Source: Bdellovibrionales bacterium (GTDB lineage Bacteria > Bdellovibrionota > FAC87 > UBA2466). Taken from it: a DNA stretch of 59,042 nt. Below, in pieces: positions 1-59,042 of the stretch. The translations under genes and the position numbers were made by a program. Within the stretch, counting starts at the first letter, position 1; every line of letters begins with the position of its first letter. The DNA lies in assembly GCA_005776395.1 (NCBI GenBank), contig SXPJ01000105.1, positions 1-59,042 on the forward strand. The letters are read 5' to 3'. The notes under the pieces were generated by a model. It searched no databases and was not told where the DNA came from. It saw only the letters and a program-made list of their open reading frames with translations.

Positions 1-27
1 CCCCACAAACTTCATTCGCTCGTCCAT
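1..27 (-). CDS. IS481-type transposase, first nine codons only
   Basis: Reading leftward from 27 gives ATG and the residues MDERMKFVG before the window ends. A strong ribosome binding site (GGAAGGAG, plus-strand positions 37-44) lies just upstream. MDERMKFV is the typical opening of IS481-family transposases, which continue with a helix-turn-helix and a DDE integrase core; those parts are outside the window. Length, intactness and activity cannot be judged. Confidence 0.55.
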
Positions 28-141
28 GACACACGTCTCCTTCCAAGGCATAGCTCTCCCCCTGTTTGAGAATTGTTATGCCTTAAAGTGTAAACCATGT
101 GCCCGGAATGAAATGTAAAGGGGGTGCCCGGAATATACCAC
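1..141 (-). mobile_element. IS481-type insertion sequence, 5' end (runs off window)
   Basis: The segment holds the beginning of a minus-strand transposase gene (1-27) and, between it and the tRNA, two tandem 25-bp units (85-109 and 110-134) that share TGTAAA and end in GTGCCCGGAAT. Tandem terminal repeats of this kind are what I remember from IS481-like elements and are probably transposase binding sites. The outer IS end falls at about 138-141, next to the tRNA-Gln CCA. Only one end is visible, so family assignment rests on the start of the protein and the repeats. Confidence 0.6.
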
Positions 142-142
142 C

Positions 143-217
143 TGGTTGGGGCGCCAGGATTCGAACCGGGGAATGCTGGAATCAAAATCCAGTGACTTAC
201 CACTTGTCGACGCCCCA
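143..217 (-). tRNA. tRNA-Gln (anticodon TTG), CCA encoded
   Basis: On the minus strand the acceptor arm TGGGGCG pairs with CGCCCCA. The anticodon stem CTGGA/TCCAG encloses the loop TTTTGAT, giving anticodon TTG, and the T arm contains GGTTCGAATCC. The discriminator A is followed by an encoded CCA (143-145 on the plus strand). The end of the IS481-type element lies directly beyond the 3' CCA. Confidence 0.93.
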
Positions 218-287
218 ATGATCCAGTGTTTCAAGTGGCAAGGCCGTATTGAGCCATATTCTTGGTCCGTTGTCGAGAGTTCAGGTT

Positions 288-2237
288 TTATTTTCCAAAA
301 ATGCCTTTTAAAACGTCCTGTAAAGGCTTAGCAGCCCTTTTTTGAAGTTCTTGCCCCAATTTTTTGGAGATCTCCTGAGTGATTTGTTGAGCAACTCCCT
401 TAGCCGCATTTCCTAGGGCTACTTTAACTAAGGCCGTTGTCATGGCTTCATAATTAACTTGAGGGGCCTTACAAGTTCCCTTAATTTGGATAGGAAAGAC
501 TACAGGATCATTTCCCTGAGCTAGAATGTGTTCAATCTTAACCCCGGCCTGTTCTATAGAGATATCCCTGATCCTAGTTAAATTGTAACGATCAATAATC
601 TGCCAATCGGCCTTAACCCCACAATCGTCTAAATTGAGTTGAGTATGACCCTTAAGGTCTAAACCTTTTCCATGCTTGGCCCTAGCCTGAAAATTAGGAG
701 AATCAAAAACCCAGTTTTGAATACTAAAGTCGCTAGAGATAATCTCATACTCAGATTCAATGGGCCCCATTTTAGAGATCTCTTTTCCTCTAAGAATCGG
801 AACCTGCTCAAACACTTTGATTAAAGACTCTCCTAAACCTTGGGCCAATAAATTACCTATATCTAAAGTCGCAAATCTAGCCTCAGTAACTTTCAGAGTT
901 CCTTTACCGGAGAACTGCTTTTTTGCCAAAGAGGGGTCAAACCCCTGTCCTTTCCCAGCTATTTGAAAATAGGCTTTTCCCTTAAGTAAGTTTTTTAATA
1001 TCTCCGATTTAGAAGCCATTACCTGCTCCAATTGAACCTCTTTTATTTCTGAGCTGAATTGATAACTGGGAACTGAGGTCATTAAATTAACTTCTCCTTT
1101 TCCAACCCCCTCACCCCCAAGCAGATTAAAGTTTAAAGAATTTAGAAAAAGAACACCTGACTTAAAGCTCATCTGGGATCTTAAATCGGTAATACTGATC
1201 CCTTTATTAGTAATTTTTTTAAAGTTTGATTTGATATTAAATGCCGCATTATTCACAAAAGGATTAGCCTTTAACTCTGAAACATTTTTATCCACGGATT
1301 TTTTAGAGCTTGCCTCTGTAATTGAAGTCCTACTCAAAATGGAAGACTGTTCCTTATTTACCTCACTTACCTCAGAGCCTTGAGTGGCCCATTGATCTAG
1401 ATCAATCAACTGAGATAGAATCTCTATGTCACCGGAGGGCTGTTCTAAAGAAGTTAATTTAACCTGGGTCTCCAATTGAATTCCTGGTGCCTCAAGCTTA
1501 AAGTTACCCAGCCCCTTTTTCACATCGATGTGAGCTAAAAATTCCATAGGACCGATAATGGCATAAGAGCTCCCCATACGAGTGTCCAAGTTAGCGTTAA
1601 CTTTAATGGCAAAAGGCTTTTGCAATGAGACTTTCGTCATTTCGACATTAAGTTCTTTAATATTTGACTGTGTATCTGTCTCGGCATCCAAATAAAAAAA
1701 CCGAGCTCGTTTCAATTTTACATTTAACTGGGCCCTAGAAATAAACTTAGGCAGTTCAGAGGTGCTTTTCACGCCTATCTGCCCCCTCTTGTTCTTATCT
1801 ATTTTTTCAGATTCCTCTTTTTTAGATGGGAAATAAAAAGCATTGAAGATGTTTAGTTTCCCTTTTTTGTCTTTAAGGACTCTAATTTCAGGGCTATCCA
1901 TGACTAAAGTCAAAGATGGGGCTAATGAAAAGATAGAAAAAATAGGCATCTCAGCGTAAATTGATTTAGCACTCAGTATCTTTTCATTTTGAGAATCGGT
2001 TAACTCCAAACCCTCCATTTTAATTCGAAGTTTTCCCCAAAGCGAAAGCGACAATTTACCCATATCAACTTTGCCATTTATAAATTTCTGAGCCACTGAA
2101 ATAATTTCTGGCCGATAATGATCCACATTAAACCAAAGAGGAACTGTAGCCACAAATAAAAACCCAGTTCCCATGAGAGAAGATGAAATTAAAAATATTT
2201 TTTTCTTCAAAGAAAAAGCTTTGCCGGACTTGCTCAT
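288..2237 (-). CDS. AsmA-family envelope protein
   Basis: About 649 residues. One N-terminal membrane segment (roughly residues 10-30) is followed by the typical AsmA opening (FNVDHYRPEI, then 'KVDMGKLSLSLWGKLRIKMEGLEL') and a long beta-rich body ending in an Ala/Gln-rich helical tail. AsmA-like proteins are anchored in the inner membrane, span the periplasm and are implicated in lipid transport or outer-membrane assembly. I place the start at the second ATG: GGGAGGGG sits just in front of it, whereas the ATG 12 nt upstream overlaps that ribosome binding site. The gene stands alone, with a hairpin element upstream and tRNA-Gln downstream. The family call is firm; the substrate is unknown. Confidence 0.8.
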   Translation of the reverse strand: MSKSGKAFSLKKKIFLISSSLMGTGFLFVATVPLWFNVDHYRPEIISVAQKFINGKVDMGKLSLSLWGKLRIKMEGLELTDSQNEKILSAKSIYAEMPIFSIFSLAPSLTLVMDSPEIRVLKDKKGKLNIFNAFYFPSKKEESEKIDKNKRGQIGVKSTSELPKFISRAQLNVKLKRARFFYLDAETDTQSNIKELNVEMTKVSLQKPFAIKVNANLDTRMGSSYAIIGPMEFLAHIDVKKGLGNFKLEAPGIQLETQVKLTSLEQPSGDIEILSQLIDLDQWATQGSEVSEVNKEQSSILSRTSITEASSKKSVDKNVSELKANPFVNNAAFNIKSNFKKITNKGISITDLRSQMSFKSGVLFLNSLNFNLLGGEGVGKGEVNLMTSVPSYQFSSEIKEVQLEQVMASKSEILKNLLKGKAYFQIAGKGQGFDPSLAKKQFSGKGTLKVTEARFATLDIGNLLAQGLGESLIKVFEQVPILRGKEISKMGPIESEYEIISSDFSIQNWVFDSPNFQARAKHGKGLDLKGHTQLNLDDCGVKADWQIIDRYNLTRIRDISIEQAGVKIEHILAQGNDPVVFPIQIKGTCKAPQVNYEAMTTALVKVALGNAAKGVAQQITQEISKKLGQELQKRAAKPLQDVLKGIFGK

Positions 2238-2306
2238 GACCCCTCCCATGTTAGAGGGGCTATTTTAATTTAAAATGGAAATGAGGCAACTTAATTGAGT
2301 TCATCC

Positions 2307-2511
2307 CAGTAATTCTCACGGAGTCATTCAAGAATTTGGATGTAAAAGTGGGACTACCCGCTCCAAGGAGAATCGCTGTACACTCCACTTTTACATCCAA
2401 ATTCTTGAATGAACCATCATAAAATCACCCCAATGGCACACCGAGACTTTGCGAAAAGGTTTTTCTAGTACTCCTTAATTAGCCTCAAAATTTATTCACC
2501 GAGAACTGCTG
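2307..2511 (-). mobile_element. Hairpin MITE copy A (right end partly deleted)
   Basis: First of three related elements; the others are at 31744-31973 and 54641-54870. In the minus orientation it starts with CAGCAGTTCTCGGTGAAT and ends in a degraded inverted copy. A perfect 28-bp stem is formed by 2324-2351 and 2385-2412 around a loop of about 33 nt that is conserved among copies. It is 25 bp shorter than the other two because sequence between the hairpin and the distal terminal repeat is missing. It carries no ORF. It begins 27 nt after the methyltransferase stop on the same strand, so it may be transcribed as a 3' untranslated hairpin. Confidence 0.8.
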
Positions 2512-2538
2512 AGTCCATCCTTGCCAAATCAAAGGGGA

Positions 2539-3243
2539 TTAGACTTTTCTGGCAAGAACAATCAAGAGAGGAGAAAACAATAAAGACTCAAACCCAGCCC
2601 CAAACCAAGGAACTCCAGCATACGAGTAGGAAACAAGCTCAAAATTAAGTGATTCCAATAGAATTCTGAATGCATGCAAAGAATACTCGTGCTTAGAGAA
2701 CTGCAAATATCTAGGCCTTGGGGTTATTTCAATAAATCTAGAAACCTCAAAAATGCATTGTTGCGTCTTACGAATTATCGAATAAGCATTCGGTATAGAA
2801 ATTAGTAGATGCCCACCATGCGAGATCCAACCAGCCATTCGATTCAGTGTTTGTCTCGGATTCTCTAGATACTCAAGCACACTTGAACAAAGAACTCCAT
2901 TAAACTCACCAGGACTTTGCCAAGTATCCAGATTATCGATTAACTCGAAACTACAATTCATAAATTCACTAGAGATTTGAATTGCATTTTCGATCATCCC
3001 TTTGGCACCATCAACTCCGAGAACATTAACACCGTAAGACGCTAGCAATCTAGACATGCTTCCTGTCCCGCATCCAGCATCCAACCACTTACTTCCACCG
3101 AGTTTATTCCTAGGTAACAGGCTTTCAAAAGCTTTAATCCTATTTTGAAAACTGATCTTGTTACCATGTTTTTCAACCCAAGAGGTTGATATAGAATTGT
3201 GAAAATCAATGGCGGACTGAGAATTAACTGAACTAACTTTCAT
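2539..3243 (-). CDS. Class I SAM-dependent methyltransferase
   Basis: 234 residues. The SAM-binding glycine motif is WLDAGCGTGSMSRLLA (about residues 52-67), followed by the acidic 'LGVDGAKGMIENA' strand and the motif 'GVLCSSVLEYLENP'. This is the UbiG/Methyltransf_11-like fold. It is a lone gene with a methyltransferase body only and no accessory domain, so the substrate cannot be predicted. Copy A of the hairpin element follows its stop codon. No operon partner is evident: the next upstream gene is a lipoprotein about 80 nt away. Confidence 0.75.
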   Translation of the reverse strand: MKVSSVNSQSAIDFHNSISTSWVEKHGNKISFQNRIKAFESLLPRNKLGGSKWLDAGCGTGSMSRLLASYGVNVLGVDGAKGMIENAIQISSEFMNCSFELIDNLDTWQSPGEFNGVLCSSVLEYLENPRQTLNRMAGWISHGGHLLISIPNAYSIIRKTQQCIFEVSRFIEITPRPRYLQFSKHEYSLHAFRILLESLNFELVSYSYAGVPWFGAGFESLLFSPLLIVLARKV

Positions 3244-3320
3244 AATTTATTTTCGAATAAATAAGAACCTAACATAAATACTCCAAGTTACAAAAAAGGA
3301 ATACCCATCACTGATCAAAC

Positions 3321-4223
3321 CTATTTCAGCATCTGCTGTAAAAGGACTTGGGCCAAGACAGGATCTATATTCTTAAAGATCTGATCCATTCCCAAAAACC
3401 CCAGAGCTTTTCGATAACAGCCCCCCATGGCCTTAACCGCAGATTGATAATTGGCAGGAATCGGGTTCCTCGAAGTGACCAATTGCACCTGAGCCTGACA
3501 AGGAGTAAGAGTCGTTCCATATTTAGTGGTTGAGCTAATTTGAGTGGTTAGAGTCCCCACGCCACTTAAATTCTGTCCTTGGAAGCCACTATCTCTTCCA
3601 CTTCCATTCCATTTATCCGATCTAAGTTCAAATCTTCCGTCATTGTAAGCCGCCACTTGAACCCCCTGAGCACCGGGAATATTTCCAGGATAAACTTGTT
3701 GATTTCCCGGTCCATTAATCGAGAATGTATTCAAACCGCAAGCTCCATTTCCTGTCCAATCTCCGATGAGAGGTTGCCCCGGAAGAGGAAAAAGCTTAGT
3801 AACTTTGGAAGCACACTGCTCTAAAATTTTAGGGACAAGTGCCCATTTCTCGGCAGACATGTCTTCTCCGTTACGCTCCCGCGCCTGAATTTGATTAATC
3901 TGATTGAGAAGTTCTTGACTAAGAGCCCCATCGATTCCCAAAGAGTTAGCATTTGCATCATTTGAAAGTGATAAGGAATTAGATGCCCCAACAACCGCCT
4001 GTAAAGATTGTGTATCGCCTTGAGTAAGAGCTCCTGCCCCACCACTTCCCCCCGCTCCTGGAGTCGCTCCACTTAAAATTGAAGAGGTCCCTGAGTTTAA
4101 TAACCCCCCACCGCCAGAGGAGCCTCTTTGTCCACTCCCAGGCATTTGCTTCATACACCCTGTAAACAATAAACTAAAATTTAGAAGCCCTAATGCCAAG
4201 AGAAGGGTGAATTGTGTTCTCAT
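3321..4223 (-). CDS. Hypothetical lipoprotein
   Basis: 300 residues. A signal peptide ends in the lipobox LFTGC (Cys23). It is followed by a Gly/Ser-rich flexible stretch to about residue 65 and then a folded region with four further cysteines. I do not recognise the family. The lipobox places it in the envelope, probably anchored in the outer membrane. The upstream 246 nt are shared with the divergent AMP nucleosidase gene, so both promoters should lie there. The function is unknown. Confidence 0.6.
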   Translation of the reverse strand: MRTQFTLLLALGLLNFSLLFTGCMKQMPGSGQRGSSGGGGLLNSGTSSILSGATPGAGGSGGAGALTQGDTQSLQAVVGASNSLSLSNDANANSLGIDGALSQELLNQINQIQARERNGEDMSAEKWALVPKILEQCASKVTKLFPLPGQPLIGDWTGNGACGLNTFSINGPGNQQVYPGNIPGAQGVQVAAYNDGRFELRSDKWNGSGRDSGFQGQNLSGVGTLTTQISSTTKYGTTLTPCQAQVQLVTSRNPIPANYQSAVKAMGGCYRKALGFLGMDQIFKNIDPVLAQVLLQQMLK

Positions 4224-4469
4224 GAGTAACCTCCAAAGAGCTTTTCCTTAAGTATACCCTATTTAAGATGCAATCAGGATACCGTGAATTTGACAGTTGT
4301 TTAGGCTGAAAACAGTAGGAAATAACTATGAAGGCCGTCACACTTTTAAACAACTGTATAAAAACTGAACACCCTAACATAGTGATTAGTATATCGACTA
4401 AAATAATCCTACTTTATAAAATCGTAGTACAATAAAATAAACAGTTCTAATCTATTACTAGGATACTTT

Positions 4470-5243
4470 ATGCATGACAAAGAACTCATAGTAAAAAACT
4501 GGCTTCCCCGTTATACAGGAACCGCTCTTGAGGAATTTGGGAAATATATTCTACTCACCAATTTCCACAACTACGTTCATAAGTTTTCACAAATTTTCGG
4601 AGTTCCAGTACGCGGTTTAGATCGCCCAATGCAAACCGCCACCAATAAAGATGGGTTAACAATCATCAATTTTGGAATTGGCTCGGCCAATGCCGCGACC
4701 ATCATGGACCTCTTAACTGCAGTCAAACCTGAAGCGGCTCTATTCTTGGGTAAGTGTGGAGGAATTAAAAAATCAACCGAGATTGGACACTTTATCTTAC
4801 CTATTGCTGCTATTAGAGGCGAAGGAACTTCAAATGACTATGTTCCGCCTGAAGTACCCGCAATGCCTTCATTTAAACTTCATAAATTCGTTTCTGAAAA
4901 AATAGTTAAGGCGGGGGTCGAATACCGTACCGGTGTTATTTACACTACCAACCGTCGAGTTTGGGAACACGATGAAGTTTTCCGTAAAAAGCTCACAGAT
5001 CTAAGAGTCATTGGAATCGATATGGAGACAGCGACTCTATTTTCCGTAGGTTTGGTTAATGAGATCTCCCGGGGTGCACTGTTACTCGTTTCAGACGTAC
5101 CCATGACTCCCGAAGGAGTAAAAACTGAAGATAGCGACAAACAGGTTACGGCCAAATTTGTTGATCTCCATTTAAATATCGGTATCGAGGCCATGACCGA
5201 TATTGGGACCAAAGGAGAAAAGATAAAACACTTTCATTACTAA
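4470..5243 (+). CDS. amn: AMP nucleosidase, short form
   Basis: 257 residues, the short nucleoside-phosphorylase-fold type rather than the ~480-residue enterobacterial Amn. The visible core is 'NFGIGSANAATIMDLL', 'ALFLGKCGGI', 'PIAAIRGEGTSNDYVPPEVP' and 'GIDMETATLF', where Glu of DMETA is the ribose-binding residue of the PNP/UDP family. It should hydrolyse AMP to adenine and ribose 5-phosphate. The ribosome binding site AGGA lies 8 nt before the ATG. A membrane protein gene follows after 16 nt and could be co-transcribed. Assignment to AMP rather than another nucleoside is by resemblance to the short bacterial Amn proteins. Confidence 0.8.
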   Translation: MHDKELIVKNWLPRYTGTALEEFGKYILLTNFHNYVHKFSQIFGVPVRGLDRPMQTATNKDGLTIINFGIGSANAATIMDLLTAVKPEAALFLGKCGGIKKSTEIGHFILPIAAIRGEGTSNDYVPPEVPAMPSFKLHKFVSEKIVKAGVEYRTGVIYTTNRRVWEHDEVFRKKLTDLRVIGIDMETATLFSVGLVNEISRGALLLVSDVPMTPEGVKTEDSDKQVTAKFVDLHLNIGIEAMTDIGTKGEKIKHFHY

Positions 5244-5259
5244 GCTAACGAGGCCCTTA

Positions 5260-6270
5260 ATGTTTAAAACAAGCAGAGATTCAACTTTAAATATTTCATC
5301 TGTCCTTGCTATTCTTTTCTACCTTTCTTATGGGGGATACCTTCTTTGGCACTACACATTTTTTCAAGGATTATTTTTTACATTCCTACTTTTAACATTT
5401 TTGGGGTTAGGATTAGCGGGACTATTTCGACTCCCAAGTTTAGCTCTCTCAACTTTAGCAATCGCAGCACCTCAACTTATTGTTTGGCTAATCGATTCAG
5501 TTTGGTTCAATTTCTTTAAAGCATCTCTGTTCGGACTCGCTGAAGCGAGATTTCACCCAGGACTTTCAAAAGCAGAATTCTTATTTTCTTACTATCCACT
5601 TCTTTTGATTCTTCTAAGTTTTTTAATTATTCGAAGGCTTCCTCGCCCTTCAAAAACCCCTTATTTACTAACTTCCCTTCTATCGATAGGAGGGCTTCTT
5701 ATCTCTCGTTTTGTTTTTACTGCAATAGCAGATCCCAACTGTTCAAGACTAGTCTGTATTGAATTTTTTGATAAAATATCGCTTAGTTCTTATCCTTGGA
5801 TATTTCTACTTTTATACACAGGGACCTCCCTTGTTTTATTGAAACTTCTCTCAATCTATTTTGAACTCTCAAATAAACAAACCCCTTTTAACAGGTTTCC
5901 ACGAACCACGCTGATATTATATTTTCTCTTCTCGTTAACTTTAATGATAAGTGATTTAAAACGATTTAATTCTAATCCCCGCTTTAATTGCCAAACCTTA
6001 CCTCCAATCAAAGATGTTCATACTCAGTGTGGCTACACTCTGAACTACTCCCCAGGTTTCTTCTCTCTTTTTTTCAATATTCTTAACAAGAGCTCTTCCC
6101 CTAAACACTGTAACTTCTATCTTATTTATAAAGATACAAAAGAAACAATGTATGGCGGTATTCTAATTAAGGAAAAAGAGGGATTAACCTCTAGTATTGT
6201 ACTTCCTTATCCTACCGATCCGAATGGATCCTCGGTGTCCTTAACTTCGGAATGTATAAATGCAAACTAA
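5260..6270 (+). CDS. Multi-pass membrane protein of unknown function
   Basis: 336 residues with roughly seven hydrophobic segments in the first two thirds and a C-terminal soluble part of about 100 residues containing several cysteines ('FNCQTLPPIKDVHTQCGY', 'SSPKHCNFYLIYKD'). The cysteines suggest an oxidised extracytoplasmic domain. It follows the AMP nucleosidase by 16 nt and ends tail-to-tail, immediately against the spermidine-synthase-like gene. I do not recognise the family and propose no function. Confidence 0.55.
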   Translation: MFKTSRDSTLNISSVLAILFYLSYGGYLLWHYTFFQGLFFTFLLLTFLGLGLAGLFRLPSLALSTLAIAAPQLIVWLIDSVWFNFFKASLFGLAEARFHPGLSKAEFLFSYYPLLLILLSFLIIRRLPRPSKTPYLLTSLLSIGGLLISRFVFTAIADPNCSRLVCIEFFDKISLSSYPWIFLLLYTGTSLVLLKLLSIYFELSNKQTPFNRFPRTTLILYFLFSLTLMISDLKRFNSNPRFNCQTLPPIKDVHTQCGYTLNYSPGFFSLFFNILNKSSSPKHCNFYLIYKDTKETMYGGILIKEKEGLTSSIVLPYPTDPNGSSVSLTSECINAN

Positions 6271-7863
6271 TTACTCGGGTAGAAAAACCAAGTGATTTCC
6301 GCGATAATAAAAGAAGGTATCACCAGCCTTTTTAAACCAATCGATCATATATCGACTGAGATGTAACGTGTTTAATGTATTTTTCTCGACCTCAGGAATT
6401 ATCCAACCCCTGTCATAGCGGCAAAAAAACGACATAACTCCCCCCGTATAAATTCCTATACTCCGACTAAATTTTTCCATATCAAATGCTGCATCTAAAG
6501 TGACTAAAACAAAAGATTCACTATTCTGTGGAGTCACATAAGGAAAAGCTCTGTATCCAATAGAATTAATAGTTTTTAAAATGGAAGAGGTCACCTGGGA
6601 AAGAGTTTTTCTTAAAGGATCCTCAAAAGAATAGGAGGGGCCCGCTTGAATAGAGATAAATCCTTTAGGAGCCACTAATTTAAAGGCAGCTCGATAAAAC
6701 TCAGCAGAAAAGAGTCTGGCTAATGTCAGATTCTTAGGCGCAGGAAAGTCGATCACTATGATATCAAATCTCCCTTTTAGAATCTCTTGTTTGTCCTGAA
6801 CCCAACGAAAAGCATCGGCCACAATGATTTCTACTTTAGGATTGTTCAAGGAATTATTGTTATATTTACGAATTATGGGGTTTTCACTAGCCAATTTAAT
6901 CATCGCAGGATCTAACTCTACCATCGTGATCTTTTCGACCCGAGGATTTTTTAAAAAATTGCGAGCGGCAAGACCATCGCCTCCTCCCAAAATCAAAATA
7001 TTTTTAGCTTTTGTCTTTTGATAACTTGCGGCAAGCATAGGAATATCAGCAAGACACATATGATAACTTTGTTCATCTATACTACTAAACTGTACAAATC
7101 CGTCTAAGAAAAGAACATGTTGTAACTTCTCCTGAGAGACTTCATGAGAAGGCTGTTCCTCCGTAAGAACTATTTTCTGATAATGACTCTGTTCGTTGTG
7201 AATAATTTTAGAGATGCCTGTACGGTCCATTCTAGGCGCCCTATGAGCACCCGTTCCAAAATAAAACAGAGGAGGAAGTAATAATATTAACAACCCTCCT
7301 ATTAATTCCAGACGACCTAATTGTTTCTGCCAACCCAGAGCGGCCATAACAAGCCACGATGAGCCTATGGCTAGAAAAAGCCCCGTCTTTGAATACCCTA
7401 GAGGAATCAGCAGAACAAAGGTAAATAAAAAAGCAAAGAGAGTCGCAGCACTATAATCAATAAAGAAAAGAAGTCCAAGAGACATCCTCTGATAATTTTC
7501 TCCAACCTTCAAAGTTAGAGGAATTACCATTCCATTCATCACTCCAGTAGAAATGACTACTATCATAGGGACTAAGATTGCATTTCCAAAATTTTTGATT
7601 CCCCATCTTAAAAATGGAATTGCAATACCGGAGATTAATAACAACCCCAAAATAATTAACCCCAAATCTCTAAGTTGGGGCTTCCTTATTCGATTCGATA
7701 ATAGACTTCCAATACCCAAAGCTAATAAGTAGAAAGCTAAATTAATCGAATAATAGAATACATCCTGACTAAAGGCTGTAGTCCAATAGCCGGAAACCAA
7801 CATCTGAGTCATAAAACCGGCGCCAGAGCCTATGAGAGACAGAAAATAGAGTGTAATTTCCAC
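6271..7863 (-). CDS. Membrane-anchored polyamine aminopropyltransferase-like protein
   Basis: 530 residues. About seven membrane segments occupy residues 1-205 and a spermidine-synthase (SpeE) domain fills the rest. The SAM-fold signature ILGGGDGLAARNFL and the acidic 'MVELDPAMIKLA' are clear. The active-site loop reads VIDFPAPKNLTLARLFS; family members normally have D-x-x-D-P here, so the first Asp is kept and the second is Ala. The expected reaction is transfer of aminopropyl from decarboxylated SAM, releasing methylthioadenosine. mtnP, which degrades that by-product, is in the same operon. The Asp-to-Ala change makes the exact substrate uncertain. It is the last gene of the 6.3-16.0 kb operon. 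Confidence 0.75.
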   Translation of the reverse strand: MEITLYFLSLIGSGAGFMTQMLVSGYWTTAFSQDVFYYSINLAFYLLALGIGSLLSNRIRKPQLRDLGLIILGLLLISGIAIPFLRWGIKNFGNAILVPMIVVISTGVMNGMVIPLTLKVGENYQRMSLGLLFFIDYSAATLFAFLFTFVLLIPLGYSKTGLFLAIGSSWLVMAALGWQKQLGRLELIGGLLILLLPPLFYFGTGAHRAPRMDRTGISKIIHNEQSHYQKIVLTEEQPSHEVSQEKLQHVLFLDGFVQFSSIDEQSYHMCLADIPMLAASYQKTKAKNILILGGGDGLAARNFLKNPRVEKITMVELDPAMIKLASENPIIRKYNNNSLNNPKVEIIVADAFRWVQDKQEILKGRFDIIVIDFPAPKNLTLARLFSAEFYRAAFKLVAPKGFISIQAGPSYSFEDPLRKTLSQVTSSILKTINSIGYRAFPYVTPQNSESFVLVTLDAAFDMEKFSRSIGIYTGGVMSFFCRYDRGWIIPEVEKNTLNTLHLSRYMIDWFKKAGDTFFYYRGNHLVFLPE

Positions 7864-7876
7864 AAGCGTTATTATC

Positions 7877-8533
7877 TCAAATTAAATTAAGAGCGAGAAG
7901 AGCAGAATGTTTTTGAGGATCATTAACTTTTAAACGCGACATAACCTCTCTTAAGTCTTCTCTCAGGTCTACATCCGCACAAATAGGCAAGAATTTAATG
8001 GAACCCAAATACTGAATAGACTTTTCGAGACTATTTCCAGTTGTATTTTGACTGTACTCAATCGACTTCCAGATCTCTCGAGGGACTCCCACTTTTCCAC
8101 CGAAAAGATAGAACCCTCCATCAATGGTCTTTCCCAATACAAAGGAGGCCTTGTCTGAACCATTCAACTCTCGGACTGCTTTGATTATATCTTCGGCAGA
8201 CAACTCTGGTGAATCAGCACCAAGAACAATCACTGAACCAAAACGACGTAACAAACTCTCGTAAACCAGGTAAAGCCTATCCCCTAGATCCCCCTCCCCC
8301 TGATAAACAGATTCAAAAGACTTCCAATAGGAAGAGTTCAGAGCCTCCTTCTCAGCTACAGCCCAGAAAGGTTTACAAATAACCTGGCTTTGTGTCTCTT
8401 TTAAAACCTGAGCTGTCCACTGACAGGACAAGAGATAAAAAGCCTCAGCTTTCTCTTTACCTAGACTCGCAGCCAATCGTGTTTTAATAGAAGAATGGCC
8501 AGGAGTTTTCACAAAGACTGCGACTGCGGTCAT
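7877..8533 (-). CDS. DUF2064 / TIGR04282 transferase (rSAM-associated transferase 1)
   Basis: 218 residues with a CofC/GT-A-like nucleotidyltransferase fold: 'MTAVAVFVKTPGHSSIKTRLAASLG' at the N-terminus, 'VIVLGADSPEL' with the acidic centre, and 'GKTIDGGFYLFG'. This family is habitually paired with the TIGR04283 glycosyltransferase, as here, where the two genes overlap by 4 nt (ATGA). It has been linked to radical-SAM/selenodomain loci and to arsenosugar synthesis in other bacteria, but no such genes are in this window. It lies 13 nt from the spermidine-synthase-like gene. Confidence 0.75.
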   Translation of the reverse strand: MTAVAVFVKTPGHSSIKTRLAASLGKEKAEAFYLLSCQWTAQVLKETQSQVICKPFWAVAEKEALNSSYWKSFESVYQGEGDLGDRLYLVYESLLRRFGSVIVLGADSPELSAEDIIKAVRELNGSDKASFVLGKTIDGGFYLFGGKVGVPREIWKSIEYSQNTTGNSLEKSIQYLGSIKFLPICADVDLREDLREVMSRLKVNDPQKHSALLALNLI

Positions 8534-9225
8534 TTTTTATCCCGTCTTTTTATAACAATTCTTTTTAACTCCTGCTTCCCCTGCATAAATGTCAAAATTA
8601 AATGTTTCTGAGTCGTGGCCCACCACCCTTGACCAGAATATTTTCTGGCGCTTGTCAGCATCTTACCTGGAACTGCTTTAACAGGAACTCCCATCTCATG
8701 GGCTTTCCAAATCAACAAATGGTCTTCTCCATAAGGTGCAGTCTCACTAAACCTGCCCAGTTTTTGAAAGAGTTTACCGCTCATCAAAAAACCCTGATCC
8801 CCAAAGGGAAGCTTTAAAATATTTGAACGAATCCATACTCCAAAGGTGTTTACCGCCATTAAAGCCGGCCCTTCAAAAAATCCCAAATTAAAAAACTGAA
8901 CCCCTTGAATCGAGTTTCTAAGAGTTGTTTCTAATGAGCTTAGAGTATTCGGAGTAAATCTTGAATCTGAATGAAGAAACCACAACACCTCTCTCGTCGC
9001 TTGAATAGCCGCGTGATTCATCTGCTTTGCTCTACCTGATTTTGAATGAAGAACTCTGACATTTGGAATTCCTTGCCAGGCTTGAGGCATCTCCAGTTCT
9101 TCGGTTGAAGCGAAAAGAATTTCAGAGTTTGACTTAAGAGGTTCCAGATCGGGCAAAAGAGCCCTCCAGCTCAGATCTCCAGAAGCCACAGGAATAATAA
9201 TGGAAAGTTGTCTAGCCCAGTTCAT
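8530..9225 (-). CDS. TIGR04283-family glycosyltransferase 2 (rSAM-associated transferase 2)
   Basis: 231 residues of GT-A fold: 'LSIIIPVA' at the N-terminus, 'GRAKQMNHAAI', the metal/nucleotide motif 'LWFLHSDSRF', and 'LPFGDQGFLM' with 'APYGEDHLLIWKA' further on. It is coupled to mtnP upstream (1 nt gap) and to the DUF2064 gene downstream (4-nt overlap). The acceptor is unknown. In this operon a carotenoid or a methylthioadenosine-derived sugar are candidates, by inference only. Confidence 0.75.
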   Translation of the reverse strand: MNWARQLSIIIPVASGDLSWRALLPDLEPLKSNSEILFASTEELEMPQAWQGIPNVRVLHSKSGRAKQMNHAAIQATREVLWFLHSDSRFTPNTLSSLETTLRNSIQGVQFFNLGFFEGPALMAVNTFGVWIRSNILKLPFGDQGFLMSGKLFQKLGRFSETAPYGEDHLLIWKAHEMGVPVKAVPGKMLTSARKYSGQGWWATTQKHLILTFMQGKQELKRIVIKRRDKK

Positions 9226-9226
9226 T

Positions 9227-10066
9227 TTAAAGTTTTAAGACACGCAGCATTTCAGTTTTAGAAAGCGGAATAGATTGGGTTACAATCGCCCCCTCTAAAC
9301 TTTTTCGACATTTAGAAGAATCCTCATCAAATTTGATGGCAAAAACATTTTTCAAAAGTTTTTGAACAAGATCAATAGACTTCATGTAAAGAGCCATGAC
9401 CTTATCAACGCTCACATGCTGACTGGAATCTTCCATCCAACAATCGTAATCGGTCACGACAGCAAGAGTGCAGTAGGAAACTTGAGCCTCTCTGCACAAA
9501 AAAACCTCAGGGACATTGGTCATTCCGACCAAATGAAATCCATTATTTTTTAAAAAGAAACTTTCAGCTCGGGTCCCTAAACGAGGGCCTTCAACACAAA
9601 CATAAGTTTTTTCCGAATGGAGAAGAATCCCCAACTCTCTGCCTGCATTAATAAGAAGTTGAGTGAGATCTGGGCATGTAGGCTCGGCAGTAGAAACGTG
9701 AGCTACGAGCCCCTCACCAAAAAAAGTTGCGTCCCTTTTTCCTCGAGTCCAATCGACGTACTGACTGGGGATAGCTAATTCCCCTGGCCGAATAGAATCG
9801 TCTAAACTCCCCACCGCAGAGACACTGATAACACGTTTAACTCCGAGATATTTTAAGGCCCAGATATTGGCTCTATAATTAATTTCACTGGGGAGAAGCT
9901 CGTGATGAGATCCATGGCGAGGGAGAAAGGCAATCTCGTTCCCCTCATAAGTTCCTAAAGTTACTTCAGCAGAAGGTTTTCCCCATGGAGTATCAATCGA
10001 TCTCTTTCGAATATCCTGGAGAGCCTCCATTTTATAAAGGCCCGTTCCGCCAATCACACCTAGCAT
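9227..10066 (-). CDS. mtnP: S-methyl-5'-thioadenosine phosphorylase
   Basis: 279 residues. The N-terminal phosphate site GVIGGTGLY, 'IAFLPRHGSHHELLPSEINYRANIWAL', 'CVEGPRLGTRAES' and 'LVGMTNVPEVFLCREA' are the diagnostic MTAP motifs; the NPE motif is specific to the methylthioadenosine/nucleoside phosphorylase group. It cleaves MTA to adenine and 5-methylthioribose 1-phosphate. MTA is the by-product of aminopropyl transfer, which fits the spermidine-synthase-like gene downstream. The ribosome binding site AAGGGG precedes the ATG. It sits between the carotenoid genes and the two transferases. Confidence 0.85.
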   Translation of the reverse strand: MLGVIGGTGLYKMEALQDIRKRSIDTPWGKPSAEVTLGTYEGNEIAFLPRHGSHHELLPSEINYRANIWALKYLGVKRVISVSAVGSLDDSIRPGELAIPSQYVDWTRGKRDATFFGEGLVAHVSTAEPTCPDLTQLLINAGRELGILLHSEKTYVCVEGPRLGTRAESFFLKNNGFHLVGMTNVPEVFLCREAQVSYCTLAVVTDYDCWMEDSSQHVSVDKVMALYMKSIDLVQKLLKNVFAIKFDEDSSKCRKSLEGAIVTQSIPLSKTEMLRVLKL

Positions 10067-10075
10067 AAGTTCCCC

Positions 10076-10663
10076 TTAAAGTGGTAAAAACTGCAGTGTT
10101 TCTTTGACTCCCGGATATCCCATTAAAAACCAATAGCACCAGGTGCTAATCTGAATTGTATGTCCGACAAAAATAAAAAAGTGGCTCCACATTTCAACTC
10201 GATCCGAGTTTCCTTGATAAAAACGAAACCAATGCATCCCCTCATCAATCATGCTGTAAAAAACCGAAAGGGCCACCATACAAAAAGCTGGAATTTTTAA
10301 AAATTCTGGCCATGTATAGGCTAAACAAAGAAGTACACAACTTGAAATCCCGGCCGCGATCGTGATGTGATGAACGAGAGCCTCGCCCCTCTTCAAAGCC
10401 ATCTTGTAGACCGATCGATGTCCTATCGTATCAAATGAAATGGCTGCAATAAAAATCACCGTTCCGAGTGGAAGATTCCATACGTAGGAGGGATATTTTA
10501 CACCGTTAAAATATCCCACCCCCACAAAACCGCAGACGGAGAATAAAAGCCCTATCATCAATCCAACCCAAGCAAAGTAAACGTTCCAATCCTCACGCTC
10601 GAACATTCTTATTCGACGAGCATAAAAAACTGTATCTTCTATAAAGTTTCGGGTTGTGTCCAT
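10076..10663 (-). CDS. Unknown multi-pass membrane protein in carotenoid operon, Glu/His motifs
   Basis: 195 residues with about five membrane segments. I start it at the second in-frame ATG because GGAG lies 6 nt before it; the ATG 12 nt upstream abuts the ribosome binding site. It overlaps the 3' end of crtI-crtB by 25 bp, so it is translationally linked to carotenoid synthesis. Acidic and histidine residues cluster at membrane boundaries: EALVHH (ExxxHH), DEGMHW (ExxH) and EMWSHFFIFVGH (ExxxH then x6H). This pattern resembles metal-binding membrane enzymes, but it is not the known carotene hydroxylase/ketolase histidine box. A carotenoid-modifying role is an inference from context. Confidence 0.6.
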   Translation of the reverse strand: MDTTRNFIEDTVFYARRIRMFEREDWNVYFAWVGLMIGLLFSVCGFVGVGYFNGVKYPSYVWNLPLGTVIFIAAISFDTIGHRSVYKMALKRGEALVHHITIAAGISSCVLLCLAYTWPEFLKIPAFCMVALSVFYSMIDEGMHWFRFYQGNSDRVEMWSHFFIFVGHTIQISTWCYWFLMGYPGVKETLQFLPL

Positions 10664-13074
10664 GCTTGTCTCCATAATGTAGTGATCATACTCCGCTTCC
10701 AGGGTCTGGCCAACCGATAAGGTATCGTCATTAATACTAAGCCCAAGCCCTTAATTGCACAGAAAACTTTTTCAACAGGAGATACCACAGTACGAGTATC
10801 CCAAGCCCTCTCGCCTCGCTTCATTACTTTCTTACCAATCGCTGAGTAGACACAACTTGCGACCCCCACTGCAAGAGCTGAGCGGAAAGAGAGATAACGA
10901 AGTCCTCGATTGCCTGAGTCATAGTAGAATTGAGCCTGTTTCAATAGTCTTCTCACTAAATAAGCCACCGCTTGGCGATGTTTCGGTAATCCAACTTCCT
11001 CCGGAGCAACTTCAACCTCTTTCAACCATTGCAAGGGTAAATAAACACGCCCCAAGTGAAAATCCTCCACAATGTCTCTTGAGATATTGGTCAATTGCAT
11101 GGCAGAGCCAAGATCAGATGCATTTTTGAGCGCCTCTTGTTCACTTACTCCCATTACGTGTGACATCATGAGACCTACCACACCCGCAACACGATAACAG
11201 TAAAGGTCAAGATCCTTAAATGTCTCATACCGAGTCGCTTCAACATCCATTTTCATTCCCTCAATTAACTCCAAAGGATAATAGGATGGGATCTTATATT
11301 GATCTGCAATGAGGCTCAGTGCCTTAAATTCAACAGGAAGATTCTCCTGTTTTTCATAAGCAGATCGAGTCAAGGCTTCAAGTCTCTCAACTTTTTCCTT
11401 TTTATGAGAAGTAGTTTTGTCAATCTCGTCATCACAGAAACGACACCATCCATAAAGACAAAAAGCCGCCTCGCGAGCCGGTTTATCAAAAAGTTTCGAA
11501 GCAAAAGAAAAACTTTTTGATCCCACTTCGATCATTTTCTGGCAATGATCCAAAACCCCTTTTTCAGAGGTCTTAAGTTCTATTTTCCCTTGAAGATCTT
11601 GCATAATCAGATCGGCAGTAGCTCGCGCAGATCCCACAACTCCAGGAACCCCAGCCCCTGGATGAGTCCCTGCTCCAACAAAATACAATCCTTGAATCTT
11701 TTCATCACAGTTATGAGTTCTAAAGTAAGCACTTTGAGTAAGTCGGGGCTCTAAAGAAAATGCAGAGCCTTGGAATGCATTCAACTCAGTCTTAAAATCC
11801 TCAGGGGTAAAGATCCTTTGAGTTACCAAATGTTTTCTTAAACCAGGAATATAACGCTCATCTAAATACTTAAGTATCTTTTCAGCGTATTTAGGCCCCT
11901 CCACTTTCCAATCGATATTCATCTTTCCAAGATGAGCCACAGGAGAAAGCACATAAAAATTTTCACATCCTTCAGGTGCCAATGAAGGATCCGTAACTGT
12001 CGGGCAATGCAAATAGAGCGAGAAGTCATCAGGCAAAACTCCTCGAGTAAAAATATCTTTCAATAATTCCTTGTAACGAGGTCCAAATAGAACATTGTGA
12101 TGGGCCATTCCAGGATATTTTTTATTGGTTCCAAAGTAGATTAAAAATAGAGACATGCTGTAATGCATCTTCTCCACTTTATGGCGCATCTTGCGAAGCT
12201 CAGGGGTTTGTTTCAGTAGATGCATGTAAGTATGGGCCACATCCGCATTGCTAACCACAAGATCAAAAGAGGTCACCTCCCCTTGCTTGTTTTTAATCCC
12301 AGTGACTTTTCCTTCGCAGGTTGTGATCTCTTCAACCTCTGCATTGCAATGGATTTTCCCTCCTAAATCTTCAAACAACTTTACTAAAGCCATAACTAAA
12401 GCGTGAGTTCCACCTTTTGCAAAAAAGACCCCCCACTTTCTTTCCAAATAATGAATCAAGGTATAAATACTACTTGTATTGAAAGGATTTCCCCCTACTA
12501 GCAACGAATGAAAGCTAAAAGCTTCACGAAGTTCCTGATCCTTAATGTACTTACCCACCATTGAATAGACACTTCGTTGCGCTTGAAGCTTTACCAATTC
12601 CGGAGCCACTCTAATCATGCTCCAAAAATTCAAAAATGGAACATGAGCCAATTCCGCATAGCCCGCCTCAAAGACCTCTTTCGAATAGGCCAAAAATTTT
12701 TCGTAATTTTTAGCATCCCCGGGCGATTTCTTCTCAATTTGCCTTAGTGTCTCTTTTAAATCTGCGGTGTAATCAAAAGTATAACCATTTTCCCAACACA
12801 ATCGATAAAGAGGATTCACCGGAATTAATTCACAGTAATCTTCAAGTTTTCGATCCGAAAGTTTAAATAATTCTCTGATAGAGTCAGGAGCAGTAATAAC
12901 CGTAGGACCCGCATCAAAAGAGAAACCATCCTGTTTAAAAACATAGGCTCGTCCCCCAGGAATATCTCGTTTTTCATAAATTGTAGTTTGAATACCCGCT
13001 GATTGAAGACGAATAGCCGCTGCGAGCCCCCCGAAACCACTTCCAATAACCGCTGCCTGTTTTTGATTAGACAT
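10639..13074 (-). CDS. crtI-crtB: Fused phytoene desaturase-phytoene synthase (CrtI-CrtB)
   Basis: 811 residues in one uninterrupted frame. Residues 1 to about 495 are a CrtI-type desaturase: FAD-binding 'AAVIGSGFGGLAAAIRL', 'YEKRDIPGGRA' and the C-terminal 'YFVGAGTHPGAGVPGVVGSA'. After a short linker, residues from about 505 are a squalene/phytoene synthase domain with both aspartate motifs, CDDEID and NISRDIVEDFHLGRVYLP. One polypeptide should therefore condense two GGPP to phytoene and desaturate it to lycopene. CrtI then CrtB is the order of the first two modules of the thraustochytrid CrtIBY protein. It overlaps crtE by 8 nt (ATGTCTAA). Confidence 0.92.
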   Translation of the reverse strand: MSNQKQAAVIGSGFGGLAAAIRLQSAGIQTTIYEKRDIPGGRAYVFKQDGFSFDAGPTVITAPDSIRELFKLSDRKLEDYCELIPVNPLYRLCWENGYTFDYTADLKETLRQIEKKSPGDAKNYEKFLAYSKEVFEAGYAELAHVPFLNFWSMIRVAPELVKLQAQRSVYSMVGKYIKDQELREAFSFHSLLVGGNPFNTSSIYTLIHYLERKWGVFFAKGGTHALVMALVKLFEDLGGKIHCNAEVEEITTCEGKVTGIKNKQGEVTSFDLVVSNADVAHTYMHLLKQTPELRKMRHKVEKMHYSMSLFLIYFGTNKKYPGMAHHNVLFGPRYKELLKDIFTRGVLPDDFSLYLHCPTVTDPSLAPEGCENFYVLSPVAHLGKMNIDWKVEGPKYAEKILKYLDERYIPGLRKHLVTQRIFTPEDFKTELNAFQGSAFSLEPRLTQSAYFRTHNCDEKIQGLYFVGAGTHPGAGVPGVVGSARATADLIMQDLQGKIELKTSEKGVLDHCQKMIEVGSKSFSFASKLFDKPAREAAFCLYGWCRFCDDEIDKTTSHKKEKVERLEALTRSAYEKQENLPVEFKALSLIADQYKIPSYYPLELIEGMKMDVEATRYETFKDLDLYCYRVAGVVGLMMSHVMGVSEQEALKNASDLGSAMQLTNISRDIVEDFHLGRVYLPLQWLKEVEVAPEEVGLPKHRQAVAYLVRRLLKQAQFYYDSGNRGLRYLSFRSALAVGVASCVYSAIGKKVMKRGERAWDTRTVVSPVEKVFCAIKGLGLVLMTIPYRLARPWKRSMITTLWRQAWTQPETL

Positions 13075-14086
13075 AAGCCCTCATTAGTACATCTGCCAGT
13101 TCATTAAGCTGCTTTTTTTCACTTGTCTTTGTTTCTAATTTCTCATGATTTAAAATTTTTAAAGATTGCTCTAAATATTTACTAGCTTCATTTCTCGCTA
13201 ACGAAATTAATGAGTTTTGATTCAGCCATTGCTTTAAAACCTCTGAATGGGGCAACTGTTTGACCGCCTTTTTAAACTCATTGAATTGCTCTTGAGTTAA
13301 TTTATCGGCCGCAGTTGCAACCAACCACGAAGGACGATTCAATAACAGATCTTCAAATTGTTTAGCCCCTTCAATCGAAGCATTTCCCGCATCATCAAAC
13401 ATTTGCAATGCGATTCCAAAAGCATGACCAAACCGATCACAGAGCGCTTCAAGTTCCGAATCCGCCCCACCTATAACAGCCCCTAAACTTAAAGCCATGG
13501 CCATTAGAGCACCACTCTTTAACTCAAGAGAGGCTAAGCAGGTAGCTCTGACCTTCTCTTTAGGAACCTCAAAAATATTTAATCCCACATCCAAAGCCTG
13601 ACCAAAATGGGCTCGCAACAAACCTTGGTGACAAATTCGATAGATACTTAGTTTTTTTTCAGCCGATATTTTCCACTGATCAATATTTTGTAGCGGCCAG
13701 AAATAGAGCCAATTGCCCGCATTCAACGCCAAAGGCATTCCATGTTTACGATGAACCGTAGGCTCTCCCCGTCGTATTTCGCTATTATCCTGGATATCAT
13801 CAATAATTAATGACGCAGAATGAAGAGACTCGAGCAAGATACCCGCATTTTCAATCCACTGCCGATTTTCATTAAAAGACTCAATCACATTTCCTTTGGC
13901 TGCCAACTGAAAGCCAATCTCCACCATTCGACCCCGTATTTTTTTACTAGGCCGCTCCAAAAACTCTCTAAGAGGTGACAACAAATAAGAATCAACAACC
14001 TCCCCAACTTCACCTCCCCAATTGAGATCTAATAATGACTCAATTTGATGATTCTCAGGAATCATTGAAGACTCTTTTTTAAGCAT
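13067..14086 (-). CDS. crtE: Geranylgeranyl diphosphate synthase
   Basis: 339 residues. The first aspartate-rich motif LIIDDIQDNSEIRRG and 'PTVHRKHGMPLALNAGNWLYF' identify an isoprenyl diphosphate synthase. The second motif reads MFDDAGNAS: the usual fifth Asp of DDxxD is Asn. In this operon it supplies GGPP to the CrtB domain. It overlaps both neighbours by exactly 8 nt: its ATG lies inside the end of crtY (ATGCTTAA) and its stop inside the start of crtI-crtB. A second in-frame ATG seven codons on is possible, but the overlap pattern favours this one. Confidence 0.85.
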   Translation of the reverse strand: MLKKESSMIPENHQIESLLDLNWGGEVGEVVDSYLLSPLREFLERPSKKIRGRMVEIGFQLAAKGNVIESFNENRQWIENAGILLESLHSASLIIDDIQDNSEIRRGEPTVHRKHGMPLALNAGNWLYFWPLQNIDQWKISAEKKLSIYRICHQGLLRAHFGQALDVGLNIFEVPKEKVRATCLASLELKSGALMAMALSLGAVIGGADSELEALCDRFGHAFGIALQMFDDAGNASIEGAKQFEDLLLNRPSWLVATAADKLTQEQFNEFKKAVKQLPHSEVLKQWLNQNSLISLARNEASKYLEQSLKILNHEKLETKTSEKKQLNELADVLMRAYV

Positions 14087-15260
14087 TAACTCTCTCCCGA
14101 TTGTAAGAAATACAATTCAAAGCATCTTTAATTTTAATGGGGGGTCGCCCAATAAACATTCTTAAGTAATCGACAGGCCATAAATGGCCTGAATAAAACC
14201 GATTAATCAGCCCTTTTGGCATTCGATAAAAAAACTCCAGAATTCGATACCGTTGGTTTGGGGAACTCCCTACAAATAACATTCGATTTAACAATCTAAA
14301 AAACCACTGACGTCTTGCGGTCGAGTAAGCCATCTTAACAAGGGCTGGAAAAACAACCTCATACTTTTGTTCTAATTGAATCAACCTATAAACAACTCTA
14401 ACTGCATCAGGAAGAGAATAGCCTGTCGTGGAATGAAAGAAGCCACCTCTAACCCCCACACAAGGGACCCAATTTTGAATCCACTCCTCAGGAAAACCCT
14501 TATTTGAAAAAAGATACTGAGAGCTCAGAGGAATTGGCAGTGAACCCACCTCTTCCCTATTGATCTTAAGTATTTTCCAGCCCTTTTGCTCGCAATATCT
14601 TTTAATCTCATCTCGAAACTCTTCAACATTAACCTCACCTGTGTCAGCGTACCTAGTGTCTTCGATTAGTAATCTTCTTTCATCCCAAGGCAGACTGTAA
14701 AAAAAACGAAAACTTTCCTTCTGAGAACAAATAACATCCATGAGTATGGGTCGGGTTAAACCATGAGGCTTCTCAAGCTCCACCTCTAAACCGACAAATT
14801 TTTGATAGCCTACTTTTTCTTCATTATGAGGAACAAAACCCCTTCCATCAAAAACCAACTGAGCCGACCACTGTTTCCCCTCTTTTCCTATTACCTTATG
14901 AGGAGCCACTTCCACGATATCGACCCCAAATTCAACAGCTACCCACTCTTTAACCTTTTCGTTAAGCTCCTCTGCTCGAACTGACAAGTAGGGAGTATTA
15001 AGTTCTCGCTTATATTTGGGAAACTGAACCGAGTAGCCTTCCCACTTTTTGGAAACGAAGGGCTCTATCAACTCGAACTCTTGTCGGGTGAGATCGGTTT
15101 TATGAAACGACCATGTATGATTTCCGCCTAAATGATTATTTTTTTCAAGTATAAGAATCTTAAGTCGAGGAAACTTCTGCTTGTATCCATAAGCGAGAAG
15201 GCTATTAGCAAGCCCGCCGCCCACAAAGACACAATCATAATCAAAGTGGCTCTCACTCAC
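14079..15260 (-). CDS. crtY: Lycopene beta-cyclase
   Basis: About 393 residues. The N-terminal dinucleotide motif 'DCVFVGGGLANSLLAYG', 'EKNNHLGGNHTWSFH' and 'GVRGGFFHSTTGYSLPDAVRV' are characteristic of the CrtY/CrtL flavoprotein cyclases. It converts lycopene to beta- or gamma-carotene, so the pathway product should be cyclised. I choose the GTG at 15260: GGAG stands 8 nt before it and it overlaps the upstream stop by 8 nt (GTGAGTGA), matching the two downstream junctions. A longer TTG start at 15281 would have no better ribosome binding site. Confidence 0.87.
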   Translation of the reverse strand: MSESHFDYDCVFVGGGLANSLLAYGYKQKFPRLKILILEKNNHLGGNHTWSFHKTDLTRQEFELIEPFVSKKWEGYSVQFPKYKRELNTPYLSVRAEELNEKVKEWVAVEFGVDIVEVAPHKVIGKEGKQWSAQLVFDGRGFVPHNEEKVGYQKFVGLEVELEKPHGLTRPILMDVICSQKESFRFFYSLPWDERRLLIEDTRYADTGEVNVEEFRDEIKRYCEQKGWKILKINREEVGSLPIPLSSQYLFSNKGFPEEWIQNWVPCVGVRGGFFHSTTGYSLPDAVRVVYRLIQLEQKYEVVFPALVKMAYSTARRQWFFRLLNRMLFVGSSPNQRYRILEFFYRMPKGLINRFYSGHLWPVDYLRMFIGRPPIKIKDALNCISYNRERVNA

Positions 15261-15993
15261 CTTTAGGTCTCCACTTTTCAATCAAAGCGGTCACAATTTT
15301 ATCCCACTCCTGCTTCTCCACGTTAAAGGGGCCATAATCCCCTTTTTGAATTTGCTGAGAGTCCACCAGAGGAAGAAGTACCTTCTTAGCCTCTTCTAAT
15401 CGTCCATCATCATCATAAAACTCTGCAAGGGCTATGATATTTCCAGGAAACTTCGGAAACTTCTCATAAGCTCTTTTGAGACACTCTTCAGCTTTGGATG
15501 AGGATCCTATCGAAATAAATCTCGGAGCCTTCTGATATAACTTTCCTAAAATCCGATCTGCCCCTAAAAACCCATAATCAGGATTTTTATCGCGAATTAA
15601 TAACATTTTCGTTTCTATGAGCTTAACGGTTTTTAAGGCGCTCAAACTTCGATAAATATCGGCCAAAACCCCTTTATTAGCAGCCCACCAGAAGAGAGCT
15701 ACAGGTTCGTCGTTTTTTAACTCTAGTGCATTCTCCGCATTTTTTTCTCCCTGCTCAAAAAACGGGATTGAGATACTGGACTCTTTTTCAATAAAAGCGC
15801 ATCGCCCTAAATAAAAGTTTAGACGAGACTTCTCGATCTCTTGGCTTACAAAATCAGTTAGACTTTCAGCTTTCGAAAGTTCAACTAAAAGCGGTTTTTG
15901 ACAGTTCTCTATCGTTAAATCGAGAGCTGATTTAGGAGGGGTAGCATAAAGCGAGAGCCCCCCTGCCAATGCTAAGCCTATTATCCAGTTCAT
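15253..15993 (-). CDS. TPR-type protein, TRAP T-component-like
   Basis: 246 residues. There is a hydrophobic N-terminus (probable signal peptide), then helical repeats. 'DYGFLGADRILGKLYQKAP' followed by 'KAEECLKRAYEKFPKFPGNIIALAEFY' resembles the TatT/TRAP T-component family of periplasmic TPR proteins. It is the first gene of the nine-gene carotenoid/polyamine operon; a G-rich ribosome binding site precedes its ATG. No TRAP transporter genes are nearby, so a scaffold or binding role is all that can be said. Family assignment is moderate. Confidence 0.5.
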   Translation of the reverse strand: MNWIIGLALAGGLSLYATPPKSALDLTIENCQKPLLVELSKAESLTDFVSQEIEKSRLNFYLGRCAFIEKESSISIPFFEQGEKNAENALELKNDEPVALFWWAANKGVLADIYRSLSALKTVKLIETKMLLIRDKNPDYGFLGADRILGKLYQKAPRFISIGSSSKAEECLKRAYEKFPKFPGNIIALAEFYDDDGRLEEAKKVLLPLVDSQQIQKGDYGPFNVEKQEWDKIVTALIEKWRPKGE

Positions 15994-16135
15994 GAGAATC
16001 CCCCCCCATTTAGTTCAGATAAATAACTTACTTTGTCTATTAGAGTTTTGGCAACTTAAGAAACACCGCTAACACCCCGAGTTATTAACTTTTTAAAGTT
16101 GGAGTTATTCTCATTATGAAGGATACTTTTATCTC

Positions 16136-16690
16136 ATGACGGCTCGTATTCCTTACAAAAACCCCCATCAATATCCTTGGATACTGCAGGTTCTATTTTG
16201 GCTCCAAAAAAAGAGGTTCGGCCAAATTTTAAATCCCACCCTCTTATGGGGATATTCCACTTGGCAAAGCCTGGCTTTCATCCTGTTTTATCAAGCCATT
16301 GAGAGGAAAAATTCCCCTATTCCACCGAGTTTGAGAAGCCTCGTTATGGTGAGAGTGGCCCAATTACACGGCTGTAACTACTGTGTTGATCTCAATTCAC
16401 TTCTTTTCATGGAGCGACTAAAATCCAAAGAAAAGCTTTTAACCGTCAGCCAATGGAGAGAAAGCACTCTGTTTTCTCAAAATGAAAAATGGGTATTAGA
16501 ATACGCCGAGGCCATGACTCATACGACAAGTACAGTCACTGATGAGCAAGTAAATCAATTAAAAACCTTTTTATCTTCTGCTCAAATAGTGGAGCTAACT
16601 GGAATTATTGCTTATCAAAATATGTCGGCCAGATTTAACTCGGCCCTCAATGTTGCCACTCAGGGATTCTGTGAGAAACCTAAGGTTTGA
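16136..16690 (+). CDS. Carboxymuconolactone decarboxylase / AhpD-like protein
   Basis: 184 residues, all helical. The central motif 'VRVAQLHGCNYCVDLNSLL' has the Cys-x-x-Cys of the AhpD-like redox-active members of the CMD family, and 'VELTGIIAYQNMSARFNSAL' is the usual C-terminal helix. Such proteins are peroxidase-linked or thiol-redox enzymes of uncertain substrate. It is transcribed divergently from the carotenoid operon across a 142-nt gap and is followed after 21 nt by the lytic transglycosylase gene. The family is clear; the reaction is not. Confidence 0.7.
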   Translation: MTARIPYKNPHQYPWILQVLFWLQKKRFGQILNPTLLWGYSTWQSLAFILFYQAIERKNSPIPPSLRSLVMVRVAQLHGCNYCVDLNSLLFMERLKSKEKLLTVSQWRESTLFSQNEKWVLEYAEAMTHTTSTVTDEQVNQLKTFLSSAQIVELTGIIAYQNMSARFNSALNVATQGFCEKPKV

Positions 16691-16711
16691 GCTATAATTT
16701 AAAAAGTTCAA

Positions 16712-18334
16712 ATGCCTTTTTCTAGAAAGTTATTAATCATGGGACAATTTCTTTTAATCGTATTTTATCTTGCGATTCTTTTAAGTTGTTCCTCTCAACC
16801 TCTAAAATCAAGAGAGCACACCTCAACCCTAAGCCCTGCAGAAGCTCAAGCCGACCCCAATTACCCCTTAGCCTTAGCTTTTAATAATCTCTTAAAGGAC
16901 CTACCAGAAGAAGAAACTCATCTCGAAATCGCAAAAAAAGAATGTCACAAAAATCCTTCTTTGGCCTTATGCTCTCCGTTAAAAAAACTAAAAGTTCTCA
17001 AAAAACTCCTCTCTAAAAAAACGACCGTCTACCAACCCCTGGGGATCAAACCCTTAGCCCCTTTGGCTCCAATCTTTTTAAAAAACAGGATCACTAACTG
17101 GCAAATAATTCGAAAAACTCCCATTCCTAATCTACTCAAAGGATTTCTTTCTTTAACTAAAGAACAATTACAATGGGTATCCCAACGGTCTCAAATGGAA
17201 AAAAAATGCCCCAATAACGCTGCAATAGCTGCTGCGGCAACCCTCGAAGACTATCTTCCCGATGAAATTCCATTCACCTTACTTGCATCACTTTATGAAC
17301 GTGGAGGAATCTGCACTAAAAACTCACCGATTGATCGAGAGCACTTTTTAACTCGATCCGGAATCTTTTATTTCATTTCGAAGGATTATAAAAAGGCATC
17401 GGCTATTCTGGCTAAGATTAATCCTACCGATGCCTATTCGGGAAGAACCGCATACTGGCTCTATCGTTCTAAAAAGCAAGAGGGGGATACTCACGGGGCT
17501 TCTCAGGTTTTAAGTAGACTCGCCAAACATCACCGTTTTTCCTTCCACAATTTAGTGGCCTCTCATCAGGAGAATCAAGAGCCACCACCTGAACACTCAA
17601 GAAGTTTAAGTTTCCCAACTCGTTCCAGCAAGTTTAAACAATTTAATAATGACATTCAGAGTGTAGAGCTCCTTATTCGTTTAGGATTTGAAGAGAGTGC
17701 TCACCTCATAGTGGATTGGCTCCTCACTCAACCCAAAACTCTCGAACCTGGACTTCGAGTTTATCTAGCACAACTGGGCGATGCGCAGGCGAAAGTAATG
17801 CAACTCCCAGGAATTCTAATGTTTCGACCAGAATTAATTTCAAAAGAAACACTAACTCTTAATTTTCCTCAAGCGTACTTTCCTCTGTTTGAAAAGTACC
17901 GAAGAGGCACTAGCCCTTATTTGTTATTAGCTCTCGCTAGAAGAGAGAGCTCTTTTAATCCAAAAGCAGTTTCTCCCGCTAATGCCCAAGGGTTACTACA
18001 AATGAATCCTGACACAGTCAAAGAACTTTATCCTGAAAACAAGTTTGATTTATTAGATGCCGAGACCAATATTACAATTGCTTCAAAATATCTAGAAAAA
18101 GTTTTGGATGAAATGAATGGAGATCTTCCCCTAACTCTCGCCGCCTACAATGCAGGAGAAGCACAGGCTAAGAACTGGAAGAAAAGATATCCTCGAGAGG
18201 ATAAAGTTATGTGGATCGACTTAATTCCCTATCGTGAAACCCGAGATTATGTAGCTAACGTTCTAAGTAGCTACCACTGGTATCGAAAACTTTACGAAAA
18301 TAATTCCGACTTCAGCGATCTACTTGTTAAATAG
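16712..18334 (+). CDS. Soluble lytic murein transglycosylase (lipoprotein)
   Basis: 540 residues. The N-terminal hydrophobic segment ends in a lipobox (ILLSC, Cys26). A long helical region that resembles the superhelical U-domain of Slt70 follows to about residue 390. The C-terminal SLT domain shows 'LLLALARRESSFNPKAVSP' with catalytic Glu in RRESSF, 'NAQGLLQMNPDTV' and 'LTLAAYNAGE'. It should cleave peptidoglycan with 1,6-anhydro-MurNAc formation in the periplasm. The ribosome binding site is weak, and a second ATG nine codons on would still keep the lipobox. Its last 8 nt overlap the end of the convergent acyl-CoA dehydrogenase gene. Confidence 0.85.
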   Translation: MPFSRKLLIMGQFLLIVFYLAILLSCSSQPLKSREHTSTLSPAEAQADPNYPLALAFNNLLKDLPEEETHLEIAKKECHKNPSLALCSPLKKLKVLKKLLSKKTTVYQPLGIKPLAPLAPIFLKNRITNWQIIRKTPIPNLLKGFLSLTKEQLQWVSQRSQMEKKCPNNAAIAAAATLEDYLPDEIPFTLLASLYERGGICTKNSPIDREHFLTRSGIFYFISKDYKKASAILAKINPTDAYSGRTAYWLYRSKKQEGDTHGASQVLSRLAKHHRFSFHNLVASHQENQEPPPEHSRSLSFPTRSSKFKQFNNDIQSVELLIRLGFEESAHLIVDWLLTQPKTLEPGLRVYLAQLGDAQAKVMQLPGILMFRPELISKETLTLNFPQAYFPLFEKYRRGTSPYLLLALARRESSFNPKAVSPANAQGLLQMNPDTVKELYPENKFDLLDAETNITIASKYLEKVLDEMNGDLPLTLAAYNAGEAQAKNWKKRYPREDKVMWIDLIPYRETRDYVANVLSSYHWYRKLYENNSDFSDLLVK

Positions 18335-20057
18335 TATCCCAACTGTAGCCCTCTTTTTCGACTGCATGCAAAGCTAATGAGATAATTTGTTCATCGTCAT
18401 TATCGTCAATTTTATTAAAATTGCTTCTAACTCTTCGAGAAACTTGCCCCGCAAAAACCTGAAGAATCTCCTGCTCCTGCTGCGTTCCTCCAACCCCTTT
18501 TTCTTCAATCGCAGCGGTCACCCGACTAATCACCGAAGCCAACACAAACAGATCGATCATGATATCGGCTAAACGTCGAGTCGCAAATTGCTTATTTACA
18601 ATATCTTTTCCATATTTACGTAAAAGTCGATCCACAAATGAAGCTAAGGTCTTTGTGCAGTCCTCAAACACTTCAGTTTGAGCTTTTATTGCAGGATGAG
18701 CTTTAGAAATAATGGCTTTACCTAACCCTGTGGCATAACTTACCCGTTTTCTTGCATATTCAGAAAGCACTCCAAATCCTTTAATCGGCTCTTGAAGCAC
18801 ATTCCCTAAAGATTGAGCAACCTCTTTTAATTGAGCCCCCACATCATTCATTGCAGTGAGAGCGATAAATAATCTTAAAATATCATTCGTACCTTCAAAG
18901 ATACGATTAATTCGACAGTCACGCATAATTCTCTCGTAAGGATATTCACTCATGTATCCTGTGCCGCCAGCCACTTGTAAGGACTCATCGATAGTTCTCC
19001 ACAGGCATTCAGTAGCGAACACTTTGCTAATAGCCGCCTCAACAGCATAGTCTTGATAACCGCGGTCAGATAGGCCGGCCACCATCGAAACGACAGCTTC
19101 GCTTGCGTAACACTCCACCACCATGTGGCCCAGCTTCTGCTGAACAAGACCAAACTCAGAAATGTTTTTTCCAAACTGCTGTCGACTCTTTGCATGTTGA
19201 GAAGCAAGGCGAATAGCCTTCTTCATAGCTCCGATGCTCCCCCCGCCTAAACCGGTTCGACCCACGTTCAAAATCTTCATGGCTACCTTAAAGCCTTTTC
19301 CAACCTCCCCCAATACGTGCTCCTTAGACAAACGCACATTATCAAAGCTCACGGTAGTTGTATTACTTGCTCTAAGCCCCATTTTATCTTCGTGAGGCCC
19401 CGAACTGACCCCGGGAAGATCTCGAGTTACAATAAATGCGGTCATTTGCCCCTCAGAGACATCAGTTTTAGCAAAGACAGTATAAAAATCGGCAATTCCA
19501 CCGTTAGTAATCCACAGCTTCTCCCCGTTTAGAACCCAGGACTCCCCCTCTTTAACAGCTTTCGTTTTAATCCCTGCAGCATCAGATCCGGCAGTGCTTT
19601 CCGTAAGACAAAACGCAGCAATCATCTCACCCGTCGATAATTTGGGAAGATATTTCTGTTTCTGTTCCTCAGAACCAAAAAGTATAAGGCCTCTCAGGCC
19701 AATGGAACTATGGGCTCCTGCCGTAATGGCAAGAGAACCATCGTACTGACACAATTCCTGTATAGTTCTAGAGTAAGCACTTGCAGAAAATCCCAAACCA
19801 CCAAAAGCCTCAGGAATTACAAAACCAAAAAGCCCCATTTGCTTCATCTCTTCGAGAAACTCTTTGGGCAAATCACCTGCTTTATCCCACTTTCTAAATT
19901 CACTCTCACGTCCTTTAAGCCAGGAGCTGAAAGAATCAAAAGTTGTTTTTAAAAGCTCTTTTTCATTTTTATTAATTTGAGGGAAAGGGAAAAGAATCTC
20001 TTCAACAATATTTCCCATGCATAGATTTCTCATAAAACTAATACTTTTGTCGATCAT
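18327..20057 (-). CDS. Acyl-CoA dehydrogenase
   Basis: About 576 residues, longer than the 380-residue short-chain enzymes and similar in length to VLCAD/ACAD9-like members with an extra C-terminal helical domain. Visible are 'MIAAFCLTESTAGSDAAGI', 'WVLNGEKLWITNGGIAD', 'QFGKNISEFGLVQQKL' and 'RINRIFEGTNDILRLFIAL' with the catalytic-region Glu. It catalyses alpha,beta-dehydrogenation of acyl-CoA with FAD. I start at the second ATG because GAGG lies 6 nt before it; the first ATG overlaps that site. No electron-transfer flavoprotein or beta-oxidation partner is adjacent. Confidence 0.85.
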   Translation of the reverse strand: MIDKSISFMRNLCMGNIVEEILFPFPQINKNEKELLKTTFDSFSSWLKGRESEFRKWDKAGDLPKEFLEEMKQMGLFGFVIPEAFGGLGFSASAYSRTIQELCQYDGSLAITAGAHSSIGLRGLILFGSEEQKQKYLPKLSTGEMIAAFCLTESTAGSDAAGIKTKAVKEGESWVLNGEKLWITNGGIADFYTVFAKTDVSEGQMTAFIVTRDLPGVSSGPHEDKMGLRASNTTTVSFDNVRLSKEHVLGEVGKGFKVAMKILNVGRTGLGGGSIGAMKKAIRLASQHAKSRQQFGKNISEFGLVQQKLGHMVVECYASEAVVSMVAGLSDRGYQDYAVEAAISKVFATECLWRTIDESLQVAGGTGYMSEYPYERIMRDCRINRIFEGTNDILRLFIALTAMNDVGAQLKEVAQSLGNVLQEPIKGFGVLSEYARKRVSYATGLGKAIISKAHPAIKAQTEVFEDCTKTLASFVDRLLRKYGKDIVNKQFATRRLADIMIDLFVLASVISRVTAAIEEKGVGGTQQEQEILQVFAGQVSRRVRSNFNKIDDNDDEQIISLALHAVEKEGYSWDTI

Positions 20058-20087
20058 TAGATGCCTCATTTCTGTTTTAACAAAAAC

Positions 20088-20429
20088 CTATGTAACTTCC
20101 TGATTTAACCACCCCATATAATCAGGATTGCCCCCATCGATATTTAAAAAAAGAATACAGGGCACGGAATAAGAATGAAGTCTTTTAACCTCTTTAATGA
20201 TAGCTTTCCTTTTACTCCTGAGAGTCTTTATTATCAAAACAGCTTCATTTCCGCGTTCTATTTTTCCCTGCCACCGATAAGAAGAGATCATTAAAGGTAT
20301 GATATTAATACAAGCTGCCAATTGTTTTTTAACTAACGTTTCACCTATAGTTAAGGCCTCTTTTTTGTTTTTTGTCGTAACATAGGCCAAAATAATTTTT
20401 TTTAACTTTGTTCTTTTCTTAGCCATCAT
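20088..20429 (-). CDS. cutA: CutA1 divalent-cation tolerance protein
   Basis: 113 residues. 'ILAYVTTKNKKEALTIGETLVKKQLAACINIIP' (seen in parts), 'SSYRWQGKIERGNEAVLIIKT' and 'HSYSVPCILFLNIDGGNPDYMGWL' match CutA1 in order. CutA1 forms very stable trimers; its role in metal tolerance is still poorly defined. The gene starts with two consecutive ATG codons and is divergent from the exonuclease III gene, the two starts lying about 20 nt apart. It lies 18 nt after the stretch preceding the acyl-CoA dehydrogenase start, so the two could be co-transcribed. Confidence 0.85.
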   Translation of the reverse strand: MMAKKRTKLKKIILAYVTTKNKKEALTIGETLVKKQLAACINIIPLMISSYRWQGKIERGNEAVLIIKTLRSKRKAIIKEVKRLHSYSVPCILFLNIDGGNPDYMGWLNQEVT

Positions 20430-20449
20430 TGTTACTTAGGATACCCTGC

Positions 20450-21229
20450 ATGTTGAAAGTAGTCACCTGGAACGTAAATTCTATCACTGTCAGACTAGAG
20501 AGGCTTCTTGCCTTATTAAATCGCGAAAAGCCTGATGTCGTATTGCTTCAAGAACTAAAATCTATTGAGGAGAAATTTCCTTTCGAGGCTCTTAAACAGG
20601 CGGGTTACGAGGCTATAGTCCTTGGGCAAAAGGGCTATAACGGAGTTGCGATACTCTCTAAAAAACCTCTAAATAACATTAGCAAGGGAATGGAATCTTT
20701 TTATCAGGATCCCGCAGCAAGAGTTATAAAAGGGCAATTTGGCAAAATCACCTTTGTTTGCTGCTACGTACCCAACGGTCAAGAGGTGGGTTCTGAAAAG
20801 TTCAAATATAAATTAGAATGGCTCAAAGGGTTCACTCAATTCATTAAAGAAGAATTAGAGAAAAAGTCCCCTCTAATCATAGCAGGAGATTTTAACATTG
20901 CTCCCGAAGACAGAGATGTTCATGACCCCGCTCTTTGGAGAGAAAAAATTCTCTGCTCCAATCTAGAAAGGGAAAGCTTTTTTGGGCTTCTAAAGTTGGG
21001 GCTCGAAGACACCTTTCGATTGCACTTTCAGGAGAAAGGATTGTTCTCTTGGTGGGACTACAGAGCACTTGGCTTTCAAAAAAATCAGGGGCTTAGAATT
21101 GATTTCATTATTGCCTCAAAAGATTTGGCTAAACTATGCACTCACGCCCAAATTGATCGAGATGAAAGAAAGGGCGAAAAGCCCTCTGATCACGCGCCCG
21201 TTATAGCTGAATTTAATCTACCAATCTAA
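20450..21229 (+). CDS. xth: Exodeoxyribonuclease III
   Basis: About 259 residues. 'MLKVVTWNVNSITVRLERLL', 'PDVVLLQELKSIEEKFP', 'CCYVPNGQEVGSEKF', 'IIAGDFNIAPEDRDVHDP' and 'SDHAPVIAEF' give the complete Mg-dependent exonuclease/AP-endonuclease active site (Asn, Glu, Asp-Asn, Asp-His). It repairs AP sites and 3' blocks. The start is the ATG at 20450, where the protein aligns with the family and AGGA stands 8 nt upstream; the ATG at 20429 would overlap cutA. Confidence 0.9.
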   Translation: MLKVVTWNVNSITVRLERLLALLNREKPDVVLLQELKSIEEKFPFEALKQAGYEAIVLGQKGYNGVAILSKKPLNNISKGMESFYQDPAARVIKGQFGKITFVCCYVPNGQEVGSEKFKYKLEWLKGFTQFIKEELEKKSPLIIAGDFNIAPEDRDVHDPALWREKILCSNLERESFFGLLKLGLEDTFRLHFQEKGLFSWWDYRALGFQKNQGLRIDFIIASKDLAKLCTHAQIDRDERKGEKPSDHAPVIAEFNLPI

Positions 21230-21829
21230 CCATCCTTTTTTGGCCGGTTTTTTAGCTGTATTTGGACCTAAACTCCACCCCAAAGGGGGCTCTGATGAAA
21301 CGTCTGATTTTTGAAGATTCGTATCCTCATTCCAAAGAGCATTAATTCTAAGAGGTTCAGCTTTGTGTTCGCTGAAGAGATTTAGATTTGAGTCAGATGA
21401 AGAATCAACCGTGAAGTAATTTCCCATGGAAAACTGGGTTGAAGTCCAAAGTGTTTTTAAAGATTCTGTTGTACTCATATCACGGCTGCTATTTAAAAGG
21501 CTGGAATCAAATAGCTCAAGAAACTCTTTTTTGGATCTTTGAGAGTTAACCGATGGAGAGGAGTAAAAATCCCCCTCTGAGTTAAAATCTAAACTCGATA
21601 GGGATGATCCCCCCATAAAAGTCGTACTACCCCCACTCATAATAGAATCCTTTTTTGAGTCCCCCCCTAATAAACTCCCCTGTAAAAGCGTATCTAAACT
21701 CAGATCTTGAGTTGCACTAACCCCTTCCTGTGAGAGTCCTTCAGTCGAAATTGCAAAAGAATCATCAGCCCATGTAAAGGCACCTGTAAAAAAAACTAAT
21801 AAAATTAGTAGAGATAAAAAAATCTTCAT
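21218..21829 (-). CDS. Exported Ser-rich protein of unknown function
   Basis: 203 residues. A clear signal peptide (hydrophobic to about residue 20, then WADDSFA) is followed by a low-complexity region rich in Ser, Leu, Gly and Asp with repeated 'SLDTLLQ', 'SGGSTTFMGGSS' and 'SSLDFNSEG' stretches. No known domain is visible. Its 3' end overlaps the convergent exonuclease gene by 12 nt. It is divergent from the heme-motif protein across a 343-nt region. It is probably periplasmic or surface; its function is unknown. Confidence 0.55.
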   Translation of the reverse strand: MKIFLSLLILLVFFTGAFTWADDSFAISTEGLSQEGVSATQDLSLDTLLQGSLLGGDSKKDSIMSGGSTTFMGGSSLSSLDFNSEGDFYSSPSVNSQRSKKEFLELFDSSLLNSSRDMSTTESLKTLWTSTQFSMGNYFTVDSSSDSNLNLFSEHKAEPLRINALWNEDTNLQKSDVSSEPPLGWSLGPNTAKKPAKKGWLDW

Positions 21830-22172
21830 ATTGTTCTTTTCGACAGAATTAAGGAAAGGTTTGAAGTCAGACTTATAGTATACACTGTCTAAAAGCTGAC
21901 CTCTCGATATGCCGAGTTACACAACTGAGATTAACTTTTATTTTCGATGACTTAGCAATTATTGAGAGCTTCCCACTAAGCTTTAAGGGACAATTAATGG
22001 TTTGTACTCACTTCGATTTTTAAATTAAGCCACCCTAGTTCATTCTTTCCCCCAAAAAACCCTCTCAATTTAATACCTCTAAGTTACCTACAGCTCTCTA
22101 TTGTATACACTAAACTCGTGGCACCCTGGTTGCAGACTTTAGTCATGAGTTCAATTATAAAAGGAGCTCTTT
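21830..22172. other. 343-nt divergent intergenic region
   Basis: This non-coding region separates the Ser-rich exported protein from the heme-motif protein. It contains the sigma-54 promoter described separately, and two copies of GTATACACT at about 21879-21887 and 22103-22111 that could be a regulator's site. No RNA gene or long hairpin is visible. Confidence 0.6.
22119..22134 (+). promoter_or_regulatory. Sigma-54 (RpoN) -24/-12 promoter
   Basis: TGGCAC, five bases (CCTGG), then TTGCA: an exact match to the conserved -24 GG and -12 GC elements of sigma-54 promoters with correct spacing. Transcription would begin near 22146, about 27 nt before the ATG of the heme-motif protein at 22173, whose AAGGAG ribosome binding site follows. 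Expression would need an enhancer-binding activator; the upstream GTATACACT repeat is a possible site. Confidence 0.8.
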
Positions 22173-23441
22173 ATGAAAAGCTTTTTTCGTAGTGCTTTAT
22201 TTTTATTTTTCCTATTTTTTTTAAATGGAAATCATGGGATCGCAGAAAGTGAAACCCATGGCAATTCAGGAGCCTCCCCCTCACAAACCACAACTGGATC
22301 TCGAGCAACTCAAGCGGCTCCTCTTACTGATCGAGAGATGACATTTTTATCTGATAATTTTTTCTTATCTAAACTAACTGTTTGGAATAAATATTCTGAA
22401 AAACTTCCTCAAGCGATTGAAAAGGCCATAAAAAACAAAGATGAAAAAGATAGCAGTCAAGCAATTGCAGAACTTATGGGAATGGTTAATAAAAATCAGG
22501 CTGAAAAAGTTTTGGAAAATGCAAAAAAAGAGAAAGATACGGAAAATGCAAAAAAACCCAATGCAGGTGATGAACGCTATATCGCCCTAATGGAACGTAT
22601 AGTTTGGGGAGCCAAGGCCTTTTTAAAAGATCCTTCAAAAGAGGAATCGGCTGAGAAATACAATAAAGAGTTTGATGAGGCCTTTAAAACGGTGGTGGAA
22701 CGAAACAACAATATTCTAGAAAAAATTAAACAGGCATCTGAAGGAAATGAACAGGCTAAAACTTGGCTCAGAACCAATTTAGATCCAAGTTCATTGTTGT
22801 CATTTGTCGATGGGCAAAAAAAACATGGCAACGAAAAACTCGCCGATCGTATTATTGATGCTTTATCTTTCAAAGAGGGGAGAAATAAGTTCCTAGACAT
22901 GTCTCAACAGAATGAAACACAACGATTACACCTAGGGCAAACTTCAGAAAGTGTATCTAATGCCTTCGACAAGTTTATTGAAAACAGAAAGGGATTTAAC
23001 GGAGCTGTAGTCTCCTTTTCCCCTTTTAATACCCGTCCCATGAAACAGTGGTTTGTTGATAATAATGGTAATTTTTCTACCGGTGCACCTTCCTCGTTCT
23101 CTACCCCTTCCTCCATCAGCAGATCTCAAACAGGAAATCCAATCCAATCAAATACTGTAAACCCACCGACCAGTACCAATCCCACAATAGCCTCTAATTC
23201 TAATAATAGAAATGGAGCAGCAGCGGCATACACAACAATTTTAACTACCTGTAATAAGTGCCATAGCGGTGCAGTTTCCATTGATGCCAATGGGAATCTA
23301 AGCAAAGATGGCTCCCCTAGGTCTAAAAGTGACGTTCTAAGCGCTTTTACTGGGGTAAGACAAATGGCTCAAACCAGTGTTAGATTAACTGCAACAGAAA
23401 GAGCTTCTGTCATGGCCCTAATATCTCAATGGGTGAAGTAA
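22173..23441 (+). CDS. Exported protein with single c-type heme motif (CxxCH)
   Basis: 422 residues. The signal peptide (hydrophobic residues 5-22) is followed by a charged helical region to about residue 290 and a Ser/Asn/Thr-rich linker at about 295-345. A C-terminal module of about 70 residues carries TCNKCHSG and ends in 'RLTATERASVMALISQWVK', typical of cytochrome-c-like modules. One covalent heme in the periplasm is likely; an axial Met (in 'RQMAQTS' or 'SVMALI') is possible. The upstream sigma-54 promoter makes it a regulated gene. Alanine racemase follows after 41 nt. The partner and function are unknown. Confidence 0.65.
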   Translation: MKSFFRSALFLFFLFFLNGNHGIAESETHGNSGASPSQTTTGSRATQAAPLTDREMTFLSDNFFLSKLTVWNKYSEKLPQAIEKAIKNKDEKDSSQAIAELMGMVNKNQAEKVLENAKKEKDTENAKKPNAGDERYIALMERIVWGAKAFLKDPSKEESAEKYNKEFDEAFKTVVERNNNILEKIKQASEGNEQAKTWLRTNLDPSSLLSFVDGQKKHGNEKLADRIIDALSFKEGRNKFLDMSQQNETQRLHLGQTSESVSNAFDKFIENRKGFNGAVVSFSPFNTRPMKQWFVDNNGNFSTGAPSSFSTPSSISRSQTGNPIQSNTVNPPTSTNPTIASNSNNRNGAAAAYTTILTTCNKCHSGAVSIDANGNLSKDGSPRSKSDVLSAFTGVRQMAQTSVRLTATERASVMALISQWVK

Positions 23442-23482
23442 AGTATACTTGCCTCTGCTCCTAAAAAAGCTAAAGTGAGGTC

Positions 23483-24607
23483 ATGGGGACATTGTTTCAA
23501 TTTCCGTATCGATCTGTAGCCGAAGTCTCGGTCCGATCTATCATAAAAAATCTTGTCACTCTTCGAAGCCTCTCGCAAAGAGAAATAGTTCCGGTCGTAA
23601 AAGCCGATGCTTATGGCCATGGAATTCTCCCTGTCTCACGAGCTCTAGTGACCCGAGGAAGTTGCCACACTCTATGCGTAGCCACTCTAGAAGAGGCGAT
23701 TGAATTAAGAAAAAAGATCCCTTACGCGATCTCAATCTGGGTATTGTCAGGATTTTTACCTCATCAACTAGAGGCCTATCTAAAATATCATCTAACACCT
23801 GTCATCCACAGCTTAAATCACTTAAAAAGCCTTCTCTATCATAAAAGGCTGCCAGAAATTCATCTAAAACTCGACACTGGAATGCGCCGACTGGGTCTTC
23901 TCCCCGAAGAGATGGCTGAAGCCTACCTGACTCTCGAACGGCTCGGAATCAAACTCTCAGGATTTGCAACACACTTTGCCGAGAGCGAAAATTCGGTCTC
24001 TAAATTTGTTGATGAGCAGATCGCTATCTTTCATGGTGTTTATCAGGAGTTATTACATCGCCGCCTTATTCAAACCGATGCCAGTATTCATATTGCCAAT
24101 ACAGGGGCTGTTTTAAGAAAAAAAATCGGACTGAGCTACTCCGTTCGGCCAGGAATTGGTCTATATGGAATTTCTCCTAACCCCCGTCTTTCATCTTGCG
24201 AAGCATTGGTTCCTGCTCTCTCATGGAAAGCTAGAGTTCTTTCCGTTAAGAGTCTCAACCCCTTAGACACTGTAGGTTATGGACGTAGCTACAAAGCTAA
24301 ACGACGGGAAAAGATTGCTATTATATCGATTGGATACGCAGATGGACTTCCACGACTTCTCAGCAATGAAGGAAATGTTATTATGGGAGGCCGTAAAGCC
24401 AGTATTAGAGGGCAGGTCTCCATGGACTTAACCACAGTAGACTGCACCTCTATCCCTTCAGTGAAAGAGGGCAGCTTAGTGACTTTAATTGGAAAAGAAG
24501 GGAAACAGACTGTTACAGCTTGGGATATCGCTAACTGGGCAAGAACGATCCCTTATGAAATTCTTTGCGGCATCTCCCCAAGAGTCCCACGAATATACTT
24601 GGACTAA
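23483..24607 (+). CDS. alr: Alanine racemase
   Basis: 374 residues, normal for the family. The PLP lysine lies in 'PVVKADAYGHG' (Lys40). 'KLDTGMRRLGL', 'VRPGIGLYG', 'VGYGRSYKAKRREKIAIISIGYADGLPR' (with the catalytic Tyr region) and 'GQVSMDLTTVDCT' follow in order. It interconverts L- and D-alanine for peptidoglycan. GAGG precedes the ATG. It may be read from the sigma-54 promoter of the preceding gene as well as from its own. Confidence 0.92.
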   Translation: MGTLFQFPYRSVAEVSVRSIIKNLVTLRSLSQREIVPVVKADAYGHGILPVSRALVTRGSCHTLCVATLEEAIELRKKIPYAISIWVLSGFLPHQLEAYLKYHLTPVIHSLNHLKSLLYHKRLPEIHLKLDTGMRRLGLLPEEMAEAYLTLERLGIKLSGFATHFAESENSVSKFVDEQIAIFHGVYQELLHRRLIQTDASIHIANTGAVLRKKIGLSYSVRPGIGLYGISPNPRLSSCEALVPALSWKARVLSVKSLNPLDTVGYGRSYKAKRREKIAIISIGYADGLPRLLSNEGNVIMGGRKASIRGQVSMDLTTVDCTSIPSVKEGSLVTLIGKEGKQTVTAWDIANWARTIPYEILCGISPRVPRIYLD

Positions 24608-24609
24608 TC

Positions 24610-25818
24610 TCACTCCGCTTTAGCCACATACATAGCCCGTTCATCTACAGCCAGTTGAATCAAGGTTAAATCATCTTTAAGTTTTCTTTTTGAAGTGTAT
24701 TCATCGATAACACCCATAAGTTCATTCTGCATTTTCAAAGGATCGGGCGATTGCTTGCCCATTTTTAGCAAACTTAAAATTCTTTCCTCACCCGAAATCC
24801 CCCGTTTTTTCAAGGGAAGTTCAAGACCGTTAGTATAGAGAATCATAAGATCCCCAGGTTGTAACTGAAGTACATGCTCGCGAAACTCAAAATATTCAAT
24901 CCCCCCCACTTCAGGATTTTGCAGATTGGGAACAGGTTTAGCCTCCCCCTGTCTCCATAAAATGGGTTTCAGATTTCCTGCAGAGCTGAATTGAAAAGTA
25001 AGTGAAGCCCGATCTAAGATTCCATAAAACAAAGCCATGGAGGCCTCATTTTTACTAGTGTGAATACTTTTAATTTCCTGATTTAAAAAACTGATAAATG
25101 ATTTTGAATCTGGAAAACGATCCTTCATCTCTTCTAATCTTAGTTTTAAAAGCACAGACAAAAGTGCAGCAGCCATTCCATGGGTTTTAGAATCCGCCAA
25201 TAAAATTCCGTACCTTTTCTTATCTCCGAACTCAAACACATCATAATAGTCTCCCCCTCCCTCGAGTGATGAAACAAACTTCACACTCAGACTGACTCCT
25301 GGAATATGGGGTGAAAAACGAGGCCGCAAAACTCTCTGGATATTTTCTGCTAAATCAATATCTTTTTTAAACTTATCTAGAAGCTTATTTGAAACTTCTG
25401 AAAGTTCTGTTGTTTTTTCACGGAACTGAAACAACTCTTTTTCCAATAACTTAACTTTTTTAGAGTTTTTTTGAACTTGTAGCATCTGTTGATAAGAGAA
25501 CCAAAATACTGACTCCCAACTATCTTCCAACCAAACCCCATCTTTTAATTCATTCTCGATCAGTGAACTGTAAAACTCAGCATTCAATAGGCTCTTTTTA
25601 TTAATAACCACTGACAACCAACTACCCGGAAACTTATTTCGAAGTATTTCTATTTTTTTTAAATCCTCGATATTTTCAACAGAAACTATAACCATCTCAT
25701 AAGATTGAGGCTTGTGGATAGTAGTAGATTTTTGACTCACAACACAGGAAAACCCATGGGACACCACCGTTCTTTGAAACTCCCTGCTTGGCACTACATC
25801 AACAAAAAGAAGCTTCAT
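24610..25818 (-). CDS. SpoIIE/RsbU-type serine/threonine phosphatase
   Basis: 402 residues. Residues 1-115 look like a degenerate response-regulator receiver. A coiled-coil linker (about 125-165) follows, then a PP2C-type SpoIIE domain with 'FSPHIPGVSLSVKFVSSLEGGGDYYDVFEF', 'GILLADSKTHGMAAALLSVL' and 'LQPGDLMILYTNGLEL'. The GGDYYD and DxxxHG metal ligands are recognisable, although DSKTHG replaces the usual DVxGHG. It should dephosphorylate an anti-sigma-antagonist-like protein, but no STAS or anti-sigma gene is adjacent. It follows the LapA-like gene by 16 nt. Confidence 0.8.
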   Translation of the reverse strand: MKLLFVDVVPSREFQRTVVSHGFSCVVSQKSTTIHKPQSYEMVIVSVENIEDLKKIEILRNKFPGSWLSVVINKKSLLNAEFYSSLIENELKDGVWLEDSWESVFWFSYQQMLQVQKNSKKVKLLEKELFQFREKTTELSEVSNKLLDKFKKDIDLAENIQRVLRPRFSPHIPGVSLSVKFVSSLEGGGDYYDVFEFGDKKRYGILLADSKTHGMAAALLSVLLKLRLEEMKDRFPDSKSFISFLNQEIKSIHTSKNEASMALFYGILDRASLTFQFSSAGNLKPILWRQGEAKPVPNLQNPEVGGIEYFEFREHVLQLQPGDLMILYTNGLELPLKKRGISGEERILSLLKMGKQSPDPLKMQNELMGVIDEYTSKRKLKDDLTLIQLAVDERAMYVAKAE

Positions 25819-25834
25819 AAAAGGAACCCTTCGG

Positions 25835-26170
25835 TTAGGTAAATCTCCCAGAGGCTTTTGTAGAGGTCACATCTTGAACAGGCGGCGATGTAGAAACAAC
25901 TTTATTTGATAGGTTAATTCCCAAAAGCTTCTTCTTTAATCTTCTATTCTGAACATACAAACCTAACATTTCGACACTACACAAAACTCCGCAAATAATC
26001 ATTCCAACAAAAACACTACTTAAGATGATAAATCCAATTGCAATTGGCGGAGTCTGATAAGATCCCAACTTAACTACCATCTCATCCCCATTAGCTTGAA
26101 CGAAAAGCATTCCAGTATAGGTCAGCGCAATTAACAAAAGAAACATAGGTATGATTTTTAAGCCCTTCAT
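25835..26170 (-). CDS. LapA-domain (DUF1049) membrane protein
   Basis: 111 residues with two membrane segments (about 5-25 and 44-66), a short cytoplasmic basic stretch 'QNRRLKKKLLG' and a Ser/Thr/Pro tail. This is the layout of LapA/YciS-like DUF1049 proteins. It overlaps the HIT gene by 4 nt (ATGA) and is followed by the phosphatase gene, so the three form one operon. In other bacteria LapA-type proteins act with LapB in envelope lipid control; no LapB is visible here. Confidence 0.6.
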   Translation of the reverse strand: MKGLKIIPMFLLLIALTYTGMLFVQANGDEMVVKLGSYQTPPIAIGFIILSSVFVGMIICGVLCSVEMLGLYVQNRRLKKKLLGINLSNKVVSTSPPVQDVTSTKASGRFT

Positions 26171-26661
26171 TTCATTCGTCTCCTATAAGATTCAAAACAC
26201 TTATCAAAGCAAACTTGTAAATGCTCTGGCATTCCCTTGGTTTCAGCAATGACAGGCATGAAATTGGTATCTCCGTTCCATCGCGGCACCACATGCAGAT
26301 GTAAATGATCCTTAATTCCTGCTCCCGCAGCCTGCCCTAGATTCATTCCCATATTAAAACCTTCTGGATGATAGACTTCAGTGAGAACATCTATAATTTT
26401 CTGCCCTTCAGCCATCATTTCGGATAACTGATCCGATTTCAAAGATCTGAATTCAAAGGTGTGATCATAAGGAACCACCATCATGTGTCCTAAGTTGTAG
26501 GGAAACTTATTTAAGATCACAAAAACTTTTTTTCCACGATAAAGGATCAAATTCTTTTTATCTTCCTTCTCCTTTGGAAGGTCACAAAACACACAGCCCC
26601 CCGTTTTTTTTTCCGAGGTTATAAATTCCATTCTCCATGGAGCCCAAAGAGTTTTCATCAT
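26167..26661 (-). CDS. HIT-family nucleotide hydrolase/phosphorylase
   Basis: 164 residues. 'LWAPWRMEFI' at the N-terminus, 'CVFCDLPKE', 'YNLGHMMVVPYDH' and the histidine triad DHLHLHVVPRW identify the HIT fold of the Ap4A phosphorylase-like bacterial group. The CxxC at the N-terminus may bind zinc. It probably cleaves dinucleoside polyphosphates or adenylyl phosphoramidates. It is the first gene of the HIT-LapA-phosphatase operon. Confidence 0.85.
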   Translation of the reverse strand: MMKTLWAPWRMEFITSEKKTGGCVFCDLPKEKEDKKNLILYRGKKVFVILNKFPYNLGHMMVVPYDHTFEFRSLKSDQLSEMMAEGQKIIDVLTEVYHPEGFNMGMNLGQAAGAGIKDHLHLHVVPRWNGDTNFMPVIAETKGMPEHLQVCFDKCFESYRRRMK

Positions 26662-26868
26662 AATGACTTTTCTTTTCTTATCGACTGTTTAGCCTAAAAA
26701 ACTAAACTCTTTGTGAAGTCCACGCGGATGGGCTCCTCTTGATTAAATTAGGCAAGTAACGCAACAAGGCAAAGCGCTTTTATGACGCTCTGACAAAAGA
26801 GATTTGTTTGCATTGATCAAAATTACCCTTATCTGATCAGATGAAATATAATTTCAACTGAGAGACCT

Positions 26869-27759
26869 ATGTTATTTGGACTGAAAGACAAACCAGAATA
26901 TTTTTTTAGGCCCTGGCAAATATATCGACGACTTTACCGCAGTGTTTTTTGGCCCAAAAAGGGGGAAATTTGTCTCACATTACCCTGGGGGCTTCAGTTA
27001 ATAGTCAATACCGAGGATGCTATCGGTCGCGCTATTATTAAAACAGGGCTCTATGATTTGGTCGTAGCGGAAGCTCTATGGAGACTTTGTCCTTTGGGGG
27101 GCACTGTCTGTGATGTGGGGGCCCATATTGGATACACCGGAAGTATTTTAGCAAAGCGAATTGGAACAAAAGGAAAGGTTCATTTATTTGAGCCCAATCC
27201 TCGTTTGTTGAAATTGCTTAGAAATAATGTGGAATTGTGGGAAGGGATTAAATCGGTTTGTGAAATTCACCCCTTCGCACTTTCTTCTCAAAATCGAGAG
27301 GCTACTTTAGTTTTGCCTCAGGGATATAATGAAAATCAAGGACTTGGCTATTTAAGCTCTGAAAGTAAAGTCACAGGGGAAAAAATTAGCGTGGAAACAC
27401 AGACTCTTGAAGCCTGTCCTGATTTAAATAATATAACTATTGATTTAATGAAAGTGGATGTAGAGGGACATGAATTGGAGGTTTTTAAAGGGGCAGAAAA
27501 GCTATTGAGAGAGGGGAGAATACGGCATATTTTATTTGAAGAACTAGAGGTTCCCCCTACCCCAACAACAGACTATTTAATCTCAAAGGGCTATAAAATA
27601 ATTAAAATAGAAAAGCAATTTATGAGCCCTAAAATAACAGAGGAGATCAATACGCCTCGAAAAATAGATTGGGAACCACTCAGTTTATTGGCCACAAAGG
27701 ATTTTGATAGCGTTAAGAATATTTTTAGTGAGTGGGGTTGGAAGTGTCTCAGATCCTAA
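26869..27759 (+). CDS. FkbM-family methyltransferase
   Basis: 296 residues. 'CDVGAHIGYTGSILAKRIG' is the SAM-binding loop; 'VHLFEPNPRLLKLLRNNVEL' and 'IDLMKVDVEGHELEVFKGAEKLL' are the FkbM hallmarks. It should O-methylate a small molecule or glycan. It stands alone, with GAGAG before the ATG and its end facing the PHP-hydrolase gene about 56 nt away. The substrate is unknown. Confidence 0.82.
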   Translation: MLFGLKDKPEYFFRPWQIYRRLYRSVFWPKKGEICLTLPWGLQLIVNTEDAIGRAIIKTGLYDLVVAEALWRLCPLGGTVCDVGAHIGYTGSILAKRIGTKGKVHLFEPNPRLLKLLRNNVELWEGIKSVCEIHPFALSSQNREATLVLPQGYNENQGLGYLSSESKVTGEKISVETQTLEACPDLNNITIDLMKVDVEGHELEVFKGAEKLLREGRIRHILFEELEVPPTPTTDYLISKGYKIIKIEKQFMSPKITEEINTPRKIDWEPLSLLATKDFDSVKNIFSEWGWKCLRS

Positions 27760-27815
27760 AACCAAGACATAAAAAAACTAACGTATCTGCTCAAGTAATC
27801 TCTTTTACGAATAAA

Positions 27816-29033
27816 CTACTGAAAATAGATAGGACTATAGAAAACATAGGGGACTAATCGATTTAGCGTAAGACGGAATGCAGAGTGCATTTTCCCCCAA
27901 ACCTCAACACGATAGGTCCCTTCTCCACTCAAGGCAAGATTCAATGGAGTCATGGAATCCCCCTTCAAGGCGACTTCGTTTGTCATTTTACCGTTCTTTA
28001 TTAACCTAACAATCTTGGTAAAAGGGGTGATAGGCGCTGTAATAACGGCCTGGCACGAACTCGAGCCGTTATTAATAATGTCTCCCGAAATAAATTCATT
28101 ATTACCACACTTCACAATCCAGCTATTACCCTGATACGGAAAAACTGACTGATACAAAATAGCCGATCTTCCATTACGAAGACTTGAATAATACTGTTTC
28201 TTTCGATTTAAAAAATCGGTCGCCTTTGGCTCTTTAAATAACAAAACATTCGATGCAAGCTTGAACGTTTGAAGATATCCAGGCCATTCCAGAGATCTCT
28301 CATTGTTCAACTTAACCTTAGAATGGGTGTCTTGAGCTAAATAAGCAAAATGGCCAGGACCTCGGGATGTCATCTCATCCCACGCCACAAAATCTTTGGA
28401 ATAGATCTCCAAAAACCTAATTGAAGATAGATACTGATTGAAGGGATAAATAGCCAAAGTGAATAAAAAATTCAGGGGAGATTCTGCGACTTGTCGTTGC
28501 CAGCTACTATCAAAATTAACCACCTCTAATCCTTCTGCAAACTCATCCAAACGAGACCAGGGATTCTTCATATTACTCGGATGTGCAATTGAAACAAAAA
28601 GCCCTGGATAGAACTCTTTTTTTAGAAACTGCTGATAAGAGGCTTTGACTACCGTATCACTAGGGGCCTCTCGTAATGAATCGCTTTCAGAAAAAAAACT
28701 TACCGTATGCCCGACAGGAGTCGAGCTCTCCATCTCCACAAAAAGATCCGCTTTGCCATAAGTTCCCTCAAGCCCTCTTTTTCTAGCTTCGTAATTATTA
28801 TGATCTGTCACAATCACAAAATCGAGACCGGCTTGATCCGCCGCTTGAGCTATTTCCTCAGGAGTTCCACCCCCATCAGAAAATTTAGAATGAACATGAA
28901 TAACACCCTGAGCAAAATTTCTACTCGAGCTTAAGTTCTCTTTAGGAAGAGTTACGTTTCTAGGAGGCAATACGGAATAAAGCTCAACCACAAAAATAAC
29001 AACAAACACTGTCCAAAAGTAGTAGTGCTTCAT
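27816..29033 (-). CDS. PHP-domain metallohydrolase, membrane-anchored
   Basis: 405 residues. An N-terminal hydrophobic anchor (about 3-20) is followed by a PHP domain: 'GVIHVHSKFSDGGGTPEEIA' with the first HxH metal ligands, then 'GLDFVIVTDHNN' with DH, 'SIAHPSN', and a late 'AQDTHSK'. The set is that of CehA/McbA-like phosphoesterases. The C-terminal third is beta-rich and ends near 'GTYRVEVWG'. It overlaps the GT39 gene by 4 nt (ATGA), so they are coupled and may act on the same envelope glycan or phospholipid; that is inference. Confidence 0.75.
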   Translation of the reverse strand: MKHYYFWTVFVVIFVVELYSVLPPRNVTLPKENLSSSRNFAQGVIHVHSKFSDGGGTPEEIAQAADQAGLDFVIVTDHNNYEARKRGLEGTYGKADLFVEMESSTPVGHTVSFFSESDSLREAPSDTVVKASYQQFLKKEFYPGLFVSIAHPSNMKNPWSRLDEFAEGLEVVNFDSSWQRQVAESPLNFLFTLAIYPFNQYLSSIRFLEIYSKDFVAWDEMTSRGPGHFAYLAQDTHSKVKLNNERSLEWPGYLQTFKLASNVLLFKEPKATDFLNRKKQYYSSLRNGRSAILYQSVFPYQGNSWIVKCGNNEFISGDIINNGSSSCQAVITAPITPFTKIVRLIKNGKMTNEVALKGDSMTPLNLALSGEGTYRVEVWGKMHSAFRLTLNRLVPYVFYSPIYFQ

Positions 29034-30538
29034 AAAGGTCTAAAGAATTCTATTAAGTATAACTGTGAGACCCTCTTTTTTCTAACTTCTATAGAATATT
29101 CTTTTAAAAATTGTCGATCGGGAAAGCACTTAAGGGCTTCATAATTAGGATCTTTAGACTCTGTAAGCACAATGATGCTGTTATATTGACAGGGATCAAT
29201 AGCTTCCAAAGTGAATTGACTCGCTCTTCCCAAAGGAGAAATTTGATCAGCCTTCAATCCCAAAAAACGAAAATAGGAGGTTAATTGATAGGTCGGCAAA
29301 AATAAGGGCTCCTCTTTTCCATTCTCATTAAGATCGAACTTTACCGTCTTTACCAATTCAAAAAGCCCTTGATATTTCCCCAGTCTATCTTTTTCAGGTG
29401 ACACAAACTTAAGAGGATAAACCAGATGAACTGCCACCAATACCGAAACAAGAATAGGGGGAATAAAACTTAACCCTAGCAAAATGTAATCTAAAAGCTT
29501 TATGGAATTTTGATTAAGAAGAAATTGAGCCATAGGCCAAAATGCGACATAACTCATTAAGGCCCAATTGGCTTCAACATGAGTCTTCGCGGCTTGAAAC
29601 AATGAGAATAAAAACGGAAAAATAAAGCAGTAAAAACAGACATGGAAGACTGGGTTGGAACAGATATCTCTTCGTCTTAACAACACCCATCCCAACATTA
29701 AAAGAGGCAAAGCCCCCAATAGTAAAACTTGTCCTCCTATAAACTCCCCAAAAACTCCAGAGCCATCTGAAAGACTATGGTTCCATTGAAACTGAATTGG
29801 AGCAAAGTGATGTTTGAGATTAAAAAATAAAATAGGCGAGGCAATGATAAGCGCTACACAACAAAGAATAACAAAACCTTTAAGCCAGGACCGAACTCGA
29901 TACTTAGTTCCCAAAACTAAAAGGGTACAAGGAATCGCTAGAACCATGGTGTACTTACTAAGCAACCCTAGTCCAAGTAACACTCCACCCAATACCCACT
30001 GTTCCCAATAAATAGGAGAGACTCTATACACTCTCGAAACGGGATCATCTCCCCACTGAGAGAAAGATTTATTAATGGAAACAAGCCATATTAGATACAG
30101 AGTCCAGAAAAACAAAAAAGGGACATCAGGGGTCATTAAAACCGCACCGTACAAAGCAAGTGGAGTGAGTAACACTAGTCCAAGAACTTTTCTTCCAGGG
30201 GTCAGTACCCCTATCAAAAGAAAGATAAAGAGATGAAAAAGGGTCGCAAAAAATCTAATCCCAAAAAGATTGTTACCAAAAATAGAGGTTGAAAGTTTAA
30301 TGAGAATGGCCACCCAAGGTGGATGGTCATAGTAACTTAACTGGAGATTCTGGGCCCAGGTCCAATAGTAAAGCTCATCTTCCGTTGGGGGAAGAATACC
30401 TGACAAAACAAGATGAAAGCCCGCAAGCAGGAACAAGCTAATCCCATACCACTGATTGGAGAACCCTAAGTTCCAGCGGGAAGAGGATCTCGAAGAGCTA
30501 CCCCAACGAGATAATTGATTGTCTAAATGGTGCCCCAA
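29030..30538 (-). CDS. GT39/ArnT-like polyprenyl-phosphate glycosyltransferase
   Basis: 502 residues with about ten membrane segments. The N-terminal periplasmic loop motif PPTEDELYYWTWAQ with 'SYYDHPPWVAILIKL' is the catalytic acidic motif and HPP signature of GT39/GT83 enzymes. It is expected to transfer a sugar from a polyprenyl phosphate donor at the periplasmic face. It is complete, unlike the related gene at the right edge of the window. It is coupled to the PHP-hydrolase gene by a 4-nt overlap; gcvH lies 9 nt upstream. Confidence 0.82.
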   Translation of the reverse strand: MGHHLDNQLSRWGSSSRSSSRWNLGFSNQWYGISLFLLAGFHLVLSGILPPTEDELYYWTWAQNLQLSYYDHPPWVAILIKLSTSIFGNNLFGIRFFATLFHLFIFLLIGVLTPGRKVLGLVLLTPLALYGAVLMTPDVPFLFFWTLYLIWLVSINKSFSQWGDDPVSRVYRVSPIYWEQWVLGGVLLGLGLLSKYTMVLAIPCTLLVLGTKYRVRSWLKGFVILCCVALIIASPILFFNLKHHFAPIQFQWNHSLSDGSGVFGEFIGGQVLLLGALPLLMLGWVLLRRRDICSNPVFHVCFYCFIFPFLFSLFQAAKTHVEANWALMSYVAFWPMAQFLLNQNSIKLLDYILLGLSFIPPILVSVLVAVHLVYPLKFVSPEKDRLGKYQGLFELVKTVKFDLNENGKEEPLFLPTYQLTSYFRFLGLKADQISPLGRASQFTLEAIDPCQYNSIIVLTESKDPNYEALKCFPDRQFLKEYSIEVRKKRVSQLYLIEFFRPL

Positions 30539-30547
30539 AAGAAGCCT

Positions 30548-30934
30548 CTAGGAGTTCTCTTCTACATATTCCTTATACTCATCTGCAGACATCAAATCCT
30601 GTTCATCTGCCTCCCCCTCCATTTCAACCTTAAGCATCCAGCCTTCATGATAGGGATCTTCATTAATGAGTTCAGGGGCTTCAAGAAGGGGCTGATTAAC
30701 TTCGGCCACCCTGCCTGTCACGGGAGCATAGAGATCACTGACGGCTTTCACAGACTCAACAACTCCAAAAGTATCATTCTTCTGGATATTCTCACCCTCT
30801 TTAGGAAGCTGTATGTAAGTGATATCTCCTAGAGATTCCTGTGCAAAGTCGGTGATTCCAATAGTTGCGATGTTATCTTCAATAAGAACCCACTCGTGCT
30901 CTTTGGTGTATTTTAAACCTTTTTCAATGGCCAT
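30548..30934 (-). CDS. gcvH: Glycine cleavage system H protein
   Basis: 128 residues. 'KYTKEHEWVLIED', 'GITDFAQESLGDITYIQLP' and 'GVVESVKAVSDLYAPVTG' with the lipoyl lysine (Lys63) are diagnostic. It carries the aminomethyl group between P, T and L proteins. gcvT and gcvP are not in this window, so it is either an unlinked gcvH or a lipoate-relay protein. A ribosome binding site (GGGG) lies upstream of the ATG. The GT39 gene follows after 9 nt. Confidence 0.92.
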   Translation of the reverse strand: MAIEKGLKYTKEHEWVLIEDNIATIGITDFAQESLGDITYIQLPKEGENIQKNDTFGVVESVKAVSDLYAPVTGRVAEVNQPLLEAPELINEDPYHEGWMLKVEMEGEADEQDLMSADEYKEYVEENS

Positions 30935-31032
30935 GATTTCCCCTTTAGAAGCCCAAACTTTAAAAAATTTAAAGGGTTAGTCAATGTAAAAATGAGAGAA
31001 GACCAAGAACTAAGACCTCCTTCATTTATAGG

Positions 31033-31061
31033 TTAAGTTTTGGGGCAAAAACGGTTATAAA
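31033..31061 (+). promoter_or_regulatory. Probable rnpB promoter
   Basis: TTAAGT (-35, 31033-31038), 17 nt, then TATAAA (-10, 31056-31061) places the transcript start at about 31067-31072, exactly at the predicted 5' end of RNase P RNA. The -35 is a weak match. Confidence 0.5.
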
Positions 31062-31071
31062 GACCCCAATT

Positions 31072-31459
31072 AAGGGGTCCAACAGGCTATCGCGTGTGTT
31101 TTTAGTAACACCCGAGGAAAGTCCGGACATCGAAAAGCACCGTAGCGGGTAACACCCGTCCAGTGTAAAAACTGCGGACCAGCGCAACAGAAAGGAAGTA
31201 CAGGGCGATACTTTTTACCTTGGCAAAGTGAAAAGGTGGGCTAGCAATAGCTAAAGCTGCTGTAGTGAAAACAGGCAAGCTCTACGGGATGCAAGATCAA
31301 ACAGCGAAGCGTGTATTTTGAGTCAAATCAAAAAACCTTTGGGTCGCTTGCCCAAATGACTTCCAGGTAGATCGCTCGACTCTTCTGGTAACGGAAGAGC
31401 TAGATGAATGATAGCCCGGAGGAAACTCTGACAGAACCCGGCTTATCGTTGGACTCCTT
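31072..31459 (+). ncRNA. rnpB: RNase P RNA, bacterial type A
   Basis: About 388 nt. The conserved 5' core GAGGAAAGTCCGGAC, the central 'CAGTGTAAAAACTGCGGACCAG' region and the 3' core 'CAGAACCCGGCTTA' form helix P4. AAGGGGTCCAAC at the 5' end pairs with GTTGGACTCCTT at the 3' end as P1, which fixes both ends. It lies between gcvH (divergent) and a small membrane protein gene. Confidence 0.93.
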
Positions 31460-31508
31460 AAACTTCAACTCTAGTGAATAACTAAAAGAGATAGAGGAAA
31501 AACCCGTC

Positions 31509-31763
31509 ATGAAAAAACTTATTCGAATGGCGGCTATCGGAAGCGTTTTTGGAGGTATAACGACTTCATGGTTAGCCCCTAAAGCCATCGCCTGGTATTT
31601 CAAACCCCCTATCGATACCCCCGTTAGCTGTGCAGTTCCCATCGAATGGGCTCTCCATAAACTTCAACTAGCTCAGCTCTTAGGAACCTTAGGGGGGGCT
31701 ATTCTTTTTCTTGTGTTGGCCTTAACAATATTCAAAGAAAAAGCAGCAGTTCTCGGTGAATAA
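31509..31763 (+). CDS. Small two-helix membrane protein; C-terminus encoded by MITE
   Basis: 84 residues. There are two hydrophobic segments (about 8-30 and 57-74) and short charged ends. It starts 50 nt after rnpB, but the ATG is not preceded by a strong ribosome binding site (GAGGAAAAACCCGTC). The last six codons and the TAA stop (AAVLGE) are read from the terminal inverted repeat of hairpin element copy B, so the original C-terminus has been replaced. I do not recognise the protein. Confidence 0.45.
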   Translation: MKKLIRMAAIGSVFGGITTSWLAPKAIAWYFKPPIDTPVSCAVPIEWALHKLQLAQLLGTLGGAILFLVLALTIFKEKAAVLGE

Positions 31764-31973
31764 ATTTTGCAGCTAATTGAGGAGAGCTAGAAAAACCTTT
31801 TCGCAAAGTCTCGGTATGCCATTGGGGTGATTTTATGAGGGTTCATTCAAGAATTTGAATATACAAGTGGGGCGTACAGCGACTTTCCTTGGAGCTGGTA
31901 GCCCCACTTGTATATTCAAATTCTTGAATGAACCCACTTTTTATAATGCACCGTGATTCACCGAGAATCGCTG
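31744..31973 (+). mobile_element. Hairpin MITE copy B (full length, 230 bp)
   Basis: Terminal inverted repeats CAGCAGTTCTCGGTGAAT (left) and its imperfect complement ATTCACCGAGAATCGCTG (right) bound a 230-bp sequence without an ORF. The centre is a perfect stem of about 31 bp (arms near 31852-31882 and 31902-31932) around a conserved loop containing CGTACAGCGACTTTCCTTGG. Stem bases differ from copies A and C but remain paired. No clear target-site duplication is visible. It lies directly behind the small membrane protein gene and supplies its stop codon. Confidence 0.85.
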
Positions 31974-32023
31974 AAGGAAAAGAGGAGAGATAGACTTACT
32001 CTTTTAATAGAGTCACTTTCCAT

Positions 32024-32479
32024 TTATCTCACAAATGGCTGCCCTTCAAAGCGAAGGGCATCGGATATCTTAATCCGTTCTGAAGCAAAAATCGCATCCG
32101 GTAATTTGTCCGAAGAAAACCAGCCAAACTCTGAAGACTCGTGGTTAAGTTTAACCTCTCCCTGAAACTCCCTGATTAAAAAAGTGGCAGCGACAAAATT
32201 TAAGGTCTTACCTAGTTTAAACTCATAAAGCTGATTCAATTTAGGGTCAGAATAGATCCCCGTAAGCTCTACTTTAACTACTTCTAGACCTACTCCCCCG
32301 CTGATCCCTTCCTTCACTGCGGTAAGCCAATCCTGCCCACCTTTTAGGTATCCCCCGGGTAGATACCACTTTCCAGCTCCCCCCACTTTGTCCGAACGTA
32401 AGGTTAATAACACCTCATTTTTCTTATTCAAAATGATTGCGGAAACCACAGGTCTGGGACGTTCTTGATACTTAAACAT
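32024..32479 (-). CDS. Nudix-fold protein lacking the catalytic glutamates
   Basis: 151 residues, a tandem paralogue of the next gene upstream with the same length and the same C-terminal 'FxGxxFVR'. The fold is kept (VVSAIILNKKNEVLLTLRS, 'GKWYLPGGYLKGGQDWL', 'GIYSDPKLN'). However, the Nudix box positions that should read E, RE and EE are Q, EG and GG. Hydrolase activity is therefore unlikely; it may bind a nucleotide sugar or regulate. It is cotranscribed with its intact paralogue (9 nt gap). Confidence 0.75.
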   Translation of the reverse strand: MFKYQERPRPVVSAIILNKKNEVLLTLRSDKVGGAGKWYLPGGYLKGGQDWLTAVKEGISGGVGLEVVKVELTGIYSDPKLNQLYEFKLGKTLNFVAATFLIREFQGEVKLNHESSEFGWFSSDKLPDAIFASERIKISDALRFEGQPFVR

Positions 32480-32488
32480 AACCTCTCC

Positions 32489-32944
32489 TCAGCGAACAAA
32501 AACTTTGCCGTTAAAATGAAAAGCATCCTGAGCTCTAATGGGATGCGATTTTAAAATGGGGTCAGGTAAATTATCCAGAGAAAACCAATCCCAATCATCG
32601 ACCTCTTCATTAGGAAAAACTTTCCCCTCATAAGATAATACTTTAAACAGAGCTACTACAAATTGCCCATAATCCCCTTCCACGCCTAACACATCTTGCG
32701 TCACCGTTAATTTAGGATCCGAATAGATTCCGCAAAGAATGGCCTGTTTAACCGTAATCCCAACCTCTTCTTGGGTTTCACGAATGGCCCCCTCTAACCA
32801 AAACTCTCCTACTTCTAGATGGCCCCCAGGGAGACACCATTTTCCAGGCTCTCGAACTATCGAAGACCGTCGGGTCAAAAGAATTTCATTGTTTTCATTA
32901 AAAATCGCTGTATTGACTGCTGGAATTGGAATGATTTCTGACAT
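32489..32944 (-). CDS. Nudix hydrolase
   Basis: 151 residues. 'PAVNTAIFNENNEILLTRRS' and 'GKWCLPGGHLEVGEFWLEGAI' lead into a canonical Nudix box, G-x5-E-x7-RETQEEVGI, with all catalytic residues present. The size and the 'GIYSDPKL' segment resemble MutT/GDP-mannose-hydrolase-like members, but the substrate is not predictable. It is the first gene of a two-gene operon with the degenerate paralogue, divergent from tgt. Confidence 0.82.
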   Translation of the reverse strand: MSEIIPIPAVNTAIFNENNEILLTRRSSIVREPGKWCLPGGHLEVGEFWLEGAIRETQEEVGITVKQAILCGIYSDPKLTVTQDVLGVEGDYGQFVVALFKVLSYEGKVFPNEEVDDWDWFSLDNLPDPILKSHPIRAQDAFHFNGKVFVR

Positions 32945-33042
32945 GGTTTTACTACTCTACAGAAAACCCTCGTGTCCTAAAACAAAAATAAGTGATTAAT
33001 AATGAAACTTTTAAAAATCAGATGTTGAAACTTGCTTGCTAA

Positions 33043-34239
<1,197 letters not shown>

Positions 34240-34240
34240 G

Positions 34241-34639
34241 ATGGGTGTAACTGGAAAATTGTTATTGTCTTTAAGTTTATTAACTAAGTTAGTTTTAGCG
34301 GAAGGTGCACCTGCTGCAACTCCATCCATTCCAGGGCGTGAAGGGCTGACCCCATTTATTCCCCTAATCTTAATCTTTGGTGTCTTTTACTTTCTAATTC
34401 TCCGTCCCCAACAAAAAAGACAAAAGGATCAACAGCGCTTCATCACTGAATTAAAACGTGGGGATATGGTCGTTACCCAAGCCGGCATCATTGGAACAAT
34501 AAAAACTGTAGGTGATAAATTTGTAACCCTAGAAGTCGATCAAGGGGTCTCTTTGAAAATTTTAAAATCTCAAATTCTTGAGAGTGCAGCCAATTTAAAA
34601 GATGACAAAAACTCCAGCCAGAAAGAGGCAACAACATGA
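34241..34639 (+). CDS. yajC: Preprotein translocase subunit YajC
   Basis: 132 residues. An N-terminal hydrophobic stretch precedes the conserved membrane segment 'FIPLILIFGVFYFLILRPQQKRQK', followed by 'LKRGDMVVTQAGIIGTI' and 'VTLEVDQGVSLKILKSQI'. It associates with SecDF at the inner membrane. Its longer N-terminus (about 35 residues before the main helix, starting like a signal peptide) is somewhat unusual. It overlaps secD by 4 nt (ATGA). Confidence 0.9.
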   Translation: MGVTGKLLLSLSLLTKLVLAEGAPAATPSIPGREGLTPFIPLILIFGVFYFLILRPQQKRQKDQQRFITELKRGDMVVTQAGIIGTIKTVGDKFVTLEVDQGVSLKILKSQILESAANLKDDKNSSQKEATT

Positions 34640-36393
34640 AGGGAATGACCTGGCGTATTAGCACTATCATAGCTACGGTTCTATTTTCATTCTACTTACT
34701 CACCCCTACATTTCTTAAGTTTTCAAAAGGGGTCTCCATTCCAAAGATAAGCAAACCCTCAGACCCTTGGTATTACAATGTTCTTCCGTCTGAAGTTCTT
34801 AAGTTAGGGCTAGATCTTCGAGGCGGATTACATTTAGTTTTGGGAATCGACTTCCAAGAGGTTCACCGGGATGCTGTCAGTAAGCTTAAATCTCAGTTTA
34901 AAGATGTCGCCGACCGAGAAAAGTTGACCGGTTTTAAATTTGACACAACTCAAGACAATTTTATCACCGTAGGATTTACTAATGTTCAGGACTGGAAAAA
35001 TCTCGATAAAGCCCTCATGCGAGATCTCGGACAGTTTGTAGATTTTGACAGTGAGATTGCAAATTCAGCTAAATTTAGAATGACCGCTCTTTGGGAATCT
35101 CAGGTTAACCAACGGGCCATAGAACAATCCCTTGAAACCTTAAGAAATCGTATTGACGAATTTGGTATTGCCGAACCCATTATTCAGAAACAGGGGGAGG
35201 AAAAGATCTTAGTTCAGTTTCCTGGTCTTCAAGAACCAGGCCGATTAAAAGAGATCATTGCCCGAACAGCTAAACTTTCTTTCCAGATTGAACGTTCAGG
35301 GCCTGAAGAGAATGGTTCTCCTTCAATATCCGAGCTGAATAAACTTATTTCGCAGTTCATAACTGAGAAGAAGATCGTTCTAAGTGAAACGGAACCCATC
35401 ACAAAGCATTTAAGAGAACTTAATATTTACTTAAACGGAAAAATTCCTAGTGGAACTGAAGTTCTTTTCCAGAAAAAAAGCAACATCAATACTAAAATCG
35501 CTGAGTATATTCCCTATCTTCTTGATCGAGATGCCTTGGTGACGGGTGAAGATCTTCAGGATGCCCATTACAGTTTCGATTCCGAGACTCAACAGCCCAT
35601 CGTAAACTTTGAATTGACCTCCCTAGGCGCTACTAAGTTTGAAAAAGCGACAGGGGAAAATGTCGGCAAATACATGGCTATTGTTTTAGATAGCAATGTT
35701 CATTCGGCCCCAAGAATTAAATCTAAAATTGGGGGCGGTCGAGCCATGATTGAAATGAGCTCTCAGGGTCGCAGTGATGCGGAGGTTCTTAATGATGCTA
35801 AGGACACTAGCTTGGTTCTTCGTTCAGGCGCCCTTCCCGCTCGATTGGAGTTCTTGGAAGAAAGAGTGGTGGGCCCTTCTCTTGGAGCCGATGCCATCAA
35901 AGCTGGAACCTATTCTTTGATTGCAGGTTTAACTTTGGTGTTTCTCTTCATGGGAATCTATTACAAAACCTCCGGTCTTTTTGCGAATCTGGCGCTTCTG
36001 TTAAATGGCCTCTTTATTGTCGCTATTTTGGCGGCCTTTGAAGGGACATTAACTCTACCCGGACTTGCAGGTATCACCTTAACTCTAGGTATGGCCGTTG
36101 ACGCCAACGTTCTGATTCTTGAACACATGAGAGAAGAGCTTAGCATAGGAAAATCCCTTGGAATGGCCTTGGCAGAAGGCTATCACCGAGCTTTTTCAGC
36201 CATTATCGACTCACACTTAACCACGATAATAGCAGGTATTGTTCTCTTGAGCTTTGGTTACGGCCCTATCCGCGGATTTGCAGTGACTCTGCTCATTGGA
36301 TTAGTCGCTTCACTTTACACCTCGGTTTTTATAACTCGAGTTATTTTCGATTACTTCGTGGTTGTTAAAGGTAAAAAAACTATCAGCATTTAG
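34636..36393 (+). CDS. secD: Protein translocase subunit SecD
   Basis: 585 residues. The N-terminal helix is followed by 'LGLDLRGGLHLVLGID', the P1 region with 'TLRNRIDEFGIAEPIIQKQG' and 'ILVQFPGLQEPGRLKEII'. The C-terminal RND-type membrane domain contains 'RSGALPARLEFLEERVVGPSLGADAI' and 'TLGMAVDANVLILEHMREEL' with the proton-relay Asp. It uses proton motive force to pull exported proteins. It is coupled to yajC; secF follows after 9 nt. Confidence 0.95.
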   Translation: MKGMTWRISTIIATVLFSFYLLTPTFLKFSKGVSIPKISKPSDPWYYNVLPSEVLKLGLDLRGGLHLVLGIDFQEVHRDAVSKLKSQFKDVADREKLTGFKFDTTQDNFITVGFTNVQDWKNLDKALMRDLGQFVDFDSEIANSAKFRMTALWESQVNQRAIEQSLETLRNRIDEFGIAEPIIQKQGEEKILVQFPGLQEPGRLKEIIARTAKLSFQIERSGPEENGSPSISELNKLISQFITEKKIVLSETEPITKHLRELNIYLNGKIPSGTEVLFQKKSNINTKIAEYIPYLLDRDALVTGEDLQDAHYSFDSETQQPIVNFELTSLGATKFEKATGENVGKYMAIVLDSNVHSAPRIKSKIGGGRAMIEMSSQGRSDAEVLNDAKDTSLVLRSGALPARLEFLEERVVGPSLGADAIKAGTYSLIAGLTLVFLFMGIYYKTSGLFANLALLLNGLFIVAILAAFEGTLTLPGLAGITLTLGMAVDANVLILEHMREELSIGKSLGMALAEGYHRAFSAIIDSHLTTIIAGIVLLSFGYGPIRGFAVTLLIGLVASLYTSVFITRVIFDYFVVVKGKKTISI

Positions 36394-36402
36394 GAAAAAA
36401 CC

Positions 36403-37368
36403 ATGCAAAAATATTTACACTTGATCCCTAATAACCTTTCCCTAAATTTCATTGGAAAGTTTAAATACTTCATTACCTTCTCCATGGTAACACTCGCTCT
36501 CATTATAGTTGGGCTATGGACCCATGGACTTAACTATGGAATCGATTTCACCGGTGGAACTGTAATGAGAATTAAGTTCAACCAACCTCACTCAGCCGAA
36601 TCTGTTCGTAAAGTTATGGAAGAGTTAGGTGAAGGGGATGCTTCAGTGGTAGGGCTAGGCGACGCCGGTCAAGAGTTCATGATTACCTCAAGAGTGGCTA
36701 AAGATGAAAAAGAGGCCAAAAACAACCTCTCCCTCAGTGCTCGTTTTGTGGCAAAGGTGGGGGCTAGTGAAGTCACCGTACAATCCATTGACGTAGTAGG
36801 GCCTAAAGTGGGAGCTGAGTTAAAAAGTGCCGCTTTACGATCCCTTTTTTACTCAGTCATTCTTATTACTATCTACATCTGGTTGAGATTTGACGCTCGA
36901 TTTGCCCCAGGAGCTACGCTAGCCATGATCCACGATCTTGTAATGGCAACCGGATTTTACATGCTTACGGGAAGAGAGTTCACTATCACCGCAATTGCAG
37001 CTCTTCTCACTATCGCAGGTTACAGCGTGAATGACACTATTGTGGTCTACGATAGGGTCAGAGAAATGTTAAAACAGAGCGGTTCTAACCTCCCTCTTTC
37101 TCAAACTATTAACAAGGCGATTAATTTAACTTTGTCTCGAACAGTTCTTACCTCGCTCGTAACCTTTGTTTCAGTAGTCCCCATTATTTTTCTATGTAAA
37201 GGGGAGATTCAAAGTTTTGCAATTGCGATGTGCTTCGGTATTTTGGTGGGAACCTATTCTACAATGTATATTGCTTCGCCTTTCACAATTTACGTTGAAA
37301 AGTTCATAGAGGCTCGAAATGGCAAATCAAAATCGAGCCGATCTGCTTCTAAACCTATAACCGTATAA
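36403..37368 (+). CDS. secF: Protein translocase subunit SecF
   Basis: 321 residues. 'LNYGIDFTGGTVMRIKF', 'VQSIDVVGPKVGAEL', and the membrane segments 'TIAGYSVNDTIVVYDRVRE' and 'LSRTVLTSLVTFVSVV' are the SecF signatures. It forms the SecDF complex with the preceding gene. asnS begins 6 nt after its stop. Confidence 0.95.
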   Translation: MQKYLHLIPNNLSLNFIGKFKYFITFSMVTLALIIVGLWTHGLNYGIDFTGGTVMRIKFNQPHSAESVRKVMEELGEGDASVVGLGDAGQEFMITSRVAKDEKEAKNNLSLSARFVAKVGASEVTVQSIDVVGPKVGAELKSAALRSLFYSVILITIYIWLRFDARFAPGATLAMIHDLVMATGFYMLTGREFTITAIAALLTIAGYSVNDTIVVYDRVREMLKQSGSNLPLSQTINKAINLTLSRTVLTSLVTFVSVVPIIFLCKGEIQSFAIAMCFGILVGTYSTMYIASPFTIYVEKFIEARNGKSKSSRSASKPITV

Positions 37369-37374
37369 TTATTT

Positions 37375-38670
37375 ATGGCCGTACAAACCCCTATTCGTCA
37401 GTTAAAAACCAAAGTTGGGGAAACCGTTGAGCTTAGAGGCTGGGTTTATAACATCCGAAGCTCTGGGAAACTCCGTTTTCTTTTAATGAGAGATGGAAGC
37501 GGTACCGTTCAAGTGGTTTGGTTTAAAGGCAATCTCTCGGAAGAGATCTTTGCTAAGCTTGAAACCCTAACTCAAGAGAGCTCCCTCATCGTTACCGGAA
37601 AAGTTAAAGAGGATAAGAGATCTCCCATTGGAGTTGAACTGGAGGGGGTAGATCTTCAGATCCTTCAAATTGCCCAAGATTATCCACTTGGCCCTAAAGA
37701 ACACGGCCCAGATTTTTTACTTTCCAATCGCCATTTATGGCTAAGATCTCAAAAGCCCCATGCCATTTTAAGAATCAGAGATCGTTTTGTTAAAGCCGTT
37801 AGGGATTTTTTTGATAAGGAAGGCTTTACCCTAATCGATACCCCTATTTTTACTCCGGCGGCTTGTGAAGGAACCTCTACCCTTTTTGAAACAGACTATT
37901 TTGGTGAAAAGGCCTATCTATCTCAAAGCGGTCAACTCTATGGTGAAGCAGCAGCCATGGCTTTTGGAAAGGTCTACTGTTTCGGACCGACCTTCCGAGC
38001 TGAAAAGAGTAAAACTCGTCGCCACTTAACAGAGTTCTGGATGATTGAACCCGAAGTTGCATTTAATGATCTTGATGACAATATGAAGCTTGCAGAAAAC
38101 TTTCTGGAATATACCGTTCAGTATGTTCTTAAAGAATGCGCCCAAGAGTTGGAGATCTTAGGGCGAGACACTACAAAACTTCAAAATGTTAAAGCCCCAT
38201 TTCCTAGAGTCTCCTATGACGAGGCCATTGAGATCCTTAAAAGAAAAGGATTGCCTTCGAACTGGGGTGACGATTTTGGAGCTCCCGAAGAGACAGCTGT
38301 TTCTGAAGACTTTGATCGACCTATTTTTATTCACCGCTTTCCCGCACAGATCAAGGCCTTCTATATGAAGCCAGATCCGCAAAATCCCAAATTAGCTCTT
38401 GGTTGTGATTGTATTGCCCCAGAAGGCTATGGTGAAATCATCGGCGGAGGTCAACGGGAAGAGGATCTTGAAGTCCTCAAAAAACGTATCCATGAACACG
38501 GATTACGAGAAGAGGACTTTGATTGGTATCTGGACCTAAGAAAATACGGTTCAGTGCCTCATTCCGGTTTTGGATTGGGGTTAGAACGCACCCTCTCTTG
38601 GATCTGCGGATTGGAACATTTGAGAGAGGCGGCAGCCTTCCCGCGTCTAATTCACAGAATCAAACCCTAA
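37375..38670 (+). CDS. asnS: Asparaginyl-tRNA synthetase
   Basis: 431 residues. The N-terminal OB fold is '[31 protein letters not shown]'; class II motif 2 is '[26 protein letters not shown]' and motif 3 '[16 protein letters not shown]'. The region '[17 protein letters not shown]' favours AsnRS over AspRS, because AspRS has a different flipping-loop context and an extra GAD domain that is absent here. It charges tRNA-Asn directly. It is the last gene of the tgt-sec operon. Confidence 0.9.
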
Positions 38671-38830
38671 CCCTTTTTTTGGCTCAAACGCCGCTAAGAG
38701 ATTTGTAATTAAGTGATAACAACTGTCTACTCTTTTTACTGTTTATCTTAAGCTTTTTTTTTTACTGAAGTAAACTTGAAGTCAAATTCAGATTTTATTT
38801 TGCAGTTTTAACACCTTATTGGGGGACAAC

Positions 38831-41800
38831 ATGGCTCATGCACTTCGTTTGAAATCACGTTTTTCTTATATCTCAACTGTACTTCTTCTGCTTTTATCGA
38901 CGATAACAACCTCCTCTGAAGCTTACGCAAGTTCACGAGCAGTTAAATTCCAAGAGCCTCTTAACCTGCCAAATGCCATTGTAGGTGTTGCCTACTCCTT
39001 AGATTTAAGAACCTTATTAGCCGATCCAGGGGTGCCCCCTTACAGGTGGTCTGGAGTGAGTCTCCCTCCCGGACTCACCATTGATCAGCCCAACAATCTA
39101 TTAAAAGGAACCCCCTCTCAGGCCGGAAGCTTTATACCGAAATTAACGGTACAAGATTCTACCCCCGAGGGCTCCGATCTCAACCATCCAGGGCATCTGT
39201 TAATTTTACCCCCTCCGCCAGAATTTACAGTGAGCGATTTAGATCTTGGAGTCACTAAAGAGGGAGATACACTTTCAGTAGATCTCACTCAGTTTCTAAC
39301 CGATCCTGCATCAGCCAAGAGCTTTTCAGCTAAGGGACTTCCAAGCTGGCTCACTCTTGATGGAGCCCAAGGCAAACTCACAGGAGTTCCCCCCTACACA
39401 CCTAATCATAAATATGCAGGCCCCTACGGTAACATTGTTATCAGTGCCTCAAATTCATCTGGAACATCCACTATGACAGCTCATGGAAATGTTCTGAAAA
39501 AGATTGTCCCCCCAAAATGGGCAGCTAATCCTATCGCTTTGGCCGATGCCTATGAAGATTCTAGTTACTCAGCCGATACAGCACAGCATGTAATCAACCC
39601 CGAAGGCACTCCCATCCAATACACGCTAGTAAATCAAACTCCTCCACCTTGGCTTAACATGGGAAGCGCTAGTGGAACTGTGTTTGGAACACCGAAACAG
39701 CCGGGCAATGTAGAGGTGGTCATCTCTCTCTCTACGGTGATTGACGGTGTCACCTACACCGATTCCACCACTTTTAAATTCAAAGTCCTTCACGTTAACC
39801 ATCCCCCAAAATGGTTAGCAAACCCCATCACACTCCCCACGACAAAACATGGCTCCTTAATCTCTCAACCTCTAGCCAACTCTGCAACCGATCCTGATGT
39901 TGGAGACATTTTAACCTTCTCAATGTCGGGTCCGGATTGGGCTAAAATCACCCCCTCTACCGGAGTTTTTTCGGGAGTTCCTGGTAAAAGCAACTTAGGA
40001 CTCAACACCTTTTTATTAACTGTAACCGATCAAAGTGGAGCTAAAGACACAACGCAGGTTCAAATTACAATCGAAAAGGCTAATGAACCTCCTGTCTGGG
40101 TGACACACCCTACGATTCTTCCAGATGCCGCAGAAGACAAAAACTACAACAACATCGATCTCACCCAATATGTTACCGATCCCGATGCTGATAGAGTCTA
40201 CTTCTCCAAAGTGGACGGACCGACTTGGTTACAGATCAATGAAAACGGAACCGTTTCCGGCTCTCCCGGCAGCAATGATGTGGGGATAAGTACTTTTCAT
40301 TTAAGAGTTTCCGATCGAATCTCTAGCCCAGATGACATCTCTGAAGTGAAAATTCTAGTAACTCACACCAATCATCTGCCCTATTGGACTATTAATCCCA
40401 TGATTTTCAATATTCCAGAGGAGAAAGCCATATCTCAAAGTATTGCCCAATATGCCAAGGATATCGACAACGACGCTATGACCTTTGCATTAATTTCAGG
40501 TCCAGCCTGGGCAAAACTTGATTCCAAAGGAGTTTTCACAGGAACTCCCCAAATAACAGATGAAGGGGATAATACTTTTCAAGTGGCCGTAGCTGATGCA
40601 AGTGGGGAACTGGTCCAAGCCACAGTGATCTTCAAAGTCCTTCATGTAAATCATCCTCCAAAATGGACACAAAATCCTATTGTGCTAGCCAACGCCACGG
40701 AAGATGGAAACTACACAGCCTCGCTAGCCCCCTTTGTAACAGATCCCGATCTCCCCAATGATACCTTAAGAATAATAAAAATCTCAGCAAGTCCCTCTTG
40801 GCTAGTTGTCGCTCAAGATGGAACTATCACAGGTCGTCCCAAAATGGCTGATGCCGGAAAAACTCACTCTTTCCAAGTGAGAGTTCTTGATGCAGCCAAT
40901 GCAGAAGCTGTAACGACAGTTCAAGTAACTGTAGATAAAATTAATCATGCTCCTCGATGGAGCGCAAATCCAATACCTCTCAATGATGCCTATGAGGACA
41001 CAAGCTATGCATTCCCTCTCAATGTTTATGCCTCAGATCCAGATGGAGATGTTCTAACCTTTGAAAAAGTAGACGGACCTAACTGGATGATGGTGAGCTC
41101 TAGTGGAACTATCTCAGGCGTACCCACCGGTACCGATCTAGGAGACAATATCTCTGCAACCTTCAAAGTCTCTGATCCTGCAGGGCTTAGCGCCACAGCC
41201 CAGGCGATCATTAAAGTTATTCATAAAAATCATCCGCCTGTCATTGGAACTTTGCCCTCTTTCACAGTTAAAGAACGGGAAGTCGCTGAATTTTCTTTAG
41301 CTGATCTAGTGAAAGATCAAGATAATGATACTCTACACTTCGTTCTACTCAATTCATCGGACTGCCAAAATTGGGTTATCCTTTCAAATGAAGGTAAACT
41401 AACTTTAGATCACCCCAAACGTATCCATGTGGGAAATCACGACTGTAACTTTAAAGTCGATGACGGCAAACTCATGGTCGCAGGAACCTTAAAAATTACA
41501 GTGGAAAAAAACCCTCGGGCCCCCATTTGGTTAAACGAGCCCATTACCACACTGACCGCTAAAACCAATGAAGGAATGACCCACTCGATCTCCACCTTAG
41601 CGAAAGATCTAGATGGTGAGAAGATCTCCTTCTCGAAGGTTGAAGGTCAAGAATGGTTAACCGTAAGTGCGGAGGGAATCGTCACTGGAACTCCGAAAGA
41701 TGCTGACTTAGGAACTCAAGAATTTAAATTAAGAGTCACTAACGAAGACGGGCTTTCTAGCGATGGCACCCTAGTCGTCAATGTAGTTCCTGGAACACAA

Positions 41801-42766
41801 CTCGATCTATTCAATATTGATACCTCAGGACCTGCAAAAACAGAGCTCTTATGGATCATTGATAATTCGAAATATTGTGATTCCACGATCAAATCGCTGA
41901 AGAAATATATCAATCTCTTCTATGCTGATTTGGATACGGCTCAAGTAAGTCACCAAAATGTTCTCCTATCTAGCGATGTGGAGAAATTTAAAGGGCTGCC
42001 TATCACTGAAAATAATGGTTCCAAACTCTTTGGAAATCAGAACCAAGATATCATTATGGAATTCCAAAAACGGGTGGGACTTGCAGGTAGCTTTGGGCTT
42101 TGCAATAACTGTAATAACTCGCCCATCTGGTCGATGTTTAGATTCTATGAGCAACTGCCCACAGACAAACTGGCAGACATTTATCACAAAAACTATGTGA
42201 TGAAGTCGATTCCTACAGATGCGCTCATTGTGACCCATCAATTGGATCATTATAAGCACTACACTGGAAAGTTACCGGAGCCTCTAAAGAGTTATACTCC
42301 CAATGACTTTGCTAGAGATTTCGTTACTTTCCATAAGCAGGAGAAAAAAGGATACAGAGTAAGTGCTATAGCCCCCGGATGCCCGACTCTTATCTCCAGT
42401 GATCCGGGAACTGCGGCCCCTTCTAACGCTTACAATGTGATCGTTCAGAAAACGAATGGGAAGTATTACGTAAACCAATGTCAATTCGACATGGAACAAA
42501 CTCTTCATGACTACGCTAAGGATGTCATTTTCAGAGCCAAGGTTCACGGTCACAATCCATTCACACTCTCTAAACAGCCTTTGAGTACGAAAACAATCAA
42601 AGTCTCTATAGGTAATGTATCCTTAGCTGGAAACACAGGTTCCAATACCGATCAGTGGAGCTATGAAGCCTCCAGTAATGCGGTAACTATAAACTGGGAT
42701 ACTATAGATACATCTAAGTTAAGCATCTCAGATCGCATCGTGATTGAATATCGAGTCTCTAGATAA
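38831..42766 (+). CDS. Giant exported Ig-like repeat protein with VWA-like C-terminus
   Basis: About 1311 residues. A signal peptide ends near residue 35 (SSEAYASS). Two He_PIG-like domains come first, then about eight repeats of 90-100 residues, each opening with NHPPKW-x2-NPI-like sequence and containing DPDGD, 'GPxWMxVSxxGTxxGxP' and 'DxGxNxFxVxVxDxxG'. This is the putative Ig/cadherin-like pattern seen in surface adhesins. The last 300 residues begin 'KTELLWIIDNSKYC', as in von Willebrand A domains, but the MIDAS D-x-S-x-S is broken (DNSKYC). The start is the ATG at 38831, with GGGGGA 5 nt before it, rather than a TTG 12 nt upstream. Function: probable surface or periplasmic binding protein. 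Confidence 0.75.
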   Translation: MAHALRLKSRFSYISTVLLLLLSTITTSSEAYASSRAVKFQEPLNLPNAIVGVAYSLDLRTLLADPGVPPYRWSGVSLPPGLTIDQPNNLLKGTPSQAGSFIPKLTVQDSTPEGSDLNHPGHLLILPPPPEFTVSDLDLGVTKEGDTLSVDLTQFLTDPASAKSFSAKGLPSWLTLDGAQGKLTGVPPYTPNHKYAGPYGNIVISASNSSGTSTMTAHGNVLKKIVPPKWAANPIALADAYEDSSYSADTAQHVINPEGTPIQYTLVNQTPPPWLNMGSASGTVFGTPKQPGNVEVVISLSTVIDGVTYTDSTTFKFKVLHVNHPPKWLANPITLPTTKHGSLISQPLANSATDPDVGDILTFSMSGPDWAKITPSTGVFSGVPGKSNLGLNTFLLTVTDQSGAKDTTQVQITIEKANEPPVWVTHPTILPDAAEDKNYNNIDLTQYVTDPDADRVYFSKVDGPTWLQINENGTVSGSPGSNDVGISTFHLRVSDRISSPDDISEVKILVTHTNHLPYWTINPMIFNIPEEKAISQSIAQYAKDIDNDAMTFALISGPAWAKLDSKGVFTGTPQITDEGDNTFQVAVADASGELVQATVIFKVLHVNHPPKWTQNPIVLANATEDGNYTASLAPFVTDPDLPNDTLRIIKISASPSWLVVAQDGTITGRPKMADAGKTHSFQVRVLDAANAEAVTTVQVTVDKINHAPRWSANPIPLNDAYEDTSYAFPLNVYASDPDGDVLTFEKVDGPNWMMVSSSGTISGVPTGTDLGDNISATFKVSDPAGLSATAQAIIKVIHKNHPPVIGTLPSFTVKEREVAEFSLADLVKDQDNDTLHFVLLNSSDCQNWVILSNEGKLTLDHPKRIHVGNHDCNFKVDDGKLMVAGTLKITVEKNPRAPIWLNEPITTLTAKTNEGMTHSISTLAKDLDGEKISFSKVEGQEWLTVSAEGIVTGTPKDADLGTQEFKLRVTNEDGLSSDGTLVVNVVPGTQLDLFNIDTSGPAKTELLWIIDNSKYCDSTIKSLKKYINLFYADLDTAQVSHQNVLLSSDVEKFKGLPITENNGSKLFGNQNQDIIMEFQKRVGLAGSFGLCNNCNNSPIWSMFRFYEQLPTDKLADIYHKNYVMKSIPTDALIVTHQLDHYKHYTGKLPEPLKSYTPNDFARDFVTFHKQEKKGYRVSAIAPGCPTLISSDPGTAAPSNAYNVIVQKTNGKYYVNQCQFDMEQTLHDYAKDVIFRAKVHGHNPFTLSKQPLSTKTIKVSIGNVSLAGNTGSNTDQWSYEASSNAVTINWDTIDTSKLSISDRIVIEYRVSR

Positions 42767-42771
42767 AAGCC

Positions 42772-42797
42772 AGGGGAGAGGGGTAACTCTCTCCCCT
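42772..42797. terminator. Stem-loop between convergent genes
   Basis: AGGGGAGAG (42772-42780) pairs perfectly with CTCTCCCCT (42789-42797) around an 8-nt loop, directly after the repeat-protein stop. The flanks are A-rich on one side and have a short T run on the minus strand, so it may terminate transcription of the convergent gene pair. The U tract is weak. Confidence 0.5.
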
Positions 42798-42819
42798 AAA
42801 AACAAGTAGGCCCGACAAT

Positions 42820-43824
42820 TTAGACTCGGTGGCGTTGAGGGAGGCTTAAAGCCAATAGAACCACTGATATAAAATCATAAGCAGCCCAACTCATAAACAC
42901 TAACGTCGCCTCTTGAGATAAGACTAAAAATAAAGCTCTTAACAAAAACAAAATCCCCAAAACAATTTTAAACCCCTGCCCTAGTTTGGAAGTTGCAATT
43001 CTAGGGTTAAGTTCTACCAAAGCTACTATTGGAATCGAGCAAAATAGAAAATCAAAAACAGACAGACTCAGATGGGCCTCTTTTTCATAATAGGACACAA
43101 TCCAAGGGAGTCCAAAATAAAGTAAACTCCCTACAAACATCCAAACCAAAAATGTCACGATTCTGTTTTTATTTCTCTCCTGAACTGCCCCCTTATCCAA
43201 ACGATCTGTTTTCCAGATGGCCCAACCTAAAACTAAAACTATCCATGAGCTCTTTGCCCAATAAAAGAGATCGCTACTAGGAACCATTTGATACGCCGTT
43301 TTAAATGGCCCCAAAATATCCGAACTCCCAAACCACTGAAGATACAGTGATGTACTAAGGCCTAACGAGAGTAAGGTTAAACTCTGTGTAGTTTCAAAAA
43401 GAAGAACCGAAATCAAAATAAGACTTACCGTAGGAAATAATAGTTCATAAAAAGCCCCTACATGATTAATTTGAGATATAAAATACCCAAAGGATAAAAT
43501 AGGAAGTGCTAGAAAAACAAAAAGAGCCAGTTCCCTTAAAACTTTAGTCTCTATTTTCTTAAGATCAGGATAAGCAAAATAGATAAGAGGGCCTATCAAC
43601 ACAACATGAAGCCCAGCTCCGAAAAAAAGAAACCTTATAAATACTGAGAGGAGACTGAGAATCTGACCTTTTTGAAATTCACAGGCCCCAAGGCTCCATA
43701 AAATCAGAGGTTGAGCCACCCAAAACAAATAAAAAATAGCAAATTGCAAAATCCATCCCTTACGATCCCCCGCTTCTTCTAAAATGGTTTCATCTAAAAA
43801 GGATTCATCTATTGAGTTTGTCAT
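42820..43824 (-). CDS. Multi-pass membrane protein of unknown function
   Basis: 334 residues with about nine to ten hydrophobic segments after a short acidic N-terminus (SFLDETILEEAGDRKG). No catalytic motif or transporter signature is visible to me. It is an isolated gene, convergent with the giant repeat protein and divergent from the arginase-family gene. It could be a YIP1/YckC-like small membrane family protein, but I cannot support that from motifs. Confidence 0.55.
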   Translation of the reverse strand: MTNSIDESFLDETILEEAGDRKGWILQFAIFYLFWVAQPLILWSLGACEFQKGQILSLLSVFIRFLFFGAGLHVVLIGPLIYFAYPDLKKIETKVLRELALFVFLALPILSFGYFISQINHVGAFYELLFPTVSLILISVLLFETTQSLTLLSLGLSTSLYLQWFGSSDILGPFKTAYQMVPSSDLFYWAKSSWIVLVLGWAIWKTDRLDKGAVQERNKNRIVTFLVWMFVGSLLYFGLPWIVSYYEKEAHLSLSVFDFLFCSIPIVALVELNPRIATSKLGQGFKIVLGILFLLRALFLVLSQEATLVFMSWAAYDFISVVLLALSLPQRHRV

Positions 43825-43905
43825 AATGAGACCTATTATAGCACTAACCAGTTACCCTCCCCTTCTTGATTGAAACATCTTTAAATCCGCTTTAAAGTTA
43901 TATTA

Positions 43906-44901
43906 ATGCTTAAATCACTCCCGACTCCCAAGGAACTATTCTTCAAAGGTCGCTCTGGTGATTCCCGCTTAGGTGAGTGGGTTCAAGCTATTTCTGAGCT
44001 ATCCTCTATTCCTCCTTCCAATAAGGAAACAATAGTGATTCTTGGAACCCCAGATGACACTGGAGTTGTCAAAAACTTAGGACGCCCCGGAGCTAAAGAA
44101 GGGCCTAATAGTATTAGAAAACACCTGTATAAGATGGCTTTACCTATGGATCTCCATTGGGAGAATCATCTCTCTCTTCTAGATGCAGGCAATACCCAAG
44201 TCTCAGAATCAATTCTTGAGACCCACGCCGAAGCTCAAAAGCTTACTCACCAAATTTCATCGTTAGGACACTCTCTTATTACCTTAGGTGGGGGACATGA
44301 CGTAGCGGCTCCTCATTTTTTAGGATTTGTCGAAGGAAGAAGAGCCTTAAACCCTCGAGAAAAAGTAGCCCTTATTAATATTGATCCTCACTTAGATGTT
44401 CGGGAGTTGGAAAATGGGTTACCTCATAGCGGAACCCCTTTCCGGCAAATTCTGGATTCTGAGGCCATCTCAGGAGATGGCTTTGTCGAATTTGGAACCC
44501 GATCCAATCGAAACTCAAGAACCCACTTCGAATATGTAAAAAAAAGAAATGCTCTAGTGATAACTTGGGAATCTCTTAGAATGAGAGCTGAGCCCATCTC
44601 TGAAGTTTTTAAACACCAACTTGAGAGACTAGCCAGAACCCACCATTCTTTGGGGGTTACACTAGATCTTGATAGTTGCTCTGAGGCGGAAGGAATGAGT
44701 GCTGCACCGGTTATCGGTTTCTCTGCCACTGAACTTTACACACTCGCCTCTTTAGCAGGTAGCCAACCTAAGGTTCGATTTTTCGAGTTGGCCGAAGTTG
44801 CCCCTTCCTTGGATCCTACAGAACGCAGCAGCCGAATTGCGGCTGAATGTATCTACGCTTTTATGAGAGGTCGAGCTTTGTCCATTCAAACGAGTCGTTA
44901 A
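43906..44901 (+). CDS. Arginase/agmatinase/formimidoylglutamase-family hydrolase
   Basis: 331 residues. The four manganese-site segments are recognisable: LGGGHDVAAPHFLG (His), 'ALINIDPHLDVRELENG' (DxHxD, with the Asp-Pro-His-Leu-Asp form and an adjacent Arg-Glu), and 'GVTLDLDSCSEAEGMSAAP' (DxD). The SEAEGMSAAP stretch replaces the usual DPxxAPG, which places it among divergent ureohydrolases, closest in feel to formimidoylglutamase. It hydrolyses a guanidino- or formimino-type substrate, but which one is not clear. No hut or arginine-catabolic gene is adjacent. Confidence 0.75.
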   Translation: MLKSLPTPKELFFKGRSGDSRLGEWVQAISELSSIPPSNKETIVILGTPDDTGVVKNLGRPGAKEGPNSIRKHLYKMALPMDLHWENHLSLLDAGNTQVSESILETHAEAQKLTHQISSLGHSLITLGGGHDVAAPHFLGFVEGRRALNPREKVALINIDPHLDVRELENGLPHSGTPFRQILDSEAISGDGFVEFGTRSNRNSRTHFEYVKKRNALVITWESLRMRAEPISEVFKHQLERLARTHHSLGVTLDLDSCSEAEGMSAAPVIGFSATELYTLASLAGSQPKVRFFELAEVAPSLDPTERSSRIAAECIYAFMRGRALSIQTSR

Positions 44902-45226
44902 TCCTTTTTTCATCCTTAAAATCCTAACCTATTTTTAAAAAAACTTTAAAAAACATCAAAAAACGAAAAAAACTGTAGGTTACGAGTTATCCACAGTATG
45001 TGGATTGATTCTGTAAGTAATTGAATATACTTAATATTATATAGGTAATATCTATAAACCATTAACTGATGAGCTTTGCAAGCTGCTCAACATGTCATCT
45101 TTAATACTTTCAATGCCTTATCCATGTGGATAAAGCTGTGAATTAATTTTTAATTTTCTAAAAATACCGGAATTGCCGCTGATCTTACCTCTAACGTATA
45201 AATTTCGTTATTACACAATAAGATTA
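44902..45226. other. oriC: Candidate chromosomal origin (oriC) upstream of dnaA
   Basis: A 325-nt AT-rich non-coding region precedes dnaA. It contains a perfect DnaA box TTATCCACA (44987-44995) and a palindrome TTATCCATGTGGATAA (45118-45133) holding a second perfect box on the minus strand. A degenerate box lies near 44999, and an A/T-rich stretch at about 44930-44970 could be the unwinding element. Location next to dnaA supports an origin, but only a few boxes are visible, so it may be just a dnaA autoregulatory region. Confidence 0.6.
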
Positions 45227-46663
45227 ATGAATAGTTTAGATTGGACAGCCACACTTAATTCGATCAAAGAGGATCTACCCTCGGCTCAGTTTCAAAACTG
45301 GTTAAAGCCCATCGAATACATTAGCTCTAACGAGACAAGTGTGCATTTAGGCGTTCCTAGTCGCTTTCATGAAGACATGCTTCGCAGCCGTTTCATCGAT
45401 ACTTTGAAGAAAGCTATTCGTCGACAAACTGGAAGTGATCTCCAGTTGGAATTTGAAATTCTGGTCCGCGATGAAAACACTGAAGCCTCAAGATCTGAAA
45501 TTTTAATACCTCAGGCCTCTGCTCCTAATATCAATCCCAACAACCGCCCGGCACTGCGCTTAATTGAAAACAAAAATAGCTCTAATGAAGATAATTCCTC
45601 ATCTGTTGAATCCTTTAGGGCCCCCAACTATCCAAAATTTACTACCCCATTTCTAGTCACAGGATTTAATCAACTGGCCTATCAATGCGCGATGCTCTTT
45701 GCTGAAGGGTCCAATGCTCAAGCCAATCCGCTTATTATCCAGTCTTCGGTGGGGATGGGAAAAACTCACCTATTAAGTGAAATCGGTGAGGCGATTCATC
45801 GTCGACAACCCAATTTAAGAATTCGCTACACCACATTTGAATCTTTCACCTCTGAAATGGTAAAAAGTTTTAATGATAAGACTGCAAGCGCCTTTCAACA
45901 TCGCTATCGTATGGATACAGATGTTTTGCTTTTTGATGATGTAGCAGGACTCGCAGGTAGAAAAAGAAGCCAAGAGGAACTACTTCACATTTTCAATGAA
46001 ATTTTAGCTCGAGGGGGACGGGTAGCTTTCACAACATCACAGCCCATTTCCCGACTCACTGAATTTATCGATCCCCTCAAATCAAGACTCGCTTCAGGAT
46101 TAAGCATTGAGATCAAAACACCCAACCACGAAGAGAAGGTAGAACTCTTGGGACAGGTTAGCTTCCATAGTCAAATCTCTGTAGATGCCACCGTTTTAAG
46201 AAGTATTGCAGATAAAGGACAGAAAGACGTAAGAGAGCTGATTGGATCTCTCTTTAGAATTCATCTCCAAGCTCAACTTGAAAATAAACCTCTTAACAAC
46301 GATTTTTTAGCTAAAGAGGGCTGGATCCAGGAGTCTCAGAAAGAGGTGATCACTCTAGATGAGATCATTTCTCTAGTTGAGCATAATTTCGGTATCACCC
46401 GAACCGACCTGATATCTAAATCCAGAAAACAGGCCATTGCTTGGCCTAGGCAAGTTGCCATGTATTTAGCTCGTCGATATACCTTATTGCCATTGGAAGA
46501 GATCGGCAAAACTTTCGGTAGAGATCATGCCACTGTGATCCATGCCTTTGACAAAGTCTCTCAAACAATGCAATTTCAACCTACGCAAGGATATCAAGTA
46601 GAGTTTTTAATTAAGAAATTAGAGGCTCGTCAACCAAAGGACAATTGTGAATTCCCTATATAG
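45227..46663 (+). CDS. dnaA: Chromosomal replication initiator DnaA
   Basis: About 478 residues. Domain I opens 'MNSLDWTATLNSIKEDLPSA'. The AAA+ domain has Walker A 'SSVGMGKTHLL', Walker B 'VLLFDDVAGLAGRKRSQEEL' and sensor 'VAFTTSQPISRL'. Domain IV has the box-binding helix 'GKTFGRDHATVIHAFDKV'. I start at 45227 because the family begins here; an upstream TTG would add 18 unrelated residues. DnaA boxes lie immediately upstream. hemJ overlaps its end by 17 nt. Confidence 0.94.
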   Translation: MNSLDWTATLNSIKEDLPSAQFQNWLKPIEYISSNETSVHLGVPSRFHEDMLRSRFIDTLKKAIRRQTGSDLQLEFEILVRDENTEASRSEILIPQASAPNINPNNRPALRLIENKNSSNEDNSSSVESFRAPNYPKFTTPFLVTGFNQLAYQCAMLFAEGSNAQANPLIIQSSVGMGKTHLLSEIGEAIHRRQPNLRIRYTTFESFTSEMVKSFNDKTASAFQHRYRMDTDVLLFDDVAGLAGRKRSQEELLHIFNEILARGGRVAFTTSQPISRLTEFIDPLKSRLASGLSIEIKTPNHEEKVELLGQVSFHSQISVDATVLRSIADKGQKDVRELIGSLFRIHLQAQLENKPLNNDFLAKEGWIQESQKEVITLDEIISLVEHNFGITRTDLISKSRKQAIAWPRQVAMYLARRYTLLPLEEIGKTFGRDHATVIHAFDKVSQTMQFQPTQGYQVEFLIKKLEARQPKDNCEFPI

Positions 46664-47078
46664 ATGGTTTTTAGCCTTTCACCTTATTTCAGTTATCGCA
46701 TGGATGGCTGGAGTCCTCTACCTCTGGAGATTATTTGTTTATCACGTAGAGGCTAAAGAACAGGTAGTTAAAGACACTTTAGCCATGATGGAGTTCAAAC
46801 TCTCTCGCTACATCACAATGCCAGCACTCATAGTGGCCTTTATTCTTGGTGTTGCAATGATCGCTTATAATCCCAATCTTCTTCATTACCACTGGATGCA
46901 CGGAAAACTATTTTTAGCTTTCTTGATGGTAGGGATTACTCACATGGCTGAAGCGGTTAGAAAAAAACTACTTAAGGGCGAATGTCGTTATAGTTCAAAA
47001 ACGCTTAGAATCTTAAATGAAGTGCCGACAATTCTGATGGTTGGAATCGTATTGCTCGTCATTCTTCAACCTTTTTAA
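46647..47078 (+). CDS. hemJ: Protoporphyrinogen oxidase HemJ
   Basis: 143 residues with four membrane segments. 'YRWFLAFHLISVIAWMAGVLYLWRLFVYHVEA' carries the conserved His of the first helix, and 'RYITMPALIVAFILGVAMIAYNP' with 'WMHGKLFLAFLMVGITHM' completes the HemJ pattern. It oxidises protoporphyrinogen IX in the inner membrane. It starts with GTG inside the end of dnaA, suggesting translational coupling. No other heme gene is near. Confidence 0.85.
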   Translation: MNSLYRWFLAFHLISVIAWMAGVLYLWRLFVYHVEAKEQVVKDTLAMMEFKLSRYITMPALIVAFILGVAMIAYNPNLLHYHWMHGKLFLAFLMVGITHMAEAVRKKLLKGECRYSSKTLRILNEVPTILMVGIVLLVILQPF

Positions 47079-47082
47079 CCTC

Positions 47083-48327
47083 GTGGAAATAACCTCTGAA
47101 TTTTCTGACTGGAAAAGCAAAATCCCCTCAGTATCTCAATTGACCCGTAGGCTTCGGGGGCACATTGAGAATGCTTTCTTTGATGTCTGGGTTAAGGGGG
47201 AGATTAGTAACTTTAAAAAACCCTCTTCGGGCCACTCTTACTTCAATCTAAAAGATGCCAATGCTCAATTAAGAGCCGTGATGTTCAAAGGCTCTCTTTC
47301 AAAACTTAAATTTGAATTAAAAGATGGAATGGAAATTTTGCTTCATGGGACTATGACAGTTTATGAAGCCAGAGGAGATTACCAACTTGTCGCCGATAGC
47401 GCCGAGCCCTTAGGAACGGGAGCCTTACAACTAGCCTTTGAGCAATTAAAAAAGAGACTCCATGCAGAGGGACTTTTTGATCCTAAATACAAAAAAACCA
47501 TCCCTACCCTTCCCAAAAGGATCGGAGTGATTACCTCCCCCACTGGAGCTGTAATCAAGGACATTTTAAATGTTCTTAAACGTCGATTTAATGAGAGAGA
47601 GATTTTAATTCTTCCCACGAGTGTTCAGGGGGACAAAGCGGCCCTTGAAATCGTGGCGGCATTAAAATCTGTCGAGGAATGGAATCAAACTCATCCCGAA
47701 AGAGCTATTGAGGTTCTTATTGTAGGTCGTGGTGGAGGTTCACTTGAAGATCTCTGGCCTTTCAATGAAGAGATCGTAGCTCGAGCTATTTTTGCCTGCC
47801 CTATTCCAATTATCTCAGCCGTAGGGCATGAGACCGATGTAACCATTGCAGATTTTGTAGCCGATTTACGAGCCCCCACCCCTTCAGTGGCAGCCGAACT
47901 GGTGATTCCTAGAAAAGAGGATCTTCTCCAACAGGTAACTCAACAAGAGGTGCGCTTAAGGACAATCTTTAAAAAACACTTAATGCAAATACGATTGCAT
48001 TTAGGCCACTTAAGTAATCGCCTAGTGGATCCCAGAGAACGAATTCGCTATATAAAGGAAAAGTTTCATCTCTTAGAACAAAAACTTTTTTCATCTTTTA
48101 AAAATCGACTTAAACTCCTACGCAATCAGCTGGAAGGAGATCTTCAAATGCTTCACTCTCTTTCTCCTCTCAATGTTCTAGCTCGAGGATACTCACTCTC
48201 TCGCACTGCAGAAAATAAAATTATTCAATCAATAAAAGATGTATCCCCAGGGCAAATTATTGTCACACAGCTTCATGACGGGGAATTCTTCTCAGAAATC
48301 CTTCCGAACCCTGAAAAACCGCGCTAA
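47083..48327 (+). CDS. xseA: Exodeoxyribonuclease VII large subunit
   Basis: About 414 residues. The OB-fold start 'SVSQLTRRLRGHIENAFFDVWVKGEISNFKKPSSGHSYFNLKD' is followed by 'LPKRIGVITSPTGAVIKDIL', 'VLIVGRGGGSLEDLWPFNEEIVARAIF' and 'ISAVGHETDVTIADFVADLRAPTPS', and a coiled-coil C-terminus. It degrades single-stranded DNA with XseB. I use the GTG at 47083, just after hemJ; a longer ORF would overlap hemJ. xseB is not in the window. Confidence 0.9.
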   Translation: MEITSEFSDWKSKIPSVSQLTRRLRGHIENAFFDVWVKGEISNFKKPSSGHSYFNLKDANAQLRAVMFKGSLSKLKFELKDGMEILLHGTMTVYEARGDYQLVADSAEPLGTGALQLAFEQLKKRLHAEGLFDPKYKKTIPTLPKRIGVITSPTGAVIKDILNVLKRRFNEREILILPTSVQGDKAALEIVAALKSVEEWNQTHPERAIEVLIVGRGGGSLEDLWPFNEEIVARAIFACPIPIISAVGHETDVTIADFVADLRAPTPSVAAELVIPRKEDLLQQVTQQEVRLRTIFKKHLMQIRLHLGHLSNRLVDPRERIRYIKEKFHLLEQKLFSSFKNRLKLLRNQLEGDLQMLHSLSPLNVLARGYSLSRTAENKIIQSIKDVSPGQIIVTQLHDGEFFSEILPNPEKPR

Positions 48328-48380
48328 AATAGACTATAGCTCCCTTTTTTAAAGCAACACTTTTCCACGGAAAAACCTTC

Positions 48381-49364
48381 ATGCCCCATATTGAAATCAT
48401 TCTTCCTATTTATAATGAACTTAAAAACATTCCTATTCTTGTAGAAAGGCTCGATCAAGTCCGAAAGAAACTAAGCTCTGAAGCTACTTTCAGCTATCTT
48501 TTCATTAACGATGGCTCTCAAGATGGATCCACCGAATACTTAAACCAGCTTCACTCCACGCGATTTGATATTCGTGTTGTTCATCTGCTCCATAATTTTG
48601 GTCACGGCCCAGCACTTGCCTGTGGGGTTCAACATTTCAGAGGAGATCTTGCTGTATTCATGGATGCGGACCTTCAAGATCCTCCCGAGGCCATTACTGA
48701 AATGTTTCAGGCTTGGAAAAAGGGGGCCAAAACTGTCGTAGCCGAAAGATCTTCACGAGCTGAAAAAAATAAAATCCTATTTAATACTTTTTACTATCTC
48801 CTTCATAAAGTCGCCCCGACTCTTCCTCCCGTTAATTTCGGAACCCATTGTTTGCTCGATGCAAGTGTGATGGCACGAATTAAAATGCTTAAAGAAAAAA
48901 ACAGATACTTTCCAGGGCTAGTCGGATTTAGCTCACCTAAAATTGAAGCGGTCCCCATTCATCGCCTTGAAAGACAAAATGGAAAATCTCAGGTTGGTTT
49001 AAAAGGGCTCATTCATTTGGCGATTACCGCCTTTTTAAGTTTTTCAAGCACTCCAGTCCGATTGGTGAGTATTTTTGGTTTGATTGCATCAGTTATCGCA
49101 ATCTTCTCTGGCAGTGTGATTATGGGAATCAAGATATTTACTAACTTAGCTATTCCCGGTTGGGCCTCAACCATGTCCGCTCTCGCCTTTGGAAGCGGAA
49201 TTCAACTATTATGTTTAGGTATCATTGGAGAATATATCGCAAGAATCTACGATGAAGTTAAAGAGCGTCCTCTCTATTTAGTCGATAGAGTTTTGGAAAA
49301 TTCTGCCTCTGCGGCACTCTCCAAAGAGGATTCGATCTTTACTCCTAAAGTCATTAGTCTTTAA
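48381..49364 (+). CDS. GtrB/DPM-like family 2 glycosyltransferase
   Basis: 327 residues. The GT-A domain has 'IEIILPIYNELKNIPILVERL', 'FINDGSQDGSTEYLNQL', 'NFGHGPALACGVQHFRGDLAVFMDADLQDPPEAI' with the DxD site, and QNGKSQVGLKGLI. Two C-terminal membrane helices follow ('LVSIFGLIASVIAIFSGS' and 'ALAFGSGIQLLCLGIIGEYIARIYDEVKERPLY'). Such enzymes load a sugar onto undecaprenyl phosphate at the cytoplasmic face and would feed the GT39 enzymes found in this window. It starts about 54 nt after xseA. Confidence 0.85.
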   Translation: MPHIEIILPIYNELKNIPILVERLDQVRKKLSSEATFSYLFINDGSQDGSTEYLNQLHSTRFDIRVVHLLHNFGHGPALACGVQHFRGDLAVFMDADLQDPPEAITEMFQAWKKGAKTVVAERSSRAEKNKILFNTFYYLLHKVAPTLPPVNFGTHCLLDASVMARIKMLKEKNRYFPGLVGFSSPKIEAVPIHRLERQNGKSQVGLKGLIHLAITAFLSFSSTPVRLVSIFGLIASVIAIFSGSVIMGIKIFTNLAIPGWASTMSALAFGSGIQLLCLGIIGEYIARIYDEVKERPLYLVDRVLENSASAALSKEDSIFTPKVISL

Positions 49365-49457
49365 TAACAACCCGTTTGCGCAGTACCTGCATAACCCTAC
49401 CTAAACCTGAGAGTTGGCAGCGCGGTAGTTATCTCTAATCTGAAACAGTTTTGATTT

Positions 49458-50666
49458 CTAGTTTGAACTAATCCTATTACAAACAAGGGTAAAGTATGTT
49501 GCATTGGCGTTAGGAATATTTCCAACCATCACTTGATTTGATGGACATGTAGCAGAAGAACCAAATGTCCACCGATATTGGATCTGATCCCCTGGACTCA
49601 ATATGATGTTTGAGTCGACTAGAGCGCAATATACCCCTGCACGATTACCAGGTGAAAATCCCACAACAACCCGATTATTAGGACATTGACTATCATTCAA
49701 AGTAATATTCGAGGTAATAATCTTCTTAGAAGTCACTGCGCCTGTAACTTGCCAATAATCAAATGTTGTTTCAGCACCGTAACCGACGGCAACTTCATTA
49801 TTATTATAATCTAAATTATAACCACTAGCAGGACCGTAGTAACTATGTTTAGTTGCTGTACTTGTTGTTACAGGTACCACTGGATTTAAAGTTGTTGTAG
49901 TCGTAGTGACTGGAGACTCAGCAACATTGATTAATATAAAAGGGGTGAAAAAGGAAGCTCCTACAGGATTGCCTGAGTTATCTACCAGTTGTATGATGTA
50001 GCGAACCGTTTGAATTCCAGCGATATCAAAGGTCTGTCTAATATCTAAAGAGAGAGAGGAGGAAACTTCATGGAACCCAACGACCTTAAACTGCCTATTA
50101 CACATGCCCGAACCTATGAACCTAATAACTGCAGAAACCCCACGAACAATCTGTTCAATGGAAATAACGACAACTGAGGGATTAGGAGAGCAAACAGGTG
50201 TTGTGGGCATCGTTGTAACTGAGGGCTCAGAAACATTTATTAATATAAAATGGGTAAAAAAGGAATTTCCCACAGGATTACCTGAGTTATCTACCAGTTG
50301 TATGCTGTAGCGAACCTCTTGGTTTCCAGCGACATTAAAGGTCTGTCTAATATCTAAAGAACCATTGGATGAAACTTCAGAAAACCCCACAACCTTAAAC
50401 TGCCTATTACACATGCCCAAACCTATGAACCTAATAACTGCAGGAACCCCGCGAACAAGCTGTCCAGGGAAAACTTCAACTGAGGGGTTGGGAGAGCAAA
50501 AAGGTAAGGTGGTTGTCGTTACCGATGAAGAGGGGGGAATGAATAATGTTATATTACTAAACTCGACTCTAGACTCAATCGCACTGCGACTTTTTCCACC
50601 ACAATTCGAGAGTGAAATGAGCAAAAGAAATAAAGCTATTATATTAAGTGTTTTTACCTTACCCAT
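49458..50666 (-). CDS. Lipoprotein with an internally duplicated domain
   Basis: 402 residues. The signal peptide ends in a lipobox (SLSNC, Cys22). Two near-identical modules of about 110 residues follow, each with 'CSPNPSV', 'VIRFIGxGMCNRQFKVVGF', 'SLDIRQTF' and 'IQLVDNSGNPVG', separated by Thr/Pro-rich linkers (SVTTMPTTP; PVTTTTTTLNP). A different C-terminal domain of about 130 residues has four cysteines and 'DYNNNEVAVGYGAE'. It is probably surface-exposed. The family is unknown. Confidence 0.6.
   Translation of the reverse strand: MGKVKTLNIIALFLLLISLSNCGGKSRSAIESRVEFSNITLFIPPSSSVTTTTLPFCSPNPSVEVFPGQLVRGVPAVIRFIGLGMCNRQFKVVGFSEVSSNGSLDIRQTFNVAGNQEVRYSIQLVDNSGNPVGNSFFTHFILINVSEPSVTTMPTTPVCSPNPSVVVISIEQIVRGVSAVIRFIGSGMCNRQFKVVGFHEVSSSLSLDIRQTFDIAGIQTVRYIIQLVDNSGNPVGASFFTPFILINVAESPVTTTTTTLNPVVPVTTSTATKHSYYGPASGYNLDYNNNEVAVGYGAETTFDYWQVTGAVTSKKIITSNITLNDSQCPNNRVVVGFSPGNRAGVYCALVDSNIILSPGDQIQYRWTFGSSATCPSNQVMVGNIPNANATYFTLVCNRISSN
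49931..50199. repeat. Tandem DNA duplication inside lipoprotein gene, unit 1
   Basis: This segment and 50240-50505 are about 85% identical at the DNA level and encode the two equivalent modules of the lipoprotein. The divergence is spread over codon positions, so the duplication is recent but not immediate. Confidence 0.8.
50240..50505. repeat. Tandem DNA duplication inside lipoprotein gene, unit 2
   Basis: Partner of 49931-50199. It shares long exact runs, for example ACCTTAAACTGCCTATTACA. The unit encodes the N-terminal of the two modules, since the gene is on the minus strand. Confidence 0.8.
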
Positions 50667-50862
50667 TGTTCACCTCAAACAAATAATAAAACTCTGTTGT
50701 TCACTATAAGTGTGCAACCCTAGAGCCAAAAAATGTAAGTCTATCCCAGGCTAAATTGAGCCCTCTGACTGTTTAATCTCTAGACAAATTCTATAAAAAA
50801 GATTTTAAGTTCTTTAGATTTAAGCTTTTTTAGGTGCCCAAACTTTAGCCCTCCCCCCAAAG

Positions 50863-50891
50863 TAGACAAACCCCTTGAAATTGAATACAGT
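50863..50891 (+). promoter_or_regulatory. Probable tRNA-Thr promoter
   Basis: TAGACA (50863-50868), exactly 17 nt, then TACAGT (50886-50891) lies about 16 nt before the mature tRNA 5' end. Both hexamers match the sigma-70 consensus well (about five and four of six). Confidence 0.5.
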
Positions 50892-50906
50892 TTTGCCCTC
50901 CATAGC

Positions 50907-50979
50907 GCCGATGTAGCTCAGTCGGTAGAGCAGCTCATTCGTAATGAGCAGGTCACCGGTTCGATTCCGGTCATCGGCT
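50907..50979 (+). tRNA. tRNA-Thr (anticodon CGT), CCA not encoded
   Basis: Acceptor GCCGATG pairs with CATCGGC. D arm GCTCAGTCGGTAGAGC, anticodon stem GCTCA/TGAGC with loop TTCGTAA (anticodon CGT) and T arm GGTTCGATTCC are all present. The discriminator is T and the next bases are AAA, so CCA must be added, unlike the tRNA-Gln gene. Confidence 0.94.
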
Positions 50980-51067
50980 AAAGCCCTCCAAGCCCCCCCT
51001 CAAGAAACCATTTCGGAATTTCACTGAACAGTGGTACAACGCGTCAACCTTCACTAAAGGAGACTTG

Positions 51068-53650
51068 ATGAGCTTTGGATCTTTAAGGGCTTTGGCTATT
51101 CTTTTCTTAATCAGCGGACCTGCTTTGGCAGGAACCTACTCCTTCGGAGGGGGCTGTGCCTCAATCGGAGCCTGGTCCCAGGCTGCCCTTACACAGACCA
51201 AAAACATCATGGGGATTGTGGAGTCTTTAAAGAATGATCCCAACTGTAAAGGGATCGAATCCATTGTTCCTAAACTTAAAATTGCCGAAGATGCTCTAAA
51301 AACGCCTGAAGGGGAATCCAAACGAACCGACCGAATGGAGAGTATCCCCAACGAAATCAATTCGCTTAGAAGCTTCGCCGTTGCAACCCCACAACTAAAA
51401 TCTGAGGTTTTTAAATTATTAACTGCAAGGACCCTAGAAGGGGCCTCACTAGCTGCTGAGACAATGAAAATCGAGGGGATAACTTCAGGGATTGGAGCTG
51501 CGGCTAACCCTGCTGCTGCAGCGATTGCGATGGGCTTAAAGGATCTCTCGGTCAGAGTAAGACGAACCGCTTTAACCGGAATGGACATGATGGACCAGGT
51601 CTTCACAGTCCTTCCTAGCTATGATCGATGTCTTATCGGCAACCCCGATCAGGGAATGGCCCTTCTTGCGGCCTCGGTAAAAATGGCAGCAGCTTTTGTC
51701 TCTTCTCAGGAAGGGGTCACAAGCCGACTTGCAACCTCTATCGCCAATCTCGTGACTATGCTTCGAAATCGAAAGTTCACCACGGTTTTAAGAAAACTCG
51801 ATCAAAGCGAATTCTGGCTTTCCATGAGCTGTCTCATGGAAACCACTAGCCAAACCTATTGTGCCGCTCGAGACGCGAGACAACTCCTCGACTATTCCAT
51901 TCAAAATTTAAAGCCCTCCCGTAATAACCGAAGGGAAAGCTACATAGATAATCCTCTCGAGGGCTACTATGTTCTATCGCATGACATCCCCAAGATCTCC
52001 CAATGGCTGCAAAAAATTCAGTTTGGAATTCGTCCTAAACTATCCACCGATGCCGTATTTAAAAATCGCGTTCTTCAAGATGTAAATGGGCTCATGATGG
52101 ATATCTATTCCATTCAAGGAACCTATTCAGAGGAGATGCTCACCTACTCCACCCTTAATAATCTCCCCAGTAAACAGAACGCTCTTTTAAAATTAATTCG
52201 AGGTCTGACCTCACGACTTTCAGGCGGCAACCATGAATCTACTAATGGGCATGTAAACTTTTTTACCCTAGCTACCCATGAGGACATGATCCCTTTCAAA
52301 CTTATTGGCCTCAGCGTAATGCCCAATGAATGCCGTCCTCCAAGTAATGGAGAGAGTCGAATAGTAGTGAGCTGGGACCAATGGATGCTTAATGGAGGGC
52401 AATTCCAAGGGGTTTTTCAAAATCCTGATGAGCTTTCCAAAGTCATAGGTCAGCAGCTAGAACGACTAATGGAACAGGCCTTAAATCAAGCCAGTCTCTA
52501 TTTTCAGCAGCGAATGATTGTGGATATGCCAAATCTTGTGAACGAATCGGTCACAAGCCAAACGGTCACTGTGGTTGAAAGCTTACAGCGCGTTTCGGCC
52601 TATTTAAAAACTCTTCAGAAAAAGATCGTGGACTCCAATGGTGACCTGATCTTAATTCCCACGATTCAGGATACAAGACTTAGAATTAAAAAGGTTTTAG
52701 ATAGCTATGAAAAAATTCGAAGTATCGCTAAGGCCGCTATCGAAAATGATGAGATCTCTTTAAGTGACGACATTAAAAAGGCCTATGCTTTTGTGATTGA
52801 ATCGGCCTTCGAACAGTTCAATGTTCTTCTTCAGAGAGATACTTTCTTATCCAATCGACTCTCAACACTCATTCAGTACGACTATGCTTTAAGAATTAAA
52901 CAGGAGGAAGATTTAGGGAAATGGGAAAACCAAATTCTTCTTGAAAGTGGAAACGAAATGCTCTTTAGACTTTTAAGTTCCACAGGGCACAATCCCACAG
53001 TTATGAAAAATGATTTAGCTTCAGCTCAAATTGTAAATAAGCGAAATCTTGAGGCCCTGGAACAGCTCTTCAGTGATAGTCTTTATCCAGTGATTGATGA
53101 ACTTGGACTTATTGCAGACGGGCAACAACCCCCTAATAGTTTTCTCAATATCAGAACTATGTCCCGATTGTACAAAGATACCTGGGGAGATCAAGGGTAC
53201 TTCGGAAGTTGGGCAGGATTCTGGGCCTTTTCTTTAGGCGGGCCTACTACCTATGGAGTGATCCCTTGGACTCGAAGGTTGATGCATCCAGAGCTCTATC
53301 CCTTCCATGTCTCAACTCAGCCTGCAGTTCGAGGGGCTGATGATGAGTTTGGATCTTTTGATCAGTTTAAATCCAAGCTTTGCATTCAAACCCTCTCTTT
53401 CGAAAACAGAAAAAAGTTTGCCCCACTCTGCAAAGGGGCCATTTTAAGAAGCGCCTTTGATCTAAATAAAGTAGGACGAAACTCCGAAATGGCTCAAATG
53501 AGGCTTAATGTTCACTATGATGGTTATATGCAAGAGCCTTTCAGAAGCTGGCCAGTTCGAGGAGAGAGTATTTGCGCCTTTCAGGACTACTCAAGAAGAA
53601 ATCTAGTCTATTGGATGACGCTAGATCTGCAAAATAGCAAAAAGGAATAG
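51068..53650 (+). CDS. Large exported protein of unknown function
   Basis: About 860 residues. A signal peptide (hydrophobic residues 4-20, cut near LAG) is followed by a mainly helical body with several cysteines. An aromatic-rich C-terminal region ('GYFGSWAGFWAFSLGGPTTYGVIPW') suggests folding outside the cytoplasm. I recognise no domain. The start is the ATG with AAAGGAG upstream; a TTG 3 nt earlier is less likely. It is a lone gene behind tRNA-Thr. Its size and signal peptide fit a periplasmic or surface structural protein; nothing more can be supported. Confidence 0.6.
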   Translation: MSFGSLRALAILFLISGPALAGTYSFGGGCASIGAWSQAALTQTKNIMGIVESLKNDPNCKGIESIVPKLKIAEDALKTPEGESKRTDRMESIPNEINSLRSFAVATPQLKSEVFKLLTARTLEGASLAAETMKIEGITSGIGAAANPAAAAIAMGLKDLSVRVRRTALTGMDMMDQVFTVLPSYDRCLIGNPDQGMALLAASVKMAAAFVSSQEGVTSRLATSIANLVTMLRNRKFTTVLRKLDQSEFWLSMSCLMETTSQTYCAARDARQLLDYSIQNLKPSRNNRRESYIDNPLEGYYVLSHDIPKISQWLQKIQFGIRPKLSTDAVFKNRVLQDVNGLMMDIYSIQGTYSEEMLTYSTLNNLPSKQNALLKLIRGLTSRLSGGNHESTNGHVNFFTLATHEDMIPFKLIGLSVMPNECRPPSNGESRIVVSWDQWMLNGGQFQGVFQNPDELSKVIGQQLERLMEQALNQASLYFQQRMIVDMPNLVNESVTSQTVTVVESLQRVSAYLKTLQKKIVDSNGDLILIPTIQDTRLRIKKVLDSYEKIRSIAKAAIENDEISLSDDIKKAYAFVIESAFEQFNVLLQRDTFLSNRLSTLIQYDYALRIKQEEDLGKWENQILLESGNEMLFRLLSSTGHNPTVMKNDLASAQIVNKRNLEALEQLFSDSLYPVIDELGLIADGQQPPNSFLNIRTMSRLYKDTWGDQGYFGSWAGFWAFSLGGPTTYGVIPWTRRLMHPELYPFHVSTQPAVRGADDEFGSFDQFKSKLCIQTLSFENRKKFAPLCKGAILRSAFDLNKVGRNSEMAQMRLNVHYDGYMQEPFRSWPVRGESICAFQDYSRRNLVYWMTLDLQNSKKE

Positions 53651-53708
53651 TCACGCATTTTTACGTAATTTCGAAAATGAGTGTTAGAGGCATCTTTAGT
53701 TTCAGATG

Positions 53709-54086
53709 CTATATTTTCCCTATCAGATCACTCATCAACTTGAAATACATGGGAACTCTATCAGCTATGGCTTTTGCTAAAGTCTCTTCGTAAGTGTGAG
53801 TCGTTAGGTTTCTATCTTCTAACATTTGAACCCAGAGACCTTCTTCAGAGGGATTTATAAAACCAGCCTGCAAAGCAAATTCAAAAGCTTTTTTAGGACT
53901 TGCAATTGCAAGTTTTTCAGCGTGGGCTCTTTTTTGCAGTGTTTTCCACGTCGTTTCGAAACAGAACTCGAATGCTTGAATAATTCCCGCCTGCTCACGT
54001 TCCGATCTTATGGGTTCTGCTAGGAACTGTTCTAATTTTTTCAAGGCTCGAGCAAAGTTTTCCTTTCCAAAATCATTTTTTTTCAT
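53709..54086 (-). CDS. HEPN-type toxin subunit (HI0074 family)
   Basis: About 125 residues, all helical. 'FARALKKLEQFL', 'GIIQAFEFCFETTWKTLQKRA' and 'WVQMLEDRNLTTHTYEE' match the nucleotidyltransferase substrate-binding (HI0074) family. RNLTTH is the R-x4-H RNase motif of HEPN toxins. It pairs with the MNT gene just upstream, overlapping by 14 nt; GAGGGG stands 10 nt before the chosen ATG. In such pairs the HEPN protein is the toxin and the MNT protein the antitoxin. Confidence 0.82.
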   Translation of the reverse strand: MKKNDFGKENFARALKKLEQFLAEPIRSEREQAGIIQAFEFCFETTWKTLQKRAHAEKLAIASPKKAFEFALQAGFINPSEEGLWVQMLEDRNLTTHTYEETLAKAIADRVPMYFKLMSDLIGKI

Positions 54087-54444
54087 AGAGCAATATCCCC
54101 TCATTTTCTAATGAAGTTATCATTTGAGTTCCCATTTGAGAGTATAAAATCCAGTCCACCGATAAGAGTGTCTTTTGTATTTCCCTCTGATCCGCGACAA
54201 ATCCTGCCCAGAGTCCCACGTTTTGCTCATCGATTTCAAAAACAAGATCATAATCTGAAAGAGGTGTCGCATCTCCTCTCGCACGAGATCCAAGCACCCA
54301 TACTCGCTTCAAGTTCAGTAACCGTTGAGCCTTTAGAACAGCGGCTTGAATAAACTCAGGGCTATGAATTAAGCGTTCCTGAACTGGCAATCCTTTTACG
54401 TCTTGCCCCTTCCAGGTGATGTTGTTAGGAGACTTCTTAATCAT
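54073..54444 (-). CDS. MNT-type nucleotidyltransferase antitoxin
   Basis: 123 residues. 'VWVLGSRARGDATPLSDYDLVFEI' contains the minimal nucleotidyltransferase motif G-S-x3-G followed by D-x-D (SDYDL). It precedes and overlaps the HEPN gene, giving a complete MNT/HEPN toxin-antitoxin operon. Known MNT antitoxins neutralise HEPN RNases by adding AMP units near the active site. The last residues (LLYEKK) overlap the HEPN start. Confidence 0.82.
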   Translation of the reverse strand: MIKKSPNNITWKGQDVKGLPVQERLIHSPEFIQAAVLKAQRLLNLKRVWVLGSRARGDATPLSDYDLVFEIDEQNVGLWAGFVADQREIQKTLLSVDWILYSQMGTQMITSLENEGILLYEKK

Positions 54445-54640
54445 ATAAAAATTCTAAACGATGAGTATTGGGGTGTCATCATCCTTTAGACTATAATGTA
54501 GGTAAATAAGAAAAAGTTTTGTTGAGCGGAGAAAAGTAGTTGAGAGTTTTGAAAAGTTTGACCCTATAAAGAAGATCTTCACCTTTAATTGATTTTTAAA
54601 CAGATAATGGTATTTCAAGATTCTGTCCTAGACAGTTCGA

Positions 54641-54870
54641 CAGCAGTTCTCGGTGAATAAATTTTGAGGCTAATTGAGGATCTCCAGAAAAATATTTCCG
54701 CAAAATATTGGTGTGCCATTAGGGTAATTTTATGATGACTCATTCAAGAATTCAGATATGAAAGTGGGGCGTACAGCGACTTCCCTTGGAGCTAGTAGCC
54801 ACACTTTCATATCCAAATTCTTGAATGACTCCACTTTTTATCATCCCCTGTGACTCACCGAGAATTGCCG
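54641..54870 (+). mobile_element. Hairpin MITE copy C (full length, 230 bp)
   Basis: It is the same length as copy B and in the same orientation, bounded by CAGCAGTTCTCGGTGAAT and an imperfect complement ending AGAATTGCCG. The stem arms (about 54738-54767 and 54800-54830) carry two substitutions in one arm and one near the loop, so this copy is somewhat decayed. The loop 'CGTACAGCGACTTCCCTTGG' is conserved. It lies between two toxin-antitoxin systems. No target-site duplication is evident. Confidence 0.82.
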
Positions 54871-54932
54871 GCCATTCGATGGCTACTTGACGCTATAACG
54901 TTTTATCGCTATAATTCAACCTAAGGTAGTTT

Positions 54933-55166
54933 ATGAAAAACGAATCTAAAAGGGCGACTATATATTTCGATCCGAAACTACTCAGGGCCCTTCAGCTGAA
55001 GGCTGTAGAAACCGAGAGTTCCGTATCTGCCATTGTTTCCAAAGCCATTAAGACCTATCTTAGCGAAGACGCCGAGGATTTGGCTGCATTTGAGGAACGA
55101 GCTAAGGAACCAGGAGTTTCCTTTGAACAGGTTCTTAAAAAGCTCAAACGTGATGGCAAAATATAG
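54933..55166 (+). CDS. RHH (CopG-like) antitoxin
   Basis: 77 residues. 'RATIYFDPKLLRALQLKAVETESSVSAIVSKAIKTYL' is a ribbon-helix-helix DNA-binding domain, followed by an acidic helical tail that should wrap the toxin. AAGG precedes the ATG. The stop codon TAG is formed by the first base pairs of an inserted inverted-repeat element; the next four bases of the downstream flank would have given TAA, leaving the protein unchanged. It should repress its own operon. Confidence 0.85.
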   Translation: MKNESKRATIYFDPKLLRALQLKAVETESSVSAIVSKAIKTYLSEDAEDLAAFEERAKEPGVSFEQVLKKLKRDGKI

Positions 55167-55327
55167 CATTAACCAGTTAACCCCGTACCAGATCGGTGAG
55201 TTGATTTTGGGTAGCAAAGCGAGACGCGCCGACAACCGTGTACTCTTGGTACTCGTAGGAGGCGCAACAAAGATTTACTACAAAAGCAACCGCCCAGCGG
55301 GTGCGGAGTTAACTGGTTAATGCTATA
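55162..55327. mobile_element. Correia-like inverted-repeat element inserted between antitoxin and toxin
   Basis: A perfect 20-bp inverted repeat, TATAGCATTAACCAGTTAAC at 55162-55181 and its complement at 55308-55327, bounds about 126 bp of sequence more GC-rich than its surroundings. TA (or TATA) at both ends suggests a TA target as used by Tc1/mariner/IS630-type elements; Neisseria Correia elements also begin TATAG. It has no transposase. A 55-codon frame (55153-55320) crosses it from the old toxin start to a stop that overlaps the new start. Confidence 0.82.
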
Positions 55328-55574
55328 TAATGTACTCATCAAACGATCAGCCCAGAAGGAACTAGAAGCCCTTCCTAAAGTCTATCTGGCTGCCATTACG
55401 AAAATAATTGGGACCTTAGCAAATAATCCTCGACCTGACGGATCTGAAAAACTATCTGGCGATGATAAATATAGAATCCGTAAAGGCCCATACAGAATTG
55501 TCTATTCAATACATGAAAATGAGCTTGTGATATGGGTTGTAAAAATCGCGCATCGCAAAGAGGTATATCGGTAA
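55320..55574 (+). CDS. RelE/ParE-family toxin, start codon displaced by insertion
   Basis: 84 residues. 'NVLIKRSAQKELEALP' and the C-terminal 'YRIRKGPYRIVYSIHENELVIWVVKIAHRKEVYR' are typical of RelE/ParE toxins, with the basic RNase residues of RelE-like members. The present ATG (55320) lies in the right inverted repeat of the inserted element. The probable ancestral start is ATG GCA AAA TAT at 55153, overlapping the antitoxin end; it would give MAKYNVLIKR. The toxin core is intact, so the system may still work. Confidence 0.82.
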   Translation: MLYNVLIKRSAQKELEALPKVYLAAITKIIGTLANNPRPDGSEKLSGDDKYRIRKGPYRIVYSIHENELVIWVVKIAHRKEVYR

Positions 55575-55687
55575 TTGCCCCTAGAACTTAGAGGGGCCAA
55601 CGTGTCATGTAGCGCCCTAGAAAGTATATCCAAAAAAGGCAGTGCCTCCTTTTCCCCTCCCCTCTTTAGTGCTATCATTTCTAATCT

Positions 55688-56908
55688 ATGAACACAGCAC
55701 CCATAGATCTTAAAGAGATTAAAGCGGCCCAACAGAGAATCGCCCCCTATATTCGAAATACTCCACTCATGCGTTTCGATTATTTAAGTCGTGAAACCCA
55801 AAAAAATATTTTCCTTAAATGTGAATCCCTTCAAATCACTGGCTCGTTCAAAATTCGAGGGGCTGCCAATTGCATTTTGGATAACTTAACCCAAAGCAAA
55901 AAATCGGGAGTCATTGCAGCCAGTGCAGGTAATCACGCTCAAGGGGTAGCTGCAATCTGTCATCAATTGGGAATCAAAGCGACCATCGTCATGCCTGAAT
56001 TTACCCCCGCGATTAAAGTTCAGAACACTTTAAACTGGGGCGCTACAGTGGAACTCGTGGGTAAAGTCTATGATGACTCCTACGAACATGCGATGAAGCT
56101 CTCTCAAGATGATGGACTTCTCTTGGTTCACCCATTTAAAGATCCGAAAGTGATGGCAGGACAAGGAACTATCGGTTTGGAACTAGTCGATTCTCCTCTA
56201 TTTGAAAATACAGAAGCGGTTATAGTGTGTGTGGGTGGGGGGGGACTTGCCACTGGAATAGGAACCGCTCTAAAAGCTTTAAAACCCGGCATCAAAGTCT
56301 ATGGAGTGACGGCAGCTAATGCACCCGCAGCCTATAAATCTTTTAAGAGCTCAGTCGCTACCAAAGAGACTCCCAAATTTACATTAGCCGAAGGGGTGGC
56401 CACTAAAGGGCCCGATGATTTTATGCTCAATGCGCTTAAAGCATCGATAGACGATATCTTCTCAATTTCTGAGGAGTCTATCGCTCATGCGGTTGCACTC
56501 TTAGCCGAGCACGGCAAACTGGTCTCTGAGGGGGCTGGGGCTCTTGCAGTTGCGGCTCTTTGTGACAATCTAATCCATGAAAAAAATATCACGGCCATAC
56601 TCTCCGGAGGAAATATCGATCTGCCTGCGCTATCGATGGTGTTACAAAGGGGAATGGTTGAACAGGGGCGACTCATTCGTTTATTAATTACCGTCATCGA
56701 TCGTCCAGGGGGGCTCAATGCCCTTACCCAGGTTTTATCAGAATCGGGAGCCAATATTTCTCAGATCTATCACCAGAGAGCGACTCTCCACACCTGTATC
56801 GGTGAAGCCGAAGTTGAAGCTGATATCGAGACCCGAGGGGCAAAGCACACCGAAGAGATTATTAAGTTGCTCACCAGTCGAGGTTTTAAAGTTCACCGTG
56901 TTTCCTAA
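55688..56908 (+). CDS. ilvA: Threonine ammonia-lyase with ACT domain
   Basis: 406 residues. The PLP lysine lies in 'LQITGSFKIRGAANCI'; 'GVIAASAGNHAQGVAAI', 'VIVCVGGGGLATGIGTAL' and 'EGAGALAVAALC' follow. A C-terminal ACT domain begins near 'RLIRLLITVIDRPGGLNALTQVL'. One ACT domain and about 400 residues match the short threonine/serine deaminase type (the tdcB/ilvA group). It makes 2-oxobutanoate from threonine. The next gene starts inside its last 11 nt. Confidence 0.9.
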   Translation: MNTAPIDLKEIKAAQQRIAPYIRNTPLMRFDYLSRETQKNIFLKCESLQITGSFKIRGAANCILDNLTQSKKSGVIAASAGNHAQGVAAICHQLGIKATIVMPEFTPAIKVQNTLNWGATVELVGKVYDDSYEHAMKLSQDDGLLLVHPFKDPKVMAGQGTIGLELVDSPLFENTEAVIVCVGGGGLATGIGTALKALKPGIKVYGVTAANAPAAYKSFKSSVATKETPKFTLAEGVATKGPDDFMLNALKASIDDIFSISEESIAHAVALLAEHGKLVSEGAGALAVAALCDNLIHEKNITAILSGGNIDLPALSMVLQRGMVEQGRLIRLLITVIDRPGGLNALTQVLSESGANISQIYHQRATLHTCIGEAEVEADIETRGAKHTEEIIKLLTSRGFKVHRVS

Positions 56909-57587
56909 ATGTTTTCTCTTTTGCTTTTTAGTTTCATTGTCACTCTTTGCAAGTCACCTTAGCCTCGATGGAAGAGTGGAAGTACAAAATACCTTTCGTG
57001 ATCTGACAACTTTCACGGCTCTTTACAATCCCGATCCTGTTTTAGGGGTTCACTTTAAGATCGGAGCCAGACTATCGAATTCAACGAGAGATTTGGAAGT
57101 CTTCAGCTACGCTCTCACAGCCTCTCTTCCTCTATTCTCTTTTTTTGAAACCTCAGTACGCCTATCTAACGAAAACTTGCTTAATTCAACCACTGCACAA
57201 ACTCATTGGCTCTTTCTAGCTAAATTGAATCTAACTCCATTCTCATTTTGGAAATTTTTCATTCATGGTGGATGGTATAAAAGAAATGTTCGACTCAATA
57301 AACCCTATCTTCTCCCTTCAATCGTGGGATCAAGCTTTAGTGAACATGATTTTGCCGTGGATTTTGGAACGGAAATTTTATGGAATGAAAGTATTTCAAG
57401 TTTAATTAAGGTCTCAACATTTGAAGAAATTTCGGTTTACAACCTTAATAACCCATTTATTCAAGGACAGGTTAGCTACTCTGCCTATCCTACAAGTTGG
57501 AAATGGACTCTCTATTCTCGTTATCGATTACTTTTGGGCTTTGGAAGAATGGACAGCTTTACTGCAGGAATTAATCTAGAGCTGTAA
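56898..57587 (+). CDS. Exported protein, possible outer-membrane beta-barrel
   Basis: About 229 residues from a GTG that overlaps the end of ilvA. A signal peptide (FPKCFLFCFLVSLSLFASH) is followed by alternating amphipathic strands with aromatic residues, ending 'DSFTAGINLEL', i.e. a hydrophobic C-terminus as in barrels (although not ending in Phe). A longer ORF begins inside ilvA, but that part is a shadow of the ilvA reading. GAGG is 14 nt upstream, which is distant. I do not recognise the family. Confidence 0.55.
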   Translation: MFPKCFLFCFLVSLSLFASHLSLDGRVEVQNTFRDLTTFTALYNPDPVLGVHFKIGARLSNSTRDLEVFSYALTASLPLFSFFETSVRLSNENLLNSTTAQTHWLFLAKLNLTPFSFWKFFIHGGWYKRNVRLNKPYLLPSIVGSSFSEHDFAVDFGTEILWNESISSLIKVSTFEEISVYNLNNPFIQGQVSYSAYPTSWKWTLYSRYRLLLGFGRMDSFTAGINLEL

Positions 57588-57616
57588 CACTAAGATTAAT
57601 GGGGCGGTGCTATAGG

Positions 57617-58926
57617 CTACTCTCGATGGCACAAGGGATACTTTCTCGATTGATAAAGATTCAATTGGGATTCACACAGCGGAACCTTTACCCAGATCTC
57701 ACTTCGAGGCCTTTCTTCTTTAGCTGTTATAAGCAGCTGCCCCTCTTGAGGAGGTAGATCTGTGGTTGAAGTAGATCTCACTTCATAAGAGGTAATCCAC
57801 AATACAATCGCTGTCGCAAGCCATCTATCCACTGCATTCTGAGTCACTAAAATTTCACTTTGTCCTCGACACACAGTCGACATCTCTTTCAAAGTGGTTC
57901 CTAAAGGCTCAGTACGATCCCGACGTAACCGAATGGGAAGAACGGCCAGAAGAACCGAGAGCAATACAGCTAAACCCAAAAGCCCTTTCTCAAATTTAGC
58001 AAAATATTTTTTTGAAACACTCCAAAGACTTAATGAACACACAATAGCTGCCGCCGGATATAGGCTCGTTAAATAATGCTCAAAAAAATGGCCTGAAAGA
58101 CTAAACCCCACAAACACCACCCCCACCATTGAGATTGCAATCCATTGTCCTAGACTCTGTTCTGCCTTTTTTCGAAATGTGAGATAGAGAGCCCCATAGA
58201 AAAAGGGCAGCCAGGGCCAATAAGATTTAAGTATATTCTGGCTTGGAGCAAGCACTGTAGCCCAGTTTCGATTCTCCACTCGATAAGAAATGGCACTATA
58301 GTGATTTCTTAAAAAATTAAATCCATCTGCTGCGATAAACCAGACTCCAAGAACACAAATAAAAACCCCAGTCGCTATCACAATGGGAACGAGAAGAGGT
58401 CTTACTTTTTCTCTCTTAAGAACCACCCCTCCCAAAATCGATAGAGGTAAAATAACAAAGAAAATACTTTTAGTTAGAAAGGCCCCGGCCAAACAGAGGC
58501 CCCAAATAATTGAATAATAAATTGAATAGTAAATCGACTGAGAAGATTTTACTGAAACAGCCTTTAAAAAACCAATCGTTCCCCAGACTAAAAAAAAACA
58601 AAGAGGCCCTTCAAGAAGAACATCTGAAGCAAATTTAATATATCGATTGGAAGTAAGAAGAATAAAACCAGCAAGAAGCCCCTGTTGAACGGAGCCATTA
58701 AGCATTCCCCAGTAAACCACACCCAAGAGAGTGCCTAGTCCAAAAAAGGCCGGAACTAATCGTGCTACCGCGTCAGAAACCCCAAACAGTTTAAAAAACA
58801 GGGCCTCAATCCAAATAACTAAAGGGGGATGGTTATAATACTCGGGGTACGCATTAGATGAATACTGAAAAACTTTCCAGTTTCCTGTAGCCAGTACATG
58901 CTTAGCCTGAAAGTGACAATAAAGGA
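57617..58926 (-). CDS. GT39-family glycosyltransferase, 5'-truncated
   Basis: Multi-pass membrane protein of the GT39/PMT_2 family. Open frame with family-like sequence runs from 58926 downward: 'LYCHFQAKHVLATGNWKVF', 'YPEYYNHPPLVIWIEALFFKLFG'. The catalytic acidic motif that should precede this (DE before ALYxH) is missing. No ATG is in frame upstream; the frame closes at a TGA at 58970-58972. Internal starts such as TTG at 58726 would omit the HPP loop. The gene is therefore most likely a remnant, cut at its 5' end near a GC-rich hairpin. A complete GT39 gene exists at 29.0-30.5 kb. Confidence 0.65.
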
Positions 58927-58959
58927 GGGCCTTCGGCCGGCATCTGAAACGTTCAGCGG

Positions 58960-59042
58960 CTACGCCGCTTCACTAAAAGCCTGAAGATTGTCGCAAATTT
59001 TGGAGTAGATTTCCTCGCGGACATCACAAGTATTTAATTTGA
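58960..59042 (-). CDS. Possible C-terminal end of a gene entering from the right edge
   Basis: A minus-strand frame open from the window edge to a TAG at 58960-58962 reads CDVREEIYSKICDNLQAF and then SEAA. The composition is protein-like (charged helix), and the segment is followed by a GC-rich hairpin and T-rich DNA at 58925-58940, as expected for a gene end. Only 27 codons are visible; the product is unknown. Confidence 0.3.
   Translation of the reverse strand, partial: KLNTCDVREEIYSKICDNLQAFSEAA

Follow-up and report, generated by a model that had tools for sequence, protein, structure and literature searches.

The window analysed here, a 59,042-nucleotide stretch of the genome of a Bdellovibrionales bacterium (contig SXPJ01000105.1), carries three copies of a short hairpin-bearing element, A, B and C, whose coordinates and strands agree with those originally predicted. 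Copy B, full length at 230 bp, occupies positions 31744–31973 of the plus strand; a bacterial class A RNase P RNA lies just upstream (31074–31461), and two adjacent NUDIX genes (32024–32944) lie downstream on the other strand. Its ends read CAGCAGTTCTCGGTGAAT ... ATTCACCGAGAATCGCTG, with the left terminal inverted repeat, CAGCAGTTCTCGGTGAAT, at 31744–31761 (plus) and the right one at 31956–31973, reading CAGCGATTCTCGGTGAAT on the minus strand. The 9-bp target duplications on either side, AAGAAAAAG at 31735–31743 and AAGGAAAAG at 31974–31982 (both plus), match at 8/9 positions. The hairpin has a stem of 34 bp formed by a left arm at 31840–31873 and a right arm at 31901–31934, enclosing a loop of 27 nt (31874–31900; all plus) that contains GTACAGCGA and CCTTGGAG and lies in the orientation common in the family, here called forward. 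Its predicted fold is 13 SD below shuffles, and at the stem base the outer end of the right arm reads AACCC, against ACTCC in most copies, and so pairs with the left arm. A terminator scan around copy B, limited to loops of 3–8, found none.

Copy A (2307–2511, minus; 205 bp) is missing about 25 bp of its right side and is flanked by AGTTCATCC and AGTCCATCC, matching at 8/9. Its hairpin (2321–2415, minus) consists of arms at 2415–2382 and 2354–2321 around a forward loop at 2381–2355. The duplications of copy C (54641–54870, plus; 230 bp), ACAGTTCGA and GCCATTCGA, match at 6/9, so that each of the window copies is flanked by an imperfect duplication. The hairpin of copy C (54737–54831, plus) has arms at 54737–54770 and 54798–54831 and a forward loop at 54771–54797; two mid-stem positions are unpaired, the left arm reading TTCAGATATGAAAG and the right arm TTTGGATATGAAAG. 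Since these arms differ, the single string originally quoted for copy C represents its right arm only.

The MITE family and its candidate mobiliser

The genome searched comprises 2.76 Mb in 106 contigs of a short-read draft assembly and is 98% complete. BLAST found dozens of further copies in it, so the element does recur elsewhere in the species; the terminal repeat was met there as 60 exact ends, and about 33 hairpin sites were located with a covariance model derived from 31 hairpins. Pairing of the ends yielded 39 candidate elements, 27 of them near full length (205–233 bp) and with a hairpin, the further ones being short or truncated. The consensus of the inverted ends, taken over the 39 end pairs, is CAGCRRTTCTCGGTGA. 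At 28 of these pairs the 9-bp flanks match at 8/9 or 9/9 positions (for example AATTGATGT, CCTTTTACT and TGTTACAAG), which identifies the elements, by their sequence anatomy, as MITEs, that is, non-autonomous DNA transposons, of a family previously unlabelled. The MITE is about 230 bp long and without a gene, with no ORF of at least 150 aa inside. The original suggestion of a MITE is thus borne out by the terminal inverted repeats, the 9-bp duplications and the short length without a transposase gene, and the window is indeed devoid of a transposase. Clear 9-bp duplications and a DDE-type parent IS speak against a REP/BIME element served by a RAYT (Y1 HUH) transposase.

The MITE is so far known from one species only. 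BLAST found none in 96 relatives and the covariance model none in 13 family members, and exact loop patterns had no match in the contig collections genome_contigs and viral_contigs. The SecD protein of the host is 83–86% identical to those of MAGs labelled Bdellovibrionales, Bdellovibrionaceae or Deltaproteobacteria.

Four copies have mostly or wholly lost the hairpin (C41:76052-76176, C18:9397-9511, C24:21997-22157 and C45:3476-3635, with flanks of 8/9 or 9/9 in three of the four), as expected from the instability of palindromes. Mechanical gene calls, inspected post hoc, place nearly all full-length elements flanked by co-directional genes along the direction of transcription (13 with, 1 against); a further 8 elements lie in divergent gene pairs and 1 in a convergent pair. 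This orientation bias may reflect terminator-like use, target choice or selection.

The original prediction called for a search for a full IS with these terminal repeats. An IS with a matching left end and a DDE-type transposase frame is present in the same genome, only as fragments at contig ends, its interior not being assembled. Several contigs stop 140–141 bases into a repeat with a MITE-like left end; in this repeat the first ~37 bp equal the left end of the MITE and are followed by the N-terminal reading frame of a transposase. The right end of the IS, found on other contig ends, has only the 16-bp terminal repeat in common with the MITE. A left end on contig C28 and a right end on C82 carry an identical 9-bp flank, GTTTTATTG, and therefore represent the opposite ends of a single IS copy. 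Fragments of the transposase core (IDGT...) on C3 and C51 are 52–63% identical to a plasmid protein of Saccharobesus. Judging from the common left end and the transposase frame, this IS is the likely mobiliser of the MITE. Beyond the 16-bp repeat, however, the right side of the MITE and its hairpin are unlike this IS, and a different member of its group may therefore be the precise parent.

The parent transposase appears to be of the DDE type and IS4-superfamily-like. Its relatives match DDE_Tnp_1 or the N-terminal associated domain at E values of 0.01 to 1e-5, below the curated Pfam cut-offs, and NCBIfam matches to IS1634, IS1380 and IS4 are weak. The Saccharobesus IS has ends reading CAGCAATTATTGGTRAA, a 9-bp duplication, TAAATAAAG, and a 420-aa protein with a weak match to DDE_Tnp_1; searches with this transposase against E. 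coli and against the PDB returned no match.

Related IS ends are also present in congeners, in which neither BLAST nor the covariance model found the MITE. One congener (G002) contains a 911-bp element (L118:1501-2411) with the IS ends and a 9-bp duplication, CAGATTGAC; its interior consists of AGTAGTAGAAGTC repeats and other sequence, and it may be a derivative that carries a passenger. In the genome under study, the remnant of one IS (C51:1-260, L086, and C3:1-300, L127) has its transposase gene interrupted by the end of another IS, and the frame downstream looks, on our reading, like the C-terminus of a Tn5-type transposase.

Paired arm changes and inverted loops

The covariation of the stem arms noticed among the three window copies persists when all copies are used. 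Across 31 hairpins, both sides of a pair changed in 29 cells distributed over 13 of the 37 pairs, against 3.1 ± 1.7 and 2.8 in shuffles, none of 500 of which reached the observed number; slid structures, used as a control, gave 1–4 both-side changes. A second count, restricted to the 30 outer stem pairs, likewise found 29 paired changes (18 distinct types), along with 15 changes in the left arm only and 19 in the right arm only, and permuting the right arms among copies gave a mean of 2.95 paired changes and a maximum of 12, with 0/10,000 permutations reaching 29. Some variants are shared by descent, so that independent copying events must number fewer than 29. Many unpaired stem changes, of the sort that might have told against the original idea, do exist, yet the covariation stands beside them; the excess of one-arm changes (34) over paired ones indicates that correction is only partial.

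The original prediction missed both the parent IS and a second peculiarity of the hairpin. In four full copies (C1:31317, C2:863, C63:5546 and C81:28307) the outer parts keep their normal orientation while the loop between them is reverse-complemented, and the truncated copy C39:717 shows the inversion too. On a weakly supported tree built from the outer parts only (147 columns), orientation changes at least four times, and by this reconstruction at least four independent flips are needed. The forward copy C78:26132 and the inverted copy C63:5546 hardly differ in their outer parts and have a stem variant, GGATGTG, in common. Flipping also extends to the right-end hairpin of the parent IS, the sequence of which is unrelated to that of the MITE hairpin: in C51 the loop, 40 bases long, agrees with the reverse-complemented C71/C82 loop at 37/40 positions, and the stem is changed.

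What could be the mechanism behind these changes? We consider it probable that the MITEs are moved in trans by an IS4-superfamily-like IS with the same repeats and that their arms and loops are altered by template switching at the palindrome. An IS with a DDE-type transposase would move the MITE in trans and leave the 9-bp target duplications. The MITE carries a long near-perfect palindrome, and the nascent strand could use the opposite arm as a template during replication. A switch within one strand would pass a new mutation from arm to arm, giving an apparent compensatory change, and a switch between strands would invert the loop as well. Template switching leaves arm homogenisation and spacer inversion in yeast genes (PMC8604942) and in rRNA genes (PMC8794818). 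Here the arms are homogenised above chance and loops are inverted, both evident in the sequences themselves, and this known signature favours template switching as the probable copying step. Palindrome correction, mentioned originally as the alternative to selection on the folded molecule, is therefore the option that the data favour.

Template switching at a hairpin beside an IS end might even create MITEs, turning one IS end into a two-ended element, a possibility that we raise tentatively and consider doubtful on balance. Copying past the stem base into the terminal repeat would put a second, inverted repeat on the inner side. A 133-bp palindrome at C84:18556-18688 (L070), without a clear target duplication, consists of repeat, stem, loop, stem and repeat made only of IS right-end sequence, exactly the form expected if a MITE had arisen from an IS end in this way.

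Homologous recombination, that is, RecA-type gene conversion or crossover within one copy or between copies, would be another route to homogenised arms and inverted loops. Dozens of related copies could serve as partners, several stem variants recur among different copies, and a crossover between arms would presumably invert the loop. The arms, however, are only ~30 bp long, about as short as efficient homologous recombination usually allows or shorter still; the conversion seen in copy B stops only a few bases from the base of the stem, and the outer parts of the flipped copies are not visibly recombinant. We judge this route unlikely.

Still less likely is that the hairpin acts as an RNA (an sRNA, an mRNA stabiliser or an RNase III site) whose stem is kept by purifying selection through compensatory mutations. 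The very strong predicted fold, the significant covariation and the post hoc 13-to-1 bias along transcription would agree with such a role, as would the transcription and processing of other bacterial MITEs (PMC10969869). The character of the changes does not. Selection on one transcript would tolerate G-U above A-C mismatches, and the two occur 15 and 11 times, with no asymmetry (p = 0.56). Compensation through G-U would yield transitions only, and transversions make up 8/28 of the paired substitutions (7/17 when counted by distinct type), a share similar to the 8/34 among one-arm changes, which also speaks against RNA selection. In the element at C12:9077 (L012) the same base is deleted in both arms, and the 34 one-arm changes add to the list. 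Nor is the loop specially conserved: departures from consensus amount to 3.7% of sites in the loop, 4.8% and 5.2% in the arms and 2.7–11% in other parts of the element, which leaves the originally proposed conserved loop with weak support. The inversion found in five copies is difficult to reconcile with a loop that functions as RNA, a putative 6-bp stem within the loop has one pair disrupted, uncompensated, in 9/31 copies, and the elements have no Rfam match. Selection on the folded RNA is accordingly unsupported. The covariation needs no RNA function. Selection on a conserved loop was considered as a separate candidate and rejected, conservation there being no higher than elsewhere in the element.

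The inverted loops might be suspected of being assembly errors caused by the palindrome, given a short-read draft with several of its contigs ending within these repeats. Contig ends have 140–141 bp of IS sequence in common, so the assembly words were apparently ~141 bases long, more than the ~95-bp hairpin, and all four full flipped copies lie inside contigs, with 9/9 flanks in three of the four; the inversions are thus probably no artefacts, and we regard an assembly origin as very improbable. Equally hard to credit is an invertible switch operated by a dedicated site-specific recombinase, for which nothing but the inversion itself speaks, as the element encodes no protein and the IS right-end hairpin of unrelated sequence flips too.

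Covarying stems normally count as the strongest sign that an RNA is functional, and arm copying in a mobile palindrome can give rise to the same signal. The elements described here are ordinary MITEs, but they hold an unusually clear natural record of arm copying and loop flipping, with internal controls within one bacterial genome: loop flips, transversions, a paired deletion and the lack of strand asymmetry. These offer a simple way of guarding against mistaken RNA calls among repeat families, and with its many copies the family is a ready system, outside model organisms, in which to measure template switching and loop inversion.

Comparison with known systems

IS-mobilised bacterial MITEs, such as QMITE2 of Coxiella burnetii, resemble the present family in being short and non-coding, with terminal inverted repeats, target duplications of 7–9 bp, many intergenic copies, a strong fold and a co-resident IS whose ends match (PMC10969869). 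Unlike them, the family described here has a different sequence and a separate internal palindrome with arms of ~34 bp and a flipping loop. The IS on the Saccharobesus litoralis plasmid NZ_CP026605 has the terminal repeat CAGCAATTATTGGTRAA and a 9-bp target duplication in common with it, and its IS4-superfamily-like DDE transposase (WP_108601012) is 50–63% identical to fragments in this genome; in contrast to the MITE it is autonomous, about 1.66 kb long and shows no matching hairpin at its right end.

Chloroplast genomes have small inversions associated with hairpins (for example PMC2939885), in which the loop of a stem-loop likewise takes both orientations among relatives; they concern single-copy plastid loci and no transposon family. 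A further parallel is template switching at inverted repeats, or quasipalindrome correction (PMC8604942, PMC8794818), with its arm homogenisation, multi-base paired changes and inversion of the spacer or loop. Unlike the yeast and rRNA cases, the record described here comes from 31 copies dispersed through a single bacterial genome, and at 27 nt its flipped loop exceeds both the yeast spacers (2–5 substitutions; PMC8604942) and the rRNA loops (4–8 nt; PMC8794818).
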